From the IMG/VR virus record IMGVR_UViG_3300030389_001300, positions 1 to 30,514 of that record: a stretch of 30,514 nucleotides of DNA; one strand, given 5' to 3'. Made by a program: the position numbers and the translations under genes. Position 1 is the stretch's first letter, and each line of letters begins with the position of its first letter. Source of the stretch: a virus. The notes under the pieces are model-generated. The model had not been told where the DNA came from. It saw only the letters and a program-made list of their open reading frames with translations, and did not search any database. Of this stretch, positions 1 through 30,514 are shown piece after piece.

Positions 1-100
1 TAGCACAAAAAACGGCAGCAGGAACTGGACCTGCAGCAGCATTTGCTTTTCCCATATTTTATGCTAGTCAAATTGCAGCAGTTTTAAGCACAGTCAGTCA
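1..100. repeat. Terminal overlap, left copy (circular closure)
   Basis: Bases 1-98 are identical to 30415-30512; base 99 is C here and T at 30513, and base 100 matches again. The repeat lies inside the tape measure reading frame, which stays open through the join. A repeat at both contig ends inside a coding gene is what a circular assembly gives. It is less like a physical terminal repeat, which would normally lie near the terminase or in a gap. Confidence 0.93.
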
Positions 101-353
101 GGCAAAACAGATATTATCAAAAGTAAAAGGGGGTGGTGCTTCTATAGGTGGAGATATTTCAGGTGGTGGTAGAGGTGTGTCAACACCAAGTGCACCATCA
201 TTTAATATTGTAGGTTCTGATCCACAAACTCAACTTGCAGATGCCATAGGTCAACAAGTACAAAAACCTGTAAAAGCATTTGTGGTTGCAGGGGATGTAT
301 CAACTGCACAAAGTCTAGACAGAAACATCATACAAGAAAGTTCATTGGGATAG
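1..353 (+). CDS. Tape measure protein, C-terminal part (continues from the window end)
   Basis: This is the end of the tape measure protein that starts at 28929. The frame (codons beginning at base 3) runs to TAG at 351-353, giving about 612 residues in total across the circular join. This part is Ala/Gly-rich with a hydrophobic stretch. It ends in a section containing QLADAIGQQVQKPVKAFVV and TAQSLDRNI, which resembles the conserved tail end of tape measure proteins in Bacteroidota phages as I remember them. The protein sets tail length and sits inside the tail tube. The TMP is followed 32 bases later by the protease gene, with a phage-type promoter motif in that gap. Confidence 0.88.
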   Translation, partial: AQKTAAGTGPAAAFAFPIFYASQIAAVLSTVSQAKQILSKVKGGGASIGGDISGGGRGVSTPSAPSFNIVGSDPQTQLADAIGQQVQKPVKAFVVAGDVSTAQSLDRNIIQESSLG

Positions 354-354
354 A

Positions 355-382
355 CAAAAACAAGTAATTATAACGATATATA
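355..382 (+). promoter_or_regulatory. Phage-type promoter motif, copy 1
   Basis: CAAAA at 355-359 is followed after 14 bases by CGATATATA at 374-382, and the ATG of the protease gene lies exactly three bases later (386). Five other copies of the same two-part motif occur in the genome, all before structural or packaging genes. The 17-base distance from CAAAA to TATATA matches sigma70-type spacing. Promoter function is inferred. Confidence 0.65.
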
Positions 383-385
383 ATT

Positions 386-1996
386 ATGAAGATAGTTGAA
401 TTGATCCTAGATGACAACGAAGATTTAACAGGTATCGAAGCAATAAGCATAGTAGAAAATCCTGCAATAGAAGAAGATTTTATTGCACTTAAAGGAGAGA
501 TACTCACACTCAAAGAAGTAGATAAAGAAAAGAAAATATTATTAGGTGCTTTACTTGTACCTAACAAACCTATCTATAGAAAAAATGGTGATGAGGAATA
601 CTATATTTATTTTTCAAGAGAAACTGTAAGAAAAGCATCACAAATATATTTACAAAAGGGTAACCAAAATAATTCTACATTAGAACACCAACATACAATC
701 AAAGGTCTTTCACTAGTAGAGAGTTGGATTGTAGAGGATACAAAAAAAGACAAGACTGCATTATATGGTCTTGAATATCCTGTAGGTACTTGGGTAGGTG
801 CAGTAAAAGTAAACAACGATCAGATTTGGGAAGAGTTTGTAAAGACAGGCAAAGTAAAAGGATTTAGTATAGAAGGTTACTTTGCAGACAAAGCTGAAAG
901 ACCAAAGGATCAAACAATAAAAGACCTCGCAAAGATAGAAGAAGAAGAAGCAGAAGAACTACTATCACAAGTAAAAGGGATTATTAGAAACGACAAAAGA
1001 TACAAAGCAGGTAAAAGATTAATATTTGAAAGTTTTAGTGATTATCCAGATGCAGTAAAGAACAATGCAAAAAGAGGTATTGAACTCAATAAAAAAGTAA
1101 ACAACAAATGTGCAACTGATGTTGGAAAAATTAGAGCTCAACAATTAGCACAGGGTAAAGCAATAAGCGAACAAACAGTAAGTCGTATGTATTCTTTTTT
1201 GTCAAGAGCTGAGGAATATTACAAACCAGAAGATAAAGAAGCTTGTGGTACAATCTCATATTTACTTTGGGGTGGTCTTGCAGGTAAAAGATACGCAGAA
1301 AAAAAATTAAAAGAGTTAGGCAAATTAGAACTATATAGTCAAAAGGTCAACGATGACTTTGCCATTATTATGGATAGACTTGCTTATTCATCCAAAGAGA
1401 TGGCAGAAAAGATTGCTAAAGATATTGGTTGTGATGGCATACACGAACACGAGTTTGAAGATATGACTTGGTATATGCCTTGTGAGCAACACGCACTTAC
1501 AGAAGAAGAATTTAAAAAATACAAATGTCCAAAAGGATATAAAAAAGATTACCAAAAACACAAGTGCGTAAAGATGGCAGAGATAGGTCCTAGAGGTGGT
1601 ATTAGAAAAAGTCCAAAAGCACCAAAGTCAGGTACACCAAATCCAAGACCAAAAGGTCAGGGTACGGCAAAGGGTGATGCTTCTACAAGCAGAGGTGCAA
1701 AAGTAAGCAAGAAAGATGAAGCAACACTACAAAAAAAGTCTGATGATTTCAATAAAAGATACAAAGACAAACTAGGTTATGGTGTAACAGTGGGACAATT
1801 AAAGGCAGTATTTCAAAGAGGATTGGGTGCATTCAATGTATCACATAGTCCTAGAATACAATCGCCAACTGCTTGGGCACAAGCTAGAGTAAATGCCTAT
1901 TTATATTTAGTAAGAAACGGCAGACCACAAAACCCTAAATACACAGGAGACTTTGATCTGTTACCAAAAGGACATCCAAAAAGTAATAAAAAATAA
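386..1996 (+). CDS. XkdF-like prohead protease fused to extra C-terminal domains
   Basis: The first ~175 residues look like the XkdF-type phage serine protease family (Peptidase_S78_2), which matures the capsid. Signs are VENPAIEEDF (24-33), LVPNKPIYR, the EHQH motif (His101/His103) and KGFSIEGYF with Ser161 as likely nucleophile. A second segment (about 195-310) carries KIRAQQLAQGKAISEQTVSRM and ISYLLWGGLAGKRYA, a pattern seen fused to many phage proteases and portals. A third has HEHEFEDMTWYMPCEQH (353-369) plus Cys381 and Cys394. The last (about 455-530) contains QLKAVFQRGLGAF and AWAQARVNAYLYLVRNGRP, resembling DUF5824-like domains. At 536 residues it is far longer than a bare protease. 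ATG 386 follows the promoter motif directly. Confidence 0.82.
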   Translation: MKIVELILDDNEDLTGIEAISIVENPAIEEDFIALKGEILTLKEVDKEKKILLGALLVPNKPIYRKNGDEEYYIYFSRETVRKASQIYLQKGNQNNSTLEHQHTIKGLSLVESWIVEDTKKDKTALYGLEYPVGTWVGAVKVNNDQIWEEFVKTGKVKGFSIEGYFADKAERPKDQTIKDLAKIEEEEAEELLSQVKGIIRNDKRYKAGKRLIFESFSDYPDAVKNNAKRGIELNKKVNNKCATDVGKIRAQQLAQGKAISEQTVSRMYSFLSRAEEYYKPEDKEACGTISYLLWGGLAGKRYAEKKLKELGKLELYSQKVNDDFAIIMDRLAYSSKEMAEKIAKDIGCDGIHEHEFEDMTWYMPCEQHALTEEEFKKYKCPKGYKKDYQKHKCVKMAEIGPRGGIRKSPKAPKSGTPNPRPKGQGTAKGDASTSRGAKVSKKDEATLQKKSDDFNKRYKDKLGYGVTVGQLKAVFQRGLGAFNVSHSPRIQSPTAWAQARVNAYLYLVRNGRPQNPKYTGDFDLLPKGHPKSNKK

Positions 1997-2001
1997 AAGA
2001 T

Positions 2002-2331
2002 ATGAAACTACAAAAATTTAGAGAGTATATTAATAAAAGAGTAGAACTGAATCTTGCAAATCGTGTTCAAAAGCATATAGATAATATATTTGATGATTTA
2101 AAAAGAGGACAAGTTGCTTTAAATAGAGCAGCGAATAAGGCAGAACAAGATTATAATTCAGCAAAATCGAAAATAAGACAAGCCGAATCTCTTATCAAAG
2201 AATTAGAGGAACAAGAAAAAAATACTGGGGTAAAAGAGCAAAAACTTCAGGCATTTAAAAAATCAATAAAATCTGCTATTGCAAATCATAAAAGGTTATT
2301 ACGACAAGCAGTTGATGCAGGTAGAATTTAA
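2002..2331 (+). CDS. Small coiled-coil protein, unknown function
   Basis: A 109-residue, Lys/Glu/Gln-rich protein that is almost entirely helix-forming; residues about 45-95 have heptad-like spacing (EQDYNSAKSKIRQAESLIKE). It has no signal peptide or membrane segment. It starts five bases after the protease stop and is followed three bases later by another small gene, so it belongs to the head operon. The 107-residue protein at 2541 is similar in size and character but not obviously a duplicate. A scaffold or assembly role is possible from position only. Confidence 0.7.
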   Translation: MKLQKFREYINKRVELNLANRVQKHIDNIFDDLKRGQVALNRAANKAEQDYNSAKSKIRQAESLIKELEEQEKNTGVKEQKLQAFKKSIKSAIANHKRLLRQAVDAGRI

Positions 2332-2334
2332 AAA

Positions 2335-2505
2335 ATGAAGTTACCAAGTTACACAAGTCCGAAAGGTGGTAGGAGAGCTTGTCTTTGCAAAGATGGACTT
2401 ACTTACAAAATAGAGTGTTGTACAGGAGAATTACACGCACAGGGCATTGGTGCATTGAAAGGTGGTAGTAATGCCAGTATTAATGGTGTATCACGAACAG
2501 GATAA
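2335..2505 (+). CDS. Small Cys-rich conserved phage protein (56 aa)
   Basis: The ORF ATG 2335 to TAA 2503-2505 encodes 56 residues. The core has a PKGGRRACLCKDGLTY stretch, then CC and LHAQGIG. Four cysteines are paired as CxC and CC, which suggests a small metal knuckle or disulphide motif. I recall similar proteins (GGRRACLCKDG...CC.G.L.AQGIG) in head gene clusters of Bacteroidota phages, with no known function. It starts four bases after the upstream stop and reads in the same operon direction. Confidence 0.72.
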   Translation: MKLPSYTSPKGGRRACLCKDGLTYKIECCTGELHAQGIGALKGGSNASINGVSRTG

Positions 2506-2509
2506 AAAG

Positions 2510-2537
2510 CAAATATCAATTTAGTAAACGATATATT
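2510..2537 (+). promoter_or_regulatory. Phage-type promoter motif, copy 2
   Basis: CAAAT at 2510-2514, 14 bases, then CGATATATT at 2529-2537, three bases before ATG 2541. This is the only copy ending in T and the only one with CAAAT in place of CAAAA. Spacing is identical to copies 1, 3 and 4. Confidence 0.55.
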
Positions 2538-2540
2538 ATT

Positions 2541-2864
2541 ATGGAGTTAAAAATAATTTTAGAAGCATTCAGCAAAAAAGAAAAACAAAAAAAATTAGAA
2601 TCAGATAAAGTACAATTAGCTAGTCCAAGAGATATACCTAAATACAAAAATACTCTTAAAGATATAGAAAGAAAAATAAGAGAATTTGAACAGTTTAAGC
2701 GACAAGCAAAACCAGAAATTTTAAGAACTGTTAAAGCACTTAATGAAATCAAATCAAATGTACTTGGTATGGGTATGAAATATAAAGATGTAAAAGGTCT
2801 AAACGAATTAAACGATTTATATTATAAAGTTCGTTCAGAAGCAAAACAAGCAAACATTATTTAA
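2541..2864 (+). CDS. Small charged coiled-coil protein, unknown function
   Basis: A 107-residue, Lys-rich, mostly helical protein (KKEKQKKLESDKVQ near the start and DIERKIREFEQFKRQAK in the middle). No membrane segment, signal peptide or enzyme motif is visible. It has its own phage-type promoter motif, so it may be expressed more strongly than, or separately from, the genes before it. Its place between the protease and the scaffold-like gene suggests a head-assembly role, but nothing in the sequence shows this directly. Confidence 0.7.
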   Translation: MELKIILEAFSKKEKQKKLESDKVQLASPRDIPKYKNTLKDIERKIREFEQFKRQAKPEILRTVKALNEIKSNVLGMGMKYKDVKGLNELNDLYYKVRSEAKQANII

Positions 2865-2870
2865 AAAATA

Positions 2871-2898
2871 CAAAATAAATTTTAAAAAGCGATATATA
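2871..2898 (+). promoter_or_regulatory. Phage-type promoter motif, copy 3
   Basis: CAAAA at 2871-2875, 14 bases, CGATATATA at 2890-2898, then GTT and the ATG of the scaffold-like gene at 2902. It matches the consensus in both elements and in spacing. It would drive the scaffold, decoration and capsid genes. Confidence 0.65.
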
Positions 2899-2901
2899 GT
2901 T

Positions 2902-3507
2902 ATGAAAGCGACAGAAGTATTAAAACAAGTGAAAAACATTCTTGGAGTTGAGTTATCTGATATTCAATTAGCAGAACTCAAGTTAGAGAATGGAACTGTT
3001 TTGGAAGCAGAAGTTTTCGAATCAGGCAAAGAAGTTTTTATTAAAACGGAAGATGAAAAAGTTGCTCTACCAGTTGGAGAGTACGAACTTGAAGATGCTA
3101 GAGTTCTTGTTGTTGAGGAAGAAGGTATGATTAAAGAAATCAAGAATGCAGAACACGAGGAAGATGAAAAAGAAGATGAAGAAAAAGTGGATGCTAGATA
3201 TGTAACAAGAGAGGAGTTCAGAAAAGAGATGGATGAATTAAAAGAGCATATCAATAAAATGATGGATCATAAAGACAAAGAAAAGATGTCAAGTGATTTG
3301 CAAGAAGAAGTATCTTTAGCAGTAACGGAAGTTTTGAATAGCGAAGCAGAAGAAAAAGAAGCTCTTAAACAAGAGTTATCTAAACCTGCTGCCGAGCCAC
3401 TCAAACACAGTCCAGAACAAGAAAAGTCTAGTAGAGGATTCAAGTTTGCACAAAACAGAAGAATGTCCACATTAGATAGAGTAATGGAACAAATAACAAA
3501 TAAATAA
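2902..3507 (+). CDS. Scaffold-like protein preceding the capsid gene
   Basis: A 201-residue acidic protein. Residues 1-80 form a beta-rich domain (VLKQVKNILG, GTVLEAEVFESGKEVFI, LPVGEYELEDARVLVVEEEG). A very acidic linker follows (EHEEDEKEDEEK, about 84-95), then a coiled-coil-like helix (97-130) and a polar C-terminus ending in RRMSTLDRVMEQ. This layout and its position just before the capsid genes fit a scaffolding protein that shapes the procapsid; many Bacteroidota phages have a similar gene here. The helper-to-capsid link is inferred from position and composition. Confidence 0.62.
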   Translation: MKATEVLKQVKNILGVELSDIQLAELKLENGTVLEAEVFESGKEVFIKTEDEKVALPVGEYELEDARVLVVEEEGMIKEIKNAEHEEDEKEDEEKVDARYVTREEFRKEMDELKEHINKMMDHKDKEKMSSDLQEEVSLAVTEVLNSEAEEKEALKQELSKPAAEPLKHSPEQEKSSRGFKFAQNRRMSTLDRVMEQITNK

Positions 3508-3519
3508 ATATAAATAATT

Positions 3520-3939
3520 ATGGCAGTTTTAACACACGTTAATAATGATGTTGTAAGAATTAAAAATGATGTTGATGCAGTATCAGCAGCAGTTACTCTT
3601 ACATCAGCAGATAGTGGTAAATGGTATGAACTTGCTGCATCAGCAGGAGTTACAGTAACATTACCATCAGTAGAATCTGGACTAAATTTTAGATTTGTTG
3701 TAGCAAACGCATTTGATACATCAAATTATATCATTGATAGTGCAGAAGGAGATAATATAGATGGAATTTTAGTAGTAAATGGTGCATCTGTAGCAGCTTC
3801 AGGAGAGGACCAAATTAACTTTGTAGCATCAGCAGAATCAGTAGGAGATTTTATTGACATCTGGTCTGATGGTAACAAGTGGTATGTTTGGGGTATCGGA
3901 AACGCATCAGGTTCAATTACAGCTACTGATCCAAGTTAA
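3520..3939 (+). CDS. Capsid decoration-like beta protein
   Basis: A 139-residue protein rich in Ala, Ser, Val, Asp and Asn, with predicted beta strands. It contains SADSGKWYELAASAGVTVTLP, FRFVVANAFDT and GNKWYVWGIGNA. Related sequences, as I recall, sit next to major capsid genes in marine phages and are taken as head decoration or surface proteins. It starts 12 bases after the scaffold-like gene and 26 bases before the capsid gene, separated by an AT-only tandem repeat. A surface role is inferred; a head-fibre protein is the main alternative. Confidence 0.5.
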   Translation: MAVLTHVNNDVVRIKNDVDAVSAAVTLTSADSGKWYELAASAGVTVTLPSVESGLNFRFVVANAFDTSNYIIDSAEGDNIDGILVVNGASVAASGEDQINFVASAESVGDFIDIWSDGNKWYVWGIGNASGSITATDPS

Positions 3940-3960
3940 TAAATAAATAAATAAATAAAA
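3937..3960. repeat. Tandem TAAA/AAAT repeat before the capsid gene
   Basis: The stop of the decoration-like gene runs into about five copies of a 4-base TAAA unit, ending just before GAGATATGG of the capsid start. The AT-only leader leaves the capsid start codon unstructured, which may help strong translation in a host that does not use Shine-Dalgarno pairing. It could also be a simple slippage product. Confidence 0.75.
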
Positions 3961-3965
3961 GAGAT

Positions 3966-4862
3966 ATGGCTACTACAACAAGTATAACAACTTCATACGC
4001 AGGAGAGTTTGCAGGGGAATATATTGCTGCTGCTCTATTGAGTGGAGTTACATTATCACAGGGTGGTGTTAGTATAAAACCTAACATCAAATTCAAAGAG
4101 GTTATCAAAAAATTAGCATTAGATAGTATTCTAAAAGATGCTAGTTGTGATTTTGATCCGACTTCTAACGTAACATTAACAGAAAGAATATTACAACCAG
4201 AGGAATTTCAAGTAAACCTACAACTTTGTAAAAAAGATTTCAGACAAGATTGGGAAAGTGCATCTATGGGATTTAGTCAATATGACAACTTACCAAGAAG
4301 ATTTAGTGATTTCTTAATCGCACAAGTTGCAGCAAAAGTTGCAGAAAAAGTAGAACAAAACATTTGGCAAGGTGCTACTGCAAATGCAGGAGAGTTTAAC
4401 GGCTTTCAAGCATTGTTATTAGCAGATAGTGATGTTGTTGATGTTTCTGGTACTACACTTTCAGCATCTAACATTATTGCAGAGCTAGGCAAAGTAGTTG
4501 ATGCGATTCCAAGTGGAGTTTACAACAAAGAGGATTTAAAGATTTATATTCCTACAAGTGCAGCAAAGTTTTATATTCAAGCACAAGCAGCACTAGGTTA
4601 TAGAGAATTGTATCACGTTGGTAAAACAGATATGAACTTTCAAGGGATTCCATTATTTACGGCTCCAGGATTAGGTGCTGACAAAATGGTTGCAGCAGAA
4701 TCATCAAACTTATTCTTCGGAACAGGTCTATTGAATGACTGGCAAGAAGTTAAGTTGATTGATATGGCTGACATTGATGGATCACAAAACGTAAGAGTTG
4801 TTTTGAGAGGAAGTGCAGGAGTACAACACGGCATCGGTTCTGATATTGTATTGTATTCTTAA
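3966..4862 (+). CDS. Major capsid protein
   Basis: A 298-residue protein of HK97-fold character by size and context. It has an N-terminal arm (MATTTSITTSYAGEFAGEY), helix-rich middle segments and a C-terminal beta region ending in GSDIVLYS. It follows protease, scaffold-like and decoration-like genes and precedes the tail tube gene and a strong terminator. Recognisable stretches (QPEEFQVNLQLCKKDF, EQNIWQGA, FFGTGLLNDWQEVKLIDM) resemble capsid proteins of flavobacterial siphophages as I remember them. Whether the protease trims the N-terminal arm cannot be seen from the sequence. Confidence 0.8.
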   Translation: MATTTSITTSYAGEFAGEYIAAALLSGVTLSQGGVSIKPNIKFKEVIKKLALDSILKDASCDFDPTSNVTLTERILQPEEFQVNLQLCKKDFRQDWESASMGFSQYDNLPRRFSDFLIAQVAAKVAEKVEQNIWQGATANAGEFNGFQALLLADSDVVDVSGTTLSASNIIAELGKVVDAIPSGVYNKEDLKIYIPTSAAKFYIQAQAALGYRELYHVGKTDMNFQGIPLFTAPGLGADKMVAAESSNLFFGTGLLNDWQEVKLIDMADIDGSQNVRVVLRGSAGVQHGIGSDIVLYS

Positions 4863-4878
4863 TATTGTTTAACATAAG

Positions 4879-4915
4879 AAAGGTAGGTGGGGTATATGCC
4901 TACTTACCTTTTTTT
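4879..4915 (+). terminator. Intrinsic terminator after the capsid gene
   Basis: A 13-bp stem (4879-4891 with 4899-4911, including two G-U pairs) encloses a 7-base loop and is followed by a T run to 4915. It lies 17 bases after the capsid stop. The tail tube ATG is only 16 bases downstream, and I see no promoter between, so the tube gene probably depends on read-through. Confidence 0.85.
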
Positions 4916-4931
4916 ATAAAATTATAAAATT

Positions 4932-5456
4932 ATGGCTTGTACGTTAACAAAAGGAAGAGAGTTACCTTGTAAATCAGGGGTAGGTGGATTAAAGTCTATC
5001 ACGTTTGCAGATTTCGGTACATTAGGTGCTTTGACTATCGCAAATGAAATGATCACAGACTTTGGTGGTTCACCAACATTTATGAAGTTCGATGTAAAAG
5101 GGAACTCAACAATGGACACTACTGTTACATCATCAAGAGAGAATGGTACAACATTCTATGAAACATCGGTAGTAATGAACTTAATCTTCCAAGAGGAGAA
5201 AACTCAAGCTGAAATTAAATTACTAGCAGTATCAAGACCTCACATTATTGTTGAGGATTACAATGGCAATTTCAGATTAGTGGGAAAAGATCACGGATGC
5301 GAACTAATAACAGGTACATTCAGTAATGGTGCAGCAATGGGAGACCTTTATGGTTACTCTTTGACATTTGTTTCACAAGAAACAGAAGCACCAGACTTTA
5401 TTACAACTGCTGCTTACAATGCAGAAAGTCAGGGAACACAGATTGATGTAAATTAA
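4932..5456 (+). CDS. Major tail tube protein
   Basis: A 174-residue protein whose start (MACTLTKGRELPCKSGVGGLK, then ITFADFG) is a pattern I recognise from tail tube proteins of flavobacterial phages. It would polymerise around the tape measure to form the tail. The strand-rich body and length fit tail tube folds. The gene stands alone between two strong terminators (4879-4915 and 5477-5504), so it may be a separate transcript or a read-through product. Assignment is from remembered family likeness and context. Confidence 0.72.
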   Translation: MACTLTKGRELPCKSGVGGLKSITFADFGTLGALTIANEMITDFGGSPTFMKFDVKGNSTMDTTVTSSRENGTTFYETSVVMNLIFQEEKTQAEIKLLAVSRPHIIVEDYNGNFRLVGKDHGCELITGTFSNGAAMGDLYGYSLTFVSQETEAPDFITTAAYNAESQGTQIDVN

Positions 5457-5476
5457 TTTTAGTATTTTGAGTAAAG

Positions 5477-5504
5477 AAAGGGGACTTATGTCCTCTTTTT
5501 TTTT
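5477..5504 (+). terminator. Intrinsic terminator after the tail tube gene
   Basis: A 9-bp stem (5477-5485 with 5490-5498, one G-U pair) with loop TTAT is followed by a T run to 5504. A phage-type promoter motif starts ten bases later, so this is a transcription boundary. Confidence 0.87.
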
Positions 5505-5513
5505 GCACCTATA

Positions 5514-5541
5514 CAAAATATCATTTATATTTCGATATATA
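5514..5541 (+). promoter_or_regulatory. Phage-type promoter motif, copy 4
   Basis: CAAAA at 5514-5518, 14 bases, CGATATATA at 5533-5541, three bases before ATG 5545. It follows the 5477-5504 terminator directly and would restart transcription of the portal, connector and fibre genes. Confidence 0.68.
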
Positions 5542-5544
5542 AGT

Positions 5545-5910
5545 ATGAAGGTTTTGACAACGAGTAGTTCTGCTCAGAATATTGATGTGATACCAAGAAC
5601 ATACGCATCATCATATACTTTAAAATTAAGAGATACAAGCAAGAACAAAGAAGTATTTTCATCAAGTGTAAGTGCTTCTGATAATGGCAATTTTAAGAGA
5701 TTATCTGCAACTATAAGTCCTGTACTCAAAGAGGGTAGATATTATGATATGAGTTTGTTAAGTGGTAGTGCAACTGTTTACAAAGACAAAGTATTCTGCA
5801 CAGATCAAACCATCAATCAAGCAAACAACAATCATTATGATATCAATAGTGGAGAGTTTACATTTGATGAAACATCAGGATCACACGATAACGATTACAT
5901 AATAGTATGA
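5545..5910 (+). CDS. Conserved small virion-associated protein, unknown function
   Basis: A 121-residue protein starting at ATG 5545. A longer reading from TTG 5467 would translate through the terminator and promoter and is rejected. The beginning (MKVLTTSSSAQNIDVIPRTY, then SSYTLKLRD) resembles small beta-rich proteins found beside portal genes in Bacteroidota phages. Its last four bases overlap the portal start (ATGA), which indicates translational coupling. A tail or neck role is inferred from position only. Confidence 0.65.
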   Translation: MKVLTTSSSAQNIDVIPRTYASSYTLKLRDTSKNKEVFSSSVSASDNGNFKRLSATISPVLKEGRYYDMSLLSGSATVYKDKVFCTDQTINQANNNHYDINSGEFTFDETSGSHDNDYIIV

Positions 5911-7742
5911 ACGATTTAAGAGTTATAAATTTAAGTAGTTACACCACACCTAAAGTTGTTGAATACAAAAACAAAGAATGGATAGGGTATGGCGATGACA
6001 ACAACTACTTTAAATATCTTATAGACAGGTACAATGGCAGTCCAACAAATAATGCTATTGTAAATGCTATCTCTGCTATGATATTTGGAAAAGGTTTGGA
6101 TGCTACAGATAGCAATAGAAAACCAGAAGAATATGCAAAGATGATTTCTTTGTTTAACAATGATTGTATTAGAAAACTTTGTTATGATCTAAAATTAATG
6201 GGACAATGTTCTATTCAGATAATATACTCAAAAGATAGAAATACAATCGCACAAGTAGAACACTTCCCAGTAGAAACATTAAGAGCTGAAAAGTCAGGAG
6301 AGGATGGAGAGATAAATGCTTACTATTATTTTCACGATTGGGCAGAATACAAACCACAAAGCAAACTAAAAAGAATACCTGCTTTTGGAAAGAGTAACGA
6401 ATCAATAGAAATATTGTATGTCAAACCTTATAGAGCAGGGTATCATTATTATAGTCCTGTAGATTATCAGGGTGGGTTGCAATATGCAGAGCTTGAAGAA
6501 GAAGTAGGTAATTTTCATTTGAATAATATAATGAATGGTATGTCTCCAAGTATGTTAATAAACTTCAACAATGGTGTACCAAACGAAGAAGAAAGAGAAC
6601 TTATAGAACAAAGAATATCACAAAAGTTTTCTGGTAGTAGTAACGCAGGTAAATTTATTTTAGCTTTCAACGACAATGCAGATACGGCAGCAAGTATTGA
6701 TCCTGTTCAGTTATCTGATGCACACCAACAATATCAGTTCTTGAGTGAAGAAAGCACAAGAAAAATAATGGTAGCACATCGTATTGTATCTCCTATGCTT
6801 ATAGGTATCAAAGACCAGTCAGGACTAGGTAACAATGCAGATGAATTAAAGACTGCATCTATATTACTAGACAATACAGTTATCAGACCTTTCCAACATT
6901 TACTGATTGACTGCTTTGATAAAATATTAGCATATAACAAGATTTCACTTAATCTTTATTTTAAGACCCTACAACCACTCGAATTTACAGACTTGGAGAA
7001 TGTAGAGGATGAAGAAACGAAAGAGGAAGAAACAGGTGTTAAATTAAGCGAGGAGAGGTGTTGTGTAAGTCTAGGAAGTGATTTAGACAAATACATAGAC
7101 AATGATGTCGCAGATGCTTTGATAGATTTAGGAAAAGATGAAAACGAGTTATTAAAAAAATACGATGTCATAGATGAGTTTGAGGTAGATTACGAAACAG
7201 AAAACGAACTAGACCAGAAGATTGCAGAGCTGAACGAAAAGACAGAACTCGCAAACACAGGAAGTGCAAAACCATACAGAGATAGTAAGCAAGATGGCAA
7301 GTCAAAAAAGAAAGGACAAGAAGATGTTATTTATCTAGTGAGATATATGTATACACCCTATAGTGGTGCTTACAAAACAAGAAAAGGTAGATCAAGAGAA
7401 TTTTGTATCAAGATGATGAACGCAAAGAAAGTTTATCGTAAAGAAGATATAAAGGCGATGGATAACAAAGTAGTCAATGCAGGATTCGGTAAGGGTGGTG
7501 CAAATACATATTCTATATGGCTCTATAAAGGTGGTGCAAGATGTCATCACAGATGGACTAGAAGAATTTATGCAAGAAAAGAAGGCAACAAATCTTTAGG
7601 TGATGTGGTTAGTACAACAAGTGCAATAAAGAAAGGTTTTAGACCAGACAAAAATGCAAAGAAAGTATCAATAGCACCTCGTAATATGCCCAACAAAGGA
7701 TTTACGGCAGCATATTGGAATAAAATGGGATTTAAGAATTAA
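5907..7742 (+). CDS. Portal protein with a C-terminal Cys/His domain fusion
   Basis: Residues 1 to about 360 look like a phage portal protein, the ring through which DNA enters the head. Signs are WIGYGDDNNYFKYLIDRYNGS near the start, the DLKLMGQCSIQIIYS region, and RKIMVAHRIVSPMLIGI followed by GLGNNADELKTAS. An acidic linker follows. The last ~139 residues (473-611) are a separate domain: SREFCIKMMNAKKVYRKEDI (Cys500), YSIWLYKGGARCHHRW (Cys546, His547, His548), and a basic tail. I recall this domain attached to structural proteins of many phages, with unknown function. ATG overlaps the upstream stop. The portal lies far from the terminase and after the tail tube gene, an unusual order. Confidence 0.8.
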   Translation: MNDLRVINLSSYTTPKVVEYKNKEWIGYGDDNNYFKYLIDRYNGSPTNNAIVNAISAMIFGKGLDATDSNRKPEEYAKMISLFNNDCIRKLCYDLKLMGQCSIQIIYSKDRNTIAQVEHFPVETLRAEKSGEDGEINAYYYFHDWAEYKPQSKLKRIPAFGKSNESIEILYVKPYRAGYHYYSPVDYQGGLQYAELEEEVGNFHLNNIMNGMSPSMLINFNNGVPNEEERELIEQRISQKFSGSSNAGKFILAFNDNADTAASIDPVQLSDAHQQYQFLSEESTRKIMVAHRIVSPMLIGIKDQSGLGNNADELKTASILLDNTVIRPFQHLLIDCFDKILAYNKISLNLYFKTLQPLEFTDLENVEDEETKEEETGVKLSEERCCVSLGSDLDKYIDNDVADALIDLGKDENELLKKYDVIDEFEVDYETENELDQKIAELNEKTELANTGSAKPYRDSKQDGKSKKKGQEDVIYLVRYMYTPYSGAYKTRKGRSREFCIKMMNAKKVYRKEDIKAMDNKVVNAGFGKGGANTYSIWLYKGGARCHHRWTRRIYARKEGNKSLGDVVSTTSAIKKGFRPDKNAKKVSIAPRNMPNKGFTAAYWNKMGFKN

Positions 7743-7745
7743 AAG

Positions 7746-8246
7746 ATGGCAGTAGCATTATTCATAAAACCAATAGATTTAAAAAGAAACTCAATTATTG
7801 ATGGCAATGTTGATGTGGATAAATTTATTGGATTTGTCAAAATAGCACAACAGATACATATTAGAAACTATCTAGGTACTGATCTATACAACAAAATAAG
7901 CTCTGATATTATTGCAGGTAGTTTGACAGGTAATTATTTAAATCTAGTCAACGACCATTTGCAAAATATGCTGATCCATTTCGCAATGGTGGATTATTTG
8001 CCTTTTGCAGCATATCAGATAAAAAATGGTGGTATCAGTAAGCACGTTTCAGAAAATGCAGAAAGTGTTAGCAAAGAGGAAGTAGATTACCTAGTAGAAA
8101 AACACAGAGATATAGCAGAATATTATACAAGAAGATTTATTGATTATATGAGTTTCAATCAGAGTTTGTTTCCAGAATATACAAGCAATACAAATGATGA
8201 TATACATCCTGATAAAGATGCTCTTTTCAATGGTTGGGTGTTATGA
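7746..8246 (+). CDS. Head-tail connector-like protein
   Basis: A 166-residue, mostly helical protein starting three bases after the portal stop. It contains KIAQQIHIRNYLGTDLYNKI, a long helix ending in FAMVDYLPFAAYQIKNGG, and VEKHRDIAEYYTRRFIDY. This pattern resembles connector/adaptor proteins (a DUF6712-like family in Bacteroidota phages), which sit on the portal and link the head to the tail. Position directly after the portal supports this. No catalytic motif is visible. Confidence 0.6.
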   Translation: MAVALFIKPIDLKRNSIIDGNVDVDKFIGFVKIAQQIHIRNYLGTDLYNKISSDIIAGSLTGNYLNLVNDHLQNMLIHFAMVDYLPFAAYQIKNGGISKHVSENAESVSKEEVDYLVEKHRDIAEYYTRRFIDYMSFNQSLFPEYTSNTNDDIHPDKDALFNGWVL

Positions 8247-8300
8247 AGTATAAGGTAAAGAAAAAAAATATAGAAAAATTAATAACATATTTAAAAGTCA

Positions 8301-11039
8301 ATGGCAACATTAACAAATACACAAATATCAGTAACGTATGTAGGTCTCTTAAAGACAAGTGCTAATACAGTCTTAACATCTACAGCTCAACAAATAACTG
8401 ATGGCGATGGTAACAACAGTATTATGTTTTTATCTACGGCAGGTGTTGGTATTGGTGGCAGTCCTGCATCAGGCAAAGAATTAGATGTAACAGGTAACGT
8501 ACAAGTAACAGGAGACCTTATAGTAGATAACATAACAATAGATGGCTCTACAATTACAAATGCTAGTGGTAATCTTACTATAGTAAATACAGTTGATGAT
8601 GGTGATATAATATTACAATCAGACAATGGTGGTGGTGGCACGACAGAATATATAAGACTTGATGGGGGTGATGTAAGAATTATTGCAAGTAGAGAAATCA
8701 GAACTATTGATGGTGTCGCTTTTAAAGCAGGTACTAGTGGTGATTTTGCTATATTTCACGATGCAACAGATACTAATTTAGAAAATGAAACTGGCGATTT
8801 AATTATAGTAAACAAAGCCGATGATAAGGACATAGTGTTTAAGTCTGATGATGGATCAGGTGGAGTTACTACCTATTTTAAACTAGATGGTAGTGCAGGT
8901 TTTACAGTTGTAAGTAAAAAGTTTAGATTTGAGGATAATGTAAATCTAACTCTAGGTACTGCTGATGACCTTTCTCTTTTTCACGATGGAACAGACAGTA
9001 CAATCAAAAACGACACAGGAGATCTTATAATAAAAAACAATGCTGATGATAAAGATATATTATTTCAATCAGATGATGGTAGTGGAGGAGTTGCAACGTA
9101 TTTAACTCTTGATGGAAGTGCTGAAAAAATATTAATACAAAAATCAACAGTTTTTACAGGTGGTGGTATGGACTATGGTGTTGATGGCACAGGTGCAGAT
9201 GTTATATTTTATGGTGATACATCTGGTAGGAATATGAAGTGGGATCAAAGCGAGGATCATTTGTTATTTACCGATAATACTAAATTAAAATTTGGTACTA
9301 GTGGAGACCTAGAAATCTTCCACGAGGGCTCTCACAGTAGAATTAAAGATGTAGGCACTGGTCATTTGATTTTAAATGCAACTGATTTCGTTGTTAATAA
9401 TTCTGGTGATAGTGCTAATATGATTATTGCTACTGATGGTGGATCGGTTAGTTTATATCATTCAGGCAATAAAAAGTTTGAGACCACAAGCACAGGTGTA
9501 AATATTGTAGGTGGGACATCAGCAACCTCAACACATATTTTACAAGTAGGAAATGTATCAAGTGGCTTAGGCAACAATACTTCTTCTTTACATCTATCAG
9601 AGAATACGACTGGCAGTGATATGAATTTTGGTTTTTCATTTACTGCTGATGGTAATAGCACAAATAATCTTTTAATTAAAAGGCATAGTGGTTCGACATC
9701 AGGTAGCACAGTAATCACTATAAATAGAGATGATGACAATGTAACTTTTGCAGGTAACGTAAGTCTAGCAGATAGTAAAGAGTTAATTTTAGGTAATAGT
9801 GGAGATTATGCACAATTTCACGATGGGACAAATACTTATTTATCAAATGGTACTGGAGATTTGATAATTAGAAACCAAGCAGATGATAAAGATATTAGAT
9901 TTCAAGCCGATGATGGTAGTGGTGGAAATACTGAATATTTTAGGTTAGATGGTGGAGTTACAAGAAATATATTTAGCAAAGATTTAAGATTATTAGATGA
10001 TGTTCAATTTGATATTGGTAGTTCTGATGATTTTAGAATAAAACATACCTCTGCTAACAATGCAACATTTGTCCAAAATTTTACTGGTAACTTAAATATT
10101 GAACAATTTGCAGATGATTCCGATATTGTATTTAAGTCTGATGATGGCTCTGGGGGTACGACAGAATATTTTAAATTAGATGGTAGTCAAACTATCATTG
10201 ATGTTGCAACTAGAACACTTTTTAGAGATAGTGTAAAAGCGACATTTGGTGCAGGTTATGACCTTGAAATATATCACGATGGCTCAAATTCTTTTATAAG
10301 CGATCAAGGCACAGGTACACTTAAAATATTAAGTAATGGAGTTGAGATTAAAAATGCAGCAGATAGTGGATTTATGGCTTTTTTCGGTGCAACAGGTGCA
10401 AGTGAGCTATATTTTAATACTGCAAAAAAGTTTGAAACTACAAGTAATGGTATATCGGTAACTGATTCTACTATAACTTTAGGGGCAGCAGGTACAACTG
10501 GTTTATTACAAATTCAACAAGCATCAGGTACAAATACATCAGGTGGTAGTTTACAACTATATGGTGGTAGAAGTACAGGTAATGCATCAGGTGGAGATAT
10601 ACAATTTTATGTCGTACCAGCAGGAAGCTCAGGTAGTAGTGTAAATAGTCCTAGTCAAGTAATGCACATCGAAGCATCATCACAAAATGTAGGCATAGGC
10701 ACAACAAGTCCATCACAAATTTTGCATTTAGAAAAAGCAAATGACCCTATGCTTTTAATAACAAGAGGAAGTTCTAATAGAGTTCTTTTAGGTGATACAG
10801 GAAGCAATAATGGTGGTGATTTACTTTTATATAATTCTTCTGGTTCAAATACAGTTTTAATTAGGTCTGGGGATGATAGTTATCTAAATGGAGGAAACGT
10901 AGGCATAGGTACAACGAGTCCTTCTACAAAATTGCACGTAGACGGTACAGTAAGATTTGAAAATTTACCAACATCTGATCCATCTGTAGCAGGGGCATTA
11001 TATAATGATAGCGGAACTTTAAAAATATCAGCAGGTTAA
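8301..11039 (+). CDS. Repetitive tail fibre protein
   Basis: A 912-residue, Gly/Asp/Ser/Asn-rich protein, the longest gene here. A unit with core DIxFxSDDGSGGxTxYFxLDG occurs five times, at about 102, 177, 252, 530 and 607. The first three are exactly 75 residues apart; between them lie LFHDGT and GDLII motifs. The motif NVGIGTTSPS with a following LH(L/V) occurs twice near the end (796 and 866). Such repeats are typical of marine phage fibres that bind host surfaces. The protein ends in GALYNDSGTLKISAG, and I see no S74-type self-cleaving chaperone domain. A 54-base AT-rich gap precedes it; no promoter is obvious there. Confidence 0.82.
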   Translation: MATLTNTQISVTYVGLLKTSANTVLTSTAQQITDGDGNNSIMFLSTAGVGIGGSPASGKELDVTGNVQVTGDLIVDNITIDGSTITNASGNLTIVNTVDDGDIILQSDNGGGGTTEYIRLDGGDVRIIASREIRTIDGVAFKAGTSGDFAIFHDATDTNLENETGDLIIVNKADDKDIVFKSDDGSGGVTTYFKLDGSAGFTVVSKKFRFEDNVNLTLGTADDLSLFHDGTDSTIKNDTGDLIIKNNADDKDILFQSDDGSGGVATYLTLDGSAEKILIQKSTVFTGGGMDYGVDGTGADVIFYGDTSGRNMKWDQSEDHLLFTDNTKLKFGTSGDLEIFHEGSHSRIKDVGTGHLILNATDFVVNNSGDSANMIIATDGGSVSLYHSGNKKFETTSTGVNIVGGTSATSTHILQVGNVSSGLGNNTSSLHLSENTTGSDMNFGFSFTADGNSTNNLLIKRHSGSTSGSTVITINRDDDNVTFAGNVSLADSKELILGNSGDYAQFHDGTNTYLSNGTGDLIIRNQADDKDIRFQADDGSGGNTEYFRLDGGVTRNIFSKDLRLLDDVQFDIGSSDDFRIKHTSANNATFVQNFTGNLNIEQFADDSDIVFKSDDGSGGTTEYFKLDGSQTIIDVATRTLFRDSVKATFGAGYDLEIYHDGSNSFISDQGTGTLKILSNGVEIKNAADSGFMAFFGATGASELYFNTAKKFETTSNGISVTDSTITLGAAGTTGLLQIQQASGTNTSGGSLQLYGGRSTGNASGGDIQFYVVPAGSSGSSVNSPSQVMHIEASSQNVGIGTTSPSQILHLEKANDPMLLITRGSSNRVLLGDTGSNNGGDLLLYNSSGSNTVLIRSGDDSYLNGGNVGIGTTSPSTKLHVDGTVRFENLPTSDPSVAGALYNDSGTLKISAG

Positions 11040-11040
11040 T

Positions 11041-11068
11041 AAATAAAATTAAATTAAATTAAATAAAA
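11041..11068. repeat. Tandem TAAAT-type repeat between fibre and accessory gene
   Basis: The gap after the fibre stop is made only of A and T, with three to four copies of a 5-base AAATT unit. It is an unstructured leader for the next ATG, like the repeat before the capsid gene. Confidence 0.65.
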
Positions 11069-11389
11069 ATGGGAAAAAGTAAAATAAGTTATAATTGGGT
11101 TATAAATGGCTTTGATGCCAAGATTAGCCACGATAGTAAAGACAATGTTATATATGCTATACATTGGTCTTACAATGCAAACAAGGGAGATCACAATGCA
11201 AATATGATTGGATCAGACCAAGTAGAGTACAACGCAGATTCTTTTATTGAATACAAAGATTTAAAAAAAAGTGATGTGATTGGTTGGTTAGAAGCAAAAC
11301 TAGATGTTGCCAATATGCAAAAAAGTCTATCAGATCAAATTGCACTAAAGGAGGCACCAGTAGATGTTATGCTAAAACCAGAGTGGTAA
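11069..11389 (+). CDS. Small fibre-associated conserved protein (106 aa)
   Basis: Contains VIYAIHWSYNANKGDHNANMIGS, then Y-x-DLKKSDVIGWLEAKLD, then a helix. Small proteins with an IHW...(D)G..A...G pattern followed by WLEAKL (DUF7936-like, as I recall) are common beside tail fibre genes of marine phages, where they may be fibre chaperones or tip proteins. It starts 30 bases after the fibre stop, with an AT-only leader. Function is unproven. Confidence 0.6.
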   Translation: MGKSKISYNWVINGFDAKISHDSKDNVIYAIHWSYNANKGDHNANMIGSDQVEYNADSFIEYKDLKKSDVIGWLEAKLDVANMQKSLSDQIALKEAPVDVMLKPEW

Positions 11390-11395
11390 AATTTA

Positions 11396-11403
11396 TATAT
11401 TTG
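11396..11403 (+). promoter_or_regulatory. Possible host-type promoter -7 box before the lysis genes
   Basis: TATATTTG matches the Bacteroidota -7 consensus TAnnTTTG and lies 14 bases before ATG 11418. No TTTG is present at the expected -33 position, so this is a partial match. Confidence 0.4.
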
Positions 11404-11417
11404 TAAAAAAATATATT

Positions 11418-11678
11418 ATGAAATTAGAAAAATCAGAATTAGAGTACATACAAGAATTGTTAAATGATGAAACAAGATACTATGTTGAGGTGGGTAAAGC
11501 ACACTACAACAAACTTATTTCGGATGCTAAAATTGCAGATTCTATCAAAAAGATAGATCAATGCAAAAAGGACTTTAGTAAGAAAATGCAAAAGCTAGAG
11601 AATAAATATGGCAAAGTAAATATCAATCTTGCAGATGGCTCTATTCAAGAAGTAGAGAAAAATGAGCAAGACAATTAA
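11418..11678 (+). CDS. Small coiled-coil protein, unknown function
   Basis: An 86-residue, charged, helical protein (SELEYIQELLNDETRYYVEV; QCKKDFSKKMQKLENKYGKV). It ends with NINLADGSIQEVEKNE, where the shift from helix to a small strand-like unit is typical of small phage proteins. It is the first gene of the envelope/lysis run and overlaps the next gene by 17 bases. It has a possible host-type -7 box. No enzyme motif is visible. Confidence 0.68.
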   Translation: MKLEKSELEYIQELLNDETRYYVEVGKAHYNKLISDAKIADSIKKIDQCKKDFSKKMQKLENKYGKVNINLADGSIQEVEKNEQDN

Positions 11679-11961
11679 TGAAGATACATCGGTTAAGTTA
11701 GATTTAAAAACTATTTTTTTAATAATAGGTGGTGCTATATCACTTGCATCAATGTACTTTGTAATGCAGTCCGATATTGCAGAAGCAAAGGAACTACCAA
11801 AACCTGTCGTGTCAGAAAAGGAAGCAGAATTTAAAGACAAGCTCATACGTTCTCAAATAGATTTAACTCAACAACAAGTCGAGAACATACAGGAAGATGT
11901 AAAGGAGATCAAAGAAACTGTTGAGAAAATAGAAGAAAGAGTATATGAACTTAAAAATTAA
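11662..11961 (+). CDS. Single-pass membrane protein with cytoplasmic or periplasmic coiled coil
   Basis: A 99-residue protein with one membrane segment at about residues 14-34 (LKTIFLIIGGAISLASMYFVM), then a Pro-containing linker and a long coiled coil (about 58-96, QQQVENIQEDVKEIKETVEK). This layout is common in phage lysis regions and is compatible with a spanin-like or holin-accessory role. The neighbours downstream (secreted protein, barrel, endolysin, holin) support a cell-envelope job. It overlaps genes on both sides by 17 bases, so translation is likely coupled. Confidence 0.68.
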   Translation: MSKTINEDTSVKLDLKTIFLIIGGAISLASMYFVMQSDIAEAKELPKPVVSEKEAEFKDKLIRSQIDLTQQQVENIQEDVKEIKETVEKIEERVYELKN

Positions 11962-12295
11962 GATATGTGTCCTATTAACTGTCCTATTTGTTTCAACTGT
12001 CAGTAGTCAATATTATAAAGATAATATAAGTGTCGTTCTGTTTAAAGCATCATTTGTCGAAGATGTTAGCTTAAAAGAATACAAAGAACACAACACACAT
12101 ATATTTGACTTTGAAAACAGTAAACACGAGGAATATTTTGCAGATGAAAGTATAGAGTTTTTACCTACTATTATTTTATACAATAATGGCAAAGAAATAT
12201 ACAGGGTAGAAGCAGGTATTACATTAAGACTACCAGAAGATTACGAGGTAGAATTTCAAAAACAGATTGACAAACTTTTACAAGATAGATTTTAA
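11945..12295 (+). CDS. Secreted thioredoxin-fold-like protein without CxxC
   Basis: A 116-residue protein with a signal peptide (MNLKIKICVLLTVLFVSTVSS) and then a small domain: SVVLFKASFVEDVSL, HIFDFENSKHEEYF, and FLPTIILYNNGKEIYRVEAG. The last stretch matches the cis-proline strand and following hairpin of thioredoxins. The position of the usual WCGPC active site reads KASFVEDV, so the redox cysteines are absent. It likely acts as a binding or scaffolding module in the periplasm, not as an oxidoreductase. Similar genes occur beside envelope genes in Bacteroidota phages, as I recall. Start codon overlaps the previous gene. Confidence 0.6.
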   Translation: MNLKIKICVLLTVLFVSTVSSQYYKDNISVVLFKASFVEDVSLKEYKEHNTHIFDFENSKHEEYFADESIEFLPTIILYNNGKEIYRVEAGITLRLPEDYEVEFQKQIDKLLQDRF

Positions 12296-12297
12296 TT

Positions 12298-13488
12298 ATG
12301 AAAAAATATTTATTATTAGCATTTTTATTTACACTTAATGTAAATGCACAGTTTTTTAAAAAAGCATACGAGGGTATATTTAAATATGCTACAGTATATG
12401 TAGCAGGAGATATGCGAGAAGCATACGAAACTCAATACCCAGATTATTTTATTAGAACAAACCCTGATGATTTATATGCAATACCAGATGTTATAGATCA
12501 GACAATTTATCATCCTTTCGATTATCGTATAGGTATTGGTGTTAGAAAAATTGCAAGATTCAACTATGAGCTGAAACCTAACTATATTGATGGATCAGAA
12601 AACTTAATAGGTTTATCAGCACCTATTTCAGCAGTCAAAGGTTTGGAGTATTTATTTCACTATGAAAGAGAAAGAGAAAGAAGCGAGGAGTTTGACAACA
12701 CAAGATATTTTATAAGACATACAGGAAAATACCACATAGTCAAACTAGAATCAAGAAAACAAGGCAACGTAAACTTTCAGTATCAAAGTGCAGAGATTAG
12801 AGCAAGATTACCAATAGGACAAAAGTTTGGTATTAGTGCAGGTGTAATAGCAAGATCACATCAAAAAGCATACGGATACAATCCTATAGAAATATGGCTT
12901 AATCAAACTGTAACAGCTTTAGATTCGAATGGACAAGAATATACTTACCCTGTAAACCCTTGGTACAGTTTGGGATATTTGTACGGATACGAAGATGAAT
13001 TTACACAGTACACAAATGTACAAACAGGTGAGAGCTTTTACGATTGGATATGGCGAAACGAGGATGGAGAGATAGTGGCTTATGGAGATAGAGATTTTAG
13101 AGATAGAGTTTTTGGTGGATTGATGAACAGATACAATCGTGAACAATGGGATTTACTTGATCCTTTTGCAGAGGTTGCACCAATAGTGGGTTTTGATTAT
13201 TATTATTACAGAGAAAGATTTTGGTTACACGCATACGGAAACTATATACTCCCTTATCATCATTATATAAAAGGCGATGAGGAGTATTCTTACTTACACA
13301 GAAATAATTTTGGTAAAGCAGGTTTGATTAAAGATGCAGAAGAAGAACAATGGGAAGATTATCAAGCAGGTATAATATTAGGTTGGAAGATTAGTAAAAC
13401 ACTTGGACTCTTTATTGAAGGAGAATATATAAAGTTCTGGGATAGTGAAATATTAAATAGTTCAGTAGGTCTAAATTTTAGATTATGA
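12298..13488 (+). CDS. Phage-encoded outer-membrane beta-barrel-like protein
   Basis: A 396-residue protein with a typical flavobacterial signal peptide ending in NVNAQ (cleavage near residue 17-18). The mature part is rich in Tyr, Phe, Trp, Arg and Glu in alternating strands, with FDYRIGIGVRKIARFNYEL, LEYLFHYERERE and KLESRKQGNVNFQYQSAEIRAR, and ends in SSVGLNFRL. An aromatic last residue region (NFRL) and alternating strands fit an outer-membrane barrel. Proteins of this type are widespread in Bacteroidota phages; possible roles are superinfection exclusion, host surface change or lysis. ATG lies two bases after the upstream stop and the end overlaps the endolysin. Confidence 0.68.
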   Translation: MKKYLLLAFLFTLNVNAQFFKKAYEGIFKYATVYVAGDMREAYETQYPDYFIRTNPDDLYAIPDVIDQTIYHPFDYRIGIGVRKIARFNYELKPNYIDGSENLIGLSAPISAVKGLEYLFHYERERERSEEFDNTRYFIRHTGKYHIVKLESRKQGNVNFQYQSAEIRARLPIGQKFGISAGVIARSHQKAYGYNPIEIWLNQTVTALDSNGQEYTYPVNPWYSLGYLYGYEDEFTQYTNVQTGESFYDWIWRNEDGEIVAYGDRDFRDRVFGGLMNRYNREQWDLLDPFAEVAPIVGFDYYYYRERFWLHAYGNYILPYHHYIKGDEEYSYLHRNNFGKAGLIKDAEEEQWEDYQAGIILGWKISKTLGLFIEGEYIKFWDSEILNSSVGLNFRL

Positions 13489-13943
13489 TTTCAAAACATA
13501 TATCAGATAAAGAAGCAACAAAAAGCATAACTGCCTTGAGATTAGGCATTGACAATACACCAAATGGTACTGCATATAACAATATGAAAACACTTGCAGC
13601 AAATGTTTTCGAACCATTAAGAGAGTGGGTAGGTGGTCCAATTAAGATTACATCTATGTATAGAAGCACAGAGCTAAACGAAGCTATAGGTGGAAGTAAG
13701 ACATCACAACATTGTAAAGGTCAAGCCATTGACATTGATGACATCTATGGTTACAAAACAAATGCAGAGATGTTTGACTACATAAAAGATAATTTAGAGT
13801 TTGATACTTTAATATGGGAGTTTGGTAGTGGAGATAATCCTGATTGGGTGCATATTAGTTATGTCGATCTTGAAAAGAATAGAAAACGTATTCTTAAAGC
13901 AGTAAGAGATCAAGGTAAAGTTAAATACATAAATATCACATAA
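13485..13943 (+). CDS. Endolysin, peptidase M15-type
   Basis: A 152-residue protein of the M15A (Peptidase_M15_3) kind, which cuts peptide bonds in the cell wall. The zinc-site pattern is visible: TSMYRSTELNEAIGGSKTSQH with His76, AIDID with Asp83, and DWVHIS with His123. There is no signal peptide, so it needs a holin; a holin-like gene follows directly. It starts inside the end of the barrel gene (ATGA overlap), and its own stop overlaps the next start (TAATG). Confidence 0.87.
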   Translation: MISKHISDKEATKSITALRLGIDNTPNGTAYNNMKTLAANVFEPLREWVGGPIKITSMYRSTELNEAIGGSKTSQHCKGQAIDIDDIYGYKTNAEMFDYIKDNLEFDTLIWEFGSGDNPDWVHISYVDLEKNRKRILKAVRDQGKVKYINIT

Positions 13944-14380
13944 TGTCTAAAAAACCTTTCGCACAAAGTACAGTAGGTAAATTATTATTCGGCGCAGCAG
14001 CAGTCGTAAATCCCACACTCGCAAATGTTCTTAAAGGAGTTACAAGCCCAAAAGATGCAATCGCAGAAATAGGAAAAGCAAAGATACCAACACAGGATAA
14101 AATACAACTACAACAAATGTTGTTTGAGCAACAAGCCAAAGAGATGCAAGAAATAAGTGCTAGATGGATTTCAGACAATAAAGGAAGTTGGTTGTCAAGA
14201 AATGTAAGACCATTGGTATTATTGTTTTTGATTGTTTCAACAGTGCTTATGATTTTTATTGATGCTGGTGTAGTATCGTTTGAGGTTAAAGATTCTTGGG
14301 TTGATTTATTACAACTCACATTAATTACTGTCATATCTGCATATTTTGGAGGTAGGAGTTTTGAAAAGATAAAAAAATAA
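13943..14380 (+). CDS. Holin-like membrane protein
   Basis: A 145-residue protein with a helical N-terminal half (residues about 1-75) and two clear membrane segments near the end (about 88-108, RPLVLLFLIVSTVLMIFIDAG, and 120-137, DLLQLTLITVISAYFG). The motif RWISDNKGSWLSRNVRPL, just before the first membrane segment, is the hallmark I recall of the 3TM-holin group (PF11351-like) in Bacteroidota phages. It would form inner-membrane holes that release the endolysin encoded just upstream. Confidence 0.75.
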   Translation: MSKKPFAQSTVGKLLFGAAAVVNPTLANVLKGVTSPKDAIAEIGKAKIPTQDKIQLQQMLFEQQAKEMQEISARWISDNKGSWLSRNVRPLVLLFLIVSTVLMIFIDAGVVSFEVKDSWVDLLQLTLITVISAYFGGRSFEKIKK

Positions 14381-14382
14381 TT

Positions 14383-14511
14383 ATGGATTTATTAAATCAC
14401 TTACTAGGAACTTGTGGAGAATCCCACATAAATATTTATCATATTATTCTATTTTTTGTATCTGCTTATATAAGTGGATATTTATTATATTACCTTTCAA
14501 AGAATGGCTAG
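14383..14511 (+). CDS. Small membrane protein (42 aa)
   Basis: ATG 14383 to TAG 14509-14511. The N-terminus NHLLGTCGESHINIYHI resembles a short conserved protein with LLG.CGE.H.N found in lysis or early gaps of flavobacterial phages. Residues about 20-38 (IILFFVSAYISGYLLYYL) form one membrane segment. It starts two bases after the holin stop, and its end overlaps the start of the next gene. A role in lysis is plausible from position only. Confidence 0.65.
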   Translation: MDLLNHLLGTCGESHINIYHIILFFVSAYISGYLLYYLSKNG

Positions 14512-14638
14512 AAAAACAAGCATACACATATACAAAAGTAATACCAGAAAACGCAAAGGCATACATTCCAAGACAAAAAGTAGTAAAGTAAAATCAAGCA
14601 AAAATTATTTAAAAAGATACAAAGGTCAAGGTAGATAA
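14504..14638 (+). CDS. Small very basic conserved protein (44 aa)
   Basis: A Lys/Arg-rich protein with RKRKGIHSKTKSSKVKSSKNY, ending in YLKRYKGQGR. This pattern (G.HSKTK.S....KNY...Y.GQGR) is one I recall from many Bacteroidota phages, with no assigned role. It might bind nucleic acid. It overlaps the previous gene by 8 bases and is the last gene before the 172-base non-coding gap. Confidence 0.7.
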   Translation: MARKTSIHIYKSNTRKRKGIHSKTKSSKVKSSKNYLKRYKGQGR

Positions 14639-14648
14639 AATATTTTTA

Positions 14649-14656
14649 TATATTTG
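14649..14656 (+). promoter_or_regulatory. Possible host-type promoter -7 box in the main gap
   Basis: TATATTTG fits TAnnTTTG, with a 15-base palindrome beginning three bases after it. No TTTG lies about 19-20 bases upstream, so the -33 element is missing or degenerate. A transcript from here would cross the mirror repeat. Confidence 0.4.
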
Positions 14657-14658
14657 CC

Positions 14659-14673
14659 TTTGCTTAAAGCAAA
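14659..14673. repeat. Palindrome next to the -7 box
   Basis: TTTGCTT and AAGCAAA form a perfect inverted repeat around a single central A (14666). It lies immediately after the possible promoter at 14649-14656, where an operator would sit; alternatively it forms the first hairpin of a transcript. Confidence 0.75.
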
Positions 14674-14746
14674 ACTTGTGCAACCTAATAAAGTCGGAAG
14701 GCACTTGGATCAGGTAAATAATTTATTTTCTTTTCTAGTAGGGACT

Positions 14747-14788
14747 TTTCTTTTCTTTCTTTTTGGTTACTTTTTCTTTCTTTTCTTT
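14747..14788. repeat. Perfect homopyrimidine mirror repeat (possible H-DNA)
   Basis: Bases 14747-14764 (18 bases, only T and C) are the exact mirror, not the complement, of 14771-14788, separated by GGTTAC. Mirror-symmetric pyrimidine tracts can fold into an intramolecular triplex. It lies in the largest gap, just before the NinG-like gene. Confidence 0.9.
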
Positions 14789-14797
14789 AATATTAGA

Positions 14798-14805
14798 TAT
14801 ATTTG
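14798..14805 (+). promoter_or_regulatory. Possible host-type -7 box directly before the NinG-like start
   Basis: TATATTTG ends six bases before the GTG at 14811, so a transcript started at the usual distance would begin at or near the start codon, i.e. leaderless. No TTTG is found at -33, so support is partial. Confidence 0.4.
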
Positions 14806-14810
14806 ATAAC

Positions 14811-15215
14811 GTGAAAAAACCTAAACGCAAAACACTCATCAACAAACTAGACAGGATATTTTCAGAATATATAAGAAAGAGGGATGCAGATAAAAAAGGT
14901 TTTGTTAAATGTATAACATCTGGTAAGAAATATCACTATACAGAAGTAGATGCAGGACATTTCATATCTCGTAAAGAGATGTCTACTAGGTGGAACGAGG
15001 ACAATGTATATGCACAGTCAAGGTACGATAACAGATATAGGTATGGTAGGCAGTATGAATATTCTTTAGCTTTAGAAAAGAAAAAAAAAGGTTTACCTAA
15101 ACATCTATACAAACTATCTAAAGAAACAGTAAAGTATAGCATTGCAGACCTACAAGAGCTAATAGATAAATACAAAAAAAAACTTGATATTGAGAATAAA
15201 AGATTATCTTTGTGA
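14811..15215 (+). CDS. NinG-like recombination protein with degraded zinc site
   Basis: A 134-residue protein starting at GTG 14811. An in-frame TTG at 14763 would add hydrophobic residues read from the pyrimidine tract and is rejected. The pattern LDRIFSEYIRKRDAD, CITSGKKYHY, DAGHFISRKEMSTRWNEDNV, YEYSLAL matches phage NinG (Rap-like), which processes recombination junctions. NinG proteins usually have CxxCGK and QCxxCN zinc ligands; here these read C34-I-T-S37 and QS70RYD73N, so three of four cysteines are gone. Histidine in AGHF is kept. The N-terminal domain of longer NinG proteins is also absent. It is followed by two hairpins. Confidence 0.72.
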   Translation: MKKPKRKTLINKLDRIFSEYIRKRDADKKGFVKCITSGKKYHYTEVDAGHFISRKEMSTRWNEDNVYAQSRYDNRYRYGRQYEYSLALEKKKKGLPKHLYKLSKETVKYSIADLQELIDKYKKKLDIENKRLSL

Positions 15216-15217
15216 TC

Positions 15218-15235
15218 CTTACCAACTTCGGTAAG
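15218..15235 (+). terminator. Hairpin after the NinG-like gene
   Basis: CTTACC/GGTAAG with loop AACTTC, followed by AGTTTTGTTTTT. The stem is short (6 bp) and the T run is broken, so it is a weak terminator or an RNA end-stabilising hairpin. A stronger one follows. Confidence 0.5.
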
Positions 15236-15247
15236 AGTTTTGTTTTT

Positions 15248-15281
15248 AAAGGGGGGGATTAATTTTCTCCTCTTTTTTTTT
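15248..15281 (+). terminator. Intrinsic terminator before the early gene block
   Basis: An 11-bp stem (15248-15258 with 15265-15275, three G-U pairs, seven G in a row on the left arm) with a 6-base loop is followed by T residues to 15281. The promoter -33 element for the early block overlaps its T run. Confidence 0.82.
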
Positions 15282-15309
15282 GGATATTAACAATTTATAA
15301 TTATCTTTG
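15279..15309 (+). promoter_or_regulatory. Host-type promoter for the early gene block
   Basis: TTTG at 15279-15282, 19 bases, then TATCTTTG at 15302-15309. Both elements and the spacing fit the Bacteroidota primary sigma factor (-33 TTTG, -7 TAnnTTTG). The first ATG is at 15326. It begins right after a terminator. Confidence 0.72.
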
Positions 15310-15325
15310 AGTAAAACAAAACAGA

Positions 15326-15562
15326 ATGGTAAGATACAATCAAGAATCAAACATATACGATACAATCTACGAACATAGATATATAACTATAGAGTATGAC
15401 TTTACAACATCAGAACTTGACCATTTTTCTGGAACAGGAACTTTTGATGGAGTAACTATTAATCGTATTTTGGAGGATAACATAGACATCACAAACAATT
15501 TTACAAAAGAAGATTTAAAATTTTTAAGAAATAGAATCTTTAAAGACATAATGAATAAATAA
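15326..15562 (+). CDS. First early gene, unknown function (78 aa)
   Basis: A 78-residue protein, acidic and with mixed strands and helix: a beta part (YITIEYDFTTSELDHFSGTGTF, GVTINRILEDNIDI) and a C-terminal helix (KEDLKFLRNRIFKDIMNK). It is the first gene after the host-type promoter, where phages often place host-takeover genes, but no motif identifies it. It ends one base before the next start codon. Confidence 0.65.
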   Translation: MVRYNQESNIYDTIYEHRYITIEYDFTTSELDHFSGTGTFDGVTINRILEDNIDITNNFTKEDLKFLRNRIFKDIMNK

Positions 15563-15563
15563 T

Positions 15564-15737
15564 ATGGACTACAAACAAAAAGCAAAACAATTAGAAAAAG
15601 ATAAAAGAGCTTTATTAAGACAGTTACGAAGTCTGCAAAGAAACATAAGAGAGTATGATCAGACTATTTTAAATAGGATCATTGAAAATAAAAATATTAA
15701 ATTAGAAGAATATAAAGACAAAAATTTAAAAAGATGA
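15564..15737 (+). CDS. Small Lys/Arg-rich helical protein (57 aa)
   Basis: ATG 15564 to TGA 15735-15737. It is strongly charged and helical (KQKAKQLEKDKRALLRQLRS; RNIREYDQTILNRIIENKN), with coiled-coil character. It overlaps the next gene by four bases (ATGA), so it is coupled to it. Unknown function. Confidence 0.68.
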   Translation: MDYKQKAKQLEKDKRALLRQLRSLQRNIREYDQTILNRIIENKNIKLEEYKDKNLKR

Positions 15738-16132
15738 GTTACAACGCACAAATTAAAGAAATACACAAACTTGATATATTGCCTTTTGGAAAAAAAAATG
15801 ACATATACACCTATAAAGTTATTACAACACAACATACAGGTTTGTTTTATACTGACAATCTAAAGATTTCAAAGGGTGATCTTATACGTTATGAACTTAA
15901 AGAGCAAAAAAATAAAGAATGGCAAATAGTCATACCAAAAGATAAAAATAAAAAACCTATGTATAGCAACTATACAAAACAAGAACAATCAGTTGCTAGA
16001 CTAGATACAGGGAGAAGTATTTTACTACAGGTAGCTTTTAAAGAAGCATCACAGGCATATATTGCAGGTAAAATATCTCAAGATGAAGTGGAGACATTAA
16101 CAAATAAATACTTTAATATAATAGACAAATAA
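15734..16132 (+). CDS. Possible single-stranded DNA-binding-like protein
   Basis: A 132-residue protein. The first ~75 residues are beta-rich (YTYKVITTQHTGLFYTDNLK, GDLIRYELKEQKNKEWQIVI), consistent with a small OB-like fold. The last ~45 form helices (ARLDTGRSILLQVAFKEASQAYIA, QDEVETLTNKYF) similar to a helical tail I recall in phage DNA-replication accessory proteins. It lies just before a DUF3127-type protein. The DNA-binding role is inferred and weak. Confidence 0.5.
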   Translation: MSYNAQIKEIHKLDILPFGKKNDIYTYKVITTQHTGLFYTDNLKISKGDLIRYELKEQKNKEWQIVIPKDKNKKPMYSNYTKQEQSVARLDTGRSILLQVAFKEASQAYIAGKISQDEVETLTNKYFNIIDK

Positions 16133-16133
16133 A

Positions 16134-16472
16134 ATGGAATTAACAGGAACAATATTACAAATAGGCACAACAAAAGAATACGGATCAAATGGTTTTAAAA
16201 AAAGAGATTTAATTTTATCTACAGATGAACAATATCCACAAAAGGTAAAGATAGAGTTTGTTCAGGATAAATGTCAAGTATTAGACAAATACAAAAAAGA
16301 TGATGGTGTAACAATCGGCATCAATATAAAAGGTAGAGAGTGGATAAACCAACACAACCAAAAGAAGTTCTTCAACTCTATACAGGGTTGGAAAATAGAA
16401 AAAGCAGAGCTGAAAAAAGAGTTACAATTAGCAGATCAAAACCAAGATAGAGAAGATGACTTTTCATTCTAA
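16134..16472 (+). CDS. DUF3127-type ssDNA-binding-like protein
   Basis: A 112-residue protein with the DUF3127 pattern: MELTGTILQIG, KKRDLILSTDEQYPQKVKIEFV, and GINIKGREWINQ. The fold is thought to be an OB fold. The C-terminus is very acidic and ends in EDDFSF, like the protein-binding tip of bacterial SSB. It would coat single-stranded DNA in phage replication and recruit partners through the tip. It starts one base after the upstream stop and overlaps the next gene by 17 bases. Confidence 0.75.
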   Translation: MELTGTILQIGTTKEYGSNGFKKRDLILSTDEQYPQKVKIEFVQDKCQVLDKYKKDDGVTIGINIKGREWINQHNQKKFFNSIQGWKIEKAELKKELQLADQNQDREDDFSF

Positions 16473-16713
16473 AGGATATGATGAGGAGTTTGGTAGTTAT
16501 AAGATAGTATCTAAAATAGAAACTCCAAAGTATTACGATGGTGCAAATGGTTACACTGCAAGAGAGGTAGTTGAGAACTTTGATTTAAACTATAATCTAG
16601 GAACTGCTTGTACTTATATACTAAGAGCCGGCAAAAAGCATCCAAGTCCGGCAGGCGACATACAGAAAGCAATCAATCACTTAAAATTTGAATTAGAAAA
16701 ACTATCTAAATAA
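16456..16713 (+). CDS. DUF3310-like small protein
   Basis: An 85-residue protein with PKYYDG, VVENFDLNYNLGTACTYILRAGKKH and DIQKAINHLKFELEKL, the core pattern of DUF3310, a family common in phages near replication genes and sometimes labelled nucleotide kinase on thin evidence. It overlaps the SSB-like gene by 17 bases, and its last base is the first of the helicase gene. Two CCGG sites lie close together within it (about 16624-16648), a G+C-rich patch in a low G+C region. Confidence 0.72.
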   Translation: MTFHSKGYDEEFGSYKIVSKIETPKYYDGANGYTAREVVENFDLNYNLGTACTYILRAGKKHPSPAGDIQKAINHLKFELEKLSK

Positions 16714-17624
16714 TGCTTATAAACTTTGAAGATCATTTAGAAAAACTTGAACTAATACGAACAGGCAAACTAAATGAAGCACCAAAGATAGGCATCGAAG
16801 AAATAGATAGTGTAATACGATTCAAAAGAAATCTTACTTGTTTTGCAGGACACGCAAACGTAGGTAAGACATCTGTTATTATATATTTTATGTTGCTATT
16901 TGCTATGAAACATAAGATAAAATTTTTGGTATTCAGCTCTGAAAACGAACCTCATTCTTTGATTAGAAGATTAATAGAGTTCAAATCTCAAAAACCAATA
17001 AACAAACTGTCAAAAGAAGAACTTGATAAACATACAGAGTTTGTATATGAACATTTTAAATTTATAGACTGCGAACAAAATTATGATTATTTAGATTTAC
17101 TATCTTTGTGTGAGGTGGTTATGCCACAGTATGATTTTGACTGTTTGATAATTGATCCGATAAACAGTTTGAGAAAGAATAAAGGAATGATGAAGTTCAG
17201 TAATGCTTTCGAATATTTGTATGAGTGTATGACAGACTTTAGAATATTTGTTAAAAAATACAATAAAGGTTTGTGGTTAGTGATGCACTCGGTTACTGAA
17301 AGTTTTAGAAAAAAATACAATAGCAATCACGAATACGCAGGACACCCTATACCTTTGGCTATGTCTGATGTAGAGGGTGGCAATGTTTTTGGTAATAGAA
17401 CAGATGATTTCTATACAATTCATAGGATGACCCAACACGAATCAAGATGGATTTATACAGAGCTTCATTGTAAGAAAATCAAAGATCACGACTTAGGATG
17501 TAAGCCAACACCTTTCGATAGTCCACTTATTCTAGAAAGCATTAAGAACAATGTCGGATACAAATTAGGAGACAAAGACATACACAGACCGAACATCATA
17601 GAACAATTAAAAATGCCATTTTGA
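16713..17624 (+). CDS. DnaB-like / RecA-fold replicative ATPase
   Basis: A 303-residue protein with a RecA-type core: Walker A GHANVGKT (46-53), FLVFSSENEP strand with Glu77, Walker B DCLIIDP (Asp148), and LWLVMHSVTE with His192 as a likely sensor. It lacks the N-terminal primase-binding domain of full DnaB helicases and is shorter (about 300 versus 450). It most likely unwinds phage DNA or acts as a loading ATPase. It is flanked by SSB-like and sigma-like genes and overlaps both. Confidence 0.78.
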   Translation: MLINFEDHLEKLELIRTGKLNEAPKIGIEEIDSVIRFKRNLTCFAGHANVGKTSVIIYFMLLFAMKHKIKFLVFSSENEPHSLIRRLIEFKSQKPINKLSKEELDKHTEFVYEHFKFIDCEQNYDYLDLLSLCEVVMPQYDFDCLIIDPINSLRKNKGMMKFSNAFEYLYECMTDFRIFVKKYNKGLWLVMHSVTESFRKKYNSNHEYAGHPIPLAMSDVEGGNVFGNRTDDFYTIHRMTQHESRWIYTELHCKKIKDHDLGCKPTPFDSPLILESIKNNVGYKLGDKDIHRPNIIEQLKMPF

Positions 17625-18100
17625 AAACACAAGTAGAGATAGCATACGAAAGACACGAAAAGTGGATGGAGATCACAAGAAGTTTTGGTGGTTTGAGAGA
17701 AACAGAAGTTGAGGATATAGTGCAAGAACTATACCTTTTGCTAATAAAAAATACACAAAAAGGTATTGACTTCAGTTATGGAGATTGCGATATTAACTAC
17801 TACTACATTTTCAAAATATTGAGAGGTTTGTATGTTGACCTGTTACGAAAGAAAATGAAAGTAACTTACACGACTTTAGAGAATATACAAATAGAAGATG
17901 AGGGTACAGTAAACTATGATGAAGTGTATGCAAAGATACAACAAGCTCTTAAAGAAATTTACTGGTACGATGCAAAGGTATATGATATTGTAAGTGGTGG
18001 AGAAAGCATAAGTGAACTATCAAGAAAAAGTCAAATAAGTTATTACTCACTTTATAATACTTTCAGAAATGTAAAGAAAAAACTAAAAGAACTTATATGA
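17621..18100 (+). CDS. Phage sigma70-like factor
   Basis: A 159-residue protein starting with TTG 17621 inside the helicase stop. The start fits the family beginning (RHEKWMEITRSFGG) better than the internal ATG. Residues about 8-80 resemble sigma region 2 (EDIVQELYLLLI, YYYIFKILRGLYVDLLRKK). Residues 105-158 resemble region 4 with a helix-turn-helix (GESISELSRKSQISYYSLYNTF). Such proteins in flavobacterial phages are annotated as sigma factors. It could direct host RNA polymerase to the CAAAA/CGATATATA motifs before the structural genes; that link is inferred. It overlaps the methylase by four bases. Confidence 0.7.
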   Translation: MKTQVEIAYERHEKWMEITRSFGGLRETEVEDIVQELYLLLIKNTQKGIDFSYGDCDINYYYIFKILRGLYVDLLRKKMKVTYTTLENIQIEDEGTVNYDEVYAKIQQALKEIYWYDAKVYDIVSGGESISELSRKSQISYYSLYNTFRNVKKKLKELI

Positions 18101-18531
18101 AAAACAGAAACTTAATTCATAGTGATAATTGGCAAACACCCAAAGAGTTGTACGATAAATTAAATAAAGAGTTTAATTTTAAGTTTGATCCGTGTCCAAT
18201 AAACCACAACACAGATAATTGGAACGGACTTGAAGTAGAATGGAAAGAAAGAAACTTTATTAATCCACCTTATAGCAGAAAACTAAAAGAACAATTTGTA
18301 AAAAAAGCAATACAAGAAAGTAAGAAAGGTAAATTATGTGTTCTACTTTTACCTGTATCTACAAGCACAAAATTATTTCACGACTTTATTTTACCAAATA
18401 AAAAAGAAATAAGATTTTTAAAAGGTCGAGTGAAATTTGTTGGTTACAATACTTTTGGAGATAAAGTAACAAACAAAGCAGGTATGCACGACAGTATGAT
18501 AGTAATATTAAACGATGAGATTAGGAGATAA
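18097..18531 (+). CDS. Phage DNA N6-adenine methyltransferase (Dam-like)
   Basis: A 144-residue protein of the phage Dam type (PF05869-like): DNWQTPKELYDKLNKEF (10-26), FDPCP (30-34, cofactor-side motif) and NFINPPYSR with the catalytic NPPY at 56-59. It methylates adenine, usually in GATC; the target here is not shown. Probable roles are protection from host nucleases or timing of replication/packaging. There is no partner endonuclease nearby apart from the PD-(D/E)XK-like protein at 18865. It starts within the sigma-like gene. Confidence 0.85.
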   Translation: MKNRNLIHSDNWQTPKELYDKLNKEFNFKFDPCPINHNTDNWNGLEVEWKERNFINPPYSRKLKEQFVKKAIQESKKGKLCVLLLPVSTSTKLFHDFILPNKKEIRFLKGRVKFVGYNTFGDKVTNKAGMHDSMIVILNDEIRR

Positions 18532-18721
18532 ATTAGAATACATAATAAACATCATTACATTTGGTAAAGGCAAAGATATAGCACAATGGATCGCAATAAA
18601 ATTAGGATATGAAGATTGTGGGTGTGATGATAGAAAAAATTGGTTAAATGGAATCACAAGAACTAGAACAAAAACTAAACAAAGAAGAATATCAAAAGTG
18701 GACAAAATTCAAAGGAATTAA
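18515..18721 (+). CDS. Small CGC-motif protein (68 aa)
   Basis: A small protein with MRLGDKLEYIINIITFGKG, then EDCGCDDRKNWLN. The CGCxxRKxxLN motif is typical of a short family I recall in Bacteroidota phages, with no known role. The part after the motif (GITRTRTKTKQRRIS...) is basic and encoded in the overlap with the next gene, which begins 74 bases before this stop. It overlaps the methylase by 17 bases. Confidence 0.62.
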   Translation: MRLGDKLEYIINIITFGKGKDIAQWIAIKLGYEDCGCDDRKNWLNGITRTRTKTKQRRISKVDKIQRN

Positions 18722-18887
18722 AAGCAGTCAGATTAACAAACAAGAACAAGAGCTGATTGCATCTTTACATTCTAAATATTTTTACCATAATTTCTATCTG
18801 CCCTGTGGATGTTCCCCAAGAACTTGGAATCAATGGATAGCAGACATAAATAAATTATACGCAGGTGGGTTTAGAGACAATACATAG
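18648..18887 (+). CDS. Small conserved phage protein (79 aa)
   Basis: A 79-residue protein: a charged N-terminal half (LEQKLNKEEYQKWTKFKGI) and a C-terminal half with HSKYFYHNFYLPCGCSPRTW and QWIADINKLYA. A CxC-x(2-3)-TW pattern with W-x-x-(D/E)-(I/L)-N occurs in small Bacteroidota phage proteins. It overlaps the previous gene by 74 bases in a different frame, a long overlap for this compact genome. No function can be named. Confidence 0.6.
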   Translation: MESQELEQKLNKEEYQKWTKFKGIKSSQINKQEQELIASLHSKYFYHNFYLPCGCSPRTWNQWIADINKLYAGGFRDNT

Positions 18888-19278
18888 GTTTGAAAAGATA
18901 GTAGTAAAGTTCTTAAATGAGTTTGAGGATTGGAACTTGAAATGGTCAGAGGGTAAGTTTGAACATTATGATGCATCAGGCACGACACCTAAAGGACATC
19001 AATGCGTTATGGAGATGAAGTTTAGAAACAAATACTATAAAGAAAAGTTATTAGAAAAATACAAGTATGATAAACTTATGGAGATGGATAGTGAGATTGT
19101 CAAGCTCTATTTTGTATCTGATCCCAAAGGCACTTATTTATATTGGATCAACTACTTAGATATGCCAGAGGTCAAAGAGTTATATTGTCCTGATACTACA
19201 TTATGGACAAAAAAGAAAAAACTAAAACAGGTGTATTTACTCACAGAAGATATGGCATCAATCGTACACAAAGAGTAG
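18865..19278 (+). CDS. PD-(D/E)XK-like nuclease-fold protein
   Basis: A 137-residue protein starting with GTG 18865, 23 bases inside the previous gene; no better start is near. It has Asp36 (FEHYDASG) followed by CVMEMKFRN with Glu50-x-Lys52, the D...ExK core of the PD-(D/E)XK nuclease fold. The rest includes VKLYFVSDPKGTYLYWIN, which suits the fold's later strands. It may cut DNA or resolve junctions in replication. As a methylase lies nearby, it could also form a restriction-like pair, but this is not supported by more than proximity. Confidence 0.55.
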   Translation: MGLETIHRFEKIVVKFLNEFEDWNLKWSEGKFEHYDASGTTPKGHQCVMEMKFRNKYYKEKLLEKYKYDKLMEMDSEIVKLYFVSDPKGTYLYWINYLDMPEVKELYCPDTTLWTKKKKLKQVYLLTEDMASIVHKE

Positions 19279-19285
19279 TTATTAG

Positions 19286-19316
19286 ATATTGTCAACTATT
19301 TTTTGTATATTGTCAA
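19286..19316. repeat. 10-base direct repeats before a small ORF
   Basis: ATATTGTCAA occurs at 19286-19295 and again at 19307-19316, exactly 21 bases apart, about two turns of DNA. They lie in the only gap (50 bases) in this part of the early block, right before the ATG at 19329. Equal face spacing suggests paired protein-binding sites. The T/A-rich core (TTTTTTGTATATTG) also slightly resembles a -7 region. Confidence 0.8.
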
Positions 19317-19328
19317 TAAAAAAACATT

Positions 19329-19493
19329 ATGGCAAAGAATAATCATTTTCCAATAGAAAATAAAGTTACAAATGATTGTAGAAAAAAAATACAAGAAGAA
19401 AAGGTAATTGAATTTTTGAAAGAGAACAGAATAATATTAGCACAACTTGGATATGAGATCACAAAAAAACAAGTATCTGACATATCTGAATGA
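19329..19493 (+). CDS. Small charged protein after the direct repeats (54 aa)
   Basis: ATG 19329 to TGA 19491-19493. It is helical and charged (RKKIQEEKVIEFLKENRII, LGYEITKKQVSDISE), without a recognisable motif. The gap upstream carries the ATATTGTCAA repeats, so the gene may be separately controlled. It is followed 43 bases later by the start of a small membrane protein. Confidence 0.6.
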   Translation: MAKNNHFPIENKVTNDCRKKIQEEKVIEFLKENRIILAQLGYEITKKQVSDISE

Positions 19494-19536
19494 TAATTAT
19501 TTCTACGAGATTGGATATATAAAAAAAGAAAGCAAT

Positions 19537-19671
19537 ATGAAAAAACAATACAGAAGCAATCAGGGCAGAAGTCCTGAAAAAGAAGAACAAACATATCAAA
19601 CACTTAAACTTGCATTTATACTATTTGTTGTATCAATGAGTGCGTATTTATTTATGAGCTTATGGATATAA
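19537..19671 (+). CDS. Small membrane protein (44 aa)
   Basis: ATG 19537 is chosen over an in-frame TTG at 19447, which would read back through the previous gene. The first half is polar and basic (MKKQYRSNQGRSPEKEE) and the second half is one membrane segment (LKLAFILFVVSMSAYLFM). A single-pass protein of this size in an early block might interfere with host envelope or defence proteins, but nothing identifies it. It overlaps the next gene by 10 bases. Confidence 0.55.
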   Translation: MKKQYRSNQGRSPEKEEQTYQTLKLAFILFVVSMSAYLFMSLWI

Positions 19672-19913
19672 AAGAAAAGCAAGAGTTTGAATTGGCATTT
19701 AATTATATAGGTCAAGCGATGGCAAATGCTTTTGAAAAAGCAAGTCCAGAAAGAAAAAAACAGATTGGTTTGTTTATAAGTTGTATTAACAAGATGTATA
19801 AGTACACCAATAGTATAGAAACAGAATTAATATTAAAACAAACAAATAATGATACAACTTTTGGACGGAAGAAATTACTCCAAGAAAGAATTGCTCAAAA
19901 AAATGGTAGATGA
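19662..19913 (+). CDS. Small helical protein, unknown function (83 aa)
   Basis: A helical, charged protein (MDIKEKQEFELAFNYIGQAM, FEKASPERKKQIGLFISC). The last ~20 residues (TFGRKKLLQERIAQKNGR) are encoded where it overlaps the next gene by 65 bases. No motif is recognised. It shares the early block with DNA-processing genes. Confidence 0.58.
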   Translation: MDIKEKQEFELAFNYIGQAMANAFEKASPERKKQIGLFISCINKMYKYTNSIETELILKQTNNDTTFGRKKLLQERIAQKNGR

Positions 19914-20619
19914 TAAATTCTACTATGGAGAACTAAACAAATTAGCATTGAGCAGTTCATCACTCAAACTGTTACTATCAAGTCCAAAGACTTACAAGTA
20001 TGTTACAGAATATGGTAGTCCAGAAACACAACCATTGAGAGATGGTCGTTTGGTACATCAGGCGATCCTAGAGCCACAAAAATTTAGTGAACAGATATTT
20101 GTAAATGTATCTTCCAAGAATACAAAAACATACAAAGAAGCTAGAGAAAAATATGGAGAGGTATATACAAGACTTGAAAAAGAAAACGCAGAGAAAATAG
20201 CAGATGCTTTTTTTAAGAATGAACACGCAATGAAACACATCACAGATTGTGATTTTGAAGTATCTGCAATAGGTACAATACAAGGTTATCCATTCAGAGG
20301 TAAAGCAGATGTGTTGAAAAAAGATGGCATCGTAGACATCAAGACCACAACAGGTGGGGTAAAAAACTTTTATCATTCAGCAAAGAAATATTCTTACGAT
20401 GTTCAGTGTTATATATATTGTCAGCTCTTTGATGTAACATATTTAGACTTCAAGTTTGTAGTTATAGACAAAGGATCATTAGACATTGGGGTTTGGAACT
20501 GTTCGGAGGAGTTCTATTTGGAAGGGGAACGAAAAACAAAAGAAGCAATACAAATATTTGAAAAGTTCTTTATAGAAGGACAAGACATAGATAATTATAT
20601 AATAGAAGGAATATTATGA
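19849..20619 (+). CDS. RecB-like PD-(D/E)XK exonuclease
   Basis: A 256-residue protein of the phage PDDEXK group (DUF3799-like). It has ALSSSSLKLLLSSPKTYKY (33-51), RDGRLVHQAIL with His70, FRGKADVL with Asp154, GIVDIKTT with Asp163-x-Lys165, and YDVQCYIYCQLF with Gln186 and Tyr190. These are the ordered motifs of RecB-type nucleases, which degrade or process DNA ends for recombination. ATG 19849 gives the family-like beginning; it overlaps the previous gene by 65 bases. No annealing partner (Erf, RecT) is visible. It is coupled by a 4-base overlap to the DnaA-like gene. Confidence 0.78.
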   Translation: MIQLLDGRNYSKKELLKKMVDDKFYYGELNKLALSSSSLKLLLSSPKTYKYVTEYGSPETQPLRDGRLVHQAILEPQKFSEQIFVNVSSKNTKTYKEAREKYGEVYTRLEKENAEKIADAFFKNEHAMKHITDCDFEVSAIGTIQGYPFRGKADVLKKDGIVDIKTTTGGVKNFYHSAKKYSYDVQCYIYCQLFDVTYLDFKFVVIDKGSLDIGVWNCSEEFYLEGERKTKEAIQIFEKFFIEGQDIDNYIIEGIL

Positions 20620-21008
20620 CTAAAGCAGATAAGATAGCAAAAGAAATAAACAAAATAGCAAAGGTAGATGTATTCCAGAATACAAGAAAAAGAGAAGTAG
20701 TAGAGGCAAGATCATTACTATCATTCATACTATACAAATACGAAAAGATGACACTACAAGAAATAGGCAATCTATTCAAACAAAAGGGTAGATCAGGCAA
20801 TCACACAACAGTATTACATTCCATCAAGAGCTTTGAAACTCATAAAAAATACAATAGTAGAATACAAGATTGGTTGTTAGACATCACACTCAAACTGAAA
20901 AACAATGATGCAAAGAAAGAGTTTATAAAACACAAGGTAAACTTTCTTAAAAATAAAGATGTAGATAAGATTGCAAAGCAAGTAGATAAAATGACACAAA
21001 ATAAATAG
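20616..21008 (+). CDS. DnaA domain IV-like DNA-binding protein
   Basis: A 130-residue protein whose residues about 17-77 match the C-terminal DNA-binding domain of bacterial DnaA: EARSLLSFILYKYEKMTLQEIG and GNHTTVLHSI (62-70), the motif that reads DNA in DnaA (DHTTVLHA). The ATPase domain is absent. It might bind a phage origin, or act as a decoy for host DnaA sites. The C-terminus is Lys-rich. It ends 74 bases before the terminase small subunit, and a phage-type promoter motif lies between. Confidence 0.8.
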   Translation: MTKADKIAKEINKIAKVDVFQNTRKREVVEARSLLSFILYKYEKMTLQEIGNLFKQKGRSGNHTTVLHSIKSFETHKKYNSRIQDWLLDITLKLKNNDAKKEFIKHKVNFLKNKDVDKIAKQVDKMTQNK

Positions 21009-21012
21009 TCAG

Positions 21013-21041
21013 CAAAAATTAATTAAATTTTACGATATATA
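21013..21041 (+). promoter_or_regulatory. Phage-type promoter motif, copy 5 (before terminase)
   Basis: CAAAA at 21013-21017, 15 bases, CGATATATA at 21033-21041. Unlike the other five, the gene start (21082) is 40 bases downstream, after an ATTAATTAATTAAT-type AT stretch; three bases after the motif stands ATA instead of ATG. It marks the shift from early to packaging genes. Confidence 0.58.
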
Positions 21042-21081
21042 GATATACAAAAGATTAATTAATTAATATTTTATTAATTCT

Positions 21082-21336
21082 ATGGATGGTAGAAAAAACA
21101 ATGGTGGACACTCAACAAAAGGCAGAGCAGGTAGAAAACCAAAGGCACAAGAAAAAGACCTTATTGAAAAACTTGATCTTATAATTAATAATGAGGAAGT
21201 TATTAAGAAACTCAAGGTATTGATAGACAAAGGAGATATGAGAGCTTTGAATTTATATATGGGTTATAGGTACGGCAAACCAAAAGAAACCAAAGACATA
21301 CATATCAACGAAGATGTACCATTATTTATTGATTGA
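21082..21336 (+). CDS. Terminase small subunit-like protein
   Basis: An 84-residue protein with a basic, Gly-rich start (MDGRKNNGGHSTKGRAGRKPKA), a helical core (KDLIEKLDLIINNEEVIKKL) and ALNLYMGYRYGKPKE. This is the pattern of small terminase-type proteins seen right before the large subunit in Bacteroidota phages. It would recognise phage DNA for packaging. Its TGA overlaps the ATG of the large subunit (TGATG). Confidence 0.72.
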   Translation: MDGRKNNGGHSTKGRAGRKPKAQEKDLIEKLDLIINNEEVIKKLKVLIDKGDMRALNLYMGYRYGKPKETKDIHINEDVPLFID

Positions 21337-22502
21337 TGTTTACACAAACACAAGCAGTTAAAAGATTACGAAAACTAAACAAAAGAATCAAAATTATAAG
21401 AGGTGGTAGTTCTGCTGGTAAGACTATTGCAATACTTATGATCCTGATTGACTATGCAATAAAAAATCCATACAAAGAAATAAGCATAGTAGCAGAGAGC
21501 ATCCCACACTTGCGTAGAGGTGCTTTAAAGGACTTTTTAAATATTATGAAGGGTACATATAGGTATGATGAAAGAAAGTTCAATAGAAGTACCTTAAAAT
21601 ACGAATTTAGTACAGGCAGTTATATAGAGTTTTTTTCTACAGATCAACCTGATAAATTAAGAGGTGCAAGGAGAACAGACTTATTTTTGAATGAGTGCAA
21701 TAATATAGACTTTGAAAGCTATCAACAATTAGCAGTAAGAACTTCTGGAGATATATGGTTAGACTACAATCCTACTAATTTGTTTTGGGTAGATAAAGAA
21801 TTGATAGGACAGGATGATACAGACTTTGTTACACTTACCTACAAAGACAATGAGAGCTTGTCAGACACGATTGTAAAAGAAATAGAGAAAGCAAAAGTAA
21901 AATCAAAGACATCTACATACTGGGCAAACTGGTGGAAGGTATATGGACTTGGAGAGATAGGCAGTTTAGAGGGTGCTTGTATTCCAGATTGGAAGTCAAT
22001 AGACAATATACCTAGTGATGCTAGACTTCTTTGTGCAGGTCTTGACTTTGGATATTCTGTTGATCCATCTACATTCATCAGACTATACAAATGGAACAAT
22101 GCTTATATATTTGATGAATTACTTTATAGAAAAGGTATGCTCAACAGAGATATTAGCCACTTCTTAAAAGATAAACAAATCAACGAGAATATATATGCCG
22201 ATAGTGCAGAACCAAAATCAATAAGCGAGATCCGTTCTTATGGTCATAAAATATTTCCTGTAACAAAAGGTAGAGATTCTGTAATCTATGGAATTAACCT
22301 AATAAACCAAAACGAAATATATGTAACATCAAGATCAAAGAATCTAATCAGAGAATTACAAGGATATGTTTGGGATAAAGACAAAGAGGGTAACAATATC
22401 CAGAAACCAACAGGCCTACATCCTGACTGCATCGATGCAGCTCGATATGCACTTATGATGCAATTAGAAAATCCGAATCGTGGAAAATACGCAATACGAT
22501 AA
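21336..22502 (+). CDS. terL: Terminase large subunit
   Basis: A 388-residue DNA-packaging motor. ATPase motifs: Walker A GGSSAGKT (23-30) and Walker B region DLFLNE (Asp115, Glu120). Nuclease motifs: GLDFGY (Asp237), YADSAE (Asp289) and DCIDAAR (Asp364, Asp367). Together these are a complete large terminase of the Terminase_3/6 type. The start is ATG 21336, which shares bases with the small subunit stop; a TTG at 21333 is also in frame but less likely. It is separated from the head genes by the whole tail module. Confidence 0.92.
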   Translation: MFTQTQAVKRLRKLNKRIKIIRGGSSAGKTIAILMILIDYAIKNPYKEISIVAESIPHLRRGALKDFLNIMKGTYRYDERKFNRSTLKYEFSTGSYIEFFSTDQPDKLRGARRTDLFLNECNNIDFESYQQLAVRTSGDIWLDYNPTNLFWVDKELIGQDDTDFVTLTYKDNESLSDTIVKEIEKAKVKSKTSTYWANWWKVYGLGEIGSLEGACIPDWKSIDNIPSDARLLCAGLDFGYSVDPSTFIRLYKWNNAYIFDELLYRKGMLNRDISHFLKDKQINENIYADSAEPKSISEIRSYGHKIFPVTKGRDSVIYGINLINQNEIYVTSRSKNLIRELQGYVWDKDKEGNNIQKPTGLHPDCIDAARYALMMQLENPNRGKYAIR

Positions 22503-22529
22503 CAGAAGTAAAAAAAAAACTTATTATAT

Positions 22530-22560
22530 TTTGTTAATTAAAAAAAAAGTTGTATATTTG
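22530..22560 (+). promoter_or_regulatory. Host-type promoter before the small ORF cassette
   Basis: TTTG at 22530-22533, 19 bases, TATATTTG at 22553-22560. It is a full match to the Bacteroidota primary promoter, in an 92-base gap after the terminase gene. It would express the small ORFs to the terminator at 23289. Confidence 0.78.
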
Positions 22561-22594
22561 TAAAATAAATAAAGTTTAATTAAAAACAAAACAA

Positions 22595-22723
22595 ATGAAA
22601 ATAACAGAAAAACAAATACAACAAAGAATGAAAGATCTTGGTACATCAAGAGAAGAAGCAATCCGATCTATTAAGGTAGGTGAAAGACTAAAACAAAGAT
22701 TGCAAAAGGGTGGTTGGATATAG
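22595..22723 (+). CDS. Small helical protein (42 aa), first of cassette
   Basis: ATG 22595 to TAG 22721-22723. It is basic and helical (KQIQQRMKDLGTSREEAIRS, GERLKQRLQKGGW). The spacing of hydrophobic and charged residues could form a small helix-turn-helix or a helical hairpin, but no family is recognised. It is the first gene after a host-type promoter. Confidence 0.62.
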   Translation: MKITEKQIQQRMKDLGTSREEAIRSIKVGERLKQRLQKGGWI

Positions 22724-22749
22724 ATTAAGATAATTAAAAACAAAATAAT

Positions 22750-23121
22750 ATGAAAACAAAACAAATAGAACAAATAAAAATAAACAAATACACAAAAGAT
22801 TTAGCTAAGAAATATGATCTTGTAAGACCACAATGGTTTGAAATTTGGAAAGACAATCAGTTTTTATCTAACTACCCTAACTACCGACTAAAGTGGAAAA
22901 AATTTACAGACCTATATGATGATTATTATTATATTTCTAATTCCACTTGGAAAGGTGCTAAAAACTTTGCTACCTTCAAAGAAGCAAATCAATATTGCAA
23001 AAGAAAGGGTTTTGACAATTACACGATTAAGTTGCGTTTCTTATGCTCAAACTTTTATTCAGAGGGTTCAAGGCATTGGAGTAAAGGTTGGGTAAATTGG
23101 AAAAACATTTATACACAGTAA
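22750..23121 (+). CDS. Aromatic-rich protein of unknown function (123 aa)
   Basis: A protein rich in Tyr, Trp, Phe and Lys (WFEIWKDNQFLSNYPNYRLKW, DDYYYISNSTWKGAKNFATF). No motif, membrane segment or signal peptide is recognised. It may be a small DNA- or RNA-binding protein judging by its basic and aromatic surface. It lies between terminase and tail genes, under the host-type promoter at 22530. Confidence 0.6.
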   Translation: MKTKQIEQIKINKYTKDLAKKYDLVRPQWFEIWKDNQFLSNYPNYRLKWKKFTDLYDDYYYISNSTWKGAKNFATFKEANQYCKRKGFDNYTIKLRFLCSNFYSEGSRHWSKGWVNWKNIYTQ

Positions 23122-23144
23122 AAAAATAATTAAAAAGTAAGCAA

Positions 23145-23261
23145 ATGAAAAAAAAATATTTACATCCAGTATTAAATAAAGAAGTTGATAAAGAAATTTA
23201 TTTTAACTTTGTATTAAGCAAGGACTTTCCAAAAGGTCCACCAAGCGAGAAGATGAAGTAG
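23145..23261 (+). CDS. Small unknown protein (38 aa)
   Basis: ATG 23145 to TAG 23259-23261. Short, with KKKYLHPVLNKEVD and FPKGPPSEKMK. It is the last ORF before the terminator at 23289. The in-frame A-rich leader and the same direction as its neighbours support it, but the small size leaves doubt. Confidence 0.48.
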   Translation: MKKKYLHPVLNKEVDKEIYFNFVLSKDFPKGPPSEKMK

Positions 23262-23288
23262 GATTTTTAATTTTTAGTTAGTTGTTTG

Positions 23289-23318
23289 AGGAGGGTTTAA
23301 TCGCCCTCCTTTTTTTTT
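23289..23318 (+). terminator. Intrinsic terminator before the tail genes
   Basis: AGGAGGG (23289-23295) pairs with CCCTCCT (23304-23310), with an 8-base loop and a T run to 23318. It ends the small ORF cassette; the next phage-type promoter motif begins three bases later. Confidence 0.86.
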
Positions 23319-23320
23319 GT

Positions 23321-23349
23321 CAAAAATCAATCTTGAATTTCGATATATA
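23321..23349 (+). promoter_or_regulatory. Phage-type promoter motif, copy 6
   Basis: CAAAA at 23321-23325, 15 bases, CGATATATA at 23341-23349, three bases before ATG 23353. It directly follows a terminator, as copy 4 does, and would drive the tail operon to the tape measure gene. Confidence 0.68.
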
Positions 23350-23352
23350 TAT

Positions 23353-24003
23353 ATGAGGATGAAAATTACTGTACCAAATAGTTTATCAGAAATCAAACTA
23401 TCGCAATACCAAAAGTTTTTGAAGATACAACAAGAGAATGATGATGAACATTTTCTTGCATCAAAGATGATAGAGATATTTTGTGGCATACCACATAAAG
23501 AATCTTACAGTCTCAAAGCAAAAGATGTTTACAGGATCACGAACATACTTGCAAATATGTTTGAACAAAAACCACAACTCGAAAGAAGATTTGTTTTGAA
23601 TGGTGTGGAGTATGGTTTTATACCAAACTTAGATGATATGACACTAGGAGAGTATGTTGATTTAGATACTTATATTTCTAAATGGGAAGAAATAGACAAA
23701 GCTATGGCAGTTCTATATAGACCTATACTTGACACTTACAATGACAAATACAACATTCAGGAATACAAAGCTGATGGATCAGAGCACTTTAAAGACTTAC
23801 CGATGGATATTGTCTTTGGTAGTATGCTTTTTTTTTATCGTTTAGGAATAGACTTGTCGAAAGTTATGACATCTTATTTGGAGAACAACAAGGAGATACA
23901 ACAACTGCTAACGCACAATTCGGTCTTAAATGGGGTTGGTATCAGTCAATTTTCGCACTCTCTCAAGGAGATATTACAAGATTTGAAAATATCACTAAAC
24001 TAG
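23353..24003 (+). CDS. Tail assembly chaperone, short form (gpG-like)
   Basis: A 216-residue protein read in one frame. ATG 23353 is chosen by the promoter motif (three bases upstream); ATG 23359 is an alternative, while TTG 23317 would lie inside the terminator and is rejected. It begins MKITVPNSLSEIKLSQYQKFL (from the second Met) and ends DLKISLN. It precedes the tail completion, tail tip and tape measure genes, as gpG-type chaperones do, and it contains a nine-T slippery run at 23828-23836. A longer form is made if ribosomes slip back one base there. Confidence 0.7.
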   Translation: MRMKITVPNSLSEIKLSQYQKFLKIQQENDDEHFLASKMIEIFCGIPHKESYSLKAKDVYRITNILANMFEQKPQLERRFVLNGVEYGFIPNLDDMTLGEYVDLDTYISKWEEIDKAMAVLYRPILDTYNDKYNIQEYKADGSEHFKDLPMDIVFGSMLFFYRLGIDLSKVMTSYLENNKEIQQLLTHNSVLNGVGISQFSHSLKEILQDLKISLN

Positions 24004-24089
24004 GTATGCACGAATCTTTAATGATGTTGACATTTATGAAAGAAAAAAATGAGCTTGAAGCAAGACAATTAAAAAGAAAATATAAATGA
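23823..24089 (+). CDS. Frameshift extension of the tail chaperone (gpT-like)
   Basis: This frame has no useful start, but is open from 23823 (just after a TAG at 23820-23822) to TGA 24087-24089. Its end is protein-like: LKWGWYQSIFALSQGDITRF, KLGMHESLMMLTFMKEKNEL, a pattern I recall from chaperone extensions in Bacteroidota phages. The -1 frame is reached by a slip at the nine-T run (23828-23836). The fused product would recruit the tube and tape measure during tail assembly. Its stop overlaps the next ATG. Confidence 0.7.
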   Translation, partial: YAFFLSFRNRLVESYDILFGEQQGDTTTANAQFGLKWGWYQSIFALSQGDITRFENITKLGMHESLMMLTFMKEKNELEARQLKRKYK

Positions 24090-24556
24090 GTAATCAGGGA
24101 ATAAGAGGTTTTTACCAACTGACAGATACAATCAAAACAAACTTGTTGCTTGATCCAAATGTCAATACAGTAACAACTGGAGATATAACAGAAATAGATT
24201 TATCAAAACAGACCATATTCCCTCTTGCCCATATTATTGTAAACACAGTTACGGCACAAGAACAAGCTCTGGTATTTAACATTACATTGATGGCTATGGA
24301 TGTTGTTAATGAATACAAAGATGAAACAACAGACATTTTTGTAGGTAATGATAACGAACAAGATGTACTCAATACACAACTAGCAGTCATAAATAAAATC
24401 ATACACTTACTACGTAGAGGGTCTTTATATACATCTAAATATCAATTATCTGGCGACCCAGTATGTGAGCCATTCTATGAAAGGTTTGAAAATAGATTAG
24501 GTGGTTGGGCGTGTACTATGGACATACTAATTGAAAACGATATAAGTATTTGCTAA
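24086..24556 (+). CDS. Tail completion-like protein
   Basis: A 156-residue protein starting in the stop of the chaperone extension (ATGA). It has GIRGFYQLTDTIKTNLL, PLAHIIVNTV, FNITLMAMDVVNEYKD and FENRLGGWACTMDILIEND. Similar proteins in Bacteroidota phages lie between chaperone and tail tip genes and are taken as tail terminator or neck components. Role by position; no motif fixes it. Confidence 0.55.
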   Translation: MSNQGIRGFYQLTDTIKTNLLLDPNVNTVTTGDITEIDLSKQTIFPLAHIIVNTVTAQEQALVFNITLMAMDVVNEYKDETTDIFVGNDNEQDVLNTQLAVINKIIHLLRRGSLYTSKYQLSGDPVCEPFYERFENRLGGWACTMDILIENDISIC

Positions 24557-25107
24557 TGGAATTACAAGAAACAAAAAAGGTATTGAATGATTTTGCAAAG
24601 TATGTAATACAACAAGCAAGAAGTAATTTGACAAAAGGCAAAAAAAACTTTAACAAAAAACTTTACAACTCTTTAGCTTTTACTCCACCACTTATAGACA
24701 ATACTGGTATTATAATTCAGTTTGTGATGGAAGATTATGGGGTTTACCAAGATGAAGGAGTGAAGGGTAAAGACCCATCTCAAGTATCGCCAAATGCAAA
24801 GATAACAGGTCAACAAGCACCAAACTCAAGGTTTAGATTTGGAAGTGGCACTAGTAGAGGTACGTTCGATAAATTTGCAAAAAGAATGTCTTTGTTTGCT
24901 AAAGCAAAAAATATAAGATTCAGACAATCAAGAGGAAAGTTTGCAAAAGGTGGATATGATGCGATGGGGTACGTTATAGCAAAAAACATTTACAGTAGAG
25001 GTATCAAACCTAGTTTGTTTTTTACAAAACCTTTTGAGAAAAGATTTAAAACATTACCACCAGAACTTATCGCATCATTTGTAAACGACTTTGAAAAAGA
25101 ATTATAA
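24556..25107 (+). CDS. Tail completion / neck-like protein
   Basis: A 183-residue basic protein. ATG 24556 overlaps the upstream stop (TAATG); an in-frame TTG at 24550 is less likely. It has LNDFAKYVIQQARSNLTKG, MEDYGVYQDEGVKG and a Lys/Arg/Gly-rich middle and end (SRFRFGSGTSRGTF, GKFAKGGYDAMGY). The YQDEGVKG and GIKPSLFFTKPF stretches are like HK97 gp10-type neck proteins, which join the tube to the head. The stop overlaps the next start. Confidence 0.55.
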   Translation: MELQETKKVLNDFAKYVIQQARSNLTKGKKNFNKKLYNSLAFTPPLIDNTGIIIQFVMEDYGVYQDEGVKGKDPSQVSPNAKITGQQAPNSRFRFGSGTSRGTFDKFAKRMSLFAKAKNIRFRQSRGKFAKGGYDAMGYVIAKNIYSRGIKPSLFFTKPFEKRFKTLPPELIASFVNDFEKEL

Positions 25108-26225
25108 TGGCAATAGAAAAAATAAATATAAACAGTCCTGTCTATCTTAAAATAGAAAATTCAGCAGGTTTAACAAGTTGTAATCTAACACTTGCAATAT
25201 ATAGTGGTGTTTTTAATGCAAGTCCTTCTACAACTTATGAACTCGTAAAAAACGAGGTTGCAAATAACAACTATGTTATATTTGAGATTGGAGAACTCAT
25301 AAAAGATTACATCGCATATAGTTTTAGTGGTACGTTTGGTAGTAATGGTGTAAATGTTTGGGTACAAACAACTGCAACACCTAAAGAGGGGTCAACATCA
25401 AGACCTGCAATAAGCTCTATCTATTTGGCTTTTGATGGTGTTGGATATTTTGAGGAGGGGTTTGATATAACAAGTTCATCAAATAGTACAACAACACAAA
25501 CACTCACAAGACACAAAGGAAGTGTAACAAAGCTGATGTCGAATACAAAGATATTTAGAGAAACACAAGAGGTGTTATACATTCCTGTACTTGCAAACTT
25601 GAGTGTAAATTCTGGAAGTGATACATTAACAGGTGCAACTACTGTAAACTTCAAAAATGGTAGTTCAACTGTATCAAGTGTAACAGTATCTACAGGAGTG
25701 TCAAACTCCAATAGTGCAATAGAATATGCAACAAGCACAACTGCAACACTCACAAGTGTAGATATTGTTACAGGTGGATCAACAGAAACAATAGAAATAG
25801 AAGAACAAGACTGTAATAGATTCACAAACCTACCAATAGTGTTTGTAAACAAATCAGGTGCTTTACAAAAGGTAAACTTCTTTTTAAAATCTATAGAAAG
25901 TGTAAACGTACAAAAAGATGAATTTAAAAGCAGTACACTTACAACAGGTGCGACATATTCTGTAAACAATCATCAGTATAGAAATAGAAACATAAACAGT
26001 AGAGAAACAATCATACTAAATACAGGATATGTAGATGATAGTTACAACCAAGTAATTGAACAGATACTTACAAGTAAAAGATGTTGGATATTCCAGAATA
26101 ATCAATATTTACCTGTAATACCACAAGATCAAAATGTTACATTCAAGACATCACTCAATGATAGACTTGCAAATTATACAATGACATTCAAGTATGCTTT
26201 TGATAAAATAAATACAATAAGATAA
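25107..26225 (+). CDS. Tail structural protein, unknown role
   Basis: A 372-residue protein rich in Ser, Thr, Asn and Val with many predicted strands (SPVYLKIENSAGLTSCNLT, SSVTVSTGVSNSNSAIEYAT). The N-terminal ~110 residues form a compact beta part. The end has YNQVIEQILTSKRCWIF and a strand-rich close. Proteins like this precede the large tail protein in flavobacterial phages. A tail tip or baseplate component is likely from position; no binding motif is visible. Start and stop both overlap neighbours (TAATG). Confidence 0.6.
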   Translation: MAIEKININSPVYLKIENSAGLTSCNLTLAIYSGVFNASPSTTYELVKNEVANNNYVIFEIGELIKDYIAYSFSGTFGSNGVNVWVQTTATPKEGSTSRPAISSIYLAFDGVGYFEEGFDITSSSNSTTTQTLTRHKGSVTKLMSNTKIFRETQEVLYIPVLANLSVNSGSDTLTGATTVNFKNGSSTVSSVTVSTGVSNSNSAIEYATSTTATLTSVDIVTGGSTETIEIEEQDCNRFTNLPIVFVNKSGALQKVNFFLKSIESVNVQKDEFKSSTLTTGATYSVNNHQYRNRNINSRETIILNTGYVDDSYNQVIEQILTSKRCWIFQNNQYLPVIPQDQNVTFKTSLNDRLANYTMTFKYAFDKINTIR

Positions 26226-28798
26226 TGAATGAAGTAAGTCTATTAATACCAGACATAGTAATAGACAATCCACAACCTGATCCAGATTTGTGGAATCTAA
26301 CCACAACTAATTGGGAGAACACATTTAGAAAGTGGAACGAGATAAACTTAATTACAGACATAGATTATCAAAGACTTGATTTATTTGAAGATGAACAAAT
26401 TAGTCTTACACAAACAATACAAGACATAAGAGATATTGAAAAGGTGTTTACCGACTTCAGTAAGTCATTTAGTTTACCTGCAAGTAGTAAAAACAATTTA
26501 TTATTCAGACACTACTACAGATCAGACATTGTAGAAGATAGGGTTGCAGATAGTATATTCAATGCAAACTCTAAATTAAGAGCAATACTAGAGCTGAATT
26601 ACAAAAGATTCAAAAGTGGATACATAGTTTTAAATGGTGTTAAGCTCAAGAATAATCAACCTGATAGTTACAATATTACATTCTTTGGAGAGACAGTAAC
26701 ACTTAAAGACAAACTAAAAGATAGAAGATTATCTAGTTTGGACTTTTCACAGTTCGACCACGCATACGATGTATCGAACGTAAGACAAGGAGTACAAACA
26801 TTTGTAACGGCTTTAAGTGGTGGTACAACAAGCACGGCTCACGTTATATATCCAATCATATCACATACACAAAGATTTATTTACAATAGTGGTGCAGGTG
26901 GTGTATTGACAAGTCAAGAAAGATCAAGCACAACAAGAAACCTCTTTGCAAGTGGCAGTCAATCGACAGTAAACTCTGGTCAAGCTACAGAAAGATTGGG
27001 AAGTACAATGGGTTTTGTATTTACAGACCTTAAACCTGCATTGAGAGTAATAGATATTATTAGAGTTATAGAACAAGACAATGATATACAATTACAATTC
27101 AGTGATGACTTTTTTCAAGAAACAGGATTATTTGCAGACCTATATATGTGGCTACACAGAAACAAAGGGGAAATAGGAATCACAGAAAGTAATGAGAGTG
27201 ATGTTACAAAACTTATTATAAATAAAATACAGAGCTTTACAGGAGACACAACAAATTTCTTTAGTGATGGTCAGTTTGATTTTGTACCAGTATTTGATGG
27301 TGGTGTATTTAGATTTGTTGTAGGTACAGGATTAAACAGTTTGATACAACAAGAAACTATGCAGATAATATGGACTATCACACCTTCCGTATCTAGCAAA
27401 AAATTTACTGCAAAATTAAGAAAAGCAGATACAGGAGAAATAGTTGCAGAACAACCATATACGCAAACAGGAAGTGTAACACTTAACAGACTTTTTGAAC
27501 AAGGTTTCAATGGTAGTTTTGAACAACAAAACATTCAGTTCTTGATAGAAACTACAGAGACAAGTTTGAACTTGACTTATTCTTTACAGTTTGTTAGAGT
27601 ATCAGAATCAGAAGATTCAAGTGAAGATTTCTCTGCAACAATCACGGCAGGTATTGTAGAACCTGACAGTTTGGTAGAAACAATATTTGTTCAGGATAAT
27701 ATACCAGACATAGGCATACTAGAGTTCTTGACAGGTATATTTAAAATGTTCAATTTAACTGCATTTATTGAAGATGATCCAAGTAGTGATGACTTTGGTA
27801 AAGTTGTTGTAAAAACATTAGATAGTTTTTATTCAGGTGGTACAAGCAGAGACATCACAGAGTTTGTAGATACAAGTCAAGGAGAAAGTAATTTTAGTGT
27901 ACCATTTAATGATATACAATTTAAGTTTGCTGATCCTAAAACATTTGGTGCTTTCTTTTTTGAGAAACTAAATAACAGACAGTTAGGAAGTGTAAAAGCA
28001 AGTTCAACATCAGGTAGTGGTAGAGACCCTAGACTAAACAGAGGACAAGACTACAGGGTACAATTACCCTTTGAAAAAATGTTTTTTGAAAAGCTCACAG
28101 ATGGAAACGACAATAGTGATACAACAATTGGGTTTGGATATTTTGTAGATGACAACCAAGCACCTGTTATAAATAAACCTCTTATGTTTTTTAGAGCAAA
28201 CACGACAGGAACGGCAATACAGATGCAAGATGGTGGTGGAACAGGTACACCACTGAGTATCACTCAATACAACAGAGCAAGTAATTTTAGAGTAGGTACA
28301 CAAAGTGTGGTTATTGCAGTTAGCTCTGGAGAATCAAGTGCAGTAAGTTTTAGTTATGTTGTACCTACAACTTTTGCAACTGCTACAGTATCAGTAAGTC
28401 CAAACAGTTCGACAACAATTAATCCACTAGTTACAGGAAGTCTTTTAAGAACATCTACAGTATCAAGTGAATCAAATGTTACAACTACATTCACAACACT
28501 TACAACAGGAAACACTTTGAATTTCAGTACAGAGATCAATCCTTTTGTAGCAACAGTAGAGGACAACAATACACTATTCTTGAATTTTTATAGTAAGTAT
28601 ATAAGAGATGTATTTAGTTACAATAGGAGATTGGTAAAAGTCAATGCTATACTACCACAAAAGTTTTTATTAAGATATAAATTGAGTGATACAATAGTAG
28701 TTGGGAATACAGAGTTTTATATAAACAAAATCACAACAAACCTACAAACAGGTAAGAGTAGTTTAGAATTATTAACCAAAGTAAACACAATATCGTAA
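26225..28798 (+). CDS. Large tail protein, probable distal tail / hub component
   Basis: An 857-residue protein. The start region carries YQRLDLFEDEQISLTQTIQD and VFTDFSKSFSLPASSKNN, a pattern I recall from the large tail gene of Bacteroidota phages. The body has many predicted strands with Ser/Thr-rich linkers, and a central part (about 270-310) AFVFTDLKPALRVIDIIRVI-like helix. It may be the hub or tip protein that meets the host surface, with the fibre gene at 8301. Gene order places it between tail tip protein and tape measure. Confidence is in the class, not the exact role. Confidence 0.6.
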   Translation: MNEVSLLIPDIVIDNPQPDPDLWNLTTTNWENTFRKWNEINLITDIDYQRLDLFEDEQISLTQTIQDIRDIEKVFTDFSKSFSLPASSKNNLLFRHYYRSDIVEDRVADSIFNANSKLRAILELNYKRFKSGYIVLNGVKLKNNQPDSYNITFFGETVTLKDKLKDRRLSSLDFSQFDHAYDVSNVRQGVQTFVTALSGGTTSTAHVIYPIISHTQRFIYNSGAGGVLTSQERSSTTRNLFASGSQSTVNSGQATERLGSTMGFVFTDLKPALRVIDIIRVIEQDNDIQLQFSDDFFQETGLFADLYMWLHRNKGEIGITESNESDVTKLIINKIQSFTGDTTNFFSDGQFDFVPVFDGGVFRFVVGTGLNSLIQQETMQIIWTITPSVSSKKFTAKLRKADTGEIVAEQPYTQTGSVTLNRLFEQGFNGSFEQQNIQFLIETTETSLNLTYSLQFVRVSESEDSSEDFSATITAGIVEPDSLVETIFVQDNIPDIGILEFLTGIFKMFNLTAFIEDDPSSDDFGKVVVKTLDSFYSGGTSRDITEFVDTSQGESNFSVPFNDIQFKFADPKTFGAFFFEKLNNRQLGSVKASSTSGSGRDPRLNRGQDYRVQLPFEKMFFEKLTDGNDNSDTTIGFGYFVDDNQAPVINKPLMFFRANTTGTAIQMQDGGGTGTPLSITQYNRASNFRVGTQSVVIAVSSGESSAVSFSYVVPTTFATATVSVSPNSSTTINPLVTGSLLRTSTVSSESNVTTTFTTLTTGNTLNFSTEINPFVATVEDNNTLFLNFYSKYIRDVFSYNRRLVKVNAILPQKFLLRYKLSDTIVVGNTEFYINKITTNLQTGKSSLELLTKVNTIS

Positions 28799-28944
28799 TG
28801 ATACAGGGAATATTACAATTATTAGAGTTTGTAAATGGCGAAACCGAAAACATTAGGATTGCACAGGGGAAGTATGAATTACCAAAAACTTTTACAAGGA
28901 CATTCAAACAAATAAAAAATGAGATAAAATGGCAAAAGAAGTAA
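28798..28944 (+). CDS. Small protein before the tape measure (48 aa)
   Basis: ATG 28798 overlaps the upstream TAA (TAATG), and the stop lies 16 bases inside the tape measure gene. It reads MIQGILQLLEFVNGET and ends KQIKNEIKWQKK. The tight double overlap suggests a real coupled gene. The function is unknown; a tail assembly helper is possible. Confidence 0.55.
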   Translation: MIQGILQLLEFVNGETENIRIAQGKYELPKTFTRTFKQIKNEIKWQKK

Positions 28945-30514
28945 TAATAAATTTAGAAGCTAAAACAGATGAAGCCATAAAAGGTATTCAAGAAACAAAG
29001 AAAGAAATACAAGACCTTAACAAAGAAGTTACAAAAGGCAACAAAGATACAGTAGATGGTTTCAAAGCAGTTGAGGGTGCAGGTACAGTTGCAGCAGGTG
29101 GCATAAGAAAAATATCATCATCAATAAAAGCTCTTGGTATAGGTCTTTTGATAGCAGCTTTTGCAAAATTTACAGAAGTATTAAATGAAAATCAAAGAGT
29201 TACAGATTTTTTCAATACAACATTTGAAGTTCTATCTCTTGCCTTCAACGATTTCTTCAATTTTGTTTTTGACAATGTCGGTGGTGTTGTAGATGCGTTC
29301 AAGTCAATATTTGAAAACCCCTTACAATCAATTCTAAATTTTAGAAAATCAATAACAGAAGGTATTATACAGAGATTTAAAGAAATGTTAGAGGTAGTGG
29401 GTTTTGTAGGAGATGCTATTCAAAAAGTATTTAAAGGAGATTTTGCAGGTGCAGCAGAAAGTGCAAAAAATGCAGGTAAGGGTTTATTAGATGTTGTTAC
29501 TGGTGTGGATGACAGTTTCGATAAAACGGTTGAAACAGTTGGTAAAGTTGCAGAAGCAACGAAAAACTATGTAACAGAAACTATCAAAGCAGGTAAAGCA
29601 AATGTCGAACTTACTAAACAAGCAGAAATAGCAAGAGTAAGGCAACAGGGTTTGGTAGAGAGTTTCGATTTACAAGCAGAGAAATTAAGACAAGTAAGAG
29701 ATGAAGAAAGAAACACAATAGAAGATAGAATAAAAGCAAACAATGATTTAGCGAAAGTTTTGGATCAACAAGAAGAAGCTATGCTAAAACAAGTTGATAT
29801 GCAAATTAAAGCAGCACAAGCAGAGTTTGACAAAAATAAAAATCAAGAAAATACAATAGCACTACTTGAAGCACAACAAGAAAAAGAAGCAGTATTAGCA
29901 CAGATTGCAGGTTTTAGATCAGAACAAAAATCAAATGATTTAGCACTTGATAGAGAGCTTATAGAATTGACAAACTCCAAACTAGAATCAGAAGCAAATT
30001 TAGGAATTGAGAGAAAAAGAATCAATGCAAGTAAAATAGAGGATGATTTAAAAAGATTAGAAAGAGAAAAAGAAATTGATTTAGAAGAAGAAACATTACA
30101 AAGAAACAGACTACAAAGGATTGTTGATGAAGCAAACGCAGGGACACAAGCAAAGGTTGATGCTCAAATAGCTTTAGATGAATTTGAAGTTGAGATGTCG
30201 CAAAAAAAACTTGATAGAGAAAAAGAAATATCTGAACAAGAAAAAATAATTTTAGATGCAAGACTAAAAGCTCAGATAGGTTTTGCACAAGCAGTTGGTA
30301 ATGTTGTTGGTGCTTTAGGTGGACTTTTGCAAGAGGGAACTAACGCAAGTAAGGCAGCAGCTCTAGCAGATATTATTATTAAAACAGGAGTTGGTTTTGC
30401 ACAAGGTTTAGATATAGCACAAAAAACGGCAGCAGGAACTGGACCTGCAGCAGCATTTGCTTTTCCCATATTTTATGCTAGTCAAATTGCAGCAGTTTTA
30501 AGCACAGTCAGTTA
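28929..30514 (+). CDS. Tape measure protein, N-terminal part (continues at base 1)
   Basis: ATG 28929 starts a reading frame open to the window end and closed at 351-353 after circular joining: about 612 residues. The N-terminus is a coiled coil (ETKKEIQDLNKEVTKG), then a hydrophobic segment (ALGIGLLIAAFAKFTEVL) and an amphipathic stretch. From about residue 225 a very long helical, charged region follows (QAEIARVRQQGLVESFDLQ; LIELTNSKLESEANLGIERK). The end is an Ala/Gly-rich hydrophobic part. This is a tape measure layout, though short; it would suggest a tail of roughly 90 nm at 0.15 nm per residue. Confidence 0.86.
   Translation, partial: MAKEVIINLEAKTDEAIKGIQETKKEIQDLNKEVTKGNKDTVDGFKAVEGAGTVAAGGIRKISSSIKALGIGLLIAAFAKFTEVLNENQRVTDFFNTTFEVLSLAFNDFFNFVFDNVGGVVDAFKSIFENPLQSILNFRKSITEGIIQRFKEMLEVVGFVGDAIQKVFKGDFAGAAESAKNAGKGLLDVVTGVDDSFDKTVETVGKVAEATKNYVTETIKAGKANVELTKQAEIARVRQQGLVESFDLQAEKLRQVRDEERNTIEDRIKANNDLAKVLDQQEEAMLKQVDMQIKAAQAEFDKNKNQENTIALLEAQQEKEAVLAQIAGFRSEQKSNDLALDRELIELTNSKLESEANLGIERKRINASKIEDDLKRLEREKEIDLEEETLQRNRLQRIVDEANAGTQAKVDAQIALDEFEVEMSQKKLDREKEISEQEKIILDARLKAQIGFAQAVGNVVGALGGLLQEGTNASKAAALADIIIKTGVGFAQGLDIAQKTAAGTGPAAAFAFPIFYASQIAAVLSTVS
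30415..30514. repeat. Terminal overlap, right copy
   Basis: Matches bases 1-100 with one difference: T at 30513 against C at 99. In frame this would turn a CAG codon into TAG if the next bases are as at the left end. It is most simply a wrong or variant base at the contig edge. Confidence 0.93.

Follow-up and report, generated by a model that had tools for sequence, protein, structure and literature searches.

The perfect mirror repeat at positions 14747–14788 of the window, which is the whole 30,514-nucleotide stretch of a marine phage analysed here (IMG/VR record IMGVR_UViG_3300030389_001300), may be the 3′-terminal part of a small module that is transcribed and acts as an RNA-primed start of DNA replication, selection on a triplex included. 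We give this reading a probability of roughly 45%. One part of it, selection on a triplex geometry, either as H-DNA or as an RNA-DNA triplex, is very likely in its own right, judging from the concerted change of the two mirror arms across relatives. The mirror terminates a module that consists of a TAnnTTTG promoter, a hairpin, the TTGGATCAG motif, a third arm (arm 0), a G-rich linker, arm 1, the loop and arm 2. In the window, its parts and the promoter-like element that follows are:

14649–14656, + strand: TATATTTG, the window's match to TAnnTTTG, the Bacteroidetes-type -7 promoter element, from which the predicted small RNA would start
14659–14673, + strand: 5′ hairpin TTTGCTTAAAGCAAA of the predicted RNA, present in the MFE structure
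14678–14704, + strand: main hairpin with the stem GTGC (14678–14681)/GCAC (14701–14704), inner CC/GG pairs and the loop TAATAAAGTC, predicted from covariation
14705–14716, + strand: conserved TTGGATCAGGTA motif directly 3′ of the main hairpin, found in both phage groups described below (P1 and P2), in distant phages and in host copies
14726–14735, + strand: arm 0, TTTTCTTTTC, which mirrors the start of arm 1, with T-runs that track each other in 71 distinct loci
14736–14745, + strand: G-containing linker TAGTAGGGAC between arms 0 and 1, in relatives a run of at least two G (or G with A)
14747–14764, + strand: arm 1, TTTCTTTTCTTTCTTTTT, exact mirror image of arm 2
14765–14770, + strand: spacer GGTTAC between arms 1 and 2, a loop of 4–6 nt in relatives
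14771–14788, + strand: arm 2, TTTTTCTTTCTTTTCTTT, exact mirror image of arm 1
14798–14805, + strand: second promoter-like TATATTTG directly after the mirror, leading into the early gene ninG, in window-type phages and conserved in ninG-linked relatives

The first-pass annotation had described a perfect 18-base C/T mirror around GGTTAC, and this was confirmed for 14747–14764 against 14771–14788. H-DNA requires mirror symmetry (PMC4666352). Both arms are 18 nt long and consist only of C and T, in keeping with the tract and symmetry of H-DNA, and the loop is short as well, with 6 nt in the window and 4 or 6 nt in nearly all relatives with perfect arms (spacers GTCC, ACTC, ACCC, GGTTAC and GTTTAC). 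The repeat is the longest perfect mirror of the window, the next independent one having 12 nt. For the window alone, an 18-nt perfect mirror was obtained with P = 0.001 when both tracts were shuffled and with P = 0.04 when the order of the T-runs was permuted. Taken by itself, the window sequence is thus only mildly unusual and no more than suggestive, and since these values are only weakly significant, the decision rests on the comparison across relatives.

The window is a complete circular map, the last 100 bases of which start as an exact copy of the window's start, and nearly all of its genes lie on the + strand. Upstream of the mirror are the lysis genes (M15 peptidase endolysin and holin), followed by a basic ORF of 44 amino acids ending at 14638; downstream are the early genes, the first of which is a NinG-like gene at 14811. 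That the mirror lies in the largest non-coding region, as the first-pass annotation had stated, is doubtful because the 44-aa ORF (14504–14638), which is conserved in relatives, shortens the true gap to about 172 nt (14639–14810); a longer example is the stretch 22503–22749, in which the + strand has no 60-aa ORF. The 44-aa ORF (MARKTSIHIYKSNTRKRKGIHSKTKSSKVKSSKNYLKRYKGQGR) is very basic, is kept beside the module in both orientations and has no family match. A coding role of the mirror was rejected as the downstream gene varies (another gene in L024 and L009, ninG or a convergent gene elsewhere).

A search with the NinG-like protein yielded 30 loci. The mirror was perfect in 25 of the 26 loci with 78–96% identity in this protein, and the exception, L010, starts too close to show the mirror. 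Seven close relatives of the L003 type carry TTTTCTTTTTCTTTTCTTTT-GTCC-TTTTCTTTTCTTTTTCTTTT, while other NinG-linked relatives carry TTTTCTTTTCTTTCTTTT-GGTTAC-mirror or TTTTTCTTTTCTTTCTTTTT-ACTC-mirror. Loss of the symmetry in close relatives had been named beforehand as the observation that would speak against an H-DNA element; the opposite was found, and the perfect mirror was kept even with entirely different arms. This retention of symmetry through arm replacement strongly supports the predicted triplex.

Larger samples were obtained in two ways. A mirror-first pattern search of IMG/VR gave 107 stretches, and upstream of these a conserved block was observed, namely TATATTTG, a hairpin, AAACTT-stem-loop-stem-TTGGATCAGGTA, ATTTTCTTTTCTAG..GGGACT and the mirror. 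A control pattern in direct order matched 26 stretches against the 107 just mentioned, and 20 of them were mirror matches too. The follow-up search used only the hairpin sequence (versions P1 and P2) and ignored the mirror. Among 159 non-identical loci retrieved in this way with enough downstream sequence, 109 had a perfect mirror of at least 16 nt. The perfect mirrors comprised 43 arm/loop combinations and 29 different arm sequences, the latter being the safer number for loci that are metagenomic, derive mostly from uncultured phages and are related to each other, so that counts are not independent. Given these 29 different arms, both arms change in concert.

For 38 distinct arm pairs, imperfect ones included, the mean mirror match was 17.05 of 18 positions. 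It was 12.9 when right arms were permuted among loci (maximum 13.9 in 5000 permutations) and 12.6 in direct order. Such compensatory change is what is expected of H-DNA. A direct repeat or gene conversion was rejected as its source since the direct-order match was no better than the permuted one, and with direct and inverted copying excluded, triplex pairing would explain the mirror match. The same comparison bears on the view that the tract has no structural function and is low-complexity, T-rich DNA, symmetrical by chance or by mutation. The single-genome P values of merely 0.001–0.04 would allow for this, but concerted change over 38 distinct arm pairs and the direct-order control contradict it, and copying yields direct or inverted repeats, never mirrors. 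This view is hardly credible, and the chance origin in a T-rich tract that the first-pass annotation had considered is rejected.

The residual arm mismatches are mostly C against G. L174 and L190 contain an A/G mirror cell; if the duplex is formed by the left arm, A/G corresponds to the classical G.TA triplet. A few arm pairs hold A/A or G/G at mirror positions, which lie outside the standard triplet code and would make poor classical triplets. Many matches of the mirror pattern in genome contigs turned out to be unrelated low-complexity repeats. Multi-copy CTTTTCTTTCTTTT-G(G)TNC-TTTTCTTTCTTTTC repeats were noticed in ruminant Clostridia and Selenomonadaceae MAGs (L252, L256, L257, L260–L262, L264–L266 and others). 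In Clostridia, the copies are followed by an inverted copy; they look like small repeat elements to which the phage module is unrelated.

The sequence upstream of the mirror points to a structured RNA. In the main stem, the four base pairs were paired in 100% of the cells over 38 distinct sequences, compared to 68% when the whole structure was shuffled. The covariation score was 0.831 against 0.195 for the shuffled structure and at most 0.118 for slid structures. All four pairs were changed on both sides and G-U pairs were present, as is typical for structured RNA; the search pattern had left the stem columns unfixed. A hairpin is also found at the site of the 5′ hairpin in P2 phages, with three compensatory changes in one pair. 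Using cmsearch, the main hairpin was detected in the window with an E-value of 5.7e-16, the window having contributed to the model. Besides the host copies, the covariance model scored six phage loci that are distant from the window. The mirror alone had earlier retrieved five of the six (L098, L109, L046, L041 and L057, with L041 and L057 being marginal), and hence hairpin and mirror predict each other. The predicted fold of the window RNA was no more stable than shuffled sequences (z = -0.2), and the evidence for the RNA is covariation rather than fold stability; by this measure, the stem is under selection. No match above the gathering score was found for the window or its relatives in Rfam.

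In the window (14690–14713) and in P2 loci such as L031 and L040, the hairpin together with TTGGATCA looks similar to the 3′-terminal part of 16S rRNA, with helix 45, its GGAA loop and UUGGAUCA or UGGAACA; the P2 hairpin has a GGAA tetraloop as well. The similarity is possibly mimicry or coincidence.

Of the 115 distinct upstream regions taken from loci with hairpin and mirror, 99 contained TAnnTTTG, with nearly fixed spacing. This motif equals the -7 consensus of Bacteroidetes promoters (PMC7366714). Between the hairpin and the mirror, arm 0 adds a third pyrimidine arm. Its last T-run correlates with the first T-run of arm 1 with a rho of 0.76 and equals it in 72% of 71 distinct loci, and its mean mirror extension in the same loci was 7.4 compared to a permuted maximum of 6.8 in 2000 permutations, both values being uncorrected for phylogeny. 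All loci with perfect mirrors of at least 16 nt had the pyrimidine-rich strand as the RNA strand, and the mirror was always located 3′ of the RNA.

This order of promoter, RNA and T-rich tract also looks like the layout of a small RNA gene including its 3′ terminus, and the module could accordingly be a terminator or insulator in which the mirror ends a regulatory small RNA and blocks read-through, with the triplex, in place of a terminator hairpin, halting RNA polymerase in the U-rich tract. The constant RNA-like sense of the pyrimidine strand and the fresh TATATTTG promoter right after the mirror of window-type phages would fit such a role, as would the result that the mirror site showed neither an inverted repeat nor a hairpin terminator, in contrast to the region after ninG with its two ordinary hairpin terminators (15218–15281, the second with a GGGGGGG run). 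But a phage that has ordinary hairpin terminators would not need a special one, and neither the third arm nor the satellite-like copies described below would be explained. We regard termination as rather unlikely to be the main role.

The module was recognised by sequence in many phages of marine Bacteroidetes, and host chromosomes have it in satellite-like elements. In window-type phages (P1), it is co-directional with the genes, whereas in P2 phages the genes on both sides are opposed to it. Its site between lysis and early genes is common to both groups, and P2 genomes that are complete or nearly so show synteny with the window. The fixed position with flipped orientation indicates an autonomous module and not a leader of the next gene. 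Its boundary position would suit a replication fork barrier, in which the triplex stops the fork and thereby ends replication or avoids head-on conflicts with transcription; mirror tracts of pyrimidines and purines are established to arrest polymerases in vitro. The varying orientation relative to the genes argues against this, and a barrier would need no promoter, covarying RNA or satellite copies, which makes it very unlikely.

Other settings and versions of the module were also observed. In L046, it lies between ORFs that resemble parts of a DNA polymerase, whose proximity also fits a replication role; in L235, TerS-like, TerL and portal genes come directly after it (identities by eye in both). 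L235 further contains a far longer near-perfect mirror with arms of about 32 nt at 1186–1360, directly upstream of the TerS-like and TerL genes. About 20 loci have the hairpin without the pyrimidine mirror, which means that some versions of the module can do without it. In the ninG-linked L184, L193 and L199, the pyrimidine mirror is replaced, about 30–60 nt after the hairpin, by GGGGGG-TAA-GGGGGG or GGGGGGG-TAA-GGGGGGG. These equal G-runs flanking TAA are possibly a purine-type mirror with the same job. L134, L169 and L204 are hairpin homologues without the mirror that share a downstream hairpin and ATATGGGGG(GG)AG; this part may be a different 3′ part of one RNA family. In the isolated phage FpV9, the terminase of which is 49% identical, no such element was found within the 28.7 kb examined. 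Only short and weak matches resulted when the phage collection was searched at the nucleotide level. Scanning 299 genomes related to G002 for the family yielded a single truncated relic (L320), the rest being known or unconvincing matches.

A scan of 84,980 genomes detected the module in two single-cell genomes of marine Bacteroidetes, AG-891-I06 and AG-892-D16, with two copies each and thus four in total. Each of the four has a small TerS-like gene 0.25–3.1 kb downstream that reads in its direction. The copies are located inside long arrays (L253, L263, L267 and L269; L315–L318) of single ORFs with repeats of about 100 bp between the ORFs, resembling integron cassettes. The arrays also contain a repeated 5′ sequence and nuclease-like cargo (NucS and a weak PD-(D/E)XK match). 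One host module is 97% identical to the module of phage L032 over 70 nt. Pfam and PHROGs gave no name for the host TerS-like protein; it is read as TerS because its relative in L235 precedes TerL. With this identity taken from the synteny in L235, the host copies combine a packaging gene with a cis element common to phages, and they are probable minimal phage satellites. Charybdis elements, which have no terminase, were considered and found to be different. PICMIs are phage satellites (PMC10803314) and, like the host copies, small chromosomal elements of marine bacteria that depend on phages, a dependence that is presumed for the host copies. What sets the host copies, as putative satellites, apart from PICMIs is their occurrence in Bacteroidetes and the combination of a TerS-like gene with the mirror module within a cassette-like array.

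The linkage to TerS-like genes after all four host copies and in L235 could also mean that the module is a packaging signal (pac) at which the terminase small subunit begins packaging. In the window, though, terS is 6.4 kb away from the module, and in the P2 phage G301, terL is at a distance of about 10 kb. Six phage records, including phages with a near-identical module, were without a match to the TerS-like protein of the satellites, and this combination fits a common origin better than a common recognition site for TerS. Contig ends at the mirror were not clearly enriched either (13 compared to 8.4 expected). A role as pac is therefore quite unlikely.

A start of replication, the reading that we prefer, is suggested by the order of promoter, RNA and tract, by the neighbouring replication and recombination genes (NinG, SSB, DnaB-like and a DnaA domain) and by the satellite-like elements that keep the module. 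As in R-loop origins, a promoter-like element lies upstream of a candidate hybrid-stabilising tract. In the proposed mechanism, RNA polymerase would start after TATATTTG (14649–14656) and produce a structured RNA, as the promoter element and the stem covariation suggest. At the G-rich linker and the pyrimidine arms, this RNA would hybridise to the purine template strand. One pyrimidine arm, of the DNA or of the nascent RNA, could then fold back and form Hoogsteen pairs with the purine strand of the other arm to give H-DNA or an RNA-DNA triplex; the mirror arms and the 4–6 nt loop would permit this fold-back, and the triplex would keep the strands apart. The concerted arm changes point to selection on the geometry, and the formation itself is predicted. 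The anchored 3′ end of the RNA would finally prime DNA synthesis by the phage replisome, and satellite-like elements would carry the module in order to be replicated by a helper phage. The comparative data establish, as far as conservation and covariation can, that mirror geometry and RNA stem are selected, that the promoter element is conserved and that the context is autonomous and mobile. The triplex-stabilised R-loop of nascent pyrimidine RNA, G-rich linker and mirror that primes replication is what we infer from them.

Several observations count against an origin: no consistent skew switch, no cluster of DnaA boxes, hairpins that lack the mirror, a few A/A or G/G cells and a window RNA fold no more stable than shuffled sequences. 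Cumulative GC skew, which the first-pass annotation had suggested as a check, did not change its sign at the mirror; since the skew tracks the coding strand, it is uninformative for an origin. Skew at fourfold sites was without a consistent switch at the element, the sites being too few or inconsistent. The five DnaA boxes of the window are no excess, and none is near the mirror. The window also encodes a phage protein with DnaA domain IV (Bac_DnaA_C; 20616–21008) near the terminase genes, which is kept in P2 phages too.

To our knowledge, H-DNA has long been discussed mainly as a possible structure or a cause of instability, and proof of natural selection on such a structure has been hard to obtain. 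The phage element shares homopyrimidine mirror arms of at least 18 nt and a loop of 4–6 nt with H-DNA mirror repeats. It differs in keeping its symmetry by concerted change over many phages and in being tied to a covarying RNA hairpin, all of which was deduced here by sequence comparison. Origins of the ColE1 type and those of T4 and T7 are transcription-primed R-loop origins with a promoter, a structured RNA, a G-rich stretch and a tract that holds the hybrid. The phage module has the same parts, the tract being a candidate for holding an RNA hybrid, whereas those origins have neither pyrimidine mirror arms nor a third arm; the likeness is one of layout, and priming by the phage module is proposed. 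At GAA/TTC repeats of eukaryotic cells, an R-loop plus a triplex has been described as an H-loop that blocks replication (PMC6356060). The same combination on one homopurine/homopyrimidine tract is proposed here, but for a short evolved element with a 4–6 nt loop and a pyrimidine RNA. The intrastrand triplex motifs of bacteria (TM/ITxF) are likewise repeated, conserved and intergenic; they are G/C-rich with all segments including purines on one strand, and the authors found none on phages (PMC4666352), in contrast to the mirror, which consists of C and T only and is located in phages. H-DNA is a known kind of structure. For the conserved RNA-plus-mirror module, no description was found in Rfam or in the searched open-access PMC literature, and by that measure it is new.

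The dozens of differing yet mirrored arm pairs beside a covarying hairpin, in phages as well as in chromosomal elements, are evidence analogous to compensatory base pairs in RNA. They make the biological role of the triplex directly testable with short plasmid inserts, for which the natural variant arms are ready controls. The finding suggests that there is an RNA family not yet described and, probably, a group of minimal phage satellites in marine Bacteroidetes. More tentatively, and with the odds against it at present, the module might represent a new class of replication start in these phages and their minimal satellites, in which the small RNA and the mirror tract form an evolved RNA-DNA H-loop that anchors the primer. 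If this is true, selection for a DNA triplex would be visible as compensatory mirror change.

Follow-up and report, generated by a model that had tools for sequence, protein, structure and literature searches.

It is known that phages may encode sigma factors for their late genes. In Salmonella phage 7-11, the phage sigma SaPh711_gp47 acts with the host polymerase while the host sigma70 serves the early genes, and bipartite late promoters, GTAAtg-(16)-aCTA, are located upstream of the late genes; in phiEco32, the phage sigma phi32_gp36 serves both middle and late genes (PMC8948821, of which a part was available). The window considered here, a stretch of 30,514 nucleotides from a marine bacterial virus, very probably encodes a system of the same kind, in which an ECF-type phage sigma factor directs the host polymerase to six late promoters, a reading for which there are neither biochemical nor RNA data. 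The kind is already known from 7-11 and phiEco32, but the variant found in the window is new. Phage 7-11 differs in its host (Enterobacteria) and promoter letters, and no -10 element fused to the ATG is reported for it, while phi32_gp36 differs in recognizing a single-element promoter, tAATGTAtA, and in lacking region 4 homology, as far as the available part of the same source goes (PMC8948821). When the window sigma profile was searched against just these two sequences, gp47 showed only a very weak sequence relation (E = 2e-4) and phi32_gp36 was not detected (E = 0.12). Cellular ECF (group IV) sigmas, such as E. coli sigmaE, SigR and SigW, share with the window sigma the two-domain fold, the position of loop L3 and a two-block promoter, whereas the window sigma is a phage gene in an early block and its -35 element is adenine-rich. 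The window ends carry an identical 98-base terminal repeat (1-98 and 30415-30512), hence the genome was circularly assembled and is probably complete.

The genes and gene parts central to the analysis are the following.

17621..18100, + strand: ECF-type sigma factor gene, by fold (159 aa, TTG start, overlapping the helicase gene stop)
17699..17857, + strand: part coding for sigma region 2 (residues 27-79)
17909..18097, + strand: part coding for sigma region 4 (residues 97-159), superposing on E. coli sigmaE region 4 with -35 DNA (2h27)
18648..18887, + strand: gene of a 79-aa Cys-motif protein, conserved at some 1 kb beyond the sigma gene
15280..15309, + strand: candidate host-type promoter, TTG-N19-TATCTTTG, before the first gene of the early block that holds the sigma gene

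An earlier note on this DNA had claimed region 2-like and region 4-like segments in the 159-residue protein, and both the TIGR02937 match and the two-domain model confirmed this. The sigma70-ECF family TIGR02937 matched residues 18-157 at E = 3.1e-6 (26.9 bits; the curated cut-off of 42.9 was not reached), Pfam Sigma70_r2 yielded E = 0.035 (14.3 bits, below the cut-off of 24), and the PHROG sigma family phrog_1740, E = 0.0042. The AlphaFold2 model, built from a 34-sequence alignment, has a mean pLDDT of 85 and consists of two helical domains joined by a low-confidence linker (residues 82-95); it superseded a weak first model from a narrow alignment (pLDDT 64). The top Foldseek matches in PDB were sigma factors or sigma-holding complexes, mostly ECF, two of them with E < 0.001. 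In VIA-align, residues 1-85 matched Bartonella RpoE with 2.6 A over 79 residues, and the region 4 of E. coli sigmaE in its complex with -35 DNA was matched by residues 97-159 (Z = 9.1, 1.6 A over 63 residues). The structural Z-scores against ECF sigmas range from 8 to 10, and the whole-chain rmsd is large owing to a different arrangement of the two domains. The profile of 17 diverse relatives retrieved SigR from the PDB sequences at 1.3e-4, along with SigE and SigW; the same kind of search with the close alignment yielded only chance matches. The architecture is that of the ECF (group IV) class, region 2 and region 4 without region 3, and the length of 159 aa falls into the class range of about 150-200 aa. 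As the curated cut-offs were missed while the fold matches, we call the protein ECF-like by fold and not a curated family member. Judged by sequence and the predicted model, it is an ECF-type two-domain sigma-70 factor, and its binding to the core RNA polymerase is inferred. A structure unlike sigma regions 2 and 4 would have refuted the proposal of the earlier note; instead, each of the two model domains resembles that of ECF sigma factors.

A protein of this type could also serve mainly to divert the polymerase from host promoters, its reading of late promoters being secondary or absent. Phage factors that block the host sigma are indeed known, for example phi32_gp79 (PMC8948821, available in part), but the DNA-reading parts of the window sigma are conserved in both domains, the region 4 helix being nearly constant among relatives and the -35 element constant, and we regard this possibility as very unlikely.

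The TTG start of the sigma ORF shares bases with the helicase stop (TTGA), and this TTTTGA junction is conserved among the sigma-bearing relatives of the window's own group. The surrounding block is of early type, with genes for a ssDNA-binding protein, a DnaB-like helicase, a Dam methylase, an exonuclease and a DnaA-C-like protein. No RNA polymerase gene was seen in the window, although the family-library search covered only part of the ORFs, and no anti-sigma gene was recognized among those sigma neighbours that were searched. Homologues of the 79-aa Cys-motif protein are present about 1 kb downstream of the sigma gene in 169 of the 187 sigma loci; it is possibly a partner of the sigma, which is unproven. 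Two small Cys-motif ORFs (68 and 79 aa) follow the Dam gene at 18515-18887 of the window, and in a by-eye comparison they resemble two halves of gp37 of Nonlabens phage P12024L (119 aa; L242 22090-22449).

The claim that the sigma gene is made in an early block beginning at a host-type promoter holds for the block, but only weakly for the promoter. The sequence TTG-N19-TATCTTTG fits what we take to be the Bacteroidota housekeeping promoter form, and in several relatives similar sites occur at a distance of 2.2 to 2.8 kb before the sigma gene. The pattern is equally common on the antisense strand, and some of its matches fall within coding regions. Thus the promoter remains a candidate that rests on a weak consensus and a conserved place.

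The late motif proved real. We scanned the window for CAAAA-N10-30-GATATATA, with the background estimated from 100 shuffles, and found five matches, all on the + strand, against a mean of 0.18 expected; none of the 100 shuffles reached five. The five exact sites read CAAAA-N14/15-CGATATATA, and a sixth, near-exact site, CAAAT-N14-CGATATATT, precedes the ATG at 2541. All six are on the coding strand, in front of the prohead-protease, capsid, portal, terminase and tail units.

355..382, + strand: late promoter of the prohead protease gene (CAAAA 355-359, N14, CGATATATA 374-382; ATG 386)
2510..2537, + strand: weaker late promoter (CAAAT 2510-2514, N14, CGATATATT 2529-2537; ATG 2541)
2871..2898, + strand: late promoter of the unit leading into the capsid gene (CAAAA, N14, CGATATATA; ATG 2902)
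5514..5541, + strand: late promoter of the unit with portal (CAAAA, N14, CGATATATA; ATG 5545)
21013..21041, + strand: late promoter of the terminase unit (CAAAA, N15, CGATATATA; transcription predicted to begin near 21045)
23321..23349, + strand: late promoter of the tail unit (CAAAA, N15, CGATATATA; ATG 23353)

The downstream genes were identified as the prohead protease (Pfam Peptidase_S78_2), a capsid-type protein and portal (PHROG), and the large terminase. A repeated non-host promoter ahead of structural units is one of the features of phage late-sigma systems, and the window has it.

Since most of the sites with a nearby ATG stand at a fixed distance from it, CGATATATA might be a translation-start element placed three bases before the start codon. 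This reading was rejected because the terminase site has no following ATG, and we see hardly any room for it: the CAAAA block holds its spacing of 14-15 bases, hairpin and T-run stretches resembling terminators lie directly upstream of the 5514 and 23321 sites, and F. johnsoniae favours A at -3 instead (PMC6847099, seen in part). The terminase unit has a 37-nt leader between the predicted start and the ATG of the small terminase at 21082. The leader (21045-21081) contains GATTAATTAATTAAT-type repeats, with TTGATTAATCAA in several CGTTATA phages; they are conserved in both groups and possibly represent a control element.

In five of the six window sites the -10 element occupies positions -12 to -7 relative to the ATG, hence these mRNAs should be leaderless. 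If -12 to -7 is indeed where the -10 lies, the transcripts begin at the ATG; the start sites are inferred, as there are no RNA data. To count the register, we considered only sites followed within 30 bases by an ATG that opens an ORF of 50 aa or more. The A of this ATG came 12 bases after the C of CG in 32 of 35 CGATATA (A-type) sites, 46 of 64 CGTTATA (T-type) sites and 11 of 16 CGTTAAT sites, whereas on the antisense strand this register was observed in none of 22 sites. Sense sites without such an ATG remained outside these counts (40 of 75 A, 61 of 125 T, 10 of 26 CGTTAAT); terminase leaders similar to that at 21013 account for some of them, and chance matches or truncated ORFs for others. 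The transcripts of F. johnsoniae are mostly leadered, according to the part of PMC6847099 that was available.

The exact motif recurs in relatives: 57 sites were found in 21 of the 24 related records (the window included), on the same strand as the sigma gene and before the same genes, with the spacing of 14 in 42 sites and 15 in the other 15. In the remaining three records, which lack exact sites, the form is CGTTATA, and the motif scan of a CGTTATA phage yielded three sites against 0.03 expected. The -10 element differs by sigma group, with CGATATA in one clade, CGTTATA in the other and CGTTAAT in P12024L, while the -35 element is constant. Among the 187 sigma loci, 95 have a promoter-context site (CGATATA, n = 37; CGTTATA, n = 58), and none has both. 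After clustering of sigmas at 90% identity, 52 of 68 clusters could be typed (A, n = 17; T, n = 35), again with no cluster having both. Apparent A/T mixtures at some loci turned out, once their surroundings were considered, to lie mostly in coding sequence. When the two-block rule was dropped, a k-mer search of distant records returned A-rich noise, and in the motif scan of viral contigs, the matches listed were mostly single sites.

Residues 51 and 69 of the sigma, F51 and G69 in the window, track the -10 base. In the A clusters, position 51 is always F or Y and position 69 always G; the T clusters have I (n = 33), L (n = 1) or a gap (n = 1) at 51, and T, S or N at 69. Residue 51 sits between the region 2 helices in the equivalent of loop L3 (residues 47-58), and in ECF sigmas L3 is the part that selects the flipped-out -10 base (PMC8103513, PMC6372665, both seen in part). 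If the C is at -12, the A- and T-type phages differ exactly at the L3-selected base.

To see whether the -10 type follows the sigma or the terminase, the 95 typed loci were reduced to the 73 that have both TerL and a complete sigma, and further to 59 non-identical ones. The A/T type requires one change on the sigma tree (support 98) and three on the TerL tree, and forcing the A rows into one TerL clade was rejected (p = 1.4e-8). Thus the -10 type follows the sigma and not the terminase. Since the A/T switch occurred only once on the sigma tree, its link with residues 51 and 69 counts as one observation, and these residues are to be taken as leads and not as proof. The large terminases of G041, G046 and G051 are only 28-35% identical to that of the window, in contrast to the much closer match of many structural genes around them; by sequence, this pattern is one of terminase swapping.

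These data also bear on the alternative in which the phage sigma does something else and a host sigma, ECF or housekeeping, recognizes the late motif with the help of a phage activator. The 79-aa Cys-motif protein, almost as conserved as the sigma itself with its 169 of 187 loci, or the DnaA-like HTH protein, whose DnaA-C-like gene is present in all 15 A loci and in 19 of 20 T loci, could be such activators. (The sigma counts in the latter comparison, 15 of 15 A and 20 of 20 T, arise by construction and were excluded as evidence.) However, the phage encodes a full two-domain sigma, the -10 element changes as a block with the sigma clade, and the changed base is the one selected by L3 loops, so that this alternative as a whole also seems improbable to us.

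Hence we return to the phage sigma as the reader of the late motif, a suggestion of the earlier note that is now supported by sequence, fold and comparison, with binding and transcription still inferred. In this scheme, the sigma would be made early from the host-type promoter, bind the host core RNA polymerase and direct it to the six late promoters, the timing being inferred as well. Region 4 would read the -35 CAAAA, and region 2 the -10 CGATAT, whose third base, A in the window phage and T in the sister phages, is probably chosen by loop L3 (the contact is inferred). Most late units would then start as leaderless mRNAs, while the terminase unit would keep its short leader.

The scheme would have been refuted by relatives that keep the motif but lack the sigma gene, and none was found among the long terminase- and capsid-retrieved records. 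Of the 80 terminase-retrieved loci, all 19 with at least 6 kb upstream of TerL contain the sigma gene. In the capsid-retrieved set, 38 of 80 records were searched for the sigma; it was present in 11, which are all those of at least 22 kb, while the 27 records without it are all 18.1 kb or shorter. Tblastn found no sigma relatives in INPHARED at E up to 1, nor did a scan of bacterial genomes find any; Flavobacterium phage Fpv5 (terminase 49%), searched for the sigma only, gave no match.

How far the promoter form extends is less clear. In the promoter context, CG[AT]TATA is absent from 66 of the 80 capsid-relative loci, many of which are short and some of which have other -10 forms (TGTTATA, TGTTATTTA, TGATTATCTTA, AGTTATCTTA and others), often after ACAAA and immediately before the ATG of the same gene. 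Eight of ten further long records with diverged sigmas have at most two sites each by the patterns used; by the strict pattern, G055 has four sites (one coding-like) and the other nine have at most two, while G077 has three TTATATAT sites by another pattern. Given these variable counts, we consider the promoter form well supported for three sigma groups and likely for two more; for the whole lineage it is not shown.

The isolate P12024L provides a distant case, reached via its capsid (31% identical to the window capsid). Its sigma gene, gp35, is assigned in PHROG to phrog_31712 of 'unknown function', although like the window sigma it has a sigma region 2, in its case with a Sigma70_r2 score above the Pfam cut-off (25.2 against 24 bits). 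The two sigmas are 27% identical (alignment A5), and gp35 differs in a much shorter loop L3 and another -10 element. ACAAA-N13-17-CGTTAAT has six sites in P12024L against 0.09 expected, before gp05, gp08, gp37, gp42, gp45 and gp46, and a near form precedes gp01.

Taken further, and with rather more confidence than doubt, we suggest a Bacteroidota phage lineage with naturally diversified sigma/promoter pairs, in which the -35 ACAAA stays constant, the -10 shifts with the sigma, partly by the choice of one base through L3, among CGATATA, CGTTATA, CGTTAAT and probably TGTTATA and TTATATAT, and the -10 is fused with the start codon (about 15 bp), most late mRNAs being leaderless. No described sigma/promoter pair of Bacteroidota phages was found in the open-access PMC literature, the only one searched, which agrees with the earlier impression that such pairs are undescribed. 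The signal and the sigma change together across relatives, and hence the recognition code is directly testable: the sister sigmas differ in L3 and their promoters by one base, which is a natural test of the ECF specificity code, and P12024L makes the model testable in culture. For a group of mostly uncultured Bacteroidota phages this gives a working model of early-to-late control, and pairs of this kind could be put to use in Bacteroidota as orthogonal promoters.

Two observations concern CGTTATA-type contigs. In L297, a divergent sigma-like ORF (927-1589, E = 4e-7) is located directly ahead of the terminase. In L315 (5954) and L317 (7011), extra promoter-like sites were observed near early genes and the sigma gene, and a part of the early/middle block in some phages of this type may be sigma-dependent as well.
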